Below, one piece after another: positions 1 to 64,000 of a stretch of DNA of 64,000 nucleotides. Positions within the stretch are counted from its first letter, which is position 1; each line of letters starts with the position of its first letter. This DNA comes from Propioniciclava sp. MC1595 (GTDB lineage Bacteria; Actinomycetota; Actinomycetes; Propionibacteriales; Propionibacteriaceae): contig NZ_CP071870.1 in assembly GCF_017569205.1 (NCBI RefSeq), positions 2,852,001-2,916,000 on the forward strand. Reading direction: 5' to 3'. The notes under the pieces were generated by a model. It was not told the origin of the DNA. It saw only the letters and a list, made by a program, of their open reading frames with translations, and searched no databases. Both the position numbers and the translations under genes were made by a program.

Positions 1-1621
1 CGTCGGCCAGCGTGGCGATGCGGGCGGGCGCGCCGTAGATGGCGTTGATCTTGGCGACACTGCGTTCGAGTTGGGCGCGCTCCACGTCGTCCAAGCCCTC
101 GGTGATGCGGTCAGCGGCGTCGTCGAAGTCGTCCTGGGTGACCCCGTCGGCGAGCGCGACCTGCACGAGCCGGGGCTCGAACACCACGGGCACCGTCGCG
201 CCGTCGGCGACGGCGCGGGAGAGGTCGTAGACGTCGATGTCGGGGCCGAACACGTTTCGGGTGTCGCGTTCGGGCAGGGAGATCGGCGTGCCGGTGAAGG
301 CGATCAGGGTGGCATGCGGCAGGGCGTCGCGCAGGTGCCGTGCGTAGCCGTCGAGGTCGTCGTAGTGGCTGCGGTGCGCCTCATCAACGACGACGATGAT
401 GTTCCGCCGGTCCGACAACAGGGGATGGGACGCCCCGGTGTCGCGCTCGGTCTGGGTGAGCCCGAACTTCTGCAGGGTGGTGAACAGGATGCCGCCGGTG
501 CGGCGTCCGGTCAGTTCGGCGCGGAGTTGTGTTCGGGTCTTGACGGCGAGGGGGCTCTCGGCGAGCAGCCCCGAGCGCTCGAAGGCTCCGAAGAGTTGCC
601 CGTCGAGTTCCTTGCGGTCGGTGATGACGACCACGGTCGGGTTTTCCAGCAGCGGGTGGCGTTGGACGAGGTGGGTGTAGAACTCCATCTCCAACGACTT
701 GCCCGCTCCCTGCGTGTGCCAGACAACGCCGGCTTTCCCGTCCGTGCGGTAGGCGATGATGGTCGCTGCGATGGCCCGGGCGACGGCGAAGTACTGGTGA
801 GGTTTGGCCACGAGCTTGGCGATGCCGCCGTCGGTGACGGAGAACGACACGTAGTTGCGGGCGAGCTGACCGAATCGGTCGGTCTGCAACAGCCCGGCGC
901 AGAGTGCTTCGAGTTGCGACAGGGCCTCGCCGTCGACACCTTCAGCGTCGGGCGGGTAGGGCGTGCCGTCATCGTCGACGTACCACGGGGCGTAGTGGTT
1001 GAGCGGCGTGAACGGCGTCCCGTAGCGCGCGAGGATACCGTCGCTGATCACGGTCAGGACACAGAACCGGAACGCCAACGGGAACTCGCGCAGGTATGTC
1101 TGCAGTTGGGCGTGGGCGGCCGCGAGGTGCGCCTGTTCTGAGCCAGCCCGCTTCAGTTCGACGATGGCGACCGGCAGCCCGTTGCAGTAGAGCACGAGGT
1201 CGAACCGCCGCAGGCCCTCAGGGCGGCGGATCGTCACCTGGTTGGCGACCAGGTAGTCGTTGTCGGCCGGTTCGGCGCTGATGACACGCAGCGTGGGACT
1301 CTGCTCGACACCATCGTCGTCCACGTAGTCGAGGCGATAGCCAGCGGTCAGCCACGCGTGGGCGCGCATGTTCTCGGTGATGGCATCGGCCGAGGTGGGA
1401 GTGAGTATCTCCTCGCGTGCCTGCACCAACTGTTCATTCGGGACTCCGGGGTTGAGTTTGCGCAGGGCGTCTAGCAGGCGTCCGGGGATGGCGAGGTCCT
1501 CCCAGGTCTCACGTTCGCCCGATCCGGGCGCGATGGCCTCGCCGGTGACGGGGACCCACCAGTCGCCGATCCATTCAAGGGCATCAGCTTCGTGCATGGC
1601 TTCGGTGCCGTCGCGGGTCAT
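1..1621 (-). CDS. hsdR: Type I restriction enzyme R subunit HsdR (N-terminal 540 codons, cut by window edge)
   Basis: Restriction and translocation subunit of a type I R-M system. Reading on the minus strand from ATG at 1621 gives an uninterrupted frame to the window edge. An N-terminal PD-(D/E)xK nuclease core is visible (D141, then VELK with E155 and K157). It is followed by an SF2 motor with Walker A HTQGAGKS at about residues 302-309, DEAH at about 413-416, and motif III-like AFTGTP at about 441. The start codon overlaps the stop of the upstream DUF1016 gene in an ATGA, so it is the last visible gene of the R-M operon. The C-terminal half, including the rest of the motor and the HsdM-contact region, lies outside the window. 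Identification is firm from motif order and operon context. Confidence 0.96.
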   Translation of the reverse strand, partial: MTRDGTEAMHEADALEWIGDWWVPVTGEAIAPGSGERETWEDLAIPGRLLDALRKLNPGVPNEQLVQAREEILTPTSADAITENMRAHAWLTAGYRLDYVDDDGVEQSPTLRVISAEPADNDYLVANQVTIRRPEGLRRFDLVLYCNGLPVAIVELKRAGSEQAHLAAAHAQLQTYLREFPLAFRFCVLTVISDGILARYGTPFTPLNHYAPWYVDDDGTPYPPDAEGVDGEALSQLEALCAGLLQTDRFGQLARNYVSFSVTDGGIAKLVAKPHQYFAVARAIAATIIAYRTDGKAGVVWHTQGAGKSLEMEFYTHLVQRHPLLENPTVVVITDRKELDGQLFGAFERSGLLAESPLAVKTRTQLRAELTGRRTGGILFTTLQKFGLTQTERDTGASHPLLSDRRNIIVVVDEAHRSHYDDLDGYARHLRDALPHATLIAFTGTPISLPERDTRNVFGPDIDVYDLSRAVADGATVPVVFEPRLVQVALADGVTQDDFDDAADRITEGLDDVERAQLERSVAKINAIYGAPARIATLAD

Positions 1622-2706
1622 GGCCCCTCCTTGGGGTCTGAAAGTTCGGCTTCGAGCTCTTCGATGCTGGGCAGGGACGCCGCCAGCTCGGCCGGCAGGT
1701 CGGTGGTGAGCTCGGACGCCCACTCGGCCACACCCATCGGGTGGGTGTGGCCGCGCAGCGCGTACTCGGCGACGACGCTGTTCTTGCTGCGGCACAGAAC
1801 GAGCCCGATGGTGGGGCCATCTCCGTCGGCTGCCAGCAGTTCGTCGGCAGCCGCGAGGTACATGTTGAGCTGGCCGAGATCACGGGGGTCGAACGGCGTG
1901 GCCTTGAGCTCGATGATGACGAAGCACCGCAGGCGGACGTGGTAGAAGACGAGGTCGCACACGAACTCGTCACCGCCGAGCACGAGCCTGACCTGCCGCC
2001 CGTAGAGGGCGAAGCCCTGCCCAAGTTCGAGCAGGAAGTCGGTGACGTGGTCGAGCAACGCTCGTTCCAGATCTCGTTCGAGCTTGGTTTCCGTGACGGA
2101 CAGGAAGTCGAACAGGTAGGGGTCCTTCGTGAGCTGCTGGGCGAGTTCGCCGTGCGGGCCGGGGACGGTCTGATCGAAGTTCGTGATGGCCTTGCCCGCA
2201 CGCTCGTGGAGGCGGGTCTCGATCTGGTGGATCAGGACGCGTCCGCTCCAGCCCTCGTGGGCGGCCTGGGCCGCATACCAGAGGCGCTGATGCTTGTTGG
2301 GTACGCGATCAAGCAGGGCGAGTTGGTGGTACCACGGCAGTTGTGCAAGCGGCGCTTGCACAACCTCCTCGTTCGACCAGGCGTCCGCGAACGCCCGCAT
2401 GTACTTGAGGTTGCGGGGCGAGAAACCCTTCGCATCCGGAAAGGCCTCCCGGAGGTCGGCCGAGAGCCGCTCGATGACCTTGGTGCCGTAGCCCTCACGG
2501 TCTTGTCGGGCGAGGATCTCACGGCCGATGTGCCAGTAGCTGAGGACGAGTTCGCTGTTGACGGCCGCCAAAGCCCGCTGTCGCCCGGAGACGACGCGGT
2601 CGCGCACGGACGCCAAGAGGTCGCCGTACCACTCGGGCATGGTCCCGCGTTGCGGAGTGGCAGGGAAGCCAACGTGCCCATCGGAGCTGGCGTCAGCGTT
2701 CTTCAT
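1618..2706 (-). CDS. DUF1016 (YhcG-type) PD-(D/E)xK nuclease-domain protein
   Basis: 362-aa protein of the DUF1016/YhcG family. The N-terminal helical DUF1016_N region covers about residues 25-170, with motifs SYWHIG (about 56) and QLPWYH (about 122). The C-terminal nuclease-like core covers about 190-340, with D251 and E266-L-K268 matching a PD-(D/E)xK site. Family members are often found near type I R-M genes; the precise role is not settled. The frame extends to a TTG at 2745, but ATG 2706 is preferred because it overlaps the upstream winged-helix gene by only 14 nt. Its stop is joined to hsdR by ATGA, so the two are probably co-translated. A perfect 11-bp inverted repeat lies inside the gene over the codons for VVQAPLAQL. 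Confidence 0.9.
   Translation of the reverse strand: MKNADASSDGHVGFPATPQRGTMPEWYGDLLASVRDRVVSGRQRALAAVNSELVLSYWHIGREILARQDREGYGTKVIERLSADLREAFPDAKGFSPRNLKYMRAFADAWSNEEVVQAPLAQLPWYHQLALLDRVPNKHQRLWYAAQAAHEGWSGRVLIHQIETRLHERAGKAITNFDQTVPGPHGELAQQLTKDPYLFDFLSVTETKLERDLERALLDHVTDFLLELGQGFALYGRQVRLVLGGDEFVCDLVFYHVRLRCFVIIELKATPFDPRDLGQLNMYLAAADELLAADGDGPTIGLVLCRSKNSVVAEYALRGHTHPMGVAEWASELTTDLPAELAASLPSIEELEAELSDPKEGP
2340..2364. repeat. Perfect 11-bp inverted repeat inside the DUF1016 gene
   Basis: GTTGTGCAAGC at 2340-2350 and GCTTGCACAAC at 2354-2364 are exact reverse complements with a 3-nt spacer. Nearly the same palindrome (TTGTGCAA...TTGCACAA) recurs at 10215-10243. Here it is inside coding sequence. 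Confidence 0.8.
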
Positions 2707-3079
2707 CGTCACCCCCGACCCAGCGATAGTGGAACCCTCGGCCAATGCGGCTGTGCGAGGACGGAGTCAGGAGGCCATCGGATTCGAGTTCCTTCAGGAT
2801 GGTCCCGACGTTCGAGGGGCTCGCCTCGACCAAAGCGCCCAACTCTGTTGTGCTGATCCTGCCGCGCGCCCGGGCGTACCGCAGCGCGATGGCAGAACGA
2901 GTCGGAACGGGTCGCTCTCGACGATGGTCGGCATAGGCCTCGGTCAGGTGGCGCGCCGCCGCCCCGGTCACCTTGTAGTCGACGTGCTCGCGCTCGGCCA
3001 AGCGACGACCGCCTTGGAGCGCCTCGATGTGGCGAGCGACCTCCTGAGCGACGGGATCTGGCCCGAAACCTATGGTCAT
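2693..3079 (-). CDS. Small winged-helix DNA-binding protein in the R-M operon
   Basis: 128-aa protein not assigned to a named family. The C-terminal half (about residues 65-122) has a winged-HTH pattern: ARGRISTTELGALVEAS, then a recognition-helix-like SNVGTILKELESDGLL, then a basic wing ending HYRWVG. The N-terminal half is helical and charged. It resembles the tail of AlbA_2/putative-DNA-binding ATPase proteins, so it could be a remnant of a longer protein; it could also be an independent regulator. It sits between hsdS (40-nt gap) and the DUF1016 gene (14-nt overlap) on the same strand, which suggests an operon member. Coding status is supported by this spacing and by a coherent protein composition. 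Confidence 0.7.
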   Translation of the reverse strand: MTIGFGPDPVAQEVARHIEALQGGRRLAEREHVDYKVTGAAARHLTEAYADHRRERPVPTRSAIALRYARARGRISTTELGALVEASPSNVGTILKELESDGLLTPSSHSRIGRGFHYRWVGGDDEER

Positions 3080-3119
3080 GCCCCTTCCTCACCCCTCTGG
3101 CATAAGTTTCCAGCGCACC

Positions 3120-4307
3120 TCACAGCGCCTCCTCGACCGCATGCTCGGCGTCCTTGACGGTGAGCCGTCCAGACATCAACTCTGGGAGCAGCGTGTCCCG
3201 CAGTGTGGCCAGCGATCGAGACTCGTGCATCGCGGCCCGGGCTCGCTCGTGCAGTGGCCGGGCGATCGCTCCGAACTGGCGCATCACGTCCTCCGGCGCC
3301 CAGCGAACTGGCATCGTCTTGAATCGGCCGCGGCTCAGCTCAAGGAATGTGGCCCCATTCGCGACCGCCAGGTAATCGGACACGCGCGATTGCATCTCGT
3401 GAAACAACCACATGTCGAGCTGCGAGTCCTTGGGGCGGACGACGATGAAGCCTTGATTCACGGCGGTCGGGCCTCCCGCGAGGGCGAAGGCACCGATGGT
3501 CGCCCGCGACGTCATGAGAATCGATCCAGCGGGGTGAAGCTCCGAGGCACACGCAGCCAAACCTGCACTCGTAAGATGGCGGGATGTGTCTTCCAGATAG
3601 GGCGCCTGCAAGGCCGTGACATCGGTCGGGGTCGCCCAACGGATTTCGCCGCCCCAGTAGTCATCGGTCTTCGTGCTCGGCGTCCCACCGCCGAAGACGT
3701 CCGCCACGTTCCCATAGGTCGGCCCCTCACCAGCTGCCTGCACTGACTGGCTGAAATACTCGGCCGCGAGGTCGTTCAGGGTCCGGGAAAGGTCGCTGTT
3801 CGCGTCGATCTTGTCGTCCAGCGCGCCGAGAACCTCGGCGATCGCCCGCTGGTCACCCAGACGTGGGAACGGCAAGCGGATCTTAGACATGTCTGACACG
3901 TTGAGGCTGGAGAAGACGGCACCCACATTGAGCAGCCGAGCCACTTCTGAGTGCCACGCGGGACTCCTCGTAACCCACCTCAGGTACCCCGGGTGAACGG
4001 CTCTCCCGTCTGACCGCAGGATTACCAAGTTCTGCCCGATAGCGCACGGGCGATCATCCAGTAGCGCCGCCGTGTCCCCGACGCGTCCTCGCCGCGTCAC
4101 GATCACATCACCTCTCTGGGGCCGCGTTCGTCGAGTCCACTCGACAAGGTCTTCATCGCTGATGCGTCTCGTCGTCCCCCAGGTGACTCGACCGTCCTGG
4201 ATGTCTGGGATCGCGATGTACGGGTGCCCGCTGAGTTGGGCTAGCGGAGTTCGGTGATCACAATCCAGCACGCGCACACCCACATCGGCCAAAGCGGCAC
4301 TCCTCAT
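3120..4307 (-). CDS. hsdS: Type I R-M specificity subunit HsdS
   Basis: 395-aa DNA-recognition subunit. It has the usual two target-recognition domains (about residues 5-165 and 205-350). Each is followed by a conserved long helix: LGDQRAIAEVLGALDDKID in the middle and a related helix ending TLLPELMSGRLTV at the C-terminus. The TRDs set the recognised sequence and cannot be decoded by eye. ATG 4307 overlaps the hsdM stop by 4 bp (ATGA), giving the classic hsdM-hsdS coupling. The length is normal for the family and the frame is intact. Confidence 0.95.
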   Translation of the reverse strand: MRSAALADVGVRVLDCDHRTPLAQLSGHPYIAIPDIQDGRVTWGTTRRISDEDLVEWTRRTRPQRGDVIVTRRGRVGDTAALLDDRPCAIGQNLVILRSDGRAVHPGYLRWVTRSPAWHSEVARLLNVGAVFSSLNVSDMSKIRLPFPRLGDQRAIAEVLGALDDKIDANSDLSRTLNDLAAEYFSQSVQAAGEGPTYGNVADVFGGGTPSTKTDDYWGGEIRWATPTDVTALQAPYLEDTSRHLTSAGLAACASELHPAGSILMTSRATIGAFALAGGPTAVNQGFIVVRPKDSQLDMWLFHEMQSRVSDYLAVANGATFLELSRGRFKTMPVRWAPEDVMRQFGAIARPLHERARAAMHESRSLATLRDTLLPELMSGRLTVKDAEHAVEEAL

Positions 4308-5929
4308 CGCACCCGCCCCAACTGTTCCCGGACGACCTGCGCGAGTCGCTCTGACTCGTCGAGCTGAGCCAGCAAGTCAGCGGTCAACGACGCGATCCTG
4401 GCGGCCATCTCGGCCGGGTCCACCTCGACTTCAGCGGCGCCCACATAGCGGCCGGGCGTGAGGGCGTACCCGGCGTCCTTGATCTCGGCCAGGGTTGCCG
4501 AGCGGCAGAACCCGGGCACGTCGGCGTACTCCGTCCCCTTCTCCTGAGCCGACACTCTCCCCCGCCAGGCGTGGTACGTGTCGGCGATCTTCGCGATGTC
4601 CTCGTCAGTGAATGCTCTGTTCGCACGGTCGACCATGTGGCCCAGTTCGCGGGCGTCGATGAACAGCACCTCGCCGCGGCGGTCGACGTTCCCCTGCTTG
4701 CCGGCCGATTTGTCCATGGCGAAGAACCACAGGCACACCGGAATTCCCGTCGATCGGAACAACTGCGTCGGCAGGGCCACCATGCAGCTCACGAGGTCGG
4801 CGTCCACGATCTCAGCGCGGATTGCCCCCTCGCCGCCCGAGTTCGACGACATCGACCCGTTGGCCAGCACGACCCCGGCCGAGCCTCCCGGCGCGAGGTG
4901 CGAGAGGATGTGCTGCAGCCACGCGTAGTTGGCGTTGTTCGCAGGCGGGACGCCGTAGCGCCAGCGGCCGTCCCGCTCGTTGCGCGCCCAGTCCTTGATG
5001 TTGAACGGCGGGTTCGCTAGCACGAAGTCAGCCTTCAGCCCGGCGTGCAGGTCGCGCGCGAACGTGTCGCCCCACACGGGCCCCAGGTCGGCTCCGATGC
5101 CGTGAATCGCCAGGTTCATCTTCGCCATCCGCCAGGTGCGCTCGTTGAGCTCCTGTCCGTACACGTGGACGTCTTGGGGGTGGCGTCCGTGCGCCTCGAC
5201 GAACTTCTCGGTCTGCACGAACATGCCGCCCGACCCACAGCAGGGGTCGTACACCCTGCCCGACAAGGGCTCCAGCACCTCGACCAGCACCCGCACCACC
5301 GAGGCGGGGGTGTAGAACTCGCCGCCGCGCTTGCCCTCGGCCGCCGCGAACTTCTCCAGGAAGTACTCGTACACCTCGCCCAGCAGGTCGCGCGCCTTCG
5401 TGGCGCCCTGACCGGTGAAGCGCGCGTTGTTGAACAGGTCGATCAGTTCACCAAGGCGGCGTTGATCCACGCTGCTGGAGTTGAAGATGCGTGGCAGCGT
5501 CGCTTTGAGCGCTGGGTTTGCGTCCATGACCAGATCCATTGCGTGGTTGACCCGCACCCCGATGTCACCGGCCTTGGCGTTGCGCGCCAAGGACGCCCAG
5601 TGCGCGTCAGACGGGATCCAGAAAACCCCAGCAGAGGTGTACTCGTCGATGTCGCCCACCAAGGCCTCGATCTGCTCCTCGTTGTACCCCTGCCCGCCGA
5701 GCTCGGCAGCGATCAGCTCCCGGCGCTCGTCAAAGGCGTCCGAGACGTACTTGAGGAAGACCAGGCCGAGAATGACGTCCTTGTACTGCGAGGCGTCCAT
5801 GGAGCCGCGCAGCTTGTCGGCCGCCTTCCACAACGTGTCCTTCAACTCCTTGGCCGACGTGGGTGTCTGCGGCTCGGCAGCCTTCTTCGGACGCCCCCGG
5901 CGCGGCAGGGCGTTGGGCAACAGGGTCAT
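4304..5929 (-). CDS. hsdM: Type I R-M DNA N6-adenine methyltransferase HsdM
   Basis: 541-aa modification subunit that transfers a methyl group from SAM to adenine N6. SAM-binding motif I DPCCGSGGMF is at about residues 228-237 and the catalytic NPPF at about 306-309. Before them come the HsdM N-terminal helical domain (LRGSMDASQYKDVILGLVFL, about 40-60) and the GGEFYTP motif at about 202. The start is ATG 5929, inside a longer frame, because it overlaps the upstream stop as ATGA. It is the catalytically complete methylase of the operon, in contrast to the gene just upstream. It lies second in the minus-strand operon. Confidence 0.96.
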   Translation of the reverse strand: MTLLPNALPRRGRPKKAAEPQTPTSAKELKDTLWKAADKLRGSMDASQYKDVILGLVFLKYVSDAFDERRELIAAELGGQGYNEEQIEALVGDIDEYTSAGVFWIPSDAHWASLARNAKAGDIGVRVNHAMDLVMDANPALKATLPRIFNSSSVDQRRLGELIDLFNNARFTGQGATKARDLLGEVYEYFLEKFAAAEGKRGGEFYTPASVVRVLVEVLEPLSGRVYDPCCGSGGMFVQTEKFVEAHGRHPQDVHVYGQELNERTWRMAKMNLAIHGIGADLGPVWGDTFARDLHAGLKADFVLANPPFNIKDWARNERDGRWRYGVPPANNANYAWLQHILSHLAPGGSAGVVLANGSMSSNSGGEGAIRAEIVDADLVSCMVALPTQLFRSTGIPVCLWFFAMDKSAGKQGNVDRRGEVLFIDARELGHMVDRANRAFTDEDIAKIADTYHAWRGRVSAQEKGTEYADVPGFCRSATLAEIKDAGYALTPGRYVGAAEVEVDPAEMAARIASLTADLLAQLDESERLAQVVREQLGRVR

Positions 5930-7965
5930 GCGGATTTCCTCTCCACGGTCACAGAACACAGGCCAGCCCCCAGCGCGCTGGCCAGGGTCGACATCAAGTC
6001 ATGGGTGGCGCCCAAGGCATCCTCGAGCAGGCGCTGCCGCTCGGCCAGGGCAGCCGCAGCCTCGGAGGCCTCTCGGATCGCGCCGGGTGGCAACAGGGTG
6101 ATGGGCCACCGGCGCCAGTCGTGGGACTGGCCGGACGCGAGGGCCAACTCAGCAGCCATCAAGGCGGGCACCAGACGCTGCGGCTTGGGCTCGTCGGCCC
6201 TACCCTCGGCATGAGCTCGGACCTGCGCCTCGGTCGGTATGTGGCACCGCAACACCCGCGAGGGGGCCGCGACCACGAGACCGCCGCGGTCGTCGAGCAG
6301 AACGATGGGGGTGCCTCGAGTCGCGAAGATGAGGTCACCGGGTTCAGTGACTCGTAAGTGCTCATGCGCACCGAGGGCCCTGAAGGTGAGGCCGGCCAAG
6401 TGGTCCCGCGAACGCAGCTCACGCGGATCCCGCAGGACACCCACATCCGGTGTCGGAACCAGATCGCTGTCACTGAGCGAGGCACCCCGGATCAGGGTCA
6501 CGTGCCCCAATACCACCGCCTCACCGAGGGTGATCCGCTGCACCAGGCCCGGCGACTCGTTGGGGACCACGGTCAGCGCCCACCCATTGCTCACAGGGCG
6601 CGACACAGCCGGGACCAGGTCGTCCAGTAGCCGGGGCAGGCCGCGGGTCGCCTTCATGCGGGCGTCCAGATGGGGGGACACCAGGTCGCCGTCGGCCATC
6701 ACCAACTCGGCCTGACGCACGAAGCGGCCAGGGGCGGCGTGGCCGCGCCGCTCTGGACGCCCGACCAAGGCCGCTGCGATGTCGTCAACCAGCGCGGACG
6801 GGTTCTGGGTGAAAGGTGCCGAAACATCCGCGCAGTAGGTCTCGGCGGGGTCGTGGGCAGGGCCCAGCACCCATATGGCCGTGCGCAGCGCCGGATTGGT
6901 CGGCAGCAACCCTGCCGGCAGCCGCACGATGGCTCGCGTGAACCCCGACTGCAGGGCCTGACGCCTCTCCTCACCCGCCGGCGTCAGCGGGACGCCCGAC
7001 GCAGGGGGCCGCCCGCGGCGCACGACCCGCAGCGGGCCGGTCAGGGCCGACGCCGCACCCACGACGACGGCCCGCATACTGGCCGAGCACTGCAGGGTCA
7101 GTTCGTTGAGCCACACCAGGTCTGCCTCGCGATCGTCGTCATCGAGGCGGACGACCAAGACTGCCTCGTTCGGCAGACCCGTCCCGTCGCCGGCTTCGAG
7201 CGTCGACACCCGGACGCCGTGGGTGGCCAGCCAGCGCCGCGCCAAGCGCGCCTCCCTGTCGGACGCCTCCCCGAACAAGGCCACTGTGGCGTGGGGGCGC
7301 TCTTCCAGCCAATCGGGCAGGTTGGCGAGCAGCACGAGATCGCGGGCGCGCGGCAGGCACAGGACCGGCGCTTCGAAGCCAGCCTCATCGGCAGCGCTCA
7401 TGGCCACGTCGAGAACGAGGTCGGCGAACGCAGCGGCCACCGGGCCCGACCCCGGAGCATCCGGCGTGCGGCGCGATCTCAACAGGGCGTCGAACGGCTC
7501 AGCGGCGTCCATCGCGCCCCGCACGAGCAAGGATGCATAGGCCGACAACCGTCCAAGGTCATCGCCCAGCGCCTCGACCTCGCGGCGCAGGAACTCATCG
7601 TCCGGGTCCCTCTCGTCGGCCAGGTCAAGGAGGTCATCGGGGTCACCCGGGAGCGGACCCGTGAGCGCCTCGAGACACAGCAGGGCCGACAAGCCGTGGA
7701 AGAGTCCGGCGTCCGTCAGCACTCGACGACCCGAGAACTGGAAGGCCACGGCGTCCTCGGCGGCGCGGGGGTTGCGGCCGAGGCCGGTGCGGGTCAGCCA
7801 CGCCACCACGTCGGCGCAGGAGAAGAACTCTTGGCCACCCTCGCGGCCCACCGGCTCGGGGAAGGGATCACGTTGCGCGCGCCGCATGCGCCAGTTGGTC
7901 ACGACCGGGCGCCCGACCTGCGCCAGCAACGCCACATCGGCCAGCGACACCAAGTCCTCAACCAT
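5926..7965 (-). CDS. HTH + degenerate N6-methylase-like + specificity-like protein at the head of the R-M operon
   Basis: 679-aa protein. An N-terminal MerR-like HTH (about residues 5-35, SLADVALLAQVGRPVVTNWR) is followed by a region whose layout recalls actinobacterial HTH-N6-methylase proteins. Where motif I (DPxxGSG) and NPP(F/Y/W) should be, no such motifs are present; the alignable stretch reads VALFGEASDREARLARRWL at about 230. The last 200 residues look like half an HsdS: a beta-rich TRD-like part (EPGDLIFATRGTPIVLLDD) and a C-terminal helix. It is the first gene of the operon, with a strong AAGGAGGA ribosome-binding site just before ATG 7965, and its stop overlaps hsdM as ATGA. It is probably non-catalytic; regulation or DNA targeting is an inference. 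Confidence 0.8.
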   Translation of the reverse strand: MVEDLVSLADVALLAQVGRPVVTNWRMRRAQRDPFPEPVGREGGQEFFSCADVVAWLTRTGLGRNPRAAEDAVAFQFSGRRVLTDAGLFHGLSALLCLEALTGPLPGDPDDLLDLADERDPDDEFLRREVEALGDDLGRLSAYASLLVRGAMDAAEPFDALLRSRRTPDAPGSGPVAAAFADLVLDVAMSAADEAGFEAPVLCLPRARDLVLLANLPDWLEERPHATVALFGEASDREARLARRWLATHGVRVSTLEAGDGTGLPNEAVLVVRLDDDDREADLVWLNELTLQCSASMRAVVVGAASALTGPLRVVRRGRPPASGVPLTPAGEERRQALQSGFTRAIVRLPAGLLPTNPALRTAIWVLGPAHDPAETYCADVSAPFTQNPSALVDDIAAALVGRPERRGHAAPGRFVRQAELVMADGDLVSPHLDARMKATRGLPRLLDDLVPAVSRPVSNGWALTVVPNESPGLVQRITLGEAVVLGHVTLIRGASLSDSDLVPTPDVGVLRDPRELRSRDHLAGLTFRALGAHEHLRVTEPGDLIFATRGTPIVLLDDRGGLVVAAPSRVLRCHIPTEAQVRAHAEGRADEPKPQRLVPALMAAELALASGQSHDWRRWPITLLPPGAIREASEAAAALAERQRLLEDALGATHDLMSTLASALGAGLCSVTVERKSA

Positions 7966-8132
7966 GGATTCCTCCTTCCCTTGGTCAAGATCATGCTCCC
8001 TCGACGCGCGGTTGTCGATCGCATACAGCTTCTAACTATGCAAACACCGGTTTTCATCTTTTACAGTTGCCCTGCCGCCCACCGGGCGTGACAGTGGTGT
8101 TGGCCGAACAACCACGAGAAAGGACAAGTGCC
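7966..8132. promoter_or_regulatory. Divergent promoter region of the R-M operon and the coiled-coil gene
   Basis: 167-bp relatively A+T-rich spacer between two divergent starts. The most A+T-rich stretch is about 8015-8065. A short GCATA...TATGC inverted repeat is visible near 8021-8041. The ribosome-binding sites are AAGGAGGA on the minus side (about 7970-7977) and GAAAGGA on the plus side (about 8118-8124). No unambiguous -35/-10 pair was picked out. Confidence 0.45.
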
Positions 8133-9503
8133 ATGACCAGCATCACCCGCCCCCGAGCCCGCTTCGAGGCGACCGGGCCCAGCCTCCAGATCGAGGCGCT
8201 CACCATCACGGACGACGCCGTGCTGCGCGAGTGCCGGCACTGGGCGACGGGCGAACGCGGCCCCGCCGCGGACGCCGACGCCCTGGCCGGTGCCGACCTC
8301 ACCAGCTTCGTGATGCAGGCGATGACCATCGGCGCGACCGCACTCACGACCGCCGGCACCACCCAAACGTCCTACTCGGTCGAGAACCTCATTGCGGACG
8401 CCGAGAAGCGCTCCACCGCTGCCTCGGAACTCGCCACGCAGCAGACCGCGAAGGCCGTGGAGACGGCGTCCAAGACGCTCACCCAGGCGACCGCCGACAC
8501 GGCCAAGCAGGTGGCCGAGTCACTGGAGAAGGTTACTGCGGAGGTCACCCGCGAGATCGGTCGTCTGGTCGGGGGCGAGGACCCTGAGCTGATGCGCCGT
8601 CTTCAGCCCCTGCTCGACACGACCATGCAGACGATGAAGGAGGCCACGCTGAAGGACACCGCCGGCCTGCTCGACAAGGTCGCCCGCCAGTTCAACCCGG
8701 CCGACCCCGCGTCTCCGATGGCTGTTCAGATGCGGACCCTCACCGAGGCCCAGGAGAAGCAGGCCGAGGTCTTCACCGCGGAGCAGAAGGCACTCATGGG
8801 CAAGGTCGACGAGCTCACGGCCGCCATCAGGATCAAGCAGGCCCACGACCATGTGGTGGCATCGACCGCCCTCAAGGGCGTCACCTACGAGGAGAGCACC
8901 CACGCCGCCTTGTCCTCTCTGGCCGCGGGTCTGGGCGACGAGTACCACGAGACGGGCACCATCACCGGCCTCAAGACCCGCAGCAAGAAGGGCGACGGCG
9001 TCCTGTCGCTGCAGGGCGGGGACACCAGGGTCGTCATCGAGATGACCGACTCGGCACGCCCTCGTTGGACCGACTATCTTCGGGAGGCCGAGGAGAACCG
9101 CGGAGCGCTCGCCTCGCTCGGGCTCGCAAAGTCCACCGATCAGTTGGGGGGCCAGACCCTGCTCGTTCTCGGGCCGCGTCGGCTGGTCCTCGCCTACGAC
9201 CCCGAGTCTGACGACACGCAACTGCTGCGCTGCGCACTCCTGCTGTTGCGTCAGGCAGCCGAAGCGGCGGCGAGTCGCGTCGACTCCGGGGAGATCGCCA
9301 CAGCCGACGAAGCGTTGGCCGAGGCCCTGACCAAGCTCGAGCAGCTCGATCGGATCCGCAAGAACGCGGGTCTCATTCGTCGGGGGGCGGATGCGATCGA
9401 GACCGATGCCACCACGTTGCAGACCGAACTCCTTCGGCTGCTGAGCAAGGCGCGGAGCGTTCTCGCGGGAGTGCCCCTGGACGCCGGCGCCCCCGCAGCC
9501 TGA
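8133..9503 (+). CDS. Coiled-coil protein with a possible degenerate restriction-endonuclease-like domain
   Basis: 456-aa protein, not recognised as a named family. Residues about 85-240 are Ala/Thr/Glu/Lys-rich and predicted to form long coiled coils. The C-terminal part (about 245-400) has a signature reminiscent of PD-(D/E)xK folds: TYEES (E253/E254), GDG (D288) and VVIEMTD (E303), but T305 stands where the catalytic lysine is expected. The end is again helical. ATG 8133 is chosen over an in-frame start at 8067 because GAAAGGA lies just upstream. It is transcribed divergently from the R-M operon and may belong to the same accessory island. Function is unknown; a nuclease or nucleic-acid-sensing role is only an inference. 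Confidence 0.75.
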   Translation: MTSITRPRARFEATGPSLQIEALTITDDAVLRECRHWATGERGPAADADALAGADLTSFVMQAMTIGATALTTAGTTQTSYSVENLIADAEKRSTAASELATQQTAKAVETASKTLTQATADTAKQVAESLEKVTAEVTREIGRLVGGEDPELMRRLQPLLDTTMQTMKEATLKDTAGLLDKVARQFNPADPASPMAVQMRTLTEAQEKQAEVFTAEQKALMGKVDELTAAIRIKQAHDHVVASTALKGVTYEESTHAALSSLAAGLGDEYHETGTITGLKTRSKKGDGVLSLQGGDTRVVIEMTDSARPRWTDYLREAEENRGALASLGLAKSTDQLGGQTLLVLGPRRLVLAYDPESDDTQLLRCALLLLRQAAEAAASRVDSGEIATADEALAEALTKLEQLDRIRKNAGLIRRGADAIETDATTLQTELLRLLSKARSVLAGVPLDAGAPAA

Positions 9504-9530
9504 GACCGCTGGCCGCCACGCGCCCGGCTT

Positions 9531-9902
9531 TCAGCGGATCACCCGGGCGCGCGGGTGGGCCGCCCATGCTTGGTCTGCGGTCAGTGCGTCTGCGTCCAGC
9601 CGATCGGCCAAGGCGAGGCACAACCGGTCGGCCAAACTCAGCGAGGGGTGGTCGAGCCACAGGTGGGCCGCCCGCTCGGCGTCCTCTCGGCCCACGTCGA
9701 CCACGCTCAGGCGCAACAGGGTGACCGCCGCGGCGACGTCGTCGAGGGCCACCCCGCGCGCAACAGCCTTCTGGACGACTTCACTCCAGTTGACCGCGGA
9801 GCACGTCAAGGGCTCCCCCGCAGCGGTCGCTGCCTCGACCACGTCGGCGCCGAGCTCGTCCCCCAGCCAGGCCAACACGGCCGACGCGTCGACGACGGTC
9901 AC
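9531..9902 (-). CDS. vapC: PIN-domain toxin, VapC family
   Basis: 123-aa PIN-domain ribonuclease toxin. The acidic active-site set is visible: VVDASA (D5), SEVV (E40 region), SLADRLCLALA (D about 91) and TADQAW (D about 109). It starts with GTG at 9902, overlapping the antitoxin stop as GTGA, so translation is coupled to its antitoxin. Length and motif order are standard for VapC. Its RNA target cannot be told from sequence. Confidence 0.9.
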   Translation of the reverse strand: MTVVDASAVLAWLGDELGADVVEAATAAGEPLTCSAVNWSEVVQKAVARGVALDDVAAAVTLLRLSVVDVGREDAERAAHLWLDHPSLSLADRLCLALADRLDADALTADQAWAAHPRARVIR

Positions 9903-10135
9903 GGAAGGGCTGCCTCACGTCGCCGGTCAGCGAGCAGTTCCTCGACAACCCCGGTGCCGCGCAGGGCACGACGAACGCGACCGAGGGCCTCACTGGGCGA
10001 CTGCGCCGTCAGCTTGCCATCGACGACCGTGACGGTGATGTAGTCCCCCTGCTGCAGGCCCAACTCCTCGCGGAGCTCAACGGGCAGCACGACCCGACCT
10101 CGGTCGCCCACCCGCAACACGTGCGTGGTACCCAT
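9899..10135 (-). CDS. vapB: AbrB/SpoVT-type antitoxin (VapB-like)
   Basis: 78-aa antitoxin with an N-terminal swapped-hairpin AbrB domain (residues about 5-48: VGDRGRVVLPVELREELGL then GDYITVTVVDGKL). A C-terminal helical tail is presumed to bind the toxin. The frame extends upstream to 10240, but ATG 10135 gives the normal domain start. It is directly upstream of vapC with a 4-bp overlap. Such pairs usually repress their own promoter. A palindrome lies 80-108 bp upstream of the start. Confidence 0.88.
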   Translation of the reverse strand: MGTTHVLRVGDRGRVVLPVELREELGLQQGDYITVTVVDGKLTAQSPSEALGRVRRALRGTGVVEELLADRRREAALP

Positions 10136-10214
10136 GTCGAAATCGTACCACCAAGACGCCGCGAGATCCCCAATGGTCGAGCTCGTCGGGGAGCACTCGT
10201 CAGCGACGCCAGAG

Positions 10215-10243
10215 AGGTTGTGCAACAAGTGCTTGCACAACCT
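10215..10243. repeat. 11-bp inverted repeat upstream of the toxin-antitoxin pair
   Basis: AGGTTGTGCAA (10215-10225) and TTGCACAACCT (10233-10243) are exact reverse complements around a 7-nt spacer. It shares the TTGTGCAA/TTGCACAA core with the palindrome at 2340-2364. Read on the minus strand, one frame gives KVVQALVAQPLW then a stop, resembling the VVQAPLAQLPW stretch of the DUF1016 protein. It may therefore be a DUF1016 gene scrap rather than an operator. Confidence 0.65.
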
Positions 10244-10267
10244 TCGCGCTCGTAGCGGCAGGTTCGC

Positions 10268-10522
10268 TCAACCGTTGCGAGCATCGGGCGGAACGTCACC
10301 CGGGCGCGTGAAGTCGTCGACCGGGCGACCCACCCACGCCGCCAGGGCGACCACGCCGTCCGCCTCGAAACGGCCGTGCTCGCGCATCCGACGGATCGTG
10401 CCGGCGGCGACCCCGCTCTCGTCGGCGACGTCCGCCCAAGACAGTCCGCGTTCGAGGCGGGCCCGGTCCAGCGCCGCGTGGAGCGCCGGCGGGTCGAAAC
10501 GTCGCGCGGGCGACCGTCGCAT
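10268..10522 (-). CDS. Small Cro/CI-type helix-turn-helix protein
   Basis: 84-aa protein with an HTH at about residues 20-50 (ARLERGLSWADVADESGV then AAGTIRRM) and a C-terminal helix. It starts at ATG 10522, which overlaps the ligD stop by 1 bp (TGATG), so it is translated after ligD in the same transcript. It may regulate the ligD transcript or act elsewhere; nothing in the sequence decides this. Confidence 0.8.
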   Translation of the reverse strand: MRRSPARRFDPPALHAALDRARLERGLSWADVADESGVAAGTIRRMREHGRFEADGVVALAAWVGRPVDDFTRPGDVPPDARNG

Positions 10523-12696
10523 CACCGCGTCCCCAGGACGTCGGCCAGGTCGTAGCTGACCGGCTCGTCGAGTTGGGCGTAGGTGCACGAGGCGGGATCG
10601 CGGTCGGGGCGCCAACGCACGAACTGGGCGGTGTGCCGGAACCGGTTCCCCTCCATGTGGTCGTAGCGCACCTCCACCACGCGCTCGGGGCGCAGGGGCG
10701 TGAACGAGAGGTCCTTCTTGGCGTTCCAGCGCGAGTGGGCCGCGGCGGTCGGCGTCCGGGGGAAGGACTGGTCGCGGTTGTCCGGGGTGTCGGCCTCGGG
10801 CTCGGCCCACGCCCACGGGTGGCCCTCCCAGTCGGAGACGAGCTCCTGCAGCTCGGCGAACAGCTCGCGGCGGCGCTCCATGGTGAACGCGCCGATGACG
10901 CCGACCGAGTTGAGCGTGCCGTCGTCGGTGTACAGGCCGAGCAGGAGCGAGCCGATGGCGTCCGTCTCGTCGCGGTAGAGGCGGTAGCCGGCCACGACGC
11001 AGTCCGCGGTGCGCTCGTGCTTGATCTTCCACATGACGCGCTTGTCCTCGGCGTAGGGGGCGTCCAGCGGCTTGGCGATGACGCCGTCCAGGCCCGCCCC
11101 CTCGAACTGCTCGAACCACTGCTTGGCGAGCTCACGGTCGCCGGTGGCGCGAGTGAGGTAGATCGGCGGCTTCGCCTTCGCGAGGGCCTTCTCCAGCCCC
11201 TTGCGCCGCTCGGCGAACGGCTTCTCGGCCCAGTTCTCCTCGCCCCAGGCGAGCAGGTCGAACCCGACGAAGCTGGCCGGCATGGCCTCCGACAGCTTCT
11301 TGATCCGGGACGCCGCGGGGTGGATCCGCTGCTGCAGCAGGTCGAAGTTCAGCCGATCGCCGGAGTCGGGGTCGATGAGGATGATCTCGCCGTCGATCAC
11401 GCACGGGTCGGGGAAGTTCTCCTTCACCGCCTCGACGAGCTCGGGGAAGTAGCGGGTCATCGGGCGGCTGTTGCGCGAGCCCAGCTCCACCATGTCGCCC
11501 GAGCGCCAGATGATCGTGCGGAAGCCGTCCCACTTGGGCTCGAACAGCACGTCCGCCTTGGGGAACTCCTTCACCGACTTGGCCAGCATCGGCCCGAACG
11601 GCGGCACGATGGGCGTCCCCCACTCGGCGTCGCGCTCGGCCTTGGGCGCGAGGTAGTCCTCCTCGGGCCGGTCGGCCTTGCGCTTGCTGGGCGGCACGCG
11701 CGGCGGCTCGCCGGGCATCTTCGGGTAGTCGGGCGGGAAGTTCAGCTCGCCCAGGCCCCGCTCGAGGTCGGCCGCCCACAACGCCAGCGCGCCGGCGAGG
11801 TCGCCGGGCTCGGCGTCCATGGACGCCCACGGGCACGGCCGGTCGGCGAGCAGTTTCGGGACCCTCCACACGGTGAGGTCGCGCGGGTCGGCGTCCGGAA
11901 GCTCGTCCCACGTCAGCGGGGTGGAGACGGGCGCGCCCGGCAGCGGACGCGGCGAGTACGCCCCGGCGATGGTGCGGTCGCGGTTGGCCTGGTTGAAGTC
12001 GACGAAGACGCGCTCGCCGCGCTCCTCCTTCCACCAGCTGGTGGTGACGAGGTCGGGCATCCGGCGCTCGAGCTCGCGGGCGACGCCGATCACGCCGTGG
12101 CGGACGTCCTGGAACTCGTGCGTCGGGGCGATGCGGGCGTAGACGTGGACGCCGCGGTTGCCGCTGGTCTTCGCATACGCGGTGAGGCCGACCTCGGCCA
12201 TCACCTCGCGCAGCGCCAGGGCAGCGGTGACGGCGTCGGTGAAGTCGCGGCCGGGCTGGGGGTCGAGGTCGATGCGGAACTCGTCGGGGTTGTCGAGGTT
12301 CGCCGTGCGCACCGGCCACGGGTGGAAGGTGATCGTCGCCATCTGGGCGGCCCAGGCCAGGGCGGCCGGCTCGTCGAAGGTCAGCTGGTCATGGCGGCGC
12401 CGACTCGGGTAGGTGCACGTCACCCGGTTGAGCCACTTCGGCGCGCCGGCCGGCGGCCGCTTGGCGAAGAACTCCTCCCCCTCGATGCCGTCGGGGAACC
12501 GCTGCAGCGTCATCGGCCGGTCGCCGTTGATGCGCAGGAAGGGCTCGGACACCGCGAGGAGGTAGTCGGCCAGGTCGCGCTTGGTGATCGGCTTGCCGCG
12601 ACCGTGCTTCGGCCACAGCACCTTGTCGGCACTGGACAGCTTCACCTCGCGGACGCCGTCGGGACCGTCGATGGACAGGATCTCTGCTTCGGCCAC
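10522..12696 (-). CDS. ligD: LigD-type ATP-dependent DNA ligase with polymerase domain (Pol-Lig, no phosphoesterase)
   Basis: 724-aa non-homologous end-joining enzyme. The N-terminal archaeo-eukaryotic primase-like polymerase domain (about residues 15-290) carries the metal-binding FRIDLDPQPG (D143, D145) and GVHVYARI motifs. A linker rich in Pro/Lys is followed by an ATP-dependent ligase domain with EPKWDGFR (adenylated Lys about 388) and an OB-fold tail. There is no 3'-phosphoesterase domain, which in mycobacterial LigD sits between them; no ku gene is in the window. GTG 12696 is preferred over an ATG at 12750 that would run into the divergent promoter. It is followed by an HTH gene (TGATG). 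Confidence 0.93.
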   Translation of the reverse strand: MAEAEILSIDGPDGVREVKLSSADKVLWPKHGRGKPITKRDLADYLLAVSEPFLRINGDRPMTLQRFPDGIEGEEFFAKRPPAGAPKWLNRVTCTYPSRRRHDQLTFDEPAALAWAAQMATITFHPWPVRTANLDNPDEFRIDLDPQPGRDFTDAVTAALALREVMAEVGLTAYAKTSGNRGVHVYARIAPTHEFQDVRHGVIGVARELERRMPDLVTTSWWKEERGERVFVDFNQANRDRTIAGAYSPRPLPGAPVSTPLTWDELPDADPRDLTVWRVPKLLADRPCPWASMDAEPGDLAGALALWAADLERGLGELNFPPDYPKMPGEPPRVPPSKRKADRPEEDYLAPKAERDAEWGTPIVPPFGPMLAKSVKEFPKADVLFEPKWDGFRTIIWRSGDMVELGSRNSRPMTRYFPELVEAVKENFPDPCVIDGEIILIDPDSGDRLNFDLLQQRIHPAASRIKKLSEAMPASFVGFDLLAWGEENWAEKPFAERRKGLEKALAKAKPPIYLTRATGDRELAKQWFEQFEGAGLDGVIAKPLDAPYAEDKRVMWKIKHERTADCVVAGYRLYRDETDAIGSLLLGLYTDDGTLNSVGVIGAFTMERRRELFAELQELVSDWEGHPWAWAEPEADTPDNRDQSFPRTPTAAAHSRWNAKKDLSFTPLRPERVVEVRYDHMEGNRFRHTAQFVRWRPDRDPASCTYAQLDEPVSYDLADVLGTR

Positions 12697-12753
12697 GGCT
12701 GAGCCTAACCCGGGCGTCAACGACAACCAGCTGAACCACGGGGCGTCCATTGT

Positions 12754-12774
12754 TTGTCGAGTGTTTGCTACCGT
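12754..12774 (+). promoter_or_regulatory. carH-like gene promoter with 11-bp-spaced TTG repeats
   Basis: A -10-like TACCGT at 12769-12774 lies exactly 6 nt before the GTG start, as for a leaderless mRNA. TTG triplets at 12754 and 12765, inside two TGTTTG copies (12751, 12762), are spaced 11 bp, the register of direct repeats bound by CarH tetramers. The same spacing occurs at the next promoter. This is inference from spacing. Confidence 0.5.
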
Positions 12775-12780
12775 ACGACC

Positions 12781-13656
12781 GTGAACGGGTCCAGCGGTGC
12801 GTACACCGTGAAGCAGGTGGCGGCGCTGACGGGCGTCCTCGAGACCACCCTGCGCGCCTGGGAGCGGCGCTACGGGGTCGTGTCACCGACCCGCTCGGCG
12901 GGCGGTTACCGCCTCTACAGCGACGCCGACGTCGCCCGGTTGCGCTCGATGGCCGCCCTGGTCGCCGGCGGCGTTCCCGCGTCGGTGGCGGCCCGGAGCC
13001 TGGACGGCGCCCCAGCCGCGGCACCCGAGGAGAACGCGGGTGCCGTGGGCCTCGACCTCGTTTCCGCTGCCGCCAGCCTCGACCCCGCCCGCCTCGACGC
13101 GGTCCTCGCCGAGGCGCTCGACCGGTCGCCGATCGAAGCGCTCGCCGACGCCTGGCTGCTCCCCGAACTCGCCCGCGTGGGCGAGGCCTGGGCCTCCAAG
13201 GACCTCACCGTCGCCCACGAGCACTTCGCCAGCGCCGGGGTCACCCACTCGCTGGGGCGGATGTTCTCCGAAACCGCGCCCGGGACGCTCGGTCCCGTGC
13301 TGGTGGGGCTGCCCGAGAAGGCCCACCACGACCTCGGCCTCCTGGCGTTCGCGACCTGCCTGCGACGGCAGGGGGTCGACGTCGCCTACCTCGGCGCCGA
13401 CGTCCCGGTCGCCGACTGGGAGGCCGCCGCCGCCCGGCACCACCCGCGCGCGGCGGTGGTGGGGGTCCCGCAGTGCGCACGCGTCGACCGGGCCCAGGAC
13501 GTCGTCGACAGGATCAACGGCCTCACTCCCCCGGTGGCGGTGTTCGTCGGCGGCGGACTGGCCGGACGCATCCGCCGGGCGGAGCAGCTCCCCGCCGCCG
13601 TGGCCGAGGCGGCCAGCCACGTCGCGACCACGCTCCGAGCAGGGCGAGCACCCTGA
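12781..13656 (+). CDS. MerR-family regulator with cobalamin-binding domain (CarH/LitR type photoreceptor)
   Basis: 291-aa regulator. An N-terminal MerR HTH (about residues 8-70: TVKQVAALTGVLETTLRAWE, then GGYRLYSDADV) is followed by a helical cap (about 90-165) and a B12-binding Rossmann domain (about 165-290). The cap contains EHFAS, a motif of the CarH light-sensing helix bundle. The B12 domain contains AHHDLG and YLGADVP. In characterised homologues the protein represses in the dark with adenosylcobalamin and releases DNA on illumination. GTG 12781 is favoured by the -10 box 6 nt upstream. It is divergent from ligD and heads the membrane/lipid cluster on the plus strand. Confidence 0.9.
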   Translation: MNGSSGAYTVKQVAALTGVLETTLRAWERRYGVVSPTRSAGGYRLYSDADVARLRSMAALVAGGVPASVAARSLDGAPAAAPEENAGAVGLDLVSAAASLDPARLDAVLAEALDRSPIEALADAWLLPELARVGEAWASKDLTVAHEHFASAGVTHSLGRMFSETAPGTLGPVLVGLPEKAHHDLGLLAFATCLRRQGVDVAYLGADVPVADWEAAAARHHPRAAVVGVPQCARVDRAQDVVDRINGLTPPVAVFVGGGLAGRIRRAEQLPAAVAEAASHVATTLRAGRAP

Positions 13657-13662
13657 CCAACC

Positions 13663-13703
13663 TTGGACAAAGATTGCACGTTCGACCCGATTTCGCCTAC
13701 CTT
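13663..13703 (+). promoter_or_regulatory. Promoter of the TspO/DUF1295 cluster with 11-bp-spaced repeats
   Basis: TTGCAC (13674-13679), an 18-bp spacer and TACCTT (13698-13703) form a good vegetative promoter. A second TTGGAC at 13663 precedes the -35 by exactly 11 bp, matching the repeat spacing at the carH-like promoter, so repression by that regulator is plausible. Confidence 0.55.
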
Positions 13704-13709
13704 GCAAGG

Positions 13710-13732
13710 GGGCGGACGAGTCGAGTCCGCCC
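13710..13732 (+). other. Hairpin in the 5' untranslated region of the TspO-like gene
   Basis: GGGCGGAC (13710-13717) and GTCCGCCC (13725-13732) form an 8-bp perfect stem with a 7-nt loop. It lies between the -10 box and the purine-rich ribosome-binding site (GAGGGGGGAC, from about 13735) of the gene at 13748. It could stabilise or control the leader; no known riboswitch class is recognised. Confidence 0.5.
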
Positions 13733-13747
13733 GTGAGGGGGGACTTC

Positions 13748-14530
13748 ATGGACCGCGACCTGCTCCGCCGGCTCTGGGTGACGGCCTCGGCCGTGCTGTG
13801 CCTCTACGGGACCCTGCTGGGCTTCGGCATCCTGGGCACGCCGGTCGAGGACTCCTCCTCGGGCGCGCTCTCCGCCGACGCCACCCTCCTCGCCCCCGCC
13901 GGCCCCGCCTTCGCGATCTGGTCGCTCATCTACCTCGGCCTGGGTGCCTACACGGTCTGGCAGTGGCTCCCCGCCCAACGGACCAGCGCCCGCGCCCGCT
14001 CGACCGGCTGGCTGGCCGGCGCCTCCATGCTACTGAACGCGGCCTGGATCCTGGTCACCCAGGCCGGGCTGATCTGGACCAGCGTCGCCGTGATCCTCGT
14101 CCTCGCCCTCGTGCTGGGGGTGCTCGTGGCGCGCTTCTCTGCCCTCGACGCCGGCACGCGCACCGAGCAGGTGGTCGTCGACGGCACGTTCGGGGCCTAT
14201 CTCGGCTGGGTCACCGTCGCCAGCTGCGCCAACGTCGCAGCGGCCGGGGCGGCGTCCGGCTGGACCGTCGGCCCACTCGCCGACCAGTTCCTCGCCGCGG
14301 CGGTGCTCGCCGTGGCCGCCTGCATGGGCGTCGTCTACGCCCGACGCCTGGGTGGCCGCCTCGCGATCGCCCTGGCCCTCGGCTGGGGCCTGGCCTGGAT
14401 CGCCTTCGCGCGCCTGGCCGACGTGCCGCACTCACCGCTGGTCGGCGGCGCCGCCCTCGTCGCAGCGGTCGTGGTGCTCGTCCCCTCCCTGCTCGCGCGC
14501 CGCGCCACCCCGGTCGCCGCGACCGCCTGA
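13748..14530 (+). CDS. TspO/MBR-like tryptophan-rich membrane protein
   Basis: 260-aa integral membrane protein with about seven hydrophobic segments. AIWSLIYLGLGAYTVWQ at about residues 57-73 and GWVTVASCANVAA at about 155-167 resemble the TspO/tryptophan-rich sensory group. TspO proteins bind tetrapyrroles and related ligands, and similar genes recur in light-regulated clusters. ATG 13748 has a strong purine-rich ribosome-binding site. It is the first gene downstream of the CarH-like regulator, with its own promoter and 12 bp before the DUF1295 gene. Ligand and function here are not shown by the sequence. Confidence 0.8.
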   Translation: MDRDLLRRLWVTASAVLCLYGTLLGFGILGTPVEDSSSGALSADATLLAPAGPAFAIWSLIYLGLGAYTVWQWLPAQRTSARARSTGWLAGASMLLNAAWILVTQAGLIWTSVAVILVLALVLGVLVARFSALDAGTRTEQVVVDGTFGAYLGWVTVASCANVAAAGAASGWTVGPLADQFLAAAVLAVAACMGVVYARRLGGRLAIALALGWGLAWIAFARLADVPHSPLVGGAALVAAVVVLVPSLLARRATPVAATA

Positions 14531-14542
14531 TCGGAGCCCCAC

Positions 14543-15352
14543 ATGTCCCCGTTCCCAACCTCGGCCTTCCTCGCCTCCCTGCCGTTCGTGGCCCTCGGTC
14601 TGGCCGCGCTCATCCTCGCCACGTGGTTCGCGGGCCGTAGGCTGCGGCGCTTCGCGATCATCGACGTCGTCTGGGGCCTGGGCTTCGTGGTGGCCGCCGC
14701 CATCGCGTTCTTCGCCTCGGCCGGGCACGGCGACGACGGGCGCCGCCTGCTGCTGCTCGCCCTCACCACGCTGTGGGGCCTCCGCCTGGCGGGTTACCTC
14801 GCGTGGCGACAGCGCGGCAGCGCGGAGGACCCGCGGTACGTCGACCTCCTGGAGCGGGCACCCGAGGGCAAGGGCGAACTGCACATGCTCACCAAGGTGT
14901 ACACGTTCCAGCTCGTCGTCATGTTCCTCGTCGCGATGGTGCAGGTGGTGGGTATGTTCGCCACCGGTCCGCTCACCTGGGTCGCCTGGGTGGGGGTCGC
15001 GGTCTGGGCCGTGGGCATGTTCTTCGAGACGGTCGGCGACGCCGAGCTGGCCGCCTTCAAGGCCGACCCCGCCAACCGGGGCCGGATCATGGACCGCGGC
15101 GTCTGGGTCTGGACGCGGCACCCCAACTACTTCGGCGACACGGCCGTGTGGTGGGGGCTCTTCCTCGTCACCGCGAGCTCGTGGCCCGGCATCCTCACGA
15201 TCCTGTCGCCGCTCCTGATGACGTGGGCGCTGGCCTTCCGCACCGGCCGGCCGCTCACCGAGCAGCGCATGGCCGGGCGGCCCGGCTGGGCCGAGTACGC
15301 GGCCCGCACCAGCAGCTTCCTCCCTCGGCCTCCCCGCAGGGACGCCCGATGA
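14543..15352 (+). CDS. DUF1295 steroid-5-alpha-reductase-like membrane protein
   Basis: 269-aa polytopic membrane protein of the DUF1295 family. About six hydrophobic helices are visible. The conserved C-terminal signature is RGVWVWTRHPNYFGD at about residues 190-205, with His/Asn positions shared with 5-alpha reductases and isoprenylcysteine methyltransferases. The family is thought to act on lipid substrates using NADPH; the substrate here is unknown. The stop overlaps the next start as ATGA, so it is part of a coupled string with the acyl-CoA ligase and DUF2177 genes. The frame is intact. Confidence 0.88.
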   Translation: MSPFPTSAFLASLPFVALGLAALILATWFAGRRLRRFAIIDVVWGLGFVVAAAIAFFASAGHGDDGRRLLLLALTTLWGLRLAGYLAWRQRGSAEDPRYVDLLERAPEGKGELHMLTKVYTFQLVVMFLVAMVQVVGMFATGPLTWVAWVGVAVWAVGMFFETVGDAELAAFKADPANRGRIMDRGVWVWTRHPNYFGDTAVWWGLFLVTASSWPGILTILSPLLMTWALAFRTGRPLTEQRMAGRPGWAEYAARTSSFLPRPPRRDAR

Positions 15353-16904
15353 GGCGCGAGGCGTCCGGGCCGGCACTGGTGGACCACCACCACCGCAACG
15401 TCACCGACCTCCTCGCCCACCGGGTCCGGACGGCGCCGGAGCACGTGGCGTTCGGCCGACTCGGCGACGAGGGGCCGGTCGACGTCACCACCGCGGCGTT
15501 CGACGCCGAGTGCCGGGCCCTGGCCGCCGGACTGGTCGCCCAGGGGCTCGAACCCGGGGGCCGGGTGGCGGTGATGGCGCCGACCCGCTTCGAGTGGGCG
15601 CTGGCCGACCTGGCCACGTGGCTGGCCGGCGGTGTCGTGGTGCCGGTCTACGAGACCTCCTCGCCCCAGCAGGTGGCCGCGCTGGTCGGTTCCACCGCAC
15701 CCACCCTCGCGATCGCGGGTGGTGCGGCGCACCGCGCCGCCCTCGTCGCGGCGGCACCCACCCTGCCCGTGTGGACCATGGACCCCGGCCCCCGGGACCT
15801 GGCCGCCCTCGCCCACACCGGGCGCGACGTTCCCGGGTGGTCGGCGCGTTCGCCGAGGTGCGCCCCACCTTCATGGTGGTGGTCCCGCAACTGCTCTCCC
15901 GCATCCGCCAGGCGGCCCGCGACCGGGCCACCCAGGCCAGGATCGGCCCCGTCTTCCGGGGGGCGGAGGCCACGGCGGTCGCCTGGGGACGCCACCTCGA
16001 GGCAACGCAGGACGACCCGGCCCTCCGCCCGTCGCGCGGCCTGGCCCTGCGCCGGGCCCTGTTCGACCGGCTGTTCTACCGCAGGATGCGCGGCCTCATG
16101 GGCGGCCGCGTCGAGTGGCTGCTGTCGGGTGCGGCACCTCTGGACCCGACGCTGGCCCACTTCTTCCGCGGCATCGGGATCCCGGTCATCGAGGGCTACG
16201 GCCTGACCGAGACGACCGCGCCCGCGACCGGCCTGCGCCCGGGTGACCTGCGAGCCGGCAGCGTCGGCCCGCCCATCCCCGGCACGACGATCCGCATCGC
16301 CGAGGACGGCGAGGTGCTGGTGCGCGGCGTGGGCGTGTTCACCGGCTACCAAGACCCGGGCGGCGACGCCGAGGCCTTCACCGACGGCTTCTTCCGCACC
16401 GGCGACCTCGGCTCGCTCGACGACGCCGGCCGACTCACCCTGCACGGGAGGCGGAAGAACCTGATCATCACGGCGTCCGGCAAGAACGTCGCGCCCGAGC
16501 CCTGGGAGGCGGCCGTGGGCCGCTCACCCCTCGTCGCGCACGCGGTGCTGGTCGGCGAGGGGCGCAGCCACCTCACCGCCGCCCTCCTCCTCGAACCGGA
16601 CGCCGTGCGGCGCTGGGCGCAGCGGTCCGGGCACGACGACCTGGCCGCCCTCCTCGCGCAGGACCCACCGGCCGACGGCCTCGCCCTCGCCCACCCCGCG
16701 CTGCTGGCCCGCCTCCAGCGCCCCGTGGACCGGGCGAACGCGGCCGTGTCCCGCGCCGAGCAGGTGCGCCGGTTCGTCGCCCTGCTCGTCGACACGTCGG
16801 CCGGCTCACCGTTCATCACCCCGACCCTCAAGCTGCGGCGGGACGCCTTCCTGTCCGCGGCGTCCCACCACATCGAGGACCTCTACCGAAGGAGCACACC
16901 ATGA
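15349..16904 (+). pseudogene. Long-chain acyl-CoA ligase with internal deletion and frame change
   Basis: AMP-forming fatty acyl-CoA synthetase broken in the middle. Frame 1 from ATG 15349 reads a normal N-terminus (VAVMAPTRFEWALADLATWL) up to about 15835. Homology then resumes two frames over with VVGAFAEVRPTFMVVVPQLL and runs to 16904. The downstream part has EGYGLTETTAP, FRTGDLG and the catalytic-lysine region TPTLKLRR. The segment normally between these parts, holding the P-loop YTSGTTGxPKG, is absent: about 90-100 codons lost, length 3n+1. The junction sits in TCCCGGGTGGTC near 15831-15842. Without the P-loop the product cannot be active. The ATGA couplings on both sides are kept, so the loss looks recent. 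Confidence 0.88.
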
Positions 16905-17324
16905 GCACCACCCGTCGCATCGCGGGGTCCGTCGCCGCGGCCGCGGTCGCGTTCGGCGCGCTGGACGCCGTCTGGATCAGGCAGGTCGCCCTGCCGCTCT
17001 ACCGGGCGGAGGTGCCACACCTCATGGCGTCCTCGTTCGACCCCGTCCCGGCGCTGGTCTTCTACCCCGCGTTCACCTGCGCGCTGGTCCCTCGCGGTCC
17101 GGCCGACCGAGGACCGCACCCTGGGCGTCCGGCTGCGTGACGGCGCCGTCCTCGGCGGCATCGGCTACGCGACCTGGAGCCTCACGGGCAAGGCCATCCT
17201 CGAGCGGATGACCTGGCCCGTCGCCCTGGCCGACATCGGCTGGGGTCTGTTCGTGGGCGCGGCGATGGCCGGCGCCGCCCACCTCGTGCTCAGGTCGAGG
17301 TGGGCGAACCGCTCGTCACGCTGA
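16901..17324 (+). pseudogene. DUF2177 membrane protein gene with a single-base frameshift
   Basis: Small DUF2177-family membrane protein in two frames. From ATG 16901 the product runs normally (FGALDAVWIRQVALPLYR) to CALV at 17089, then goes off frame and stops at 17140. One base later the family sequence continues: LAVRPTEDRTLGVRL from 17091, then the conserved ATWSLTGKAIL and LADIGWGLFVGAA, to TGA 17322-17324. The shift is at a CCC run (17089-17091); one C too many would explain it. It could be a true mutation or a base-calling error. The start is ATGA-coupled to the acyl-CoA ligase. Confidence 0.85.
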
Positions 17325-17333
17325 CCCGGGGGA

Positions 17334-17573
17334 TCAGCCCTGCACCCGGACCTGGCCGCGCTGGGTGTCGGTCGACGTCGTCGCACCCGTGGTGACCTTG
17401 GGCTTGCCCTTGCCGCCGCCGGTCTTGCCGCCGAGGCCGAGCGCCGCCTTCACTGTCGGGGAGTAGCCGCTGGCCTGGCCGGTCGCGTTCGGGTGGAACG
17501 AGTTGTACTGGCGCAGGATGTCGACATTGTTGATCCAGGGCGCGGAGTCGCACACGGCGTGGCCGTCGAACGG
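17334..17573 (-). pseudogene. C-terminal remnant of an SGNH/GDSL hydrolase
   Basis: About 80 residues resembling the end of secreted actinobacterial SGNH lipases/esterases. FDGHAVCD is followed by WINN and SFHPNATGQASGY, which supply the catalytic His region, and then a Gly/Lys-rich tail. No signal peptide, GDS nucleophile or other blocks precede it. Upstream on the minus strand the frame enters unrelated sequence holding a GTCCGGAC repeat and the MFS gene promoter. It is best read as the relic left after a deletion. Confidence 0.75.
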
Positions 17574-17574
17574 C

Positions 17575-17598
17575 GTCCGGACGTCCGGACGTCCGGAC
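17575..17598. repeat. Three tandem 8-bp palindromes
   Basis: GTCCGGAC, itself palindromic, occurs three times back to back (17575-17582, 17583-17590, 17591-17598). It lies at the broken edge of the SGNH remnant and 36 bp before the -10 box of the MFS gene. It may be a deletion scar, a replication-slippage repeat or an operator. Confidence 0.7.
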
Positions 17599-17633
17599 AG
17601 GGGTACGCCCTCCCCCGGCCCCGGCTCGCAGCC

Positions 17634-17639
17634 TACGAT
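17634..17639 (+). promoter_or_regulatory. -10 box of the MFS gene
   Basis: TACGAT lies 8 nt before ATG 17648, with no obvious ribosome-binding site, consistent with a leaderless or near-leaderless mRNA. Confidence 0.4.
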
Positions 17640-17647
17640 CGGGCCCC

Positions 17648-18832
17648 ATGGGTCCACGCGGCAGCATCTGGCAGGTGCCGGGCATGCTCGCCCTGGCGTG
17701 GGTCTCGCTCACGGGCTTCAGCGGGTACGCGGCCCTGCTGCCGGTGGCGCCGCTGTGGGTCGTCCGTGGCGGGGCGGACGCCGCGGGCGCCGGCCTGGTG
17801 AACTTCGTCCTGCTCGTGGCGACGGTCCTCACCCAGTTCGGGACGCCGGGGCTGGTCCGGCGGATCGGCTGGGGACACACGCTCGCGGCGTCCATGGTGC
17901 TGCTCGGCGTGCCCGCCCTGCTGCACGGCCTGACCGCCGACCTGTTCCCGGTGCTGGCGCTCTCGGCCGTCCGCGGGGTCGGGTTCGGGCTGCTGACGGT
18001 GGCGATCAGCGCGGCCGCGGTGCTGCTGGTCACCCCGGACCGGCGCGGCGCCGCGGTGGGCGCCTACTCGCTCGCGATCTCGCTGCCGCTGGTCGCCCTC
18101 ATGCCCGCCGGGGTGTGGGTGGCCGAGGCGTGGGGGTTCTGGCCGGTCTTCGCGGTCAGCGGTCTGTCGCTGCTGGGGGTGCCGGCCTGCTACGCGGTCG
18201 CCCAGCACCTGCCCCACCGCAGCATGCATGACCCGGCGCACCCGGCCCCCGCGCCCGGGACCCGGCTCACCCGGGCCGCCCTGCTGGGGCTCGCCGCGCC
18301 CACGACGATGCTGCTCGCGATCACGCTCGCCGGAGGCGCCCTGATCACGTTCGCCCCGCAGGTGGTGGCCGCGGGCTGGCTGGCCACGGTCGGGCTGCTC
18401 GCCCTCAGCGTGACCTCGGCCCTCACCCGGTGGCGGATCGGGGCGGTCGCCGACCGCGTCGGTTCGGGGCGGCTCCTCTGGCCGTTCGTGGTGGTCGCGG
18501 TCGTCGGCCTGGCCGCGGTCGCGTGGCTCGTGCGCGCGCCGGTCACCCCGGCCCAGCTCGTGCCGTGGGTGCTCGCGTGCGCGCTGGTCGGGGCCGGGTA
18601 CGGCGGGCTGCAGAACCTCACCATGCTGCGCGCCTTCGAGGCCGCCGGGCCGGGATCGGTGGGCGCCGCCAGCGCGGTCTGGAACGCCGGCTTCGACGCG
18701 GGAACCGCCATCGGCTCTGCCACCGTCGGGGCCGTGGCGGTGGCGTCCGGGTTCGGGGTCGGGATGGGGCTCACCGCTGCCCTCTGCCTGCTGACCCTGC
18801 CCCTGGCGCTGGGGGCCCTGCGCCGTCGCTAG
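17648..18832 (+). CDS. Major facilitator superfamily transporter
   Basis: 394-aa integral membrane protein with about 12 hydrophobic segments split by a central cytoplasmic loop near residue 200 ([15 protein letters not shown]). A short basic loop VRRIGWGH follows helix 2, and ADRVGSGR lies in the second half, both typical MFS loop-2/loop-8 positions. The length suits a 12-helix drug/metabolite exporter. The substrate is unknown. It lies downstream of the palindromic repeat and the SGNH remnant; the SDR gene follows after 9 bp but appears to have its own promoter. Confidence 0.88.
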   Translation: MGPRGSIWQVPGMLALAWVSLTGFSGYAALLPVAPLWVVRGGADAAGAGLVNFVLLVATVLTQFGTPGLVRRIGWGHTLAASMVLLGVPALLHGLTADLFPVLALSAVRGVGFGLLTVAISAAAVLLVTPDRRGAAVGAYSLAISLPLVALMPAGVWVAEAWGFWPVFAVSGLSLLGVPACYAVAQHLPHRSMHDPAHPAPAPGTRLTRAALLGLAAPTTMLLAITLAGGALITFAPQVVAAGWLATVGLLALSVTSALTRWRIGAVADRVGSGRLLWPFVVVAVVGLAAVAWLVRAPVTPAQLVPWVLACALVGAGYGGLQNLTMLRAFEAAGPGSVGAASAVWNAGFDAGTAIGSATVGAVAVASGFGVGMGLTAALCLLTLPLALGALRRR

Positions 18833-18835
18833 GAT
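18830..18835 (+). promoter_or_regulatory. -10 box of the SDR gene (leaderless)
   Basis: TAGGAT, overlapping the stop codon of the MFS gene, lies 6 nt before ATG 18842. No Shine-Dalgarno is present, the pattern of an actinobacterial leaderless start. Confidence 0.5.
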
Positions 18836-18841
18836 CGGGCC

Positions 18842-19576
18842 ATGACCCTCACCGCTGTCGTCACCGGAGCCTCCAGCGGGATCGGCGCCGCCACCGCGCG
18901 CGCCCTCGCCGAGGCCGGCTACCGCGTCGTCTGCGCCGCCCGCCGCACCGACCGCATCGAGCCCCTGGCCGCCGAGATCGGCGGCGTCGCCGTCGCGTGC
19001 GACATCACCGACCCTGCGCAGGTGGACGCCCTCGCCGCGGCCGTCGGCGACCGGCTCGACCTGCTGGTCAACAACGCCGGCGGCGCGGTCGGCACCGAGA
19101 CGCTCGCCGAGGCCGACTTCGACGCGTGGGTCACGATGTTCGAGACCAACGTGCTGGGCGCCGGACGCGTCACCAAGGCCCTCCTCCCCGCCCTGCGCGC
19201 CGCCGAGGGCACGGTCGTCTTCGTCACCTCGACCGCCGCGGAGGCGGCCTACGAGGGCGGTTCGGGCTACAACGCGGCCAAGGCCGGCGAGCGCATGCTG
19301 GCCGGCGCCCTGCGCCTCGAGCTGAACGGCGAGCCCGTGCGCGTGTGCGAGGTCGCCCCCGGCCTCGTGCACACCGAGGAGTTCTCGCTCGTACGCTTCC
19401 ACGGCGACCAGGCCAAGGCCGACGCGGTCTACGCGGGCGTGCCCGACCCGCTCGTCGCCGAGGACGTCGCCGAGGTGATCACGTGGGTCGCCACCCGGCC
19501 GCCGCACGTGAACATCGACCGCCTCGTCGTGCGCCCGCGCGCGCAGGCCGCCAACCACAAGCTGTTCCGCGGCTGA
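18842..19576 (+). CDS. Short-chain dehydrogenase/reductase (YdfG-like)
   Basis: 244-aa NAD(P)-dependent oxidoreductase of the classical SDR family. It has the TGASSGIG cofactor loop (residues 7-14), the NNAGG motif (about 77), Ser in VTSTAAEAA (about 130), and the YNAAK catalytic Tyr/Lys pair (about 143-147). The arrangement resembles YdfG/serine 3-dehydrogenase types, but the substrate is not deducible. It sits between an MFS transporter and an aldo-keto reductase on the same strand. Confidence 0.92.
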   Translation: MTLTAVVTGASSGIGAATARALAEAGYRVVCAARRTDRIEPLAAEIGGVAVACDITDPAQVDALAAAVGDRLDLLVNNAGGAVGTETLAEADFDAWVTMFETNVLGAGRVTKALLPALRAAEGTVVFVTSTAAEAAYEGGSGYNAAKAGERMLAGALRLELNGEPVRVCEVAPGLVHTEEFSLVRFHGDQAKADAVYAGVPDPLVAEDVAEVITWVATRPPHVNIDRLVVRPRAQAANHKLFRG

Positions 19577-19592
19577 GGGTCCACGTCCCGGC

Positions 19593-19598
19593 TAGGTT
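19593..19598 (+). promoter_or_regulatory. -10 box of the aldo-keto reductase gene (leaderless)
   Basis: TAGGTT lies 6 nt before ATG 19605; there is no ribosome-binding site in between. Confidence 0.5.
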
Positions 19599-19604
19599 GG
19601 GGCC

Positions 19605-20447
19605 ATGACCGACCAACCGATGATCGAGCTCAACAACGGCGTCCGCATCCCGCAGTTGGGGTTCGGCACGTTCCGCGTCGACGAGGCGGAGACCCAGCGG
19701 GTCGTCGAGGCCGCCCTGGCCGCCGGGTACCGGCACATCGACACCGCCGCCGGCTACTGCAACGAGGGCGGAGTGGGGGCCGCGCTCCGTGCGAGCGGTC
19801 TCGGGCGCGACGAGGTGTTCCTGACCACGAAGCTGCGCAACGGTGACCAGGGCCACGACGGCGCGCTGCGTGCGTTCGAGGACAGCCGCCGCGCCCTGGG
19901 CGTCGACGTCGTCGACCTCTACCTCATCCACTGGCCCGTGCCGACGCGGTGGCAGGCGCCGGAGACGTGGCGCGCCTTCGAGGAACTCCTGGAGCGCGGC
20001 GTCGTCCGCGCCATCGGCGTGAGCAACTTCATGCCCCACCACCTGGACGCCTTGCTCGAGGGTGCGCGGGTCGTGCCCGCCGTCAACCAGTTCGAGGTGC
20101 ACCCCACCCACCAGCAGCGGGCCGCCCAGGCGGCCAGCGCCGCAGCGGGCCTCGTGGTCGAGGCCTACGCGCCCATCGGCAAGGGCGAGGACCTGGCCGA
20201 GGAGGCCGTCGTCGCCGTGGCGGAGGCCCACGGCGTCTCGCCGGCCCAGGCCGTCATCCGCTGGCACCTGCAGCAGGGCCGGGTCGTGATCCCGAAGTCG
20301 GTGACCCCCGAGCGGATCGCCGCCAACGCGGACGTGTTCGGCTTCACGCTGACGGACGCCGAGATGGACGCGATCACCGCGCTGGAGCGGGCCAACCGCC
20401 TCTACCCGGACCCGGACGAGTTCGCGAACACCCAGTTCAGGAGCTGA
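19605..20447 (+). CDS. Aldo/keto reductase (2,5-diketogluconate reductase-like)
   Basis: 280-aa NADPH-dependent TIM-barrel reductase. Family signatures are visible: GFGTFRV near residue 20, YRHIDTAAGY with catalytic Asp (about 43-52), TTKLRN with catalytic Lys (about 75), LYLIHWPVP (about 106), and the NADPH-binding VIPKSVTPERIAANADVF near the C-terminus (about 227-246). The usual catalytic Tyr position reads GYC (GYCNEGGVG) and looks normal. Substrate unknown. It is convergent with pabBC, with only 13 bp between stops. Confidence 0.93.
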   Translation: MTDQPMIELNNGVRIPQLGFGTFRVDEAETQRVVEAALAAGYRHIDTAAGYCNEGGVGAALRASGLGRDEVFLTTKLRNGDQGHDGALRAFEDSRRALGVDVVDLYLIHWPVPTRWQAPETWRAFEELLERGVVRAIGVSNFMPHHLDALLEGARVVPAVNQFEVHPTHQQRAAQAASAAAGLVVEAYAPIGKGEDLAEEAVVAVAEAHGVSPAQAVIRWHLQQGRVVIPKSVTPERIAANADVFGFTLTDAEMDAITALERANRLYPDPDEFANTQFRS

Positions 20448-20460
20448 CCCCCGAGCGGCA

Positions 20461-22218
20461 TCACTCCAGGAGGGACAACTCCTCCCAGCCCCGGACCGCG
20501 TTGAGCCGCACCAGCCCCTCGGCCGCCCGCAGGTCGGCCGGGCTGAGCACGCCCTCCACCAGGCGTCCGGACGCCAACGCCTCGGCCCGCGCGACCCCCG
20601 GCAGGCACCCCGACGACACCGGCGGCGTCACCCAGCGCCCGCCCAGCCGGGCCGCGATGGAGGCGATCGTGGTCTCGGTGACCTCGCCGCGCTCGTTCGC
20701 CAGCACCACGTCCTTGACGCCGGGGTGGCGGGCGGCCGCCGCCTCGTACACCCCACGCCGCGTCGTCTTGTGCCGGGCGAAGAGGTCGCGGCTGTCGACG
20801 GGTTCGGTGTCGATGACCACGGCCAAGGGCGCGACCGGCCGGGCCGGGGCATCGGCCACCGTGACGGTGGGCGTCCCCGCCCGGTCGAGCAGGAGGCGCA
20901 CCCGGGTCGGCCCACGCCGCCCGGACACCGCGGCGGCGACGGCCGTGCGCACGGCGTCCTCGTCGCACGGGATCGCGAACCGGCGCGCGGAGGCCGCCAG
21001 CCGGGCCAGGTGACGCTCGAGCAGCGCGATCCCCGCACCGGGCACCCACCGCATCGTCTCGATGAGGGAGAAGTCGACCGGTTCGCGGTGCAGCACCTCG
21101 GCCTTGAGCACGGCCTCGGCGAACTCGCCGGCGGCGGTGGAGTCGTACGTGATGCCCCCACCGGTGCCGTACCAGGCGGTGCCGGCGGTCCGGTCGACGA
21201 GCACCGTCCGGATGCCCACGTTGAACGCCCAGGCGGGGCCGTCGGGTCCCGGGCCGCCGAAGCCGATCGCGCCGCAGTAGACGCCGCGCGGGGTGGTCTC
21301 GAGCTCGGCGATGATCCGCATGGTCGAACTGCGCGGCGCGCCGGTGATCGACGCGCACGGGAACAGCGCACCGAACACGTCGAGCAGCGTGGTCCCGGGC
21401 CGGGTGCGGGCGCTGACGGTGGAGGTGAGCTGCCAGACCGTGTCGTAGCGCTCGGCCTCGAACAGGGCCGGGACGCCCACGGTCCCCGGCACCGCCACCC
21501 GGCCCATGTCGTTGCGCACCATGTCCACGATCATCAGGTTCTCGGCGCATTCCTTGGGGCTGGCGAGGAGGGCGGCGCGGCGCTCGGCGTCCTCGGCCTC
21601 GTCGATCCCTCGCGGGGCGGTGCCCTTCATCGGCCGACTGGTCAGCACGCCCCCGGACCACTCGAGGAACAGCTCCGGGGAGGCGGACGCCACCGCCCAC
21701 CGGCCCGTCTCGAGCAGGGCGCCGTAGCCCCCGCTCTGGGCGCGCGCGAGGCGTCCGTAGAGGTCGGCCGGGTCCCCGTCGAAGGGGGCCGACTGCCGGA
21801 AGGTGTGGTTGACCTGGTAGGTCTCGCCGGCGGCGATGCGGGCGCGGATGGTGGCGACGTCGGCGGCGTGTCGGGCGGAGTCGATGGTGGGCGTCCACAC
21901 CCCGGGCTGCGCGTCTCCCGTGGGGGCCTCCGCATGCTCCCGCCGCTCGAACACGGCGAACCAGGCCAACGGCAGGTCCTCGAACGGCGTGCCGGTGGCG
22001 TCGCGCACCACCATCGACGCGTCGAACGCCGGGGCGGCCTCGTACGAGACCCACCCGGCCACCCAGCGACCGCAGCCCACGGCGTCCGCGGCCCGTTCGA
22101 GGACGCCGCGCACCTCGGCCGGCGTCCGGGCGGCGAACTCCTCCACGAACCCCGACAGCCGGAACGACCTGCGCCGGTCCGGGCGCAAGTCGTCGAAGCG
22201 GGCGCTGGTCACGGGCAC
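20461..22218 (-). CDS. pabBC: Fused aminodeoxychorismate synthase component I / aminodeoxychorismate lyase (PabB-PabC)
   Basis: 585-aa bifunctional folate-pathway enzyme making 4-aminobenzoate from chorismate. The N-terminal PabB part (about residues 20-370) carries the chorismate-binding blocks ETYQVNHTF, SRPMKGTAPRG, IVDMVRNDMGRVA and GAPRSSTMRII. The C-terminal PabC part (about 375-585) is a fold-type IV PLP lyase, with the PLP lysine in ARHKTTRRGVYE and the signature EVTETTIASIAARLGGRW followed by TPPVSSGCLPG. GTG 22218 is the start. It lies next to the transcarboxylase operon on the same strand, 40 bp downstream. The glutaminase partner PabA is not in the window. Confidence 0.94.
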   Translation of the reverse strand: MPVTSARFDDLRPDRRRSFRLSGFVEEFAARTPAEVRGVLERAADAVGCGRWVAGWVSYEAAPAFDASMVVRDATGTPFEDLPLAWFAVFERREHAEAPTGDAQPGVWTPTIDSARHAADVATIRARIAAGETYQVNHTFRQSAPFDGDPADLYGRLARAQSGGYGALLETGRWAVASASPELFLEWSGGVLTSRPMKGTAPRGIDEAEDAERRAALLASPKECAENLMIVDMVRNDMGRVAVPGTVGVPALFEAERYDTVWQLTSTVSARTRPGTTLLDVFGALFPCASITGAPRSSTMRIIAELETTPRGVYCGAIGFGGPGPDGPAWAFNVGIRTVLVDRTAGTAWYGTGGGITYDSTAAGEFAEAVLKAEVLHREPVDFSLIETMRWVPGAGIALLERHLARLAASARRFAIPCDEDAVRTAVAAAVSGRRGPTRVRLLLDRAGTPTVTVADAPARPVAPLAVVIDTEPVDSRDLFARHKTTRRGVYEAAAARHPGVKDVVLANERGEVTETTIASIAARLGGRWVTPPVSSGCLPGVARAEALASGRLVEGVLSPADLRAAEGLVRLNAVRGWEELSLLE

Positions 22219-22258
22219 ATCCTGTCCGCGACCGAGCCCGGGGTGGAAGCCGGGCCGG

Positions 22259-22624
22259 TCAGCCCAGTTCGATCAGGGCCTCGCCGCCGGCGACGGACTC
22301 GCCCTTGGAGACGAGGATCCGTGCCACCACGCCGTCGGCCGGCGCGGTGATCTCGGTCTCCATCTTCATGGCCTCCAGGACGCAGAGGACCTGGCCGGCC
22401 GTGATCTCGTCGCCCTCGTCGACCAGGATGCGCGACACCGAGCCCGACAGGGGCGCGGTGACCGCGTTGGCCGACGTGGCCTGCACGGACGCCGTGGCCG
22501 CGACCGGGGTGTTCATGCCCCCGGCGCCACCGATGACGATCGACCCGACGGCGGGCTTCTCCTCCTCGGCGACCTCGACCTCGATCTCGTAGGGGATGCT
22601 GTTGACGGTCACCTTCAGCTTCAT
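22259..22624 (-). CDS. Methylmalonyl-CoA carboxyltransferase 1.3S subunit (biotin carboxyl carrier)
   Basis: 121-aa biotin carrier of transcarboxylase. The N-terminus [18 protein letters not shown] matches the 1.3S assembly segment. A Gly/Ala/Thr-rich linker (about residues 28-52) leads to the biotinyl domain with EAMKMET, the biotinylated lysine being K87. It carries the carboxyl group between the 12S and 5S subunits. It is last in the 5S-12S-small protein-1.3S operon on the minus strand, with an 18-bp gap upstream. Length and sequence are very close to the Propionibacterium freudenreichii subunit. Confidence 0.96.
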
Positions 22625-22642
22625 GGTGTGATGCCTTTCAGA

Positions 22643-22909
22643 TCACCGCAGGTGCAGCGGCGCGTGGACGTGCTGGGAACGGCGGGTCGTGGTCTGCCAC
22701 GACGCCGACCGCGTGAAGTGCGCCTGGCGGCGCTTGGCGCGGTGGCCGAGGTAGGCGGCGACGGCCGCGGCGATCGCGACCACCGTCTCCTCGGGCACGT
22801 TCTGCGCGTTGAGCAGCTTGATGCTCTTGACCTCGGCCTCGAGGCTCTCGACCCGCTCGGTGAGCCGGTTGACCGCGGCCAGCAGCTGGGCGTTGACGTC
22901 GTCGGACAT
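22643..22909 (-). CDS. Small coiled-coil protein of the transcarboxylase operon
   Basis: 88-aa protein between the 12S and 1.3S genes. Residues about 8-35 form a heptad-like helix (LLAAVNRLTERVESLEAEV), followed by an Ala-rich helix (VVAIAAAVAAYLG) and a basic tail. ATG 22909 follows the 12S stop by 11 bp with a GGGGGATC ribosome-binding site. Small subunits at this position in related biotin-dependent carboxylases help assembly; whether this one does is inferred from position only. Confidence 0.8.
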   Translation of the reverse strand: MSDDVNAQLLAAVNRLTERVESLEAEVKSIKLLNAQNVPEETVVAIAAAVAAYLGHRAKRRQAHFTRSASWQTTTRRSQHVHAPLHLR

Positions 22910-22920
22910 GGATCCCCCGA

Positions 22921-24480
22921 TCAGACCGGCCCGAGGCCGTGCTTCTTGGCGGGCCGCAGCTCGCGCTTGTTGACCAGGATCTCCAGCTGCATCGCGATGT
23001 AGCGGCGGGTGTCGGCCGGGTCGATGACGTCGTCCACGAGCCCACGGGCGGCCGCCACGAAGGGCGTGCTGTAGGTGTCCTTGTACTCCTGGACGAGCTC
23101 TGCGCGGCGGGCGGCGGGGTCCTCGGCACCCTCGATCTCCCTGCGGAAGACCACGGACGCCGCACCCTCGGCCCCCATGACCGCGATCTCGGCGGTCGGC
23201 CAGGCGAACACCGTGTCGGCCCCCATGTCCTTGGCGCACATGGCGAGGTACGCGCCGCCGTACGCCTTGCGCAGCACGACCGTGACCTTCGGCACCGTGG
23301 CCGCGGCGTAGGCGTACAGCATCTTCGCGCCGTGGCGGATGATGCCGCCGTGTTCTTGGGCGACACCCGGCAGGAAGCCCGGTACGTCGACCAGCGTGAC
23401 CAGCGGGATGTTGAACGCGTTGCAGAACCGGATGAACGCGCTGGCCTTGTCGGAGGCGTTGATGTCGAGGACGCCGGCCATCGCCATCGGCTGGTTGGCG
23501 ACGAAGCCGACCGTCTTGCCCACGATGCGGCCGAAGCCGATCACGATGTTCTTGGCATAGCCGGCCTGGACCTCGAGGAAGTCGCCGTGGTCGGCGATGC
23601 GCCCGATGACGTCGCGGACGTCGTAGCCCTTGTTGCCGTCGGTGGGGACCAGGTCGTACATCGACTCGTCGTGCTCGACGTAGCGGTCGGGCTCCACCTC
23701 GGGCGGGTCCTCGGTGTTGTTCTGCGGCAGGAAGCTGAGCAGCTTCTTGGCCACGAGGATCGCCTGCTCGTCGTCGTCGACCACGAAGTGGTTGACGCCC
23801 GAGACGGCCTGGTGGGTGTCGGCGCCGCCCAGGACGTCCTGGGTGACGTCCTCGCCGGTGACCTGCTTGATCACGCTCGGGCCCGTGATGAACATGTGGG
23901 CCTTGCGGGTCTGGATGATGAAGTCGGTCAGCGCCGGGCTGTAGGCCGCGCCGCCGGCGCAGGGGCCGGAGATGATCGAGATCTGCGGCACGACGCCGGA
24001 GAGCTCGACGTTGGTGTAGAACACCGCGCCGTAGCCGTGCAGGGAGTCGATGCCCTCCTGCACGCGGGCGCCGCCGGAGTCGTTGATGAAGACGAAGGGG
24101 GTGCCGCACTTCATGGCGGCCTCCATCATCTGCACGACCTTGAGGCTGTGGGTCTCACCGGCCGAGCCGCCGACGACCGTGAAGTCCTGGCTGGCCACGT
24201 GGATCGGGCGGCCGAACACGGCGCCGGTGCCGGTCACGACACCGTCGGCGGGCATGTCGGCGGCGTCCATCCCGAAGGCGGTGGTGCGGTTGCGGCGGAA
24301 CAGGCCGATCTCCTGGAACGTGCCCTCGTCCACCAGCGCGGTGACGCGCTCGCGCGCGGTCAGCTTGCCGGCGTCCCGCTGCTTCTGGAGGCGCGCCTCC
24401 CCGCCGCCGAGGCGGGTGGCGACCCGGGCCTCGTTCAGCTTCTCGACCTGCTTGCCCATGGAGGGCGTCTTCTTGGTCAT
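22921..24480 (-). CDS. Methylmalonyl-CoA carboxyltransferase 12S subunit
   Basis: 519-aa carboxyltransferase subunit that moves carboxyl from methylmalonyl-CoA to biotin, releasing propionyl-CoA. It has two crotonase-like halves. Visible family blocks are the oxyanion-hole region SGGARVQEGIDSL, GPCAGGAAYSPALTDF, KAYGGAYLAM and WPTAEIAVMGAEGA. It ends LVNKRELRPAKKHGLGPV as in the Propionibacterium protein. ATG 24480 is used, not the longer frame, because it is 5 bp after the 5S stop with the conserved N-terminus. It is the second gene of the operon. Confidence 0.96.
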   Translation of the reverse strand: MTKKTPSMGKQVEKLNEARVATRLGGGEARLQKQRDAGKLTARERVTALVDEGTFQEIGLFRRNRTTAFGMDAADMPADGVVTGTGAVFGRPIHVASQDFTVVGGSAGETHSLKVVQMMEAAMKCGTPFVFINDSGGARVQEGIDSLHGYGAVFYTNVELSGVVPQISIISGPCAGGAAYSPALTDFIIQTRKAHMFITGPSVIKQVTGEDVTQDVLGGADTHQAVSGVNHFVVDDDEQAILVAKKLLSFLPQNNTEDPPEVEPDRYVEHDESMYDLVPTDGNKGYDVRDVIGRIADHGDFLEVQAGYAKNIVIGFGRIVGKTVGFVANQPMAMAGVLDINASDKASAFIRFCNAFNIPLVTLVDVPGFLPGVAQEHGGIIRHGAKMLYAYAAATVPKVTVVLRKAYGGAYLAMCAKDMGADTVFAWPTAEIAVMGAEGAASVVFRREIEGAEDPAARRAELVQEYKDTYSTPFVAAARGLVDDVIDPADTRRYIAMQLEILVNKRELRPAKKHGLGPV

Positions 24481-24485
24481 CGTGT

Positions 24486-25979
24486 TCAGGCCCTTTCGAC
24501 CGTGACGGAGTGCTCGCGGCCACCCAGGGTGACCGTGTAGGAGATGGGGCCCTTGACCGCACCCGCGGCGTCCTTGGCCGACTCGGCGGCCTTGGCCATC
24601 TGCTCGGGGGTCTTGCCGACGTTCTTGGGGCCGTCGGCGCGGGAGGCGAAGAAGCCGGGCGCGACCGAGGGGAACATGGCGTAGGTCAGCACGTCCTCGG
24701 CGCTGCCGTCGGCGCCGTCGAGGGCGGACGCCTCGGCGACCAGCTTGTCCCACTCCGGCTCGAGGTGGTCGGCCGGGCGGTCCGTGATCGGCTCCTTCTT
24801 GGTCTGGTTGTGCGCGATCGCGATGACCTCGGGGTCGCGCTCGCCGATGCACTCGCCGTAGTAGCCGAGCATCAGGTCGGCGAACTCGCCGGTCAGGACC
24901 TTGTACTTGCCCATGAGGACGTTGAAGACGGCCTGCGTGCCCACGATCTGGCTGGAGGGCGTGACCAACGGCGGGTGGCCGGCGGCGGCCTTCACCAGCG
25001 GCACCTCCTCCATGACCTCCTTGATGCGGTCGCCCGCGCCCTGGGCCTTCAGCTGGCTCTCCATGTTGGAGAGCATCCCGCCGGGGATCTGGCTGGAGAA
25101 GATGTCGGTGTCGACCAGCGTGGCGGACTCGAACTGGGCGTACTTCGGGCGCACCTTCGCGAAGTGGTCACGGATCCTGAGGAGGCGGTCCATGTCCAGT
25201 TCGGTGGTGTAGCCGGTCCCCTCCAGCATGGCGACCAGGGACTCCGTCGGGTTGTGGCCCGGGCCGAGGCTCATCGAGCTGATGGCGGTGTCGACCACGT
25301 CGGCGCCGGCCTCGATGGCCTTCATCAGGCTGACCAGCGTCACGCCGGTGGTCGAGTGGCAGTGCACGTTGACCTGGACGTCGCCGTAGGTGTCCTTGAT
25401 GCCCTTGACGATGTCGTAGGCGGGCTGCGGCTGGAGCAGGGCGGCCATGTCCTTCAGCGCGATGGACTCGGCACCCATGTCGATCAGCTGGCCGGCGAGC
25501 TTGATGTAGCCCTCGGTGGTGTGCAGCGGGGAGATCGTGTAGCAGATCGTGCCCTGCGCGTGCTTGCCGGTCTTCTTGACGGCGTTCATGGCCCGCTCCA
25601 TGTTGCGCGGGTCGTTGAGGGCGTCGAAGACGCGGAAGACGTCCATGCCGTTCTCGGCGGACTTCTCGACGAACTTGTCGACGACGTGGTCCTCGTAGTG
25701 GCGGTAGCCGAGCAGGTTCTGGCCGCGCAGCAGCATCTGCAGGCGGCTGTTGGGCATCAGCTTGCGGAAGGTGCGCAGGCGCTCCCAGGGGTCTTCGTTC
25801 AGGAAGCGGATACAGGCGTCGTAGGTCGCACCACCCCAGCACTCGACGCTCCAGAAGCCGGCCTTGTCGATGTCCTCGCAAGCGTCGACCATGTCCTCCA
25901 GGGCCATGCGGGTCGCCATCAAGGATTGGTGCGCGTCGCGCAGAGCAAGTTCAGTCACGCCGATGGTTCGTGGGCTCAT
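24486..25979 (-). CDS. Methylmalonyl-CoA carboxyltransferase 5S subunit
   Basis: 497-aa pyruvate carboxyltransferase subunit that passes carboxyl from biotin to pyruvate, giving oxaloacetate. The HMGL-type TIM barrel contains ELALRDAHQSLMATRM near the start, the carbamylated lysine region SIALKDMAAL (about residue 180), the metal-binding NVHCHSTTG, and QIPGGMLSNMESQL. Its C-terminal domain resembles that of the PYC/OadA family. ATG 25979 gives the N-terminus MSPRTIG like known 5S proteins. First gene of the operon; it produces the oxaloacetate/propionyl-CoA exchange of the Wood-Werkman cycle. Confidence 0.97.
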   Translation of the reverse strand: MSPRTIGVTELALRDAHQSLMATRMALEDMVDACEDIDKAGFWSVECWGGATYDACIRFLNEDPWERLRTFRKLMPNSRLQMLLRGQNLLGYRHYEDHVVDKFVEKSAENGMDVFRVFDALNDPRNMERAMNAVKKTGKHAQGTICYTISPLHTTEGYIKLAGQLIDMGAESIALKDMAALLQPQPAYDIVKGIKDTYGDVQVNVHCHSTTGVTLVSLMKAIEAGADVVDTAISSMSLGPGHNPTESLVAMLEGTGYTTELDMDRLLRIRDHFAKVRPKYAQFESATLVDTDIFSSQIPGGMLSNMESQLKAQGAGDRIKEVMEEVPLVKAAAGHPPLVTPSSQIVGTQAVFNVLMGKYKVLTGEFADLMLGYYGECIGERDPEVIAIAHNQTKKEPITDRPADHLEPEWDKLVAEASALDGADGSAEDVLTYAMFPSVAPGFFASRADGPKNVGKTPEQMAKAAESAKDAAGAVKGPISYTVTLGGREHSVTVERA

Positions 25980-26167
25980 GGTGCCTATCATGCCACTGTT
26001 GCTACTACATGTCGTCGGAGCGACCAAAAATCCCAATCCCCGACCGCATGGTTCCCACCATGTGGACGCGCGCGCCCAGGAGGCGAGAGAGGGGGCCGCT
26101 TCGCCAATACCGGCTCCCCCGCAGGTGCGGCGGAGACATCGTGGGCCCTCATGGAAGGATGTGGCAC
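25980..26167. promoter_or_regulatory. Divergent regulatory region between the transcarboxylase operon and the glycan locus
   Basis: 188-bp intergenic region. A perfect inverted repeat CATGGT-TCCC-ACCATG occupies 26047-26062 near its centre, a plausible dimer-binding operator. An A-rich stretch (ACCAAAAATCCCAAT, about 26024-26038) lies beside it. GGAAGGA at 26153-26159 is the ribosome-binding site for ATG 26168. No confident -35/-10 pair could be assigned. Confidence 0.5.
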
Positions 26168-28150
26168 ATGCAGTGGCTCTCCCTCCTCGGACCCGTCGTG
26201 GTCGCGATGGCGTTGTTGATCCTTCCCGGGTTGCTCATCTCCCTCGCCGGCGGGCTGCGCGGTTTCGCGGCGGTCTCCTACGCGCCGGCGCTGTCGGTGA
26301 CCACGATCTCCGTCGCCGCGCTCGCGACCGGGTTCCTCAACGTCGGGTGGGGCTGGCCCGTGGTGGCGGCGGCCGCGGTCGTCCTGGCGCTCCTGGCGTG
26401 GGGCGTGAGCGTGGCGCTGCGGCGGTTGTTCGCCGCTCCGGACGCCGGAACAGTGCGGCCGTCCCTGGGGCAGCGCCTCCGCGACGAGGCGCCCCTGTGG
26501 GTGGGCCTCGCCGCCGCGTTCGTGCTGCTGACCCGCCACGTCCGCAACATCCTCGACCGGCCCGACGCCTTCTCGCAGACGTTCGACAACATCTTCCATC
26601 TGTCGGCGATCCGCTACATCTTCGCGACCGGGAACGCCTCCCCGTTCGACATCGGGCTCATGACGACCCCGCCGGGGAACCCCAGCGCGTTCTACCCCAC
26701 GGCGTTCCACGACACGGCCTCGCTGGTGATGGCGAGCTTCCCCGACACCGTGACGCTGCCGACCAACGGCGTGCTGCTCGTCACCGTGGCCCTGATCTGG
26801 CCCCTGTCGTGCCTGGCGCTCGTCCGTGCCATCGTCCCGCTGAGCTGGCCGACCGCCGTCGCCACCGGGGTGCTCGCGGCGTCCTTCAGCGCCTTCCCCA
26901 TCCTCCTGCTGGATTTCGGCGTCCTGTATCCCAACCTGTTCGGTCTGGCGCTCGTGCCGGCTCTGATGGCCCTGGTGGTGCAGGGCTTCCGGCTGGGCAC
27001 CGGTGAGGCCCTGGAGCCGTGGCGGGCGTGGTGCTTCCTCGTCGCCTCGCTCCCCGGCCTGGCCGTCGCCCACCCGAACACGCTGATGACCCTCGTCGCG
27101 ATCGCCATCCCGATGATCGTCGCGGCCCTGTGGCGCACCGTCGTGCGCCACCGCCGCGGCGAGACGAGCACGCGCACCCTGATCCTGGCTCTGCTGGCCG
27201 CGCTCGTGACCGGCGTGGTGATCCGGCAACTGTGGGTGTACGTCCGCCCCGACGAGGCCGCCGCCACCTGGCCGCCGATCACCACCATCCCCTCCGCGCT
27301 CGGCCAGGCGATCCTCAACGCCCCCGACCAGTCGCGCGCCGCGTGGCTGCTCAGCCTCGTGGCCCTCATCGGCCTGCTGAGCGTCCGCCGGCTGCGGCTC
27401 GGCTGGCTCGCGGCGTCCTGGGGGATCATCGTCGCGCTGTGGCTCGTGATCGCCGGGGCGGGCCCCACGCCGTTCCGGACGGCCCTGGTCGGCATCTGGT
27501 ACAACGACCCCTGGCGATTCTCGGCGACGCTGCCGATGGTCGCCCTGCCCCTGGCGGCGGTCGGCGTGCACCGCGTGGTCCTGGCCGCGCAGGACGCCCT
27601 GGACCGGCACCGCGACCGCGTCCGGGTCCCCCCGGCCGCGGCGCTCGTGGCCCTCACCCTGCTCGTCCCGGGCATCCTCGTGGCCGGGACGCAGCGCGCC
27701 TCCTACATGAACGAGGCCGTCGACAACGCCTCGCAGATGTACGCCCTGACCCCCGAGTCGCCCCTCGTCACGACCGACGAGTACGCGATCCTGTCGCTGG
27801 CCGCCGAGCAGGTGCCCGCCGACGCCGTCGTCGCGACCAATCCCTGGAACGGCTCGTCGATGGCGTGGGCGCTCAAGGGCATCCACACGACGACGACCCA
27901 CGTCCTGTACACGGCCTCGCCCGATCTCGAGATCGTCAACGAGTCCCTCGACGACGCGGCCACCAGCCCGGCGACGTGCGACGCCCTGGACCGACTCGAT
28001 GTGCAGTACGCGCTCGACTTCGGCGACCGGGAGGTGCACGGAGCCCACCACCCGATGCCCGGCTTCGACTCCCTCGACACCGCCCGCGGCTTCGAGCTGG
28101 TGGCCGAGCAGGGGGACGCCGCACTGTTCCGCATCACCGCTTGCCGCTAG
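26168..28150 (+). CDS. DUF6541-type large polytopic membrane protein
   Basis: 660-aa membrane protein with about 12 hydrophobic helices over residues 1-500 and a C-terminal extracytoplasmic domain of about 160 residues. The organisation resembles GT-C-fold or oligosaccharide-processing proteins. A conserved-looking loop (NIFHLSAIRYIF, then PSAFYPTAFHD) after an early helix pair is typical of DUF6541 proteins found in actinobacterial cell-wall glycan loci. ATG 26168 is preferred over ATG 26159 because GGAAGGA is 8 nt upstream. It heads a block with a GT2 and a DUF2304 gene, so an envelope-polysaccharide role is likely but unproven. Confidence 0.82.
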   Translation: MQWLSLLGPVVVAMALLILPGLLISLAGGLRGFAAVSYAPALSVTTISVAALATGFLNVGWGWPVVAAAAVVLALLAWGVSVALRRLFAAPDAGTVRPSLGQRLRDEAPLWVGLAAAFVLLTRHVRNILDRPDAFSQTFDNIFHLSAIRYIFATGNASPFDIGLMTTPPGNPSAFYPTAFHDTASLVMASFPDTVTLPTNGVLLVTVALIWPLSCLALVRAIVPLSWPTAVATGVLAASFSAFPILLLDFGVLYPNLFGLALVPALMALVVQGFRLGTGEALEPWRAWCFLVASLPGLAVAHPNTLMTLVAIAIPMIVAALWRTVVRHRRGETSTRTLILALLAALVTGVVIRQLWVYVRPDEAAATWPPITTIPSALGQAILNAPDQSRAAWLLSLVALIGLLSVRRLRLGWLAASWGIIVALWLVIAGAGPTPFRTALVGIWYNDPWRFSATLPMVALPLAAVGVHRVVLAAQDALDRHRDRVRVPPAAALVALTLLVPGILVAGTQRASYMNEAVDNASQMYALTPESPLVTTDEYAILSLAAEQVPADAVVATNPWNGSSMAWALKGIHTTTTHVLYTASPDLEIVNESLDDAATSPATCDALDRLDVQYALDFGDREVHGAHHPMPGFDSLDTARGFELVAEQGDAALFRITACR

Positions 28151-28187
28151 CCCGCTCGACCTCCCCGGAGCGGGCGCGGCGGCCCGT

Positions 28188-28193
28188 TAGGAT
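28188..28193 (+). promoter_or_regulatory. -10 box of the GT2 gene (leaderless)
   Basis: TAGGAT lies exactly 6 nt before GTG 28200, with no Shine-Dalgarno between. Confidence 0.5.
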
Positions 28194-28199
28194 CGAGGC

Positions 28200-28964
28200 G
28201 TGCAATCCGAACTTGTCCCGGAGCCGACACGGCCCCACCCCCGGACGCTGATCATCATGCCGGCGTGGAACGAGGAGGAGGTCATCGGCGAGACGGTGGC
28301 CGAGGTCCGCACCGCGCTGCCGTGGATCGACCTCCTCGTGGTCGATGACGGCTCCACCGACAGCACCGCCGAGACCGCGCGCCGCGCCGGCGCCACGGTG
28401 CTGTCGCTGCCCTACAACCTGGGCGTGGGCGGGGCGCTGCGGGCCGGCTTCAAGTACGCCTGGCGCGGTGGGTACGACCAGGCGATCCAGGTGGACGCCG
28501 ACGGGCAGCACAACCCCGTGGACGTCCCCCGCGTGCTCGAGGGGCTCCAGCGCGCCGACATCTCGATCGGCGCACGCTTCGCCGGCGAGGGCGACTACCA
28601 GGCCCGGGGCCCGCGCCGCTGGGCGATGACGCTGCTCGCGACCACGATCTCCTCGGCGGCCAAGACCAAGCTCAACGACGTGACGTCGGGGTTCCGGGCC
28701 GCCAACCGGCGCGCCATCCTGCAGTACACCGAGCATTTCCCGGCCGAGTATCTGGGGGACACGATCGATTCGCTCGTGACCGCGATCCGCGCGGGGCTGG
28801 TCGTGACGCAGGTGCCCGTGGCGATGCGGCCGCGGCAGGGTGGAGTGCCCAGCAAGAACCCGTGGAAGTCCACCATCTACCTGGGTCGGGCCGCGTTCGC
28901 GCTGCTCATCGCGGCCACCCGCCGGCGCACGCCCGCGCCGCGCCTGAAGGAGGTCGAGGCATGA
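28200..28964 (+). CDS. Family 2 glycosyltransferase (polyprenyl-phosphate sugar transferase-like)
   Basis: 254-aa GT-A enzyme. It has IIMPAWNEE at about residues 18-26, VVDDGSTDS at about 47-55, and the metal-binding VDADGQHN at about 99-106. SGFRAANRRA at about 165 lies in the acceptor region. There is no transmembrane segment. The layout is that of dolichol/polyprenyl-phosphate hexosyltransferases, which load a sugar on a lipid carrier for GT-C enzymes; this fits the neighbouring DUF6541 and DUF2304 genes. GTG start supported by the -10 box 6 nt upstream; stop coupled to the next gene by ATGA. Confidence 0.92.
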   Translation: MQSELVPEPTRPHPRTLIIMPAWNEEEVIGETVAEVRTALPWIDLLVVDDGSTDSTAETARRAGATVLSLPYNLGVGGALRAGFKYAWRGGYDQAIQVDADGQHNPVDVPRVLEGLQRADISIGARFAGEGDYQARGPRRWAMTLLATTISSAAKTKLNDVTSGFRAANRRAILQYTEHFPAEYLGDTIDSLVTAIRAGLVVTQVPVAMRPRQGGVPSKNPWKSTIYLGRAAFALLIAATRRRTPAPRLKEVEA

Positions 28965-29401
28965 CCACGGTCGTGTTCGTCATCGTCGCCGCCATCACCC
29001 TCGCGACGCTCTTCCGGGTGCTCCGCTCGGGTCACCTGCGCGAGAAGTACGCCGTGCTGTGGATCGTGGTCGGCCTGGCCGTGGTCGTCATCGGGGTGTG
29101 GCCCGGGTTCCTGAACATCCTCGCCGATTGGCTCGGCGTCCAGGTGCCCTCGAACCTGTTGTTCTTCCTCGCCATCGTGCTGCTGCTCGGCGTCTCGCTC
29201 CACCTGTCCCTGGCGGTCTCGAAGCTCGAGGCCGAGACCCGCACCCTGGCCGAGGAGATCGCCATGCTGTGGGAACGCACCGAACGCGGGGCGGTCGCCG
29301 TCGAACCGGCCGAACGCGGGCCGGCCGCCGTCGAACCGGCCGAACGCCAACCGGCCGCCGTCGAACCGACCGAGCCCGAGGGGCGCTCCCCTCAGGCCTG
29401 A
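28961..29401 (+). CDS. DUF2304 membrane protein with 10-residue C-terminal repeats
   Basis: 146-aa protein. Three transmembrane helices cover about residues 2-18, 28-48 and 62-85. The DUF2304 cytoplasmic helix follows (SKLEAETRTLAEEIAML). The tail (about 107-136) consists of three near-identical 10-residue units of type ERGPAAVEPA. DUF2304 proteins commonly accompany GT2 polyprenyl-phosphate glycosyltransferases. ATG 28961 overlaps the GT2 stop as ATGA. The 3' end overlaps the convergent rmlCD gene by 10 nt. Confidence 0.88.
   Translation: MTTVVFVIVAAITLATLFRVLRSGHLREKYAVLWIVVGLAVVVIGVWPGFLNILADWLGVQVPSNLLFFLAIVLLLGVSLHLSLAVSKLEAETRTLAEEIAMLWERTERGAVAVEPAERGPAAVEPAERQPAAVEPTEPEGRSPQA
29281..29370 (+). 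repeat. Three tandem 30-bp coding repeats
   Basis: Units 29281-29310, 29311-29340 and 29341-29370 are near-identical and encode ERGAVAVEPA, ERGPAAVEPA and ERQPAAVEPT. Copy number could vary by slippage without breaking the frame. Confidence 0.85.
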
Positions 29402-30789
29402 GCGGCGTCGGCGAGGTAGCCGCGCAGCGCCTCGTCGGCGTCCCGCGGGAGGAACCCGGTGGCCTTGATCTTGTCGAGGCTCAGCGTGCTGTGCACCGGG
29501 CGGGGGGCCACCGTGCGGCCCGCGGCGAAGTCCTCCGTCGACTGCGGCGACACCGCGCCCTTGTCGTGCCCGGTCAGCTCGAAGACGCGGCCGGCGATCT
29601 CGTACCACGAGCGGGTCGGGCCGTCGTTGGTGACGTTGTAGGTGCCGGCCGGGGCGCCGCTGCGCACCAGGTGGACGATCGCGTCGGCGAGCGTGTCGGT
29701 GAACGTGAGGCGTCCGAACTGGTCGTCCACGACGGCCGGGGCGACCCCGCGTTCGGCCAGGGAGGCCATGGTGCGCACGAAGTTGCGCCCCTCCCCGATG
29801 AGCCAGCTCGTGCGCAGCACGTAGTGGCTCGGCAGCGTCGACACCAGCGCGTCGCCGGCCGCCTTCGAGGCGCCGTAGACCCCCAGCGGGCTGAACGCCT
29901 CCTCCTCGGTGTGCTCGACCTCGCGGCCGTCGAAGACGTAGTCGCTGGACACGTGCACCAGGGTGAAGCGGTGCTCGCGGGCGGCCGCGACCAGGTTGGC
30001 GACCGCGCCGACGTTGACCGCCCAGGCGCCGCGGCGTCCGTCGGGGGTCTCGGCGTCGTCGACGGCCGTCCAGGCGGCGGCGTTGATGACGGTGCCCACG
30101 CCCTGCCAGGGGTAGCCGGCCACGGCGTCGGCGTCGGTGAGGTCGAGCGCCTCGATGCCGAGCGCGTCGGCCTCGGGCAGCACCCGCTGCAGCGCGTGGC
30201 CTAGCTGTCCGCCCGCGCCCACGATCACGGTGCGCCGCTCGGGCATGGGGCGCACGTCGGCCAGGCGCGGGTGTGCCAGGTCGGCGTCGGAGATGGTGGC
30301 CTCGGCGAGCGGGATGGGCCAGGGGACGGCCACCGTCTCGTCGGCGAGGTTGAGGTAGGTGTAGGACGACCGCGCCTCGGGGCTCCAGTGATCGTTGACC
30401 AGGTAGGAGTAGGTGGTGCGCGGCTCGAGGGCCTGATAGCCGTTGGCCACGCCGCGGGGCACGAAGACGGCGGTCTCGGGCCCCAGTTCGAGGGAGAAGC
30501 TCGCACCGAAGCTGTCGCCGGCGCGCAGGTCGACCCAGGCACCCAGGATGCGGCCCGTGGCCAGCCCGATCAGCTTGTCCCAGGGCTCGGCGTGCAGGCC
30601 CCGCGTCACGCCGGCGTCCTCGTTGTAGGACATGTTGTTCTGCACCGGCCCGAAGTCGGGCAACCCGAGCGCCGTCATCTTGGCGCGCTGCCAGTTCTCC
30701 TTGAACCAGCCGCGAGCGTCCCCGTGCAGGGGAAGCCGCAGCACCAGCAGTCCGGGGATGGCGGTGGTCTCGACGGTCACGCCGGTCAT
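29392..30789 (-). CDS. rmlCD: Fused dTDP-4-dehydrorhamnose 3,5-epimerase / reductase (RmlC-RmlD), copy 1
   Basis: 465-aa bifunctional enzyme for the last two steps of dTDP-L-rhamnose synthesis. The N-terminal RmlC cupin (about residues 1-180) has [12 protein letters not shown] and [11 protein letters not shown] with the catalytic His. The C-terminal RmlD SDR (about 186-465) has the GAGGQLGHAL cofactor loop, [21 protein letters not shown] and YGASKAAGD with catalytic Tyr/Lys. It lies 28 bp downstream of rmlB on the same strand and overlaps the convergent DUF2304 gene by 10 nt. A second copy is at 46944-48344. Confidence 0.95.
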   Translation of the reverse strand: MTGVTVETTAIPGLLVLRLPLHGDARGWFKENWQRAKMTALGLPDFGPVQNNMSYNEDAGVTRGLHAEPWDKLIGLATGRILGAWVDLRAGDSFGASFSLELGPETAVFVPRGVANGYQALEPRTTYSYLVNDHWSPEARSSYTYLNLADETVAVPWPIPLAEATISDADLAHPRLADVRPMPERRTVIVGAGGQLGHALQRVLPEADALGIEALDLTDADAVAGYPWQGVGTVINAAAWTAVDDAETPDGRRGAWAVNVGAVANLVAAAREHRFTLVHVSSDYVFDGREVEHTEEEAFSPLGVYGASKAAGDALVSTLPSHYVLRTSWLIGEGRNFVRTMASLAERGVAPAVVDDQFGRLTFTDTLADAIVHLVRSGAPAGTYNVTNDGPTRSWYEIAGRVFELTGHDKGAVSPQSTEDFAAGRTVAPRPVHSTLSLDKIKATGFLPRDADEALRGYLADAAQA

Positions 30790-30817
30790 GCGGGGGCTCC
30801 TTGGGTGCGGGCGGGGA

Positions 30818-32771
<1,954 letters not shown>

Positions 32772-32780
32772 GGCCGTAGC

Positions 32781-32800
32781 CCCACCCGTGGCGGGTAGGG
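32781..32800 (+). terminator. Possible terminator after rmlA copy 1
   Basis: ACCCG (32784-32788) and CGGGT (32792-32796) form a short stem, extendable to CCC/GGG with a one-base bulge, 10 bp after the stop. There is no T-tract. A further TAGGGA...TCCCTA repeat follows at 32796-32821. Confidence 0.35.
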
Positions 32801-33013
32801 AAGAAACGAGAATCCTCCCTAGTGAACGCATAACAGCGTCCGCATTGCGTTCGGTCACCGCCACGTCGCGGTGAGGTGACGATCAGGTTGCGGGTATCTC
32901 GCCTTGCCAGCGGCCTACTGGGGGTGTCACTATCTTGACACTCGCGGGGTTGTTGCAGCCTCGCCAGATATTGGTGTCCTCCGACCCCGTGGGACCCGAG
33001 AAAGGCCCCTTAC
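32801..33013. other. Intergenic region upstream of the CotH-domain gene
   Basis: 213 bp without a gene. It holds a GAACGCA (32824-32830) / TGCGTTC (32846-32852) inverted repeat, a TCACCG/CGGTGA repeat (32855-32874), and a TTGACA hexamer at about 32935-32940 that could be a -35 box, although no well-spaced -10 was found. Confidence 0.4.
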
Positions 33014-35386
33014 ATGCACACGACTCGCCACCTCGCCGGGCTCCGGCGCGCGGCGGCCATCCTGGTCGCCGCCGCGCTCGCGGTCGCCGGGCTCGGCACC
33101 CTCCCGGCGTCTGCGGCACCGCAGAGCGCCGACCTCCCGACACTGAACATCACGTTGGCCGATCCCGACGCGTCGCACAACTCGCTCAACTACGTGCACG
33201 CGTCCAAGGACAACAAGGTCGCCACGACCATGACGCTGGAGGATCCCTCCGGCGCCCACAGCATCGAGGCCCCCGTCGCCGGTGAGATCAAGGGCCGCGG
33301 CAACTTCACCTGGAACCTTCCCAAGAAGCCGTACCAGATCAAGTTCGCCGACAACACCTCGGTGCTCGGCATGGCCAGCTCCAAGACGTGGGTGCTGCTC
33401 GCCAACGCCGCCGACGCGTCCCTGATGCGCAACAAGGTGGCCTTCGAGTTCGCCGAGAAGATCGGCCTGGCCTACTCGCCGGAGTCCCGCTGGGTGGACC
33501 TGCGCGTCAACGGCCAGTACATGGGCAACTACCAGATCAGCGAGAAGACCGAGGTCAAGAAGAACCGCGTCGACCTGAAGCATGAGCAGGGCGTCATGGT
33601 GGAGCTCGACAACAACTACGGCACCGCTGAGGACTACTACTTCCGCACCGGCACCAGCAAGTCGCTGTTCGTGCTGAAGGAAGCCAAGTCCGACGTCCCC
33701 GACCTCGACGAGGGCCCGCTGCCCGCCGCCACGCAGGCCGGCTGGGACGACATCAAGAACACGCTGAACCGCGTCGACCAGCTGCTGGCCGCCGCCAAGG
33801 TCGACTGGGCCGCGCTGAGCGCGCTCATCGACGTGGACTCGTTCATCAAGTACTACTTCGTCTACGAACTCACGGCGAACCCCGAGCTCTCGCAGTCGAG
33901 CATCTACTTCTACAAGGACGGGCCCTCCAGCAAGCTGTTCGCCGGCCCCGTGTGGGACTTCGACAGCGGCCTGGGCAACTACGACCGCGCGCCGCACCTC
34001 GGCTCGAACCCCAACACCGACTACGCCAAGAGCATCAGCATCCTGCGCCAGCAGGGCAACGGCTGGTACCACGACCTGTTCCGCACCGAGGAGTTCCTCG
34101 ACCGCGCGCAGACCCTGTGGAACCAGAGCATCCGCGCCGAGGCCGTCCTGATCCCGGCGAAGATCACCCGCTGGGAGGGCCAGCTGAAGACCTCCGCGGC
34201 CAACAACTTCAACAAGTGGAAGATCCTCGGCGGCCCGACGCTGCTGATCCCCGGCTGGGGCAAGAACTACAGCACCACCTACGCCGGTGAGGTCGCCTAC
34301 CTGCGCGACTGGATGAAGACGCGCATCACCATGCTGGCCAAGGAGCACACGCCCACGCCGCGTCTGCGCTACCGCGGCCACGTGCAGCTCGTCGGCTGGC
34401 AGCCCAAGGTCAACACCGGCCAGGTCGCCGGCACCGTCGGCCAGGACAAGCGGCTCGAGTCCATCCTGCTCGCGACCCCCGGCACCAGCGCCATCGACTC
34501 CATCCAGGGCATCGCCCACATCCAGGAGATCGGCTGGACGAGCTGGGGCCAGGCCGCGACGCTCGGCACCACCGGCCAGGACAAGCGCCTCGAGGCGGTC
34601 GCCTACCGCCTGACCGGTTCGCTGGCCAACCAGTACGACATCTCCTACCGCGTCCACATCCAGGACATCGGCTGGCAGGGCTGGAAGGTCAACTCCGAGA
34701 TGGCCGGCACCGAGGGCCAGGGCAAGCGGATCGAAGCGATCCAGATCAGGCTGCTCTCGAAGGCCGCCGTGACGTTCCCGGCGCTCCCGCCGGAGCCGAC
34801 GCCCACGCCGACCCCCACGGCCACGCCGACGCCGACCCCCACGGCGACGCCGACGGCGACTCCCACCGCGACGCCGAGCGCCACGCCGACGCCGACGCCG
34901 ACCGCCACCCCGACGGCCACGCCGACGCCGACGCCGACCCCCACGCCGACGCCGACGCAGAACTTGACGGTGCGCGCTTCCTACAACGGCAACGTGCAGG
35001 ACTTCGGCTGGACGCAGGTCTACGAGAACGGCGCCACGCTGGGGCAGGTGGGTAAGCGCCTCGAAGCCATCAAGCTGAAGGTCGCGAGCCCCCAGGTGAC
35101 GGGCAACCTCACCTACCGCGCCCACGTCCAGGAGGTCGGTTGGCAGCCCTGGATCGAGGCCGCCAGCGGCCGCTACATCGGCACCGAGGGCCGTTCGCTC
35201 CGCGTGGAGGCGTTCGAGGTCAAGCTCAACGGTGACCTGGCGACGAAGTTCGACATCCGCTACCGCGCCTACGTCAAGGGCAAGGGCTGGCAGGCCTGGG
35301 TGAGCAACGGTCAGACGGCCGGCACCACCGGTCAGTCGCTCCAGATCGAGCAGGTGCAGTTCCAGGCTGTTCGCAAGGCGGGCTAG
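33014..35386 (+). CDS. Secreted CotH-kinase-domain protein with six ChW-type repeats
   Basis: 790-aa exported protein. The signal peptide covers about residues 1-35 with likely cleavage after PASA. A CotH domain follows (about 60-445), with KGRGNFTWNL, PKKPYQIKF and the metal-binding-type GPVWDFDSGLGN. Three ChW (hydrophobic, Trp-rich) repeats occur at about 450-590 (pattern HVQxxGWQxW...GTxGQxxRLE). A Pro-Thr linker covers about 594-650, and three more ChW repeats run to the end. CotH domains are protein kinases in Bacillus spores; here the target is unknown. ChW repeats are thought to bind the envelope. It lies inside the rhamnose locus. Confidence 0.9.
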   Translation: MHTTRHLAGLRRAAAILVAAALAVAGLGTLPASAAPQSADLPTLNITLADPDASHNSLNYVHASKDNKVATTMTLEDPSGAHSIEAPVAGEIKGRGNFTWNLPKKPYQIKFADNTSVLGMASSKTWVLLANAADASLMRNKVAFEFAEKIGLAYSPESRWVDLRVNGQYMGNYQISEKTEVKKNRVDLKHEQGVMVELDNNYGTAEDYYFRTGTSKSLFVLKEAKSDVPDLDEGPLPAATQAGWDDIKNTLNRVDQLLAAAKVDWAALSALIDVDSFIKYYFVYELTANPELSQSSIYFYKDGPSSKLFAGPVWDFDSGLGNYDRAPHLGSNPNTDYAKSISILRQQGNGWYHDLFRTEEFLDRAQTLWNQSIRAEAVLIPAKITRWEGQLKTSAANNFNKWKILGGPTLLIPGWGKNYSTTYAGEVAYLRDWMKTRITMLAKEHTPTPRLRYRGHVQLVGWQPKVNTGQVAGTVGQDKRLESILLATPGTSAIDSIQGIAHIQEIGWTSWGQAATLGTTGQDKRLEAVAYRLTGSLANQYDISYRVHIQDIGWQGWKVNSEMAGTEGQGKRIEAIQIRLLSKAAVTFPALPPEPTPTPTPTATPTPTPTATPTATPTATPSATPTPTPTATPTATPTPTPTPTPTPTQNLTVRASYNGNVQDFGWTQVYENGATLGQVGKRLEAIKLKVASPQVTGNLTYRAHVQEVGWQPWIEAASGRYIGTEGRSLRVEAFEVKLNGDLATKFDIRYRAYVKGKGWQAWVSNGQTAGTTGQSLQIEQVQFQAVRKAG
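34796..34962 (+). repeat. Low-complexity Pro-Thr linker-coding repeat
   Basis: About 55 codons of PT/AT dipeptides built from ACGCCGACG/ACCCCCACG-type units join the two sets of ChW repeats in the CotH protein. It is likely an extended, possibly glycosylated, spacer, and prone to slippage. Confidence 0.85.
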
Positions 35387-35404
35387 TCCCCGTCCCTCCG
35401 CAGA

Positions 35405-35426
35405 GCCCAGGCCTCCGGGCCTGGGC
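35405..35426 (+). terminator. Hairpin terminator after the CotH-domain gene
   Basis: GCCCAGGCC (35405-35413) and GGCCTGGGC (35418-35426) make a perfect 9-bp G+C stem with a 4-nt loop, 18 bp after the stop. It lacks a T-run, as is common in high-GC actinobacteria. Confidence 0.6.
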
Positions 35427-35483
35427 CCTGCGCCATCCCCGGCGCGACCGGCCCCTCCCCCGAAGACGAAAGCTGGTGACACG

Positions 35484-36449
35484 ATGAAGGCGACGAGCCG
35501 ACGTGCTGCCCTCGGCGCGGCTGCGCTGCTGTCCACGGCGCTGATCGCGTCCGGCTGCACCCCCGTGACCGTTCCGACATCCACCCCCGGCGGCCCCGAT
35601 ACGACCGCCACCGCGCAGCCGCAGACCGCCACCACGCCGCGCACGCGGCTGGCTCTCATCACTGACTTCGGCACCTGCGACGAGGGCGAGCAGTGGGTGG
35701 CCGACCAGGTGAAGGCATGGGACGTCGACGCCATCGTCACCACCGGCGACAACACGCAGAACGAAGGGTGCCCGCCGTACAGCGACACGGTGTGGAAGTA
35801 CTACGACAAGGGCGCGGACGGCAAGGGCGACCCGCTCTTCTTCCCGACGCTGGGCAACCATGACTACTCCGACCCCGGCGCGGGGCTCGAGGCGTACCGC
35901 AGCGCGTTCCCCTACCTGAGCACCGACGCCGACCCGCAGCAGCGCTGGTACACCGAGACCATCGGCCTCACGACGATCTACAGCCTCAACAGCGAGTCCA
36001 CCGCCGAGGAACTCGAGGCGCAGAGGGTCTGGCTGTCGGAGACGCTGCCCGCCCAGAAGGCCGCCCATCCGGACAACTGGAACATCGTGCTGTTCCACAA
36101 GCCGGCCTACACCTCGGGCATCCACGAGCCGAACCGGGCGATGCGTCCGGACGCGGGGTTCGACTACAAGGCCTGGGGCGCCGACATCATCATCTCCGGC
36201 CACCAGCACATCTACGAGGACATCGTCGTGGACGGGATGCACTACGTCACGGCCGGCCTCGGCGGGACGGCGAACTTCCGCGAATGCCCCGCCGAGCGCC
36301 GTGAGGGCAGTCGGCTGTGCCTCGAGGGCACCGGCGGCATGCGCATCGAAGCGACCCCGCGCACCCTGAGCTTGGAGTACTTCCAGCAGGGCTCGGCCGG
36401 CCAGCCCAAGATCACCGACACCATCCAGCTCAAGCGGTCCTCCGACTGA
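35484..36449 (+). CDS. Calcineurin-like metallophosphoesterase lipoprotein
   Basis: 321-aa exported lipoprotein. The lipobox LIASGC has its Cys at residue 25, followed by a Pro/Thr spacer. The metallophosphoesterase core has ITDFG (about 54-58), TTGDNTQNE (about 85-93), LGNHDYSD (about 122-129), FHKPAYTSG (about 202) and SGHQHIYED (about 234), a full dimetal site set. The substrate is unknown. Placed in the envelope locus after the CotH gene, with GAAAGCTGGTGA upstream of ATG 35484. Confidence 0.9.
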   Translation: MKATSRRAALGAAALLSTALIASGCTPVTVPTSTPGGPDTTATAQPQTATTPRTRLALITDFGTCDEGEQWVADQVKAWDVDAIVTTGDNTQNEGCPPYSDTVWKYYDKGADGKGDPLFFPTLGNHDYSDPGAGLEAYRSAFPYLSTDADPQQRWYTETIGLTTIYSLNSESTAEELEAQRVWLSETLPAQKAAHPDNWNIVLFHKPAYTSGIHEPNRAMRPDAGFDYKAWGADIIISGHQHIYEDIVVDGMHYVTAGLGGTANFRECPAERREGSRLCLEGTGGMRIEATPRTLSLEYFQQGSAGQPKITDTIQLKRSSD

Positions 36450-36528
36450 GGGGCGAGGCGCCCCGACACGGGGTACCTTCGTCACGGAACACGAGCACGC
36501 CCACACGCCGCAGATCGGAGAGACGCCC

Positions 36529-37479
36529 ATGCGCCCAGGCCCCACCGACGCCCAGCGAGCCGACGATGCGAGCCGAACGGCCGCGTCCGGCCCCCGCCTC
36601 GACATCGTCGTGCCGTACTGGGGGGACCCCGAGTACATGCGACAGACCGTGCGAAGCGTGCTGGCGCAGACGTCGGACGCGTGGCGCCTGCTCGTCAGCG
36701 ATGACGCCTACCCCGACCCGTGGCTGGGCCCCTGGCTCGCGGAGCTGGGCGATCCTCGGATCCAGTACCACCGCAAGGAGTCCAACGAGGGGCTGATCTC
36801 CAACTTCCGCACCAGCGTCCGCCTGGCCGAGGCGCCGCTGCTGATGGTGCTCGGGTCGGACGACCGGCTGCTGCCGACCTTCGTGGAGTCGGTGCTGCGC
36901 GCGAGCGACGCCTTCCCGTGCGCCACGATCATCCAGCCCGGCGTCCGCGTCATCGGCTCCGACGGTGAACCGGCGGGAGGCTTGGCCGACGCCGTGAAAC
37001 AGCGGCTGCTGGCACCCTCACCCAAGCACCCCCACGTGCTCGCCGGCGAGGAGGTGGCCACGTCGCTGCTGCACGGCGACTGGCTGTACTGGCCCTCGCT
37101 GGTGTTCCGGACCGCAGCCATCCAGTCGGTGGATTTCCGCGACGAGTACTCGATCATCCTCGACCTCGAGCTCATCCTCAGCCTCATCGAGCGCGGGGCG
37201 TCCCTGCTGGTGTGGCCCGAGGTCACGTTCGAGTACCGGCGGCACGCGGCGTCCGAGTCGAGCACCGCGCTGCTGGACGGAACGCGCTTCGCGGGCGAGC
37301 GGCAGTTCTTCGACGAGATCGCGTCCCGCATGAGCGCGCTCGGATGGACGGGTGCCGCGCGCGCGGCCAGGCTGCACGCCACCTCGCGGCTGCACGCCGC
37401 GACCATCCTGCCGCGAGCGGTGGCGGAGCGTCGTCCGGACGCCGTGCGCGCGCTCGCCCGCCACGCCTTCGGGCGCTGA
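36529..37479 (+). CDS. Family 2 glycosyltransferase
   Basis: 316-aa GT-A fold enzyme. DIVVPYWGDPEYMRQTVRSV at about residues 25-44 starts the nucleotide-sugar domain, followed by LLVSDDAYPD (about 55) and VLGSDDRLLP carrying the DxD-like site (about 106-115). No membrane helix is visible. A GGAGAG ribosome-binding site precedes ATG 36529. It probably adds a sugar, perhaps rhamnose given the locus, to an envelope glycan. Confidence 0.88.
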   Translation: MRPGPTDAQRADDASRTAASGPRLDIVVPYWGDPEYMRQTVRSVLAQTSDAWRLLVSDDAYPDPWLGPWLAELGDPRIQYHRKESNEGLISNFRTSVRLAEAPLLMVLGSDDRLLPTFVESVLRASDAFPCATIIQPGVRVIGSDGEPAGGLADAVKQRLLAPSPKHPHVLAGEEVATSLLHGDWLYWPSLVFRTAAIQSVDFRDEYSIILDLELILSLIERGASLLVWPEVTFEYRRHAASESSTALLDGTRFAGERQFFDEIASRMSALGWTGAARAARLHATSRLHAATILPRAVAERRPDAVRALARHAFGR

Positions 37480-37563
37480 CCCGGCCCCGAAGCGGCGCGC
37501 GTGGCGCTGCTACCATCGATCGCGCCGCAGCGCCCGGCCTCGGGCGACGCAGAGGGAGGGCGA

Positions 37564-38841
37564 ATGGAGCCGCAGCAGCCAGCCGCGCGGCCCGACAAAC
37601 CCACCGGGCGGGGCGTGACCGGCGTCGGCCTCGGCTCCCTGATCTCCGCGATCGCCGTCTACGTCGTCCTGCTGATCGCCTCTCGGACGCTCCCCACGGC
37701 TGCGAACACCGAACTGCTGACGTGGCTCGCCGCCTTCCAACTCGCCACGGGCCTGCTGACCGGGCTGTCGACCGAGCTGACGCGTTCGGTGGCCAGCGCA
37801 TCCGGGGCCCCCGAGGGGCCCTCCGTGCTGAAGGTCGGCGCCACCGTCGGACTCGCGGCGGGCGGCGTCCTGGCCCTGACGGCGCTGTGGTGGGCTCCCC
37901 TGCTGCTGGGCAGCGCCGACCTGCTCGCCGCGGGCTTCCTGTGCCTCGGCATCGTCGGCTTCGCCTGCCATTCGGCCATGTCCGGGGGATTCTCGGGCAC
38001 CAGTGACTGGCCCGGCCTGGCGCGCCTGCTGCTGCTCGAGGCGATTCTCAAGCTGTGCCTGGTGGGCGTCGTGGCGCTGGTGGGGGCGACCGTGGCGGGC
38101 TTCGCGGGAGCTATCGCCGGGGCGGCGTTCGCCTGGACGATCCTGGCGCTGACGGCGCCCGGACGCCGCGCGCTGGCGGCCCGCACGGACCGCCGCCCGC
38201 GTGAGCTCGCACCGCGGCTCTTCTCAGCGGTCGGCGCGCAGGGGGCCAGCGCCCTCCTCACCGTCGGGTTCCCGCTGCTGCTGGCCGCCACGACGCCCCG
38301 CCCGGAGTACGCCGAGAGCGCCCCCCTGCTGCTGGCCATCTCGCTGACCCGCGCGCCGCTGCTCATCCCGCTCGGGGCCTTCCAGTCGATGGCGATCACC
38401 CAGTTCGTGCACACGACCCGTCACCGCGGCGTCCTGCTGCTGCAGCTGGCCATGCTGCAGCTCGGAGTGGGCGCGCTCGGCGCCCTGGCCGCGTGGCTGA
38501 TCGGGCCCTGGTTGATGAAGGTGCTGTTCACCTACGAGATCGGCGGCATGCTGCTGGCCGGCCTCACCCTCGCCGCCGCCGCGCTGGCGCTCCTGACGCT
38601 CATCGGCGCGCTGTGTCAGGCGTCCGACCGGCACGCCTGGTTCCTGGGCGGGTGGATCGTGGCGGTCGTGACGTCGCTGGCCTGCCTCCTCACGCCGTTC
38701 GGCATGGAGACGCGCACGCTTCTCGCGCTCCTGGCCGGGCCCCTGGTGGGGGCCGCGCTCATGAGCGGGGGGCTTCTCCTCGCCTCCGGGCACCGCCGCG
38801 ACGGCGTCCCGCCAGCACCGCCACGCAACGCAGCAGCATGA
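37564..38841 (+). CDS. Polysaccharide flippase-like membrane protein
   Basis: 425-aa polytopic protein with about 11-12 hydrophobic helices and Ala/Leu-rich composition. Its length and organisation fit the Wzx/MOP-type polysaccharide exporters, although no specific signature is certain. ATG 37564 follows GAGGGCGA. It is between two glycosyltransferase genes, supporting export of a lipid-linked glycan. Its last 83 nt overlap the 3' end of the convergent GT2 gene at 38759-39553. Confidence 0.75.
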   Translation: MEPQQPAARPDKPTGRGVTGVGLGSLISAIAVYVVLLIASRTLPTAANTELLTWLAAFQLATGLLTGLSTELTRSVASASGAPEGPSVLKVGATVGLAAGGVLALTALWWAPLLLGSADLLAAGFLCLGIVGFACHSAMSGGFSGTSDWPGLARLLLLEAILKLCLVGVVALVGATVAGFAGAIAGAAFAWTILALTAPGRRALAARTDRRPRELAPRLFSAVGAQGASALLTVGFPLLLAATTPRPEYAESAPLLLAISLTRAPLLIPLGAFQSMAITQFVHTTRHRGVLLLQLAMLQLGVGALGALAAWLIGPWLMKVLFTYEIGGMLLAGLTLAAAALALLTLIGALCQASDRHAWFLGGWIVAVVTSLACLLTPFGMETRTLLALLAGPLVGAALMSGGLLLASGHRRDGVPPAPPRNAAA

Positions 38842-39553
38842 GGCGGCTGCGCAGCACCTGGGGCAGCGCGCGCGGCTTGTTCGGCGTCTGATTGGAGCCG
38901 TGCAGGCGGCGTGCGACCGTTCGGTCGGCCAGGTGGGCGATGCAGCCGAAGACGTTGCCGTACAGCCCGAGCCACAGGTCGTGAGATTCGTTGAGCCACG
39001 ACGGGAACGGCAGCACGCCGGGCAGGGCACTGCGGCGCACGCCCATCGCGCAGCCGTAGTAGGGGCGGTTCCCCGCCAGGACGCCGACGATGTTGCGCAG
39101 GTGATGCCGGGAGTCGGACGGCCGCAGCGACCAGTCGGGCTGCCCGTAGGGCCCTTGGATGGCGTCGGGGCCGCCGAGGGTGGTGAGGTTCGTCGCCACC
39201 ACGTCGACGTCCTCCAGGGCAGCCGCCATGGCGTCCACGCGGCCGGGCAGCCACACGTCGTCCTGATCCGCGAGCAGCAGCACGTCGCCGGTGGCGCGGC
39301 CGAGCGCCTCCTCGAAGGTGCGGACGTAGCCGCGGTTCTGCGCGCGGGGGAAAAGCCGGACGCGGGGATCGCGCTCGGCGATCGCGCGCACCACGGCGAC
39401 CGTGTCATCGGGCGAGGCGTCGTCCACGACCACGACCTCGTCGCCGTCGCCCAGCTGGGCCAGGATCGAGTCGAGCTGCTCGGTGACGAACTCCGCCCCG
39501 CGGTAGGTGGCCATGCAGACGCTGACGCTCCTGCGACCCTGGCTGGCATTCAT
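38759..39553 (-). CDS. Family 2 glycosyltransferase (rhamnosyltransferase-like)
   Basis: 264-aa GT2 enzyme. VCMATYRGAEFVTEQLDSIL is at about residues 12-31, VVVDDASPDDT at about 41-51 and LLADQDDVWLPGR at about 91-103. These blocks are typical of rhamnosyl/glycosyltransferases that use dTDP-sugars. The C-terminus ends in a basic low-complexity tail that overlaps, in antisense, the end of the flippase-like gene by 83 nt. It is the only minus-strand gene between the CotH gene and rmlA copy 2. Confidence 0.9.
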   Translation of the reverse strand: MNASQGRRSVSVCMATYRGAEFVTEQLDSILAQLGDGDEVVVVDDASPDDTVAVVRAIAERDPRVRLFPRAQNRGYVRTFEEALGRATGDVLLLADQDDVWLPGRVDAMAAALEDVDVVATNLTTLGGPDAIQGPYGQPDWSLRPSDSRHHLRNIVGVLAGNRPYYGCAMGVRRSALPGVLPFPSWLNESHDLWLGLYGNVFGCIAHLADRTVARRLHGSNQTPNKPRALPQVLRSRLMLLRCVAVLAGRRRGGARRRGEAPRS

Positions 39554-39727
39554 GGTGGCTCCTCACTGTGGCGCGATCGACCCTAGCGTCACGGGGCACC
39601 CCCACGCCCCTCCCCGGAGTCGGCAGACGTTCTCGCAGAAATGGAATCCGCTTCGCGGGGAGGGTGGACCGGAGTAGTTCTTCCCGGTACCCGCAATCCC
39701 CCTGCAGTTCGATCAGGAAGCGTCATC

Positions 39728-41224
39728 ATGGACCTACTGCGCACCAAGAGTGTCGAACAATCCATCGCCGACACCGACGAGCCGGAGTACCAGCTCAAGA
39801 AGTCCCTCAGCGCCCTCGACCTGACGGTGTTCGGCGTCGGCGTGGTGATCGGCGCCGGCATCTTCACGCTGACCGGGCGCGTCGCGCACACCATGACCGG
39901 CCCGGCGATCGTGCTCAGCTTCGTGCTGGCGGCGATCTGCTGCGGCCTGGCGGCGATGTGCTACGCCGAGTTCGCGGCGTCGGTGCCGGTGTCGGGCTCG
40001 GCCTACACCTTCAGCTACGCCTCGCTGGGCGAATTCTTCGCCTGGATCATCGGGTGGGACCTAATCCTGGAAATGTTCCTTGGAGCGTCCGTCGTGGCGC
40101 AAGGATGGAGCGCCTACCTGGGCGTATTCCTTGAAAACTTCGGGATCATCATTCCCGAACAGGTCGCCTACGGCGGCGTCGTCGACCTCCCGGCCGTGCT
40201 GCTGGTCTGCGTGCTCGGCGTGCTCGTCGGGTTCGGCATCAAGGAGTCGATGCGGGTCAACATGGTGCTGGTCGCCCTGAAGCTCTTCATCGTCCTGTTC
40301 GTCATCGTGGCCGGCCTGCAGTTCATCAACCCGGCCAACTACACCCCCTTCGTGCCCGAACCGCAGGCCACCGAGGCCGTCACCGGCTGGACGCAGCCGC
40401 TGCTGCAGGCCCTCGGCGGCGCGGCTCCCATGGCGTTCGGCTGGGGCGGCGTCATCGCCGGCGCCTCGCTGGTGTTCTTCGCCTACATCGGCTTCGACGT
40501 GGTCGCCACGACCGCCGAGGAGACCAAGCGTCCGCAGCGCGACCTGCCGATCGGCATCATCGCCACGCTGGTGATCTGCACCGTCCTGTACTGCGCCGTG
40601 GCGCTGGTCGTGACCGGCATGGTCTCCTACCGCGACCTCGACCCGGCAGCCGCGCTCGCCAACGCGTTCGTTTTCCACGGGCAGGGCTGGATGGCCACGC
40701 TGATCTCCGCGGGCGCCGTCGCCGGCCTCACCACCGTGGTGCTGACGCTGCTGGTCGGCGCGACCCGCATCATCTTCGCGATGTCGCGCGACAACCTGCT
40801 GCCGATGAGCCTGGCCAAGGTGCACCCGGTGCACCGGACGCCGGCGCGCATCACCGCCATCGTCACCGTCGTGTGCGCGCTGATCGCCGGCCTGACCCCG
40901 GTCGGCATGCTGGAGGAGATGGTCAACATCGGCACGCTGAGCGCGTTCGTGCTGGTGTCGATCGGCATCCCGGTGCTGCGGAAGAAGCGTCCCGACCTGC
41001 CGCGCTCCTTCAAGGTCCCCTTCTCCCCGGTGCTGCCGATCATCTCGGCGGCGATCTGCCTGTACCTGATGCTGAACCTGTCGGTGGAGACGTGGATCCG
41101 GTTCCTGGTGTGGCTCGCGATCGGCCTGGTGATCTACTTCGTGTGGTCCGGGCATCACTCGCGCGTCCAGACCGGCGTGGAGCTCCCCCACGACCTGAAG
41201 AAGGCCCTGGGCGAGAACCACTGA
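39728..41224 (+). CDS. Amino-acid permease, cationic amino-acid transporter type
   Basis: 498-aa APC-superfamily protein with about 12-14 transmembrane helices. Helix 1 carries the unwound substrate motif VIGAGIF (about residues 39-45). Further signatures are SGSAYTFSYASLGEF (about 94) and FFAYIGFDVVATTAEETKRP (about 255-274), as in the CAT subgroup. It probably imports basic or branched amino acids by proton symport. A CAGGAAG ribosome-binding site lies before ATG 39728. It seems unrelated to the surrounding glycan genes. Confidence 0.92.
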   Translation: MDLLRTKSVEQSIADTDEPEYQLKKSLSALDLTVFGVGVVIGAGIFTLTGRVAHTMTGPAIVLSFVLAAICCGLAAMCYAEFAASVPVSGSAYTFSYASLGEFFAWIIGWDLILEMFLGASVVAQGWSAYLGVFLENFGIIIPEQVAYGGVVDLPAVLLVCVLGVLVGFGIKESMRVNMVLVALKLFIVLFVIVAGLQFINPANYTPFVPEPQATEAVTGWTQPLLQALGGAAPMAFGWGGVIAGASLVFFAYIGFDVVATTAEETKRPQRDLPIGIIATLVICTVLYCAVALVVTGMVSYRDLDPAAALANAFVFHGQGWMATLISAGAVAGLTTVVLTLLVGATRIIFAMSRDNLLPMSLAKVHPVHRTPARITAIVTVVCALIAGLTPVGMLEEMVNIGTLSAFVLVSIGIPVLRKKRPDLPRSFKVPFSPVLPIISAAICLYLMLNLSVETWIRFLVWLAIGLVIYFVWSGHHSRVQTGVELPHDLKKALGENH

Positions 41225-41236
41225 CCCCCGATCAGG

Positions 41237-41278
41237 GCCGCGCCCGCGGCGCCCGAACGTGGACGCCGCGGGCGCGGC
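41237..41278 (+). terminator. Strong hairpin terminator after the permease gene
   Basis: GCCGCGCCCGCGGCG (41237-41251) and CGCCGCGGGCGCGGC (41264-41278) form a perfect 15-bp stem with a 12-nt loop, beginning 12 bp after the stop. No T-tract follows. Confidence 0.75.
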
Positions 41279-41336
41279 GCCGTCTCACCCCAGGGGTGTG
41301 GCAAGGGGGCATTAACGCTCGAGGCGTCCCGGCGCG

Positions 41337-41342
41337 TAGAAT
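41337..41342 (+). promoter_or_regulatory. -10 box of typA
   Basis: TAGAAT lies 36 bp before ATG 41378. A weak -35 candidate TTAACG sits 19 bp further upstream. Confidence 0.4.
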
Positions 41343-41377
41343 CGAGCGTCAATCCACCGAAGGTCTCGGAGATCTGC

Positions 41378-43243
<1,866 letters not shown>

Positions 43244-43317
43244 GACACCGGCCGGGCCTGGGTGACGAGGCCCGACGGACCCAGTACCCTGACGGCACAT
43301 CACGATCGGAGGCCGTC

Positions 43318-44979
43318 ATGGTGCGCCGTTGGGCCCAGGCGCTGCTTTGCCTGCTCGTCACTGTGGCCGCCCTGGGCGCCGGGCTCGCGACGCCCGCACA
43401 GGCGGCCGGCGTGATGGACGGGTACGACCCGGGCAACCTCATCAGCGATGCCAGCTTCTTCAACTCCGGCACGATGTCGGACTCCGCCATCAGGGACTTC
43501 CTGGCCAGCAAGGGGGCCTCGTGTGTCGCCGGGCCCATGCCGTGCCTGAAGGACTACCGGGTCGACACCCCCGCGACCCCGCTCACCGAGTACTGCGCAG
43601 CCCTGCCGGCCGTCAGCAACAACTCGGCCGCCGGCATCATCGGGGCGGTCGCCCGGGCCTGCCGCATCAACCCCCAGGTCCTGATCGCGCTCCTGCAGAA
43701 GGAGTCCGGCCTGGTGACCGCCTCGGGGGGCCAGTTGACCGCGACCGCGTACGCCAGGGCGACCGGTGCCGGCTGCCCCGACTTCCAGCCCTGCGACCCG
43801 GCCCAGGCCACCTTCGTCCTCCAGGTCTACGGCGCGGGCGAGCGGTTCCAGAGGTACGCCAAGTACCCGGAGCGGTTCAACGTGAAGGCCAGGACCACGA
43901 ACCAGATCCTCTACAACCCCGACACCCGTTGTGGACGCGCCTCCGTCTACGTCGCCAACCAGGCCACGGCAGGCCTGTACAACTACACGCCCTTCACGGC
44001 GGACGCCGCGGCACTCAGCGCCGTGGTGGGCGAGGGCGGGTACTGCTCGGCGTACGGCAACCGCAACTTCTTCACCACCATGAAGTCGTGGTTCCCGGCT
44101 GCCATGACAGGGTCGACCCAGGCGCCCATCGTCCCCTCCCCGACCCCCACCCCGCTTGGGCTCGTGATCTACGCCGGGCATGTCCAGGGCACCGGGTGGC
44201 AGCGAGCCGTGGCCGACGGTGCGATGGCCGGCACGACCGGCCAGTCCCTGCGGCTGGAGGCCCTCCGCTTGTGGGTCGACTACTTCACCAAGGGCCTCAC
44301 CGCCCGTGGCCACGTGCAGGACGTCGGCTGGCAGCCGTGGGTCACCTCCGGTGGAGTGGTCGGCAGCACCGGGTTCAATCGACGCCTGGAAGCCATCGAG
44401 TTCAAGCTGACCGGACAACTCGCCGCCCTCTACGACATCCGCTACCGAGCCCATGTGTCGGGCATCGGGTGGCAGCCCTACCGGCTCAACGGCGCCACGG
44501 CCGGGACGACCGGGCAGGCGCGCGCCATCGAGGCCGTGGAGGTGGAACTCGTCCCGAAGACCGTCGCGATCACGTACGCCGCGCACGTGCAGAACCGGGG
44601 TTGGCTGCCGCCGGTCACCAGCGGCGGTACGGCGGGCACGACGGGGCAGAGCCTGCGTCTGGAGGCGCTGTCCCTGCACCTTCCCAGCGGTGTCCCGGCC
44701 GACCTCGTCGAGTGGCGCGGCCACGTGCAGGACGTGGGCTGGCAGCCGTGGCAGGGGTCGGGCACGGACATCGGCACGTTGGGCCGTGGTCTCCGCCTCG
44801 AGGCCCTCGAGGTGCGCCTGAAGGGCACCGCCGCCACCACGCACACGGTGCGCTACCGCGCCCACGTCCAGGACGTGGGCTGGCAGAACTGGGTCGCCGA
44901 CGGGGCCTTGGCTGGGACGAGCGGCCAGTCCAAGCGTGTGGAGGCCGTCCAGATGACGATCACCCCGCGCACGCGCTGA
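43318..44979 (+). CDS. Secreted lytic-type (hemagglutinin-like) protein with six ChW repeats
   Basis: 553-aa exported protein. The signal peptide ends at about residue 29 (AQA). The N-terminal actinobacterial domain (about 32-260) begins DGYDPGNLISDASFFNSGTM and has LIALLQKESGLV, where the Glu resembles the catalytic acid of lytic transglycosylases, then ATGAGCPDFQPCD and YGNRNFF. After a Pro-rich linker six ChW repeats fill residues about 280-553 (pattern HVQDVGWQPW ... GTTGQSLRLEA). It likely acts in or on the cell wall. The same repeat type ends the CotH protein about 10 kb away, suggesting a shared envelope ligand. Confidence 0.88.
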   Translation: MVRRWAQALLCLLVTVAALGAGLATPAQAAGVMDGYDPGNLISDASFFNSGTMSDSAIRDFLASKGASCVAGPMPCLKDYRVDTPATPLTEYCAALPAVSNNSAAGIIGAVARACRINPQVLIALLQKESGLVTASGGQLTATAYARATGAGCPDFQPCDPAQATFVLQVYGAGERFQRYAKYPERFNVKARTTNQILYNPDTRCGRASVYVANQATAGLYNYTPFTADAAALSAVVGEGGYCSAYGNRNFFTTMKSWFPAAMTGSTQAPIVPSPTPTPLGLVIYAGHVQGTGWQRAVADGAMAGTTGQSLRLEALRLWVDYFTKGLTARGHVQDVGWQPWVTSGGVVGSTGFNRRLEAIEFKLTGQLAALYDIRYRAHVSGIGWQPYRLNGATAGTTGQARAIEAVEVELVPKTVAITYAAHVQNRGWLPPVTSGGTAGTTGQSLRLEALSLHLPSGVPADLVEWRGHVQDVGWQPWQGSGTDIGTLGRGLRLEALEVRLKGTAATTHTVRYRAHVQDVGWQNWVADGALAGTSGQSKRVEAVQMTITPRTR

Positions 44980-45019
44980 CCGGCTCACCCGCGGTCAACG
45001 CGCGGCGCGGGGAGGCGCG

Positions 45020-45895
45020 TCAGCCGACTCGTCCCGCCTCGAGCAGGCCGAGCAGGTAGGAGCCGTAGCCGGACTTCACCAGCTTGGTCGCGCGCTCGCG
45101 CAACTCGTCGTCGGTGAGGAAGCCCATGCGCCAGGCCACTTCCTCCGGGCAGCCCACCTGGAGGCCCTGCCGGGCCTGGATCGTCCGGACGAAGTTGCTG
45201 GCGTCGTTCAGGGAGTCGAACGTCCCCGTGTCCAGCCACGCCGTGCCACGGGTCAGGACGCCGACCTGCAACGTGCCCTGCTCCAGGTAGACGCGGTTCA
45301 CGTCGGTGATCTCGTACTCCCCGCGTGCCGACGGCTTCAGGTCGGCGGCGATGTCGGTGACCTGCTCGTCGTAGAAGTACAGCCCGGGCACAGCGTAGTT
45401 CGACTTCGGCTGGGCCGGCTTCTCCTCGATCGAGGTGGCCCTGTTGTTCTCGTCGAACTCCACCACGCCGTAGGCGGTCGGATCCGACACCCAGTAGGCG
45501 AACACGGCCGCGCCGTCCACCTCGCTGAAGCCGCGCAGCTGCCGGCCCAGGCCGGGGCCGTAGAAGATGTTGTCCCCCAGCACCAGCGCGCACTTCTCGC
45601 CGCGGGCGAAGTCGGCGCCGATCGTGAACGCCTGTGCGAGCCCCTTGGGCTCGGGCTGGGTGGCGTACGAGATCGAGATGCCGAACTGCGAGCCGTCCCG
45701 CAGCAGGCGCTGGAAGGCGTCCGCCTCGTGCGGGGTGGTGATCACGAGCACGTCGGAGATCCCCGCGAACATCAACGTCGACAGCGGGTAGTAGATCATC
45801 GGCTTGTCGTAGACCGGGACGAGCTGCTTGCTGGTCGCCTGGGTGATGGGGTGCAGCCGGGTACCAGAGCCGCCGGCCAGGATGATTCCACGCAT
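45020..45895 (-). CDS. rmlA: Glucose-1-phosphate thymidylyltransferase, copy 2
   Basis: 291-aa RmlA, same motifs as copy 1 ([32 protein letters not shown]). ATG 45895 is used because it gives the family N-terminus MRGIILAGG; the frame extends a few codons further. It is divergent from rmlB copy 2 with a 50-bp spacer, exactly mirroring the rmlA/rmlB arrangement of copy 1. Intact. Confidence 0.96.
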
Positions 45896-45933
45896 GCGGT
45901 CATTGTGTCGCATCGGGGCGCCGCGGGGTCCTC

Positions 45934-46943
<1,010 letters not shown>

Positions 46944-46944
<1 letters not shown>

Positions 46945-48344
46945 TGGCTTCGACAGGCTCAGCCGACGGGCTCGCCGTCCACACCACCCCGATCCCGGGG
47001 CTGCTGGTCCTCGAGCTCCCCCTCCACGGGGACTCGCGCGGTTGGTTCAAGGAGAACTGGCAGCGGGAGAAGATGGTCGCCCTCGGCCTGCCGGACTTCG
47101 GCCCCGTCCAGAACAACATGTCCTACAATTCCGAGGCCGGCGTCACCCGCGGGCTGCACGCCGAACCGTGGGACAAGCTCGTCTCGCTCGCTTCCGGACG
47201 GATCCTCGGCGCGTGGGTCGACCTGCGCCCCGGCGACACCTTCGGCGTCCCCTTCACCCTCGAGATGGGCACCGACAAGGCGGTCTTCGTGCCACGCGGG
47301 GTGGCCAACGGCTACCAGGCACTGGAGGCGAACACCACCTACTCCTACCTGGTCAACGACCACTGGTCACCCGAGGCCCGGGCGTCCTACACGTATGTGA
47401 ACCTGGCCGACGAGACCGCCGCGATCGAGTGGCCCATCCCCTTGTCGGAGGCCATCATCAGCGACGCCGACCTGGCGCACCCCCGCCTGGCCCACGTGGT
47501 CCCGATGGCGCCGCGACGCACCGTGATCGTGGGTGCCGGCGGACAGCTCGGACGCGCCCTGCAGGAGGTCTTCCCGGACGCCGAGGCCCTCGACCGCAGC
47601 CGGCTCGACCTCACCGACCGCGACGCCGTGCGGGCGTTCCCCTGGTCGGGCGTCGGCACCATCATCAACGCCGCCGCGTGGACGGCCGTCGACGCCGCCG
47701 AGACCGACGAAGGACGCCGCGGCGCCTGGTCGGGCAATGTCGACGCCGTCGCACACCTGGTCGGCGTGTGCCGCGAACACCGCATCACCCTCGTGCATGT
47801 CTCCAGCGACTACGTCTTCGACGGCCAGACCGAGGTGCACACCGAGGACGAACCCGTCGCGCCCCTGGGCGTGTACGGGGTCACCAAGGCCACCGCCGAC
47901 GCCCTCGTGCAGACCCTGCCCGACCACTACATCGTGCGCACCAGCTGGGTCATCGGCGAGGGCAGGAACTTCGTCCGCACCATGGCCGACCTCGCCCGCC
48001 GCGGCATCGAACCATCGGTGGTCGACGACCAGTACGGCCGGCTCACCTTCACGACCACTCTGGCCGACGGCATCCAGCACCTGCTCCAGGCACGGCCCGC
48101 GCCGGGGATCTACAACCTGACCAACTCAGGGCCCACCCGGTCGTGGTTCGACATCGCGCGCGAGGTGTTCACCCTCGTCGGAGCCGACCCCGAAACGGTC
48201 TCCCGCCAAACGACTGCAGACTTCGCAGCCGGCAAGGTCATGTCACCACGCCCCCGGCACAGCACCCTCGACCTCACCAAGATCCAGACCACCGGGTTCA
48301 CGCCACCCGACGCCGACGAGGCCCTGCGCGCCTACCTCTCCTGA
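46944..48344 (+). CDS. rmlCD: Fused dTDP-4-dehydrorhamnose 3,5-epimerase / reductase (RmlC-RmlD), copy 2
   Basis: 466-aa bifunctional enzyme. The RmlC half has [12 protein letters not shown] and [11 protein letters not shown]. The RmlD half has [31 protein letters not shown] and YGVTKATAD. Both active-site sets are complete. ATG 46944 is fixed by the 1-bp overlap with rmlB. The 3' end overlaps the convergent rmlA copy 3 by 13 nt. Confidence 0.95.
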
Positions 48345-49201
48345 GCCAGAAGGTTCAGCAGGTAGTCGCCGTAACCGGACTTCACGAGGGGCTCTGCCCG
48401 GGCACGCAACTCGTCATCGGTCAGGAAGCCTTGGCGCCACGCCACCTCTTCGGGGCAGCCGACCTGGAGGCCCTGACGGGCCTGGATGGTACGCACGAAG
48501 TTGGACGCGTCGTTGAGTGAGTCGAACGTTCCCGTGTCGAGCCAGGCCGTCCCGCGCGGGACGACCTCGACCTGCAGGGTCCCCTGGTCGAGGTAGACCC
48601 GGTTGACGTCGGTGATCTCGTACTCGCCGCGGGCCGACGGCTGCAGGCTGGCCGCGATCTCGGTGACCTGCTCGTCGTAGAAGTACAACCCCGGCACGGC
48701 GTAGTTCGACTTCGGGTGCGCGGGCTTCTCCTCGATCGAGATCGCCTTTCCCGTGTCATCGAACTCGACGACGCCGTAGGCCGTCGGGTCGGCCACCCAG
48801 TAGCCGAACACGGCGGCGCCCTCGATGTCGCCGAACCGGGAGAGCTGTCGCCCCAGACCCGGCCCGTAGAAGATGTTGTCGCCCAGGACAAGGGCGCACT
48901 TCTCACCGCGGGCGAAATCTGCGCCGATGGTGAACGCCTGCGCCAGACCCTTCGGCTCGGGCTGGGTGGCATAGCTGATGCTGATCCCGAACTGCGAGCC
49001 ATCCCCCAGCAGGCGCTGGAACGCCTCCGACTCGTGCGGGGTCGTGATCACGAGCACATCCCTGATGCCGGCGAACATCAGCGTCGAGAGCGGGTAGTAG
49101 ACCATCGGCTTGTCGTAGATCGGGACCAGCTGCTTCGAGGTCGCCCTGGTGATGGGGTGCAACCGGGTGCCGGACCCGCCGGCCAGGATGCTGCCACGCA
49201 T
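48332..49201 (-). CDS. rmlA: Glucose-1-phosphate thymidylyltransferase, copy 3
   Basis: 289-aa RmlA with all signature blocks ([52 protein letters not shown]). A small change at the N-terminus (MRGSILAGG instead of MRGIILAGG) precedes the nucleotide loop. It has no partner rmlB of its own; it lies tail-to-tail against rmlCD copy 2. It may be redundant or give dosage. Confidence 0.95.
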
Positions 49202-49282
49202 GGCCCGATCCTCCCACAGCGCGGTTCGCACCCGGTCACGCGTGCGGGTGACCGGCGCCCTGTCCGGCGCCCCCCGAGGACG

Positions 49283-50737
49283 TCAGAGGGACAGGCCGAT
49301 GTACTTCGTCTCGAGGTACTCCTCGATGCCCTCGAAGCCGCCCTCGCGACCGAGGCCGCTGGCCTTGACGCCACCGAAGGGGGCGGCCGGGTTCGAGACC
49401 ACGCCCGAGTTGAGGCCGACCATGCCGGTCTGCAACGCCTCGGCCACCCGCAGCGCCTCGCCGAGGTTCTCGCCGAACACGTACCCGATCAGGCCGAACT
49501 CGGTGTCGTTGGCCAGCGCGATCGCCTCGTCGACGTCGTCGTAGACCAGGACCGGCGCGACCGGCCCGAAGATCTCCTCCCGGACCACCCGCGAGGCGGG
49601 CTCGACGTCGGCGAGCACGGTGGGCCGCATGAAGTGGCCCTCCCCCGCGTCGGCGGCCCGCCCGCCGCCGGTGACGACGCGGGCGCCGTCGGCGACCGCC
49701 TCCTCGACCAGGGCGGTGACGTTGGCGAGGGCGTCCGCGTTGATCAGCGGGCCGACCTCGGTGCCGTCCGCAAGGCCGTCACCGACCGTCATGGCCCCCA
49801 GCCGCGCGGCCAGGCCGGCGGTGAACTCCTCGGCGACGGAACGGTGCACGATGAACCGGTTGGCCGAGGTGCAGGCCTCGCCGATGTTGCGCATCTTGGC
49901 CAGCGCGGCGCCCCCGACCGCGCGGTCGACGTCGGCGCTGGGCAGCACCACGAAGGGGGCGTTGCCGCCCAGCTCCATCGAGGTGCGCAGGATGTTGGCC
50001 GACGCCTGCTCCAGCAGCGAGCGGCCCACCTCGGTGGAGCCCGTGAACGTCAGCTTGCGCAGGCGCGGGTCGGCCAGCAGCGGACCGGTGGTGGCGCCCG
50101 AGCGCGACGTCGTGAAGACGTTGACCACTCCGGCGGGCACGCCCACCTCGTGCAGCACCTCCGCCAGCAGCAGCGAGGTGAGGGGGGTCTGGGACGCCGG
50201 CTTGAGCACCACGGTGCAGCCCGCGGCGAGCGCGGGCCCGATCTTGCGGGTGCCCATCGCGAGCGGGAAGTTCCAGGGGGTGATGGCCAGGACCGGCCCG
50301 ACCGGCTGCTTCATGGTGACCAGCCGCGAGCCGCCCAGGGGCGCGACGGCGTAGCGGCCGTGCACGCGGACCGCCTCCTCGGCGAACCAGCGGAAGAACT
50401 CGGCCCCGTAGGTGACCTCGCCGCGGGCCTCGGCCAGCGGCTTGCCCATCTCGAGGGTCATCACGGTGGCGAACTCGTCGGCGCGCTCGACGATGCGCTC
50501 GTAGGCCGCCCGCAGCAGTTCGCCGCGGACGCGCGGCTCGGTCGCGGCCCACGACGCCTGCGCGGCGACGGCGGCGTCGAGGGCCGCCATCGCGACCTCG
50601 GGCGAGGCGTCGGCGACGTGGGTGAGCGTCCGCCCGGTGGCGGGGTTCTCGACGGCGAGGGAAGTCTCGTCGTCGGTCCAGGCGCCGTCGATGTAGTGGG
50701 TGCGCGGCAGGCGGGCGAGCAGGACTTCGGTGTCCAT
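49283..50737 (-). CDS. Aldehyde dehydrogenase, succinate-semialdehyde dehydrogenase type
   Basis: 484-aa NAD(P)+-dependent ALDH. TPWNFPLAMGTRKIGPALAA (about residues 149-168) is the cofactor-binding region and FTGSTEVGR (about 230) the Rossmann loop. ELGGNAPFVV carries the general base Glu (about 255), and GEACTSANRF the catalytic Cys (about 289). The closest layout is GabD-type succinate-semialdehyde dehydrogenase; other short semialdehydes cannot be excluded. ATG 50737 overlaps the ygfZ stop (TGATG), placing it third in a minus-strand operon. Confidence 0.9.
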   Translation of the reverse strand: MDTEVLLARLPRTHYIDGAWTDDETSLAVENPATGRTLTHVADASPEVAMAALDAAVAAQASWAATEPRVRGELLRAAYERIVERADEFATVMTLEMGKPLAEARGEVTYGAEFFRWFAEEAVRVHGRYAVAPLGGSRLVTMKQPVGPVLAITPWNFPLAMGTRKIGPALAAGCTVVLKPASQTPLTSLLLAEVLHEVGVPAGVVNVFTTSRSGATTGPLLADPRLRKLTFTGSTEVGRSLLEQASANILRTSMELGGNAPFVVLPSADVDRAVGGAALAKMRNIGEACTSANRFIVHRSVAEEFTAGLAARLGAMTVGDGLADGTEVGPLINADALANVTALVEEAVADGARVVTGGGRAADAGEGHFMRPTVLADVEPASRVVREEIFGPVAPVLVYDDVDEAIALANDTEFGLIGYVFGENLGEALRVAEALQTGMVGLNSGVVSNPAAPFGGVKASGLGREGGFEGIEEYLETKYIGLSL

Positions 50738-51666
50738 CACGGACGCCCGCCCAGGTTCGGCCGCACGTGCAGCCCCACCTCGGGGTCGACCACGACCTCC
50801 TGGGCCGCGGCGATGCCGTCGACCGTCAGGGTGGCCTCGGTCGGGGTGTTGCGCTTCACCAGCGCCAACCCGATCGGGCCGAGGTCGTGGTGGATCGCGG
50901 AGGTGCCCATCCGCCCGACCACGCGGCCGTCGAGCACCACGTCGGCGCCGACCTCGGGCAGGCGTTCCTCCGACCCGTCGAGCAGGAGGACGGTCAACCG
51001 GCGCGGGGGGCGTCCGAGGGTGTGGACCCGGGCCACGGTCTCCTGGCCGCGGTAGCAGCCCTTCTGCAGGTGCACCGCCGCGCCGAGGCGGTCGCCGTCG
51101 GGCATGGCGACCTCGTTGGGGATCGTCTTCTCGTCGGTGTCGAGGAAGATGCGCGGCTGGCCGGCGGCGATGCGGACGGCCTCGGCGGCCCACGTCCCGG
51201 CGCGGACCTCGCCCAGCGTGGCGTCGAGGTCCTCGCGTGCGGCCACGGTCGGACCGCCCCCGGCGATGACCATGGCGTGGGTGGCGGACCGGTCAGCCAG
51301 CTCGACGCGGGAGGCGAACACCATCCGCGACAGCCAGGCCAGCAAGGCCTCGAGGTGGCCGGGCTCGGTGTGCGCCCAGAAGGTCTCGCCGTCGTCCACG
51401 CCGCCGAACACGTGCTCGATGCGTCCGTTGGGGTCGAGGATGAACGCGGTCACGTGCTGTCCGGGCGCCAGGCCCTCGAACGCCTGGGACGTCAGCGCGT
51501 GCAGCCAGGTGAGCCGGTCGGGGCCCGCGACGGAGAACACGGGCCGGTGGGACAGGTCGACCGTCGCCTCGCCCTCCTCGAGGCGGCGCTGCTCGCGCAG
51601 CGGGTCGCCGTAGTGCCAGGCGGCGCCGGCGTCGGGGCCGGACTCGTTCAGCACGCGCGCCATCAT
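50737..51666 (-). CDS. ygfZ: YgfZ/GcvT-like folate-binding protein
   Basis: 309-aa GcvT-fold protein. The signature KGCYRGQET at about residues 218-226 contains the conserved Cys of the YgfZ/IbaG57 family, which supports Fe-S cluster enzymes with tetrahydrofolate. The N-terminal GcvT-like half includes SVAGPDRLTWLHALTSQ. ATG 51666 (the first of two adjacent Met codons) overlaps the upstream stop by 1 bp (TGATG). Pairing with the nitrobindin-like gene is usual in actinobacteria. Confidence 0.93.
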   Translation of the reverse strand: MMARVLNESGPDAGAAWHYGDPLREQRRLEEGEATVDLSHRPVFSVAGPDRLTWLHALTSQAFEGLAPGQHVTAFILDPNGRIEHVFGGVDDGETFWAHTEPGHLEALLAWLSRMVFASRVELADRSATHAMVIAGGGPTVAAREDLDATLGEVRAGTWAAEAVRIAAGQPRIFLDTDEKTIPNEVAMPDGDRLGAAVHLQKGCYRGQETVARVHTLGRPPRRLTVLLLDGSEERLPEVGADVVLDGRVVGRMGTSAIHHDLGPIGLALVKRNTPTEATLTVDGIAAAQEVVVDPEVGLHVRPNLGGRP

Positions 51667-52160
51667 CAGGCCCGGTTCAGCGTGGCCCACATGTAGGGGC
51701 GCAGCGCCTCGTCGGTGGTGGCGCGGTCGAAGCTGTACATCAGCTTGCCGTCGACGTTGCCGTAGAGGCGGCGCCCGGCGGTGTACTCCACCGTGGCCAG
51801 CGGCGAGCGGACCACGGCGTCGGTGGTCAGGTCCGCGCGGCCCGGCTGCAGCTTGCCGTACCAGATCTCGGAGTAGCCCTCGGGGCTGCACATCACGACG
51901 TCCACGTCGGCGGACTCGTTCGCCCGCCAGAAGCCGGTCTCGATCGTGAGCGGCCGCTCGGGGCGCCCCTCCTCGTCGAGGAGGAACATCTGGGCCAGGT
52001 AGTGCAGGTAGTCGCTGCCGTTCTCGGTGAAGTCGATCTGGACGCCGAACTGCACCTTCTCCTCGCCCGGCCACTCGCGGTAGCCGGTGCCCTCCCAGCG
52101 GCCGCGCAGCCAGGCCAGGCCCACGAGTGCGGGGTTCAGGTCGGTCGGGATCTCGAACAT
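51666..52160 (-). CDS. FABP-like/nitrobindin family beta-barrel protein (DUF1794)
   Basis: 164-aa lipocalin-like barrel. The family motif is near the start (LAWLRGRWEGTGY, about residues 14-26), with a closing strand at the end (MWATLNRA). Nitrobindins bind ferric heme through a His near the C-terminus and handle NO or peroxynitrite. In this protein the final segment reads RPYMWATLNRA, and I see no His where I would expect the ligand, so heme binding is uncertain. ATG 52160 is used rather than an upstream start. Coupled to ygfZ by TGATG. Confidence 0.85.
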   Translation of the reverse strand: MFEIPTDLNPALVGLAWLRGRWEGTGYREWPGEEKVQFGVQIDFTENGSDYLHYLAQMFLLDEEGRPERPLTIETGFWRANESADVDVVMCSPEGYSEIWYGKLQPGRADLTTDAVVRSPLATVEYTAGRRLYGNVDGKLMYSFDRATTDEALRPYMWATLNRA

Positions 52161-52281
52161 GCGTCTCCTTCGGAAGTTCTCCTCACCCCAACGCTCGCGT
52201 GCCGGGGATGATTCCGCAAGGCCGAGGCGTCGCGCGTCCGCGCCAGCCGACCCGCGTCCTCGCCCTGACAAGCGCTCGGAG

Positions 52282-52287
52282 TAGGCT
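52282..52287 (+). promoter_or_regulatory. -10 box of the lipoprotein gene (leaderless)
   Basis: TAGGCT lies 7 nt before GTG 52295 with no ribosome-binding site between. Confidence 0.5.
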
Positions 52288-52294
52288 GGCGCGG

Positions 52295-53920
52295 GTGATC
52301 ACCCGCCGACACCTCCTTGCTGGCGCAGCGACCGGCACCGTCCTGATCGTCGCAGGCTGCACCGGCGACGCCCCGACCACCCCGCCCGGGCCCCTGCCAC
52401 CCGACAGCACCGAGACCCCCCGGGTCGACCCGAACACGCACCGCGTCGTCACGCGGACCCCCTCCGCGGACACCGTCATCCCCGCCGGCCCCGACGGCGC
52501 GATCGCCGCGTCCCGGGCGCTCCTCGCCGCGGCCACGGCCGTGGTGGTGGTCGCCGCCGCGCCGGCGTCCGCCGCCCCCACGGCCGTCGCCACCCCGAGC
52601 CCCGCGACCGCGACCCCCTCCCCCACCGCTTCCGCTGATCCCACAGCCTCCGCCGACCCGACCGCGTCCCCCGAGCCCGCGCCCGGGGACGACCCGTACA
52701 CGGCCGCCGCGGCCCTCGCCCTGGAGCTGGGCATCCCGGCCTTCCCCGACTCCCCCGGGCTGGCCGCCGAGCTCGACCGCCTGCAGACCCGCACCGTCTT
52801 CGCCCACGGCTCGCCGCAGCACGTCGGCGACCGCGAGGTCGTCCCGGCCCCGGCGACCGCCGCCGAGGTGGACCTGCCCGGCCTGCCGGCGCAGACCGAG
52901 CCCCCGCCCGTGCTGGCCCTGGCCGCCCCCGCCACCGACCCGCTCACCCAGTCCGTCCTGGCCGCGGCGAAGCTGACCGCCACCGAGGCCACCCACCCCG
53001 GCATGACGGCCGACACGACCGCGAGCGTCAAGCAGCACGAGGGCCCGCTGCTCGCGGTCGGCGATGGCTTCGGCACCGCCGAGCAGTTCGCGGCGCAGGC
53101 CCGCGCCACCCGCACGGCCCCCGAACTGCCCGGTGGGGGCATCGTCCCGTTCCCGACCCACCACATGGTCGCCCTCTACGGGCACCCGCAGACCGCGGCG
53201 CTGGGCATGATGGGCGAGCAGCCCCCGGCCGCGGCCGTGGAGCGGCTCAACAAGCTCCTCGCGCAGTACCGCGAGCACATGCCCGACAAGACGGTGATGG
53301 GCTCGTTCGAGATCATCGCCACGGTCGCCTCCGCGGCCCCGGGTGCGGACGGCGACTACACCTACCAGACCCCGGTCGAGTTGTTGATGCCCTGGATCGA
53401 GGCCGCCGAGGCCAACGACATCTACGTCGTCCTCGACCTGCAGCCCGGGCGCAAGAGCTTCCTCACGCAGGCCCAGCACTACGAGGACCTCCTCAAGCGC
53501 CCGACCGTCGGCCTGGCCCTCGACCCCGAGTGGCGGCTCAAGCCCGACCAGAAACACCTGCGCCAGATCGGGCAGGTGCACATCGACGAGGTCAACGAGG
53601 TGGGCGCGTGGCTGGCCGACCTCGTGCAGGCCAACGACCTCCCGCCCAAGGTGCTGACCCTGCACCAGTTCCAGACCCGCATGATCATCGAGCGCGAGCG
53701 GCTCGACACGTCCCGCCCCGAGATCCAGTACCTGGTGCACGTCGACGGGCAGGGCCCCCAGGGCTCGAAGCAGGCCACGTGGGAGGTCATCCGCCGCGGC
53801 CTGCCCGACAGCGTCTTCCTGGGCTGGAAGAACTTCGAGGACGAGGACACCCCCATGCTCACCCCGAAGCAGACCGTCGAGCAGGTGCACCCCACCCCGC
53901 ACTTCATCTCCTACCAGTAG
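52295..53920 (+). CDS. Actinobacterial lipoprotein with C-terminal barrel-like domain
   Basis: 541-aa exported lipoprotein, family not recognised with certainty. The signal region [21 protein letters not shown] ends in a lipobox with Cys at about residue 22. A long low-complexity Pro/Thr/Ala segment (about 24-145) follows, including a hydrophobic Ala/Val stretch at about 70-92 and [13 protein letters not shown] repeats. A middle Ala/Pro/Thr-rich part runs to about 280. The last 250 residues are well ordered, with alternating strands and helices ([61 protein letters not shown]) like a TIM barrel of the glycosidase type. Such proteins occur in actinobacterial cell walls. No catalytic residues can be assigned with confidence. 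Confidence 0.8.
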
Positions 53921-53933
53921 CCCGGGAGCGACC

Positions 53934-54374
53934 GTGCGCATCGTCGTCCAGCGCGTCAGCCGCGCCGGCGTCACCGTCGACGGCCAGGTCGTCGGGGCCA
54001 TCGACGGCCCCGGCCTCTGCCTGCTCGTGGGCGCCACCCACGGCGACACGCAGGCCGACGTCGACCGACTCGCCGACAAGGTGTGGAACCTCCGCATCAT
54101 GCGCGACGAGCGCTCGGCCGCAGACCTCGGCGCCCCGATCCTGGTCGTGAGCCAGTTCACGCTGTACGCCGACGTCCGCAAGGGGCGGCGTCCGAGCTGG
54201 AACGACGCCGCGCCCGGCCCGGTCTCCGAACCGCTCGTGGACGCCCTCGTCGCGGCCCTGCGCGCACGCGGCGCCACCGTGGAGACCGGCCGGTTCGGCG
54301 CCGACATGGCGGTCGACCTCGTCAACGACGGCCCCGTGACGCTGCTGCTCGACAGCGCCATCTGGGCGCGCTGA
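53934..54374 (+). CDS. dtd: D-aminoacyl-tRNA deacylase
   Basis: 146-aa proofreading enzyme that hydrolyses D-aminoacyl-tRNA. The family motifs are visible: [17 protein letters not shown] at the start, SQFTLYAD (about residues 78-85) and the NDGPVT (about 131-136) cross-subunit Gly-cisPro-like site. GTG 53934 follows GGGAG. The length is exactly that of bacterial Dtd. It follows the lipoprotein gene after 13 bp. Confidence 0.95.
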
Positions 54375-54395
54375 CCACCACGGGCCCGCTTCCCC

Positions 54396-54401
54396 TACAC
54401 T
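54396..54401 (+). promoter_or_regulatory. Possible -10 box of glnR
   Basis: TACACT lies 36 bp before ATG 54438. A weak -35-like CTGACC is 19 bp upstream, overlapping the end of dtd. Confidence 0.35.
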
Positions 54402-54437
54402 TGACGCCGACCCGCACCGGGTCGGGAGGGGGTGCCG

Positions 54438-55118
54438 ATGGCCCACGTGCTGTCCGTCTCCCCCCGCGCCGGCACCGATTCGAGCGAGCCGGCCTTCCCC
54501 GCGCTCGCCCTGCTGGCCCACTCCGTGCGCGAGATGCGGCCCGACGCGGCGGTCGTCACCGAGGCGGGCCGCGCCGACGTGGTCGTCCTCGACGGCCGCT
54601 CCGACCTCGCCGCCGCCCGCCAGATGTGCCGCCTGCTCGGCTCGGCCGGGAGCGAGACCCCGGTCCTGCTCGTCCTGGGCGAGGGCGGGTTCGCCGCCGT
54701 CAACCCCGAGTGGGGCGTGCGCGACATCATGCTGGACGCCGCGGGCCCGGCCGAGTTCGACGCCCGGATCCGGCTGGCGGTGCGCACCGACGACACGACC
54801 GGCGTCGTGTCGGCGGGCGGCCTGGTGATCGACGAGGCCTCCTACCAGGCCACGCTCAACAACCGGGCCCTCGACCTGACCTACACCGAGTTCGAGCTGC
54901 TGAAGTACCTGGCCCAGCACCCGGGGCGGGTGTTCTCCCGCGAGACCCTGTTGTCCGACGTGTGGGGCTACGACTACTACGGCGGCACCCGCACCGTCGA
55001 CGTGCACGTGCGGCGGCTTCGGGCCAAGCTCGGCTCCGAGAACGAGTACCTGATCGGTACCGTGCGCAACGTCGGCTACCGCTTCAGCCCCGACGCCCGC
55101 CGGAGTGACGCCGGGTGA
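54438..55118 (+). CDS. glnR: GlnR-type OmpR-family nitrogen regulator
   Basis: 226-aa orphan response regulator, global nitrogen regulator of actinobacteria. The receiver-like domain (about residues 1-115) has ALALLAHSVREMRP and VVVLDGRSDL, as in GlnR, with a weak phospho-site. The winged-helix effector (about 125-222) has LDLTYTEFELLKYLAQHPG and VWGYDYYGGTRTVDVHVRRL, the conserved GlnR recognition helix. ATG 54438 fits the GGAGGG ribosome-binding site; a GTG at 54432 is too close. The stop overlaps the SNF2 gene by GTGA. In other actinobacteria glnR sits beside mshD; here three genes separate them. Confidence 0.92.
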   Translation: MAHVLSVSPRAGTDSSEPAFPALALLAHSVREMRPDAAVVTEAGRADVVVLDGRSDLAAARQMCRLLGSAGSETPVLLVLGEGGFAAVNPEWGVRDIMLDAAGPAEFDARIRLAVRTDDTTGVVSAGGLVIDEASYQATLNNRALDLTYTEFELLKYLAQHPGRVFSRETLLSDVWGYDYYGGTRTVDVHVRRLRAKLGSENEYLIGTVRNVGYRFSPDARRSDAG

Positions 55119-58100
55119 TCCCCGACTGGGTCACCGGCATCTCCGACACCGACCTGGAGCGTCGGTTCGGGGCGGCCACGCTGGCCCGGGGCCAGGACTA
55201 CGCCGACGAGGGTCGCGTGAAGGCGATCCGCACCGCGGGCGACCTCGTCATGGCCACCGTCCAGGGGACCGACAGCCAGCCCTACCAGTGCTCGGTCGTC
55301 GCCAAGGCCGGCCCCGCGTCGCTGGTCGCCACGTGCACCTGCCCCGTGCGGCGCGACTGCAAGCACTCGGCCGCCCTGCTGCTCACCGCCCGCCGCAACG
55401 CCGGACGCCGCGGACCGGCCCTGTGGCAGCAGGCGCTGGCGCCGCTGGTCCCCCGGCCGGCGGCAGGCCAGGGCAGCGTCCCGCTCGCCCTGCAACTCAA
55501 CCGCGGACGCCGTGAGTACACCCTGCGTCCCCTCCGCCCCGGCGCCCGGGACGCCTGGGTCAAGGCGGGCGCCGACTGGGACGACGTCCGCCTGCAGGCC
55601 GGCACCTTCGACGGCGAGCAGCGCCAGGCCCTGCTCGACCTCCTCGAGTCGCGCCGCCGCAACGAGTTCGCCTACGGCCACCGCGTCGACGCCCTCCCCC
55701 TGCGCGAACTGCGCGGCGACCTCTGGTCGTTGCTGCGGCAGGCAGCAGAGGCCGGGGTCGCCCTGTTGGCCGGGACCGACGACTCGGGGGCGCGCCTCCC
55801 CGAGCCCCGCGTCTCCGACGGCGTGCTCGAGCCGGTGCTGCACGTGGCCGCCGACGGCGACGACCTGCTGGTCACGCCGACGATGGTCTTCGGCGATGCC
55901 GAGGTCGACCTGCCCTGGCAGGCCTGGACCGGTTACCCCGCCCACGGTGCGGTCTTCGAGCGCGACGGGGCCACCCACCTCGTCCCCCTGGCCCGCCCGC
56001 TCGACGCGGCCGAGCACTCCCTCTTCGCGCAGGGCGAGACCCTGCGGGTCCCCGCGCGCGACGTCCTGCTCTTCGCCGCGGGCTTCGCCCCCTCCTTGGG
56101 GCGCCGCCTCCCCCTGCGGCTGGCCGAGGGCGTGACCCTGCCCGCCGCCGTCCCGCCCACCCTGGTCTGCCGGGTCGAGTTCGGCGACGGGACGGCGACC
56201 GTCCGCTGGGCCTTCCGGTACACCCTCGGCGAGGAGTCGCACGACCTGGGCCTCACCCCGGCCCTCACCGACCCGCCGCTGCGCGACCAGCAGGCCGAGG
56301 CCGAGCTCGCGGCGTCCGTGCCCGACGGGCCGTGGCGGGTCGAGGGCCCGCGCGGCCGGCCCGAGCTGCGCCCGGCCTTCCTCACCGGACGCCCCCTCTT
56401 CGCCTTCACCGCGAGCACCCTCCCCGCCCTGGACGCCCTCGACGGCGTCGAGGTCGAGCTCAGTCGGCCCGCCCCGACGTTCCGGGAGTCCGAGGGGGCA
56501 CCGGTCGTCTCCCTCACCATCAGCGAGCCCGAGGCGGGCGACTGGTTCAACCTCGACGTCGAGGTCACCGTGGACGGCGAGGTCGTCCCGTTCGCCACCC
56601 TGTTCGCGGCGCTCTCGCTGGGCCACGACCACCTGCTGCTCGACTCGGGCACGTGGTTCGCCCTCGACCGCCCCGAGCTCGACCAGCTGCGCAGGCTCAT
56701 CGACGAGGCGCGGCTGCTCGTCGACCACGACGAAGACACGTTCCGGCTGCGCCCCGAGCACGCCGGCCTGTGGGCCGAGCTCGTCGAGCTGGGCGTGGTC
56801 ACCGAGCAGTCCGAGGCGTGGCAGCGCTCGGTGGACGCCCTGCTCGACCTCGAGTCGCTGCCCGAGGTCCCCGTCCCCGCCGGCCTGCGCGCCGACCTGC
56901 GCCCCTACCAGTTGACGGGCTTCGCGTGGCTGTCGTTCCTGTGGCGCTCGCGGCTGGGCGGGATCCTCGCCGACGAGATGGGCCTGGGCAAGACCCTCCA
57001 GACCCTCGCGCTGGCGCAGTCGGCCCTCGAGGCGGGCGAGCTCGACCGTCCCCTCCTCGTCGTGGCACCCACGTCGGTGGTGGGCACCTGGGCCGCCGAG
57101 GCGTCCCGCTTCACCCCCGACCTGCGCGTGGTGACCATCGCCGAGACCCACAAGCGGCGCCGCAGCGAGCTCGCGGACGCCGTGGGGGGCGCCCACATCG
57201 TCCTCACCTCCTACACCCTGCTGAGGCTGGAGGCCGAGGCGTACGCGGGCCTCGAGTGGTCGGCCGTCCTGCTGGATGAGGCGCAGTTCGTGAAGAACCA
57301 CGCGTCGAAGGCCTACCAGGCCGTGCGCAGGCTCCGCGCGCGGGTGAAGGTCGCCCTCACCGGCACCCCGCTGGAGAACAACCTGATGGACCTGTGGTCG
57401 CTGCTGTCGATCACCGCCCCGGGCCTGTTCCCGCACCCCCAGGCCTTCACCGAGGCGTACCGCAAGCCGGTCGAGGCCGGGGACGCCGACGCCCTGGCCC
57501 GCCTCCACCGGCGCATCCGGCCGCTGGTGCTGCGGCGCACGAAGGCGGCCGTGGCCGCCGAGCTGCCGGACAAGCAGGAACAGGTCGTGCCGGTCGAGCT
57601 GTCCCCCGGGCACCGCCGCCTCTACGACCGCCACCTCGCCCGCGAGCGGCAGAAGGTGCTCGGCCTGGTCGGCGACCTCGGACGCCACCGGATCACGATC
57701 CTGCGCTCGCTCACCCTGCTCCGCCAGCTCAGCCTCTCGCCCGCACTCGTCGAGGACGGGTACCCCGCCCAGTCGGCCAAGATCGACACGCTGCTGGAGC
57801 TGCTCGACGAGGTCGTGGCCGAGGGACACCGGGCCCTCGTGTTCAGCCAGTTCACCGGTTTCCTCGCGCTCGTGCGGCAACGCCTGGACGCCGAGGGCAT
57901 CGCCTTCGAGTACCTCGACGGCCGCACCCGCGACCGTGCGGCGCGGATCGCGTCGTTCCGCGAGGGGGACGCCCCCGTCTTCCTCATCTCCCTGAAGGCG
58001 GGCGGGTTCGGGCTGACCCTGACCGAGGCCGACTACGTGTTCATCCTCGACCCGTGGTGGAACCCGGCAGCCGAGGCCCAGGCCGTCGACCGCACCCACC

Positions 58101-58279
58101 GCATCGGCCAGGACAAGCCGGTCAACGTCTACCGGCTGGTGGCGGCCGACACGATCGAGGAGAAGGTCGTCGCCCTCGCCGACTCCAAGCGCCGGCTGTT
58201 CGACGACGTGGTCGGAGCCGCCTCCGACCGCGTGGCGCCGCTGTCGGCCGACGACATCCGCGGCCTCCTGGAGGCCTGA
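55115..58279 (+). CDS. SWIM-domain SNF2-family helicase
   Basis: 1054-aa Swi2/Snf2 ATPase. The N-terminal SWIM zinc-binding motif has CTCPVRRDCKHSAAL (about residues 75-89). A long middle part (about 100-590) is variable. The helicase core has Walker A DEMGLGKTLQTLAL (about 620), Walker B DEAQFVKN (about 722), TGTPLEN (about 750), and C-terminal motifs VFSQFTGFL (about 910) and VDRTHRIGQ (about 990). Such proteins remodel or translocate on DNA, often in repair or regulation; the partner is unknown. GTG 55115 is coupled to glnR by GTGA. Confidence 0.94.
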   Translation: MIPDWVTGISDTDLERRFGAATLARGQDYADEGRVKAIRTAGDLVMATVQGTDSQPYQCSVVAKAGPASLVATCTCPVRRDCKHSAALLLTARRNAGRRGPALWQQALAPLVPRPAAGQGSVPLALQLNRGRREYTLRPLRPGARDAWVKAGADWDDVRLQAGTFDGEQRQALLDLLESRRRNEFAYGHRVDALPLRELRGDLWSLLRQAAEAGVALLAGTDDSGARLPEPRVSDGVLEPVLHVAADGDDLLVTPTMVFGDAEVDLPWQAWTGYPAHGAVFERDGATHLVPLARPLDAAEHSLFAQGETLRVPARDVLLFAAGFAPSLGRRLPLRLAEGVTLPAAVPPTLVCRVEFGDGTATVRWAFRYTLGEESHDLGLTPALTDPPLRDQQAEAELAASVPDGPWRVEGPRGRPELRPAFLTGRPLFAFTASTLPALDALDGVEVELSRPAPTFRESEGAPVVSLTISEPEAGDWFNLDVEVTVDGEVVPFATLFAALSLGHDHLLLDSGTWFALDRPELDQLRRLIDEARLLVDHDEDTFRLRPEHAGLWAELVELGVVTEQSEAWQRSVDALLDLESLPEVPVPAGLRADLRPYQLTGFAWLSFLWRSRLGGILADEMGLGKTLQTLALAQSALEAGELDRPLLVVAPTSVVGTWAAEASRFTPDLRVVTIAETHKRRRSELADAVGGAHIVLTSYTLLRLEAEAYAGLEWSAVLLDEAQFVKNHASKAYQAVRRLRARVKVALTGTPLENNLMDLWSLLSITAPGLFPHPQAFTEAYRKPVEAGDADALARLHRRIRPLVLRRTKAAVAAELPDKQEQVVPVELSPGHRRLYDRHLARERQKVLGLVGDLGRHRITILRSLTLLRQLSLSPALVEDGYPAQSAKIDTLLELLDEVVAEGHRALVFSQFTGFLALVRQRLDAEGIAFEYLDGRTRDRAARIASFREGDAPVFLISLKAGGFGLTLTEADYVFILDPWWNPAAEAQAVDRTHRIGQDKPVNVYRLVAADTIEEKVVALADSKRRLFDDVVGAASDRVAPLSADDIRGLLEA

Positions 58280-58399
58280 GGACCGGTTTGTCCAGCATGT
58301 GGACACCCAGTGGGAAGCGGGACGCCCCCCGCGCGATCACCTGTGTGGAGAGCCCACCGCTGTTCGTCCGGACGTGACCCGCGACGATCCCAGGACTCC

Positions 58400-58490
58400 C
58401 CCACGGGAACCGGGTCCCCCGAACTCAGTCCCCCGTGGGCGGGCAGCCCCCTGCACCGGCCGTCCCCCGAGACGGCCGAGGCAGGGGGCT
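58400..58490 (+). other. Two consecutive hairpins between the SNF2 and sigma-factor genes
   Basis: Stem A: CCCACGGG (58400-58407) with CCCGTGGG (58432-58439), 24-nt loop. Stem B: AGCCCCCTGC (58445-58454) with GCAGGGGGCT (58481-58490), and inside it CGGCCGTC (58457-58464) with GACGGCCG (58471-58478), split only by a 2x2 internal loop. The total fold in stem B is 18 bp with a 6-nt loop. It probably terminates the SNF2 transcript, but could be a structured leader or small RNA. The gap 58280-58542 holds no other gene. Confidence 0.7.
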
Positions 58491-58530
58491 GAAGCGTGGA
58501 AGGCGTGGATGACTAGTACGGACGGTCCTC

Positions 58531-58536
58531 TACTCT
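58531..58536 (+). promoter_or_regulatory. -10 box of the sigma-factor gene (leaderless)
   Basis: TACTCT lies 6 nt before GTG 58543. No Shine-Dalgarno is present in between, so transcription likely starts at the GTG. Confidence 0.5.
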
Positions 58537-58542
58537 GGTCAG

Positions 58543-59169
58543 GTGGAGGGGGTCTCGGACACGCATGCGGCGCACCAGCCGTTCGTCGACGCCGTCGATC
58601 CCACCGCCGAACTCGACGCCCTGGCCGAACGGGCCTCGGGGGGCGACCGCTCCGCCTGGGCCCAGGTGTGGCGGGAACTCTCCGGTCGCATCCACGCGTA
58701 CCTGCGGGTGGCCGGCGCGGGCGATCCCGAGGGGCTGACCAGTGACGTGTTCGTGGCACTGATCGGCCGGGAGGCCCCCATCAGCGGCGGGTGGGCGGGC
58801 CTGCGCTCGCTCGCGTTCAGCATGGCCCACGCCCGCATGGTCGACGACCGGCGGAAGGCGGCCGTCCGCAAGGGCGGCACCACCTACACGCCCGAGTCAG
58901 ACCCGCGTTCTGCCCCCTCGGCGGAGGCGGCGGCGCTGGCGTCGACCGGCGAGGGTGAGGTCACCGCCCTGCTCGACCTCCTGCCGGAGGACGAGCGAGC
59001 GGTCCTGACGCTGCGCTACGTCGCAGACCTCGACCTGGCGGGTACCGCCGAGGCGCTGGGCCGCTCGAAGACCACCGTGTCACGCTTGCAGGCACGGGCC
59101 CTGGCCACCCTGCGTGGCTTCCTGGACCATTCCCCCCTCGGGGACGACGCGACGGAAGGAGTGTCATGA
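58543..59169 (+). CDS. ECF-type RNA polymerase sigma factor
   Basis: 208-aa sigma70-family protein of ECF size. Region 2 (about residues 20-100) includes WAQVWRELSGRIHAYLRV and SDVFVALI. Region 4 (about 145-195) includes LLPEDERAVLTLRYV and ALGRSKTTVSRLQARALATL as HTH. Target promoters are unknown. It overlaps the membrane-protein gene downstream by ATGA, typical of a sigma/anti-sigma pair. GTG 58543 follows a leaderless -10 box. Confidence 0.9.
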   Translation: MEGVSDTHAAHQPFVDAVDPTAELDALAERASGGDRSAWAQVWRELSGRIHAYLRVAGAGDPEGLTSDVFVALIGREAPISGGWAGLRSLAFSMAHARMVDDRRKAAVRKGGTTYTPESDPRSAPSAEAAALASTGEGEVTALLDLLPEDERAVLTLRYVADLDLAGTAEALGRSKTTVSRLQARALATLRGFLDHSPLGDDATEGVS

Positions 59170-60086
59170 CCGAACCCGCACCCGGCACCCCGGAGGCGAC
59201 CGAGGCCCTCCTCGCGCGGTTGGCCGCGCTGGGGGACGGTCCGGCCCCCACCCCCTCCGCCGAACTGCTGGGCCTCCTGCCCGACCTCGACGAGGGCACC
59301 CCCGACGAGCCCGGCGCGCCCTCGCCCGGCGCTCCCCCCGAGGCACCCAAGCCCGTCCCCGGCGCGCGGACTGCCCGGCGGATCATCACCTCCTGCATCG
59401 TGGCCGGCATCGCCGGCGGCCTGATGGCCTCCCCGGCCGCCGACCACGTGCACGACGCCGTCGAGCGGGCCATCGCCGAGGCGCGCAGCTACGCGCGGTC
59501 GTTCGGCCTCGGACCGACCCTGGACGGGGTGCCCGCGCCGCTCGCCCCCGAGCAGGCGCCCTCCCCCGCGCCGGCATCGCCGGCCGGCGGCGGCCAGGAC
59601 GAGCCGGTCTCCTCCCTCGTGGTCGTCCTGCCCACACGCACCGCACCCGGCACCGACGCCACGGGGCCCGACTCCCGACCCGACACGGAGTGGACGCCCG
59701 CCCCGGGCACCGACGTCGAGCCGGAGCCGGAACAGGACGCCAAGGACAAGCAGGACAAGGACGAGCCCAAGGACAAGGTGAAGGACGAGAAGGAGTCCAA
59801 CCCCAGGTCCCGGGCGCCCCAGGCCAACCCGACCCCGGGCGACCCGCGCGCCAACCCCCACAGCCAGGCCCCGCAGGGGAAGCCGCGCCCCGAGGGGCCG
59901 ACGGTCGAGACGTCACCGGCCAACCCGCGATCCGAGGCGCCGCAGGCCAACGAGCGGTCGAAGGCCCCGCAGTCCGACCCCAAGGCAGAGATGCCCCAGG
60001 GCGACGGGGCCGTGCCCGCGGCGTCCGAGGGTGCCGCGCCCGAGGCCGCCCCGAACCCCGGCGTGCTCGGGGGGCCGGACGACTAG
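59166..60086 (+). CDS. Putative membrane anti-sigma/partner protein
   Basis: 306-aa protein coupled by ATGA to the sigma gene. The N-terminal cytoplasmic part (about residues 1-70) is acidic and Pro-rich. One membrane segment follows (IITSCIVAGIAGGLMASPA, about 73-91), then a long extracytoplasmic low-complexity tail rich in Pro, Glu, Lys and Asp with APQANP-type repeats. No zinc anti-sigma (HxxxCxxC) motif is visible. An anti-sigma role is inferred from the position only. Confidence 0.7.
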   Translation: MTEPAPGTPEATEALLARLAALGDGPAPTPSAELLGLLPDLDEGTPDEPGAPSPGAPPEAPKPVPGARTARRIITSCIVAGIAGGLMASPAADHVHDAVERAIAEARSYARSFGLGPTLDGVPAPLAPEQAPSPAPASPAGGGQDEPVSSLVVVLPTRTAPGTDATGPDSRPDTEWTPAPGTDVEPEPEQDAKDKQDKDEPKDKVKDEKESNPRSRAPQANPTPGDPRANPHSQAPQGKPRPEGPTVETSPANPRSEAPQANERSKAPQSDPKAEMPQGDGAVPAASEGAAPEAAPNPGVLGGPDD

Positions 60087-60089
60087 GGT
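60084..60089 (+). promoter_or_regulatory. -10 box of mshD (leaderless)
   Basis: TAGGGT, whose first three bases are the stop codon of the upstream gene, lies 6 nt before GTG 60096. Confidence 0.5.
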
Positions 60090-60095
60090 GGTCCC

Positions 60096-60947
60096 GTGGA
60101 GCCCCTCAGCAGCCTGACCCCGGCCCAGCACGCGCGCGTGCTGGACCTGTGCGCCGCGGCCGAGGCCGCCGACACGGTGGCGCCCCTCAACGAGGAGGCC
60201 CGCCTCCAGCTCGGGCGTCCCGACGCCCTGCACTGGGTGGCCCGCGACGGCGACACGGTCGTCGGCTACGCCCAGTGGCAGCCGGCCAACGCAACCGGCC
60301 AGTTGGTCGTGCACCCCGACCACCGGCGCTCCGGCCACGGCACCTCGCTCTTCGCCGCGCTCCTCGCCGACGTGCCCGAGCCCGCCGTGTGGGCGTTCGG
60401 CGACCTGCACGGCGCCCAGCGCTTCGCCGCCTCGGCGGGCATGGTCCCCGGGCGCGGGCTCCACATCATGGAACGCGAGCTCACGGACGCCGTGCCGCGG
60501 GAGGTGCCCGAGGGTGTCCGCCTGCGGCCCTTCACCGACGCGGACGCCGACGCCTTCCTCGCGGTCAACGCCGCGGCCTTCGCCGACCACCCCGAACAGG
60601 GCCACTTCTCGGCCGCGGACCTCGCCAACCGGCAGGCCGAGGCGTGGTGGGACCCGGCGGGCCTGATCCTGGCCGAGGACGCCGAGGGCGTGGTCGGCTT
60701 CCACTGGACCAAGCGGCACGACGACGTCACCGGGGAGGTCTACGTCCTCGGCGTCCACCCCCGCGCCGGCGGCCGCGGTCTGGGCGGCGTCCTGCTCGAC
60801 GCGGGCCTGGCCCACCTGGCCGCGGGCGGCAACTCCCGGGTGATCCTCTACGTCGACGCGGGCAACGCCCCCGCCGTGGCACTGTACGAGCGCAGCGGTT
60901 TCCGTGTGGTCCACACCGACACCCTGTACCGCCCGGCGGCTGGTTGA
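60096..60947 (+). CDS. mshD: Mycothiol synthase (acetyl-CoA:Cys-GlcN-Ins acetyltransferase)
   Basis: 283-aa enzyme with two GNAT domains, last step of mycothiol synthesis. The N-terminal domain has VVHPDHRRSGHGTSLF (about residues 70-85). The active C-terminal domain has GFHWTKRH (about 206-213), YVLGVHPRAGGRGLGGVLLD (about 222-241) and ILYVDAGNAPAVALYERSGF (about 250-269), matching MshD. It supports the actinobacterial origin. GTG start with a leaderless -10 box. The stop TGA runs into an ATG of ppk1 (TGAATG). Confidence 0.93.
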   Translation: MEPLSSLTPAQHARVLDLCAAAEAADTVAPLNEEARLQLGRPDALHWVARDGDTVVGYAQWQPANATGQLVVHPDHRRSGHGTSLFAALLADVPEPAVWAFGDLHGAQRFAASAGMVPGRGLHIMERELTDAVPREVPEGVRLRPFTDADADAFLAVNAAAFADHPEQGHFSAADLANRQAEAWWDPAGLILAEDAEGVVGFHWTKRHDDVTGEVYVLGVHPRAGGRGLGGVLLDAGLAHLAAGGNSRVILYVDAGNAPAVALYERSGFRVVHTDTLYRPAAG

Positions 60948-63053
60948 ATGGCCCCCGTGAGCATGCCCGTCGACGAAGCTGCCCTGCCGGAGGGCCGGTA
61001 CCACGACCGGGAGTTGAGCTGGCTCGACTTCAACAACCGGGTGCTCGACCTGGCCCGGGACACCACGCGCGTCCCCCTGCTCGAACGGGCGCGGTTCCTG
61101 GCGATCTTCAGCTCGAACCTGGACGAGTACTTCATGGTGCGCGTCGCCGGCCTGAAGCGGCGCATCGCCGCCGAGCTGGCCCTCCCGGGCGCCTCCGGCA
61201 TCCTGCCGCGGGAACTGCACGAGATGATCCTCGCCCGGGTCCGGGAGCTGACCGACGAGCAGTCCCGCGTCTTCACCGACGAGGTGCGCCCGGCGCTGGC
61301 CGAGGAGGGCGTCCGCATCGTGGGGTGGGACGACCTGACGGACGCCGAGCACGAGGCCATGGCCAAGCTGTTCGAGGAGCGGATCTACCCGATCCTGACC
61401 CCGCTCGCCGTCGACCCGGCGCACCCGTTCCCCTACATCTCCGGTCTCTCGGTCAACATCGCCGTCCTGGTGCGCAACCCCGCCAACGGCCACCGCCAGT
61501 TCGCCCGGATCAAGGTGCCGACGAACGTGCCCCGCTTCACGCAGTTGGCCGACGACCGGTACCTGCCGATCGAGGAGATCATCGGCCACCAGCTCGGCAC
61601 CCTGTTCGGCGGCATGGAGCTGCTCGGCTGGACGACCTTCCGGGTCACCCGCAACCAGGACCTCGAGGTCGAGGAGGACGATGCCGAGAACATCCTGGTC
61701 GCCCTCGAGAAGGAGCTGCTGCGCCGCAAGCTCGGCCGCCCGCCGGTGCGACTGGAGGTCCAACGCGGCATCCCCGCCGAGATCCTCGACGTGCTCGTCA
61801 GCGAGCTCGACGTGTCGGCGTCCGAGGTCTTCCACCTGCCGGCACCGCTCGACCTCACCGGCCTGTTCCAGATCGCCGGCACCGCCGACCGCAGCGACCT
61901 GGAGTACCCGAACTTCCTGCCCAAGACGCACCCCGACCTCGCCGAGGTCGAGACGGCCCAGCCGGCCGACATGTTCAAGGCCCTGCACGACCGCGACGTG
62001 CTGCTGCAGCACCCCTACGACAGCTTCGCCACCTCGGTGCAGCGGTTCGTCGAGCAGGCGGCCGCCGATCCGGCCGTGCTCGCGATCAAGCAGACGCTCT
62101 ACCGCACCTCGGGCGACTCCCCGATCGTGGACGCCCTCGTCGAAGCCGCCGAGGCCGGCAAGCAGGTGCTCGTGGTCGTCGAGATCATGGCCCGCTTCGA
62201 CGAGCAGGCCAACATCCGCTGGGCGCGCAAGCTCGAGCGGGCCGGCTGCCACGTCGTCTACGGCCTGCTGGGGCTGAAGACCCACGCCAAGCTGTGCCTG
62301 GTCGTGCGCGACGAGCCCGAGGGCCTCAAGCGCTACGCCCACATCGGCACCGGCAACTACAACCCCAAGACCGCCCGCATCTACGAGGACATGGGCCTGC
62401 TCACCTCGAACCCGATCATCACCGAGGACGTCGGCAGGGTGTTCAACGCGCTGTCCGGCATGACCCAGGACCGGGCGTACCGCCGCCTCCTGGTCGCCCC
62501 CCACGGTGTCCGGAAGGGCCTGCTGGAGCAGATCGCCCAGGAGGTCGAGCACGCCCGCGCCGGCCGCCCGGCCGGGATCCGGATCAAGGTCAACTCGATC
62601 GTCGACGAGGCCATCGTGGACGCCCTCTACCGTGCGTCGCAGGCCGGCGTCCCGGTCGACATCTGGGTGCGCGGCATCTGCACGGTCCGCCCCGGTGTGG
62701 AGGGCCTGAGTGAGAACATCCGGGTCCGGTCGATCCTGGGCCGGTTCCTCGAGCACAGCCGGCTGTTCTGGTTCGCCGGCGGCGGGACGCCCCACGTCGG
62801 CCTCGGCAGCGCCGACATGATGCACCGCAACCTCGACCGCCGCGTCGAGGTCCTGGTCCCGCTGCCGCACGAGCGCCACGAACGCCGAGTGCGGGAGCTG
62901 TTCGACCTCGCCTTCGACCCGGGCACCGCCTCGTGGTGGCTGCACGACAGCACGTGGACCATGCGCACGACCGACGAGGACGGGGAAGCCTTGCTGGACC
63001 TCCAGGAGCACCTGATCAGCAGCCTCCACGCCCGCCGGGCGGAGGCCCGCTGA
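60948..63053 (+). CDS. ppk1: Polyphosphate kinase 1
   Basis: 701-aa enzyme that makes polyphosphate from ATP. The N and head domains begin [19 protein letters not shown] and have [16 protein letters not shown]. The phospholipase-D-like catalytic C-part has the phosphorylated His in [13 protein letters not shown] (about residue 444), preceded by [14 protein letters not shown]. The [17 protein letters not shown] block lies at about 465. All Ppk1 blocks are present. ATG 60948 directly abuts the mshD stop; GTG 60957, 7 nt after a TTGAAT box, is an alternative start. TGATG coupling to the Nudix gene. Confidence 0.95.
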
Positions 63054-63943
63054 TGCCCAAGCAGCGCAAGTTCACCGTCGCCGCCGGTACCGTCACCATC
63101 CGCCACCGGCCGGGCAAGGAGCCGCACGTGCTGCTCGTCCACCGGCCCGCGTACAACGACTGGACCCTCCCCAAGGGCCACCTCGACCCCGACGAGTACG
63201 AGGCGGTCGCGGCGGTGCGGGAGACCCACGAGGAGTCCGGGGTGCGCGTCGTGCTGCGCGAGCCGCTGGGGGCGATCAGCTACCCCGTCGGCGGCGGCAC
63301 GAAGGTCGTGCACTACTGGCGCGCCGAACCGATCGAGGCCAGCAAGCGCAAGCCCGACAAGGAGGTCGACAAGGTCGCCTGGCTCAGCCCGGCCAACGCG
63401 CTGGAGCGGATGACCTACGACGACGAGAAGGAGGTCGTGCGCAAGGCGCTGGAGTACCGGCAGCCGAGCACGGCGTTCCTCGTGGTGCGCCACAGCAAGG
63501 CGATGGACCGCAAGAACTGGTCCGGGCGCGACCAGGCCCGCCCGATCACCGCGCGCGGGCGCAAGCAGGCCAAGCGCCTGGTCCCGCTGTTCGAGTCGTT
63601 CGGGGTGGCGGCGCTGGCGTCCAGCACCTCGACGCGGTGCGTGCAGACCCTGCAGCCGTTCGCCAAGCAGCAGCGGATGGACGTGGACGGCTGGCAGGTG
63701 CTCACCGAGGAGATCGGCGAGCACAACGCGAAGGGCGTCCGGCAGCTCATGAAGCGGCTGGCCACCGAGTCGGTCGAGGAGAAGGCGCCCATGGCCGTGT
63801 GCGGGCACCGGCCCATCCTGCCCGACATGCTGACCGCACTCGGCGTCGAACCCCGCCCGATGCAGACCGGCGCGGTGATCGTCGTCCACCTGGACGCCGA
63901 GGGCCGGCACATCGCCCACGAGTACCACCGGCCCCGCGTCTGA
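63053..63943 (+). CDS. mutT1: Nudix hydrolase fused to a histidine phosphatase (MutT1 type)
   Basis: 296-aa bifunctional sanitation enzyme. The Nudix box runs from GHLDPDEYEAVAAVRE to THEESGV (about residues 42-64) and matches GX5EX7REUXEEXGU. The C-terminal SixA-like phosphatase has VVRHSKAM (about 143-150) with catalytic Arg/His and CGHRPILPDM (about 247). Mycobacterial MutT1 hydrolyses 8-oxo-dGTP and diadenosine polyphosphates. ATG 63053 overlaps the ppk1 stop by 1 bp. The remaining 57 bp of the window hold no gene. Confidence 0.94.
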   Translation: MPKQRKFTVAAGTVTIRHRPGKEPHVLLVHRPAYNDWTLPKGHLDPDEYEAVAAVRETHEESGVRVVLREPLGAISYPVGGGTKVVHYWRAEPIEASKRKPDKEVDKVAWLSPANALERMTYDDEKEVVRKALEYRQPSTAFLVVRHSKAMDRKNWSGRDQARPITARGRKQAKRLVPLFESFGVAALASSTSTRCVQTLQPFAKQQRMDVDGWQVLTEEIGEHNAKGVRQLMKRLATESVEEKAPMAVCGHRPILPDMLTALGVEPRPMQTGAVIVVHLDAEGRHIAHEYHRPRV

Positions 63944-64000
63944 GCCGGTTGCCATCGGTTGCCGCGGCGTCCCGAAGGGGTTCGTTACCGCCTCGACGAG

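What the first reader, a model, noticed from the sequence alone, without database searches (positions are those of the whole stretch)
5926..7965. Type I R-M operon headed by an HTH protein with a methylase-like core but no catalytic motifs
The first gene of the operon has an HTH, a region laid out like an N6-methylase but without DPxxGSG or NPPx, and a half-HsdS-like tail. It is translationally coupled to a complete hsdM. A pseudo-methylase carrying its own targeting module could act as a regulator, a phase or host-state sensor, or a second specificity arm for the R-M complex. I do not know of a described role for such a protein.
Basis: partly seen in the sequence, partly recalled or inferred. 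Interest (0 to 1): 0.7.

Follow-up and report, generated by a model that had tools for sequence, protein, structure and literature searches.

The report
Dead methyltransferase controlling Type I restriction
The first gene of this bacterial DNA-restriction operon encodes a protein built like a DNA methyltransferase whose catalytic sites are gone; comparison of about 80 relatives indicates that it now works as a dedicated gene switch that binds a palindrome in front of its own operon and, where the cutting-enzyme gene stands apart, in front of that gene as well.

Summary
Window 5926-7965 (-) encodes a 679-aa protein, X: HTH, methylase-like core without motifs I or IV, half-HsdS tail, coupled (ATGA) to an intact hsdM. 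X is not a lone decayed gene: 82 of 82 relatives lack both motifs, dN/dS is 0.15-0.34, and X almost always heads X-hsdM-hsdS-hsdR.

A palindrome, GATAA-N6-TTATC, stands before X: exact in 58 of 81 loci (0.02 expected), a variant in 78. A -10-like TAnnnT follows at one spacing (32-35 nt, or one helical turn further) in 70 of 78, without a -35. When recognition-helix residue 21 changes, the half-site changes. Where hsdR lies far from hsdS the palindrome recurs before hsdR (15 of 20 exact); where hsdR is contiguous, 0 of 33; X-less systems, 0 of 19. In the hsdM clade X and intact hsdR occur together or not at all (70 both, 12 neither).

Best reading: X is a dedicated transcriptional controller, probably an activator, of a Type I system, made from a dead methyltransferase. 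The 'second specificity arm' idea fails: X's tail stays 86-100% identical while HsdS is swapped. Direction of control and what the core senses are inferred. The window's own operator is a diverged variant.

The parts
5926..7965 (-). gene X, 679-aa HTH / pseudo-methyltransferase / half-HsdS protein
   Evidence: ORF, homologs, AF2 model
7780..7956 (-). HTH domain of X (about residues 4-62), recognition helix RPVVTNWRMR
   Evidence: alignment A1; HTH_17 hits in 3 relatives; covariation with half-site
6691..7380 (-). methyltransferase-like core (about residues 196-425) without motif I or IV
5935..6543 (-). half-HsdS-like tail (residues 475-677) ending in a long helix
   Evidence: hhalign to both HsdS halves; DSSP helix 627-666
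8039..8056 (-). candidate operator of this X, TGAAAACCGGTGTTTGCA; diverged from the family's GATAA-N6-TTATC
   Evidence: arms conserved and spacer changed against L034; only exact match in the genome
7990..7995 (-). possible -10 element CATGAT, 44 nt after the 16-bp operator core (weak match to consensus)
   Evidence: sequence; spacing equals the 44-nt class
4304..5929 (-). hsdM, intact, overlaps X stop as ATGA
   Evidence: Pfam, motifs
3120..4307 (-). hsdS
   Evidence: Pfam Methylase_S, PADLOC Specificity_I
2693..3079 (-). small wHTH gene between hsdS and hsdR
   Evidence: Pfam HTH_24
1618..2745 (-). YhcG / DUF1016 PDDEXK nuclease gene
   Evidence: Pfam
1..1621 (-). hsdR, running off the window start; intact in the genome (1109-aa ORF in L032)
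8133..9503 (+). divergent gene (456 aa, no confident Pfam hit), a recurrent neighbour of X
   Evidence: homologs in 14 other X loci

Best explanation
[quoted passage not shown] It binds, presumably as a dimer, through its N-terminal HTH to a 16-bp palindrome (family consensus GATAA-N6-TTATC) in the promoter of the X-hsdM-hsdS operon and, where hsdR has its own promoter, at hsdR too. The palindrome sits at fixed helical phase upstream of the -10 (centre near -53, or one turn further) at promoters without a recognisable -35, so X most likely activates them: a functional counterpart, in Type I systems, of the C proteins of Type II systems. Shown by sequence: the palindrome, its position, its covariation with the HTH, its second site at hsdR, and X/hsdR co-occurrence. 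Inferred: direct binding, activation rather than repression, dimerisation through the half-HsdS helix, and a structural or sensing role for the dead core.
For: GATAA-N6-TTATC exact in 58/81 upstream regions against 0.02 in shuffles, 70/81 with at most one mismatch; class variants in 78/81. TAnnnT 32-35 nt downstream in 63/78 (shuffle mean 2.4) with no -35 consensus, and in 7 more at 44-45 nt, one turn further. Residue 21: Val goes with GATAA in 67 of 69 rows, Ala with GTTAA or GTTTA in 6 of 6, with 4 independent switches on starred branches of a tree built without the HTH. A second exact palindrome upstream of hsdR in 15 of the 20 loci where hsdR lies more than about 3.5 kb from hsdS, 0/33 when hsdR is contiguous; many of these hsdR promoters show the same 33-35 or 43 nt spacing. 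X-less loci: 0/19. Genome scans: one site in G000, at its paralogous X; one each in five other genomes with X and hsdM and in the orphan-X genome, two in G836 at X and hsdR, none in three X-less genomes. Named plasmid records fetched afterwards: 3/4 exact, one with 1 mismatch, all with TAnnnT at 32-33. X and intact hsdR: 70 both, 12 neither, 0 mixed.
Against: No binding or expression data. The window's own X has a diverged helix and no GATAA-N6-TTATC; its operator rests on two close sequences and its -10 is a poor match. 8 of 78 X promoters show no TAnnnT at the expected spacing (some starts are uncertain). Separated hsdR genes at shorter distances (0.8-3.2 kb) mostly lack a site, perhaps because they are still in the operon. 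Independent-pair tests are small: 5 pairs, p 0.0625 for X/hsdR; 4 pairs, p 0.125 for residue 21. Some genomes hold 1-3 further sites not next to X or hsdR; the four stretches inspected lack X or hsd genes and the -10 spacing.
Confidence: 0.8

Rival explanations
1. X is an autorepressor: it binds the same palindrome but blocks transcription until phage infection or M/S saturation frees it, as proposed for RptR.
For: RptR, the described Type I R-M regulator, is a repressor encoded first in its operon (PMC12255303). All palindrome evidence fits any DNA-binding regulator.
Against: The palindrome lies about -61 to -46, upstream of the -35 region, at fixed helical phase, with no -35 consensus; RptR sites overlap the -10 box. 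Loss of X would leave hsdR derepressed, yet no X-less, hsdR-plus locus was seen in the clade.
Confidence: 0.17
2. X is a subunit of the R-M enzyme, a catalytically dead second M-like arm that assembles with HsdM/HsdS/HsdR, as M1 and M2 do in PacII, and the HTH is secondary.
For: Core resembles HsdM and tail resembles HsdS; retained together with hsdR; two-M Type I complexes exist (PMC9613975).
Against: X's tail does not follow HsdS specificity changes; HsdM-HsdS-HsdR outgroup systems and orphan HsdM-HsdS systems lack X; an orphan X with its palindrome but no hsdM match exists (G086). It does not explain the palindromes.
Confidence: 0.07
3. X is a decaying methylase gene without function.
For: Catalytic motifs are lost.
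Against: 82 of 82 relatives lack the motifs yet nearly all are open frames; dN/dS 0.15-0.34; fixed operon place and conserved palindrome.
Confidence: 0.01
4. X gives a second target specificity to the complex.
For: Half-HsdS tail.
Against: L051/L052, L032/L034, L154/L157, L050/L053: tail 86-100% identical, HsdS 28-36%.
Confidence: 0.02

Closest known systems
C (controller) proteins of Type II R-M systems
   Same: Dedicated HTH regulator encoded with the R-M genes, binding operators at its own and R promoters; needed for restriction (PMC3874152).
   Different: From general knowledge C proteins are small; X is 679 aa with a dead methyltransferase core and half-HsdS tail, and serves a Type I system. 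Homology not tested.
RptR, repressor of Type I R-M islands
   Same: First gene of a Type I island; binds palindromes at its own promoter (PMC12255303).
   Different: 9-kDa all-helical repressor of Gammaproteobacteria; 6-bp TAGCTA repeats overlap the -10; no methyltransferase part.
M.SsoII / M.Ecl18kI
   Same: A methyltransferase with an N-terminal regulatory region that controls transcription in its own R-M system (PMC3978073, PMC6100179, PMC3695355; abstracts only).
   Different: Active cytosine-5 methyltransferases of Type II systems; X has no catalytic motif and belongs to the N6-adenine type.
PacII M1M2S and other Type I HsdM proteins
   Same: Core fold; an operon with two M-like proteins (PMC9613975).
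   Different: M1 and M2 are both catalytic parts of the enzyme; X has no catalytic motif.
Actinobacterial HTH / N6_Mtase proteins (L065-L071, L150, L151, L170, L171)
   Same: Full or near full-length homologs of X with the HTH.
   Different: Most keep motif I (9 of 11), several keep NPPF/Y; none of these 11 has GATAA-N6-TTATC upstream.

Membership tests
N6-adenine DNA methyltransferase (HsdM/N6_Mtase) | SAM motif I and catalytic motif IV (NPPF/Y) | tested here: not met
   0 of 82 family members
N6-adenine DNA methyltransferase (HsdM/N6_Mtase) | methyltransferase fold | tested here: met
   AF2 model and Foldseek to Type I HsdM structures
HsdS specificity subunit | TRD plus conserved helical region, TRD tracking target changes | tested here: not met
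   The half is present by profile but does not follow HsdS swaps
R-M controller (C-protein-like) function | HTH with operator at own promoter | tested here: met
   By sequence only:
R-M controller (C-protein-like) function | operator at the R gene promoter | tested here: met
   Where hsdR stands more than about 3.5 kb from hsdS: 15 exact of 20 loci; 0/33 when contiguous
R-M controller (C-protein-like) function | activates transcription of R | not testable with these tools
   Only position and absent -35 speak for it
C protein family (sequence homology) | homologous small HTH protein | not tested
   X and C proteins were not aligned
Two-M Type I enzymes (PacII type) | two catalytic M subunits | tested here: not met
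   X lacks motifs I and IV

The most novel reading that the evidence does not exclude
X is an assembly sensor as well as a regulator: its HsdM-like core and HsdS-like helix bind free HsdM or HsdS, so that the amount of assembled M2S sets the activity of X on the X-hsdM-hsdS and hsdR promoters. Restriction would switch on only after protective methylation capacity has built up, in a Type I system controlled by a dead copy of its own enzyme.
Probability: 0.25. Interest if true: 0.85.

Novelty: new variant of a known kind. Interest (0 to 1): 0.74.

Why it matters
How Type I systems avoid self-attack when they enter a new cell has been explained mainly by proteolysis of HsdR (restriction alleviation, cited in PMC12255303). 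A dedicated controller with a defined operator, found in several actinobacterial families and on conjugative plasmids, would give many Type I systems a transcriptional answer to that problem. It would also be a clear case of a DNA methyltransferase turned into a transcription factor. The claim is directly testable with a reporter, and the operator gives a motif for finding such systems. In the named records read here X is annotated 'hypothetical protein'.

Tried and rejected
Second specificity arm: rejected by the HsdS-swap pairs. Recent decay: rejected. Two apparent X-plus, hsdR-minus loci (L184, L209) proved to have hsdR just beyond the stretch fetched, each with the palindrome before it. 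L058 was counted as X-broken: X is split into two ORFs, and an hsdR-like gene in two frames lies about 15 kb away. The distant HTH-methylases do not share the palindrome. Extra GATAA-N6-TTATC sites in G830, G864 and G764 were inspected: no X or hsd genes there and no -10 at the spacing, so set aside as probably other sites. Sequence-only HsdM likeness of X is too weak to rest on. Seven searches of the open-licence library brought up no paper that describes X; subscription papers and preprints were not searched.

Full report
OBSERVATION. The 679-aa ORF at 7965..5926 (-) is real. Its stop overlaps the hsdM start as ATGA and a strong ribosome site precedes its own start. The operon continues hsdM, hsdS, a small wHTH gene, a YhcG/DUF1016 nuclease gene and hsdR, which runs off the window. 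The window is G000:C1:2852001-2916000 of a complete 3.43-Mb genome; the nearest named record is an uncultured Propioniciclava MAG.

ANATOMY. X has no Pfam or NCBIfam hit. Profiles and alignment of 30 relatives show an HTH with near-invariant recognition helix, a core and a conserved tail. AlphaFold2 gives pLDDT 80.3; Foldseek places it among Type I methyltransferases. The tail matches both halves of HsdS. None of 82 family members holds motif I or IV, whereas a distant HTH/N6_Mtase family mostly keeps motif I. dN/dS is 0.15-0.34 over six pairs.

DISTRIBUTION. X occurs in 43 of 392 genomes of its order by a single-sequence search that also counts distant relatives, in about 19 full-length copies among 395 genomes of the class, and in 36 loci of one further family, nearly always directly before hsdM. 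One orphan X, with no hsdM or hsdR match in its genome, was seen (G086). Four plasmid records typed as conjugative (Arthrobacter, Paenarthrobacter, Streptomyces) carry X before hsdM-hsdS-hsdR, X annotated 'hypothetical protein'.

X AND HSDR GO TOGETHER. On an hsdM tree, 82 loci of the clade have known hsdR status: 70 have X and hsdR, 12 have neither intact, none is mixed. Several of the 12 keep remnants of X or hsdR. Independent losses number 5 on supported branches (sign test p 0.0625, the least such a number can give). Outgroup hsdM systems have hsdR without X.

THE TAIL DOES NOT SET THE TARGET. In L051/L052, L032/L034, L154/L157 and L050/L053 X is 84-100% identical (tail 86-100%) and HsdS only 28-36%.

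THE PALINDROME. Upstream of X lies GATAA-N6-TTATC: exact in 58 of 81, expected 0.02; allowing class variants, 78 of 81. A TAnnnT follows at 32-35 nt in 63 of 78 (shuffle 2.4), and at 44-45 nt in 7 more; no -35 consensus. Loci whose recognition helix has Ala at residue 21 carry GTTAA or GTTTA half-sites; Val carries GATAA with two exceptions. X-less loci have none (0/19). Where hsdR is separated by more than about 3.5 kb the exact palindrome recurs at hsdR in 15 of 20 loci, often with the same -10 spacing, while 33 contiguous hsdR genes have none. Whole-genome scans find the site mostly at X and hsdR. Plasmid records fetched afterwards agree.

THIS WINDOW. The window's X has the helix RPVVTNWRMR and no GATAA-N6-TTATC. 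The best candidate is TGAAAACCGGTGTTTGCA at 8039-8056: arms conserved and spacer changed against L034, the only exact match in the genome, with CATGAT at 44 nt. This is weaker than the family case. The genome's second X (near 3411647) has the canonical site.

MECHANISM. X most likely activates the X-hsdM-hsdS and hsdR promoters, like a C protein of a Type II system (PMC3874152). Activation rather than repression is inferred from position and phase. The half-HsdS helix may give the dimer that a palindrome calls for; what the dead core senses, if anything, is unknown. If X is needed to express hsdR, loss of X silences hsdR and loss of hsdR makes X idle, which fits the joint losses (inference).

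RELATION TO KNOWN SYSTEMS. RptR is a small repressor with sites over the -10 (PMC12255303). M.SsoII shows that a methyltransferase can regulate its own system (PMC3978073, PMC6100179; abstracts). PacII shows Type I enzymes with two active M subunits (PMC9613975). X differs from each as listed. I rate it a new variant of a known kind (R-M controllers), with an unusual origin.

Noticed in passing
window 8133-9503 (+): Divergent 456-aa gene beside X with no confident Pfam hit; homologs at 36-96% identity stand in 14 other X loci.
   Followed up: partly
window 1618-3079 (-); also L034, L158, L200, L239: Variable genes sit between hsdS and hsdR; a YhcG/DUF1016 nuclease recurs there.
   Followed up: partly
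L151, upstream of the HTH-methylase gene: A distant HTH-methylase with motif I has its own palindrome GTTGACGACGTCAAC, 45 nt before the start, with TAnnnT at 33 nt; single case.
   Followed up: no
L136, L138, L142: Orphan hsdM-hsdS pairs without X and hsdR follow an AlkZ-like DNA glycosylase gene.
   Followed up: no
L241 3813, L242 4108, L243 3945: Similar ATGATAA-N6-TTATCAT-like sites in three genomes, away from X; possibly another regulator's site.
   Followed up: partly
L065-L071: Loci with an HTH-methylase, several followed by a second HsdM, hsdS and hsdR; motif IV of the first is often altered (EPPI, APPF, DPTV).
   Followed up: no
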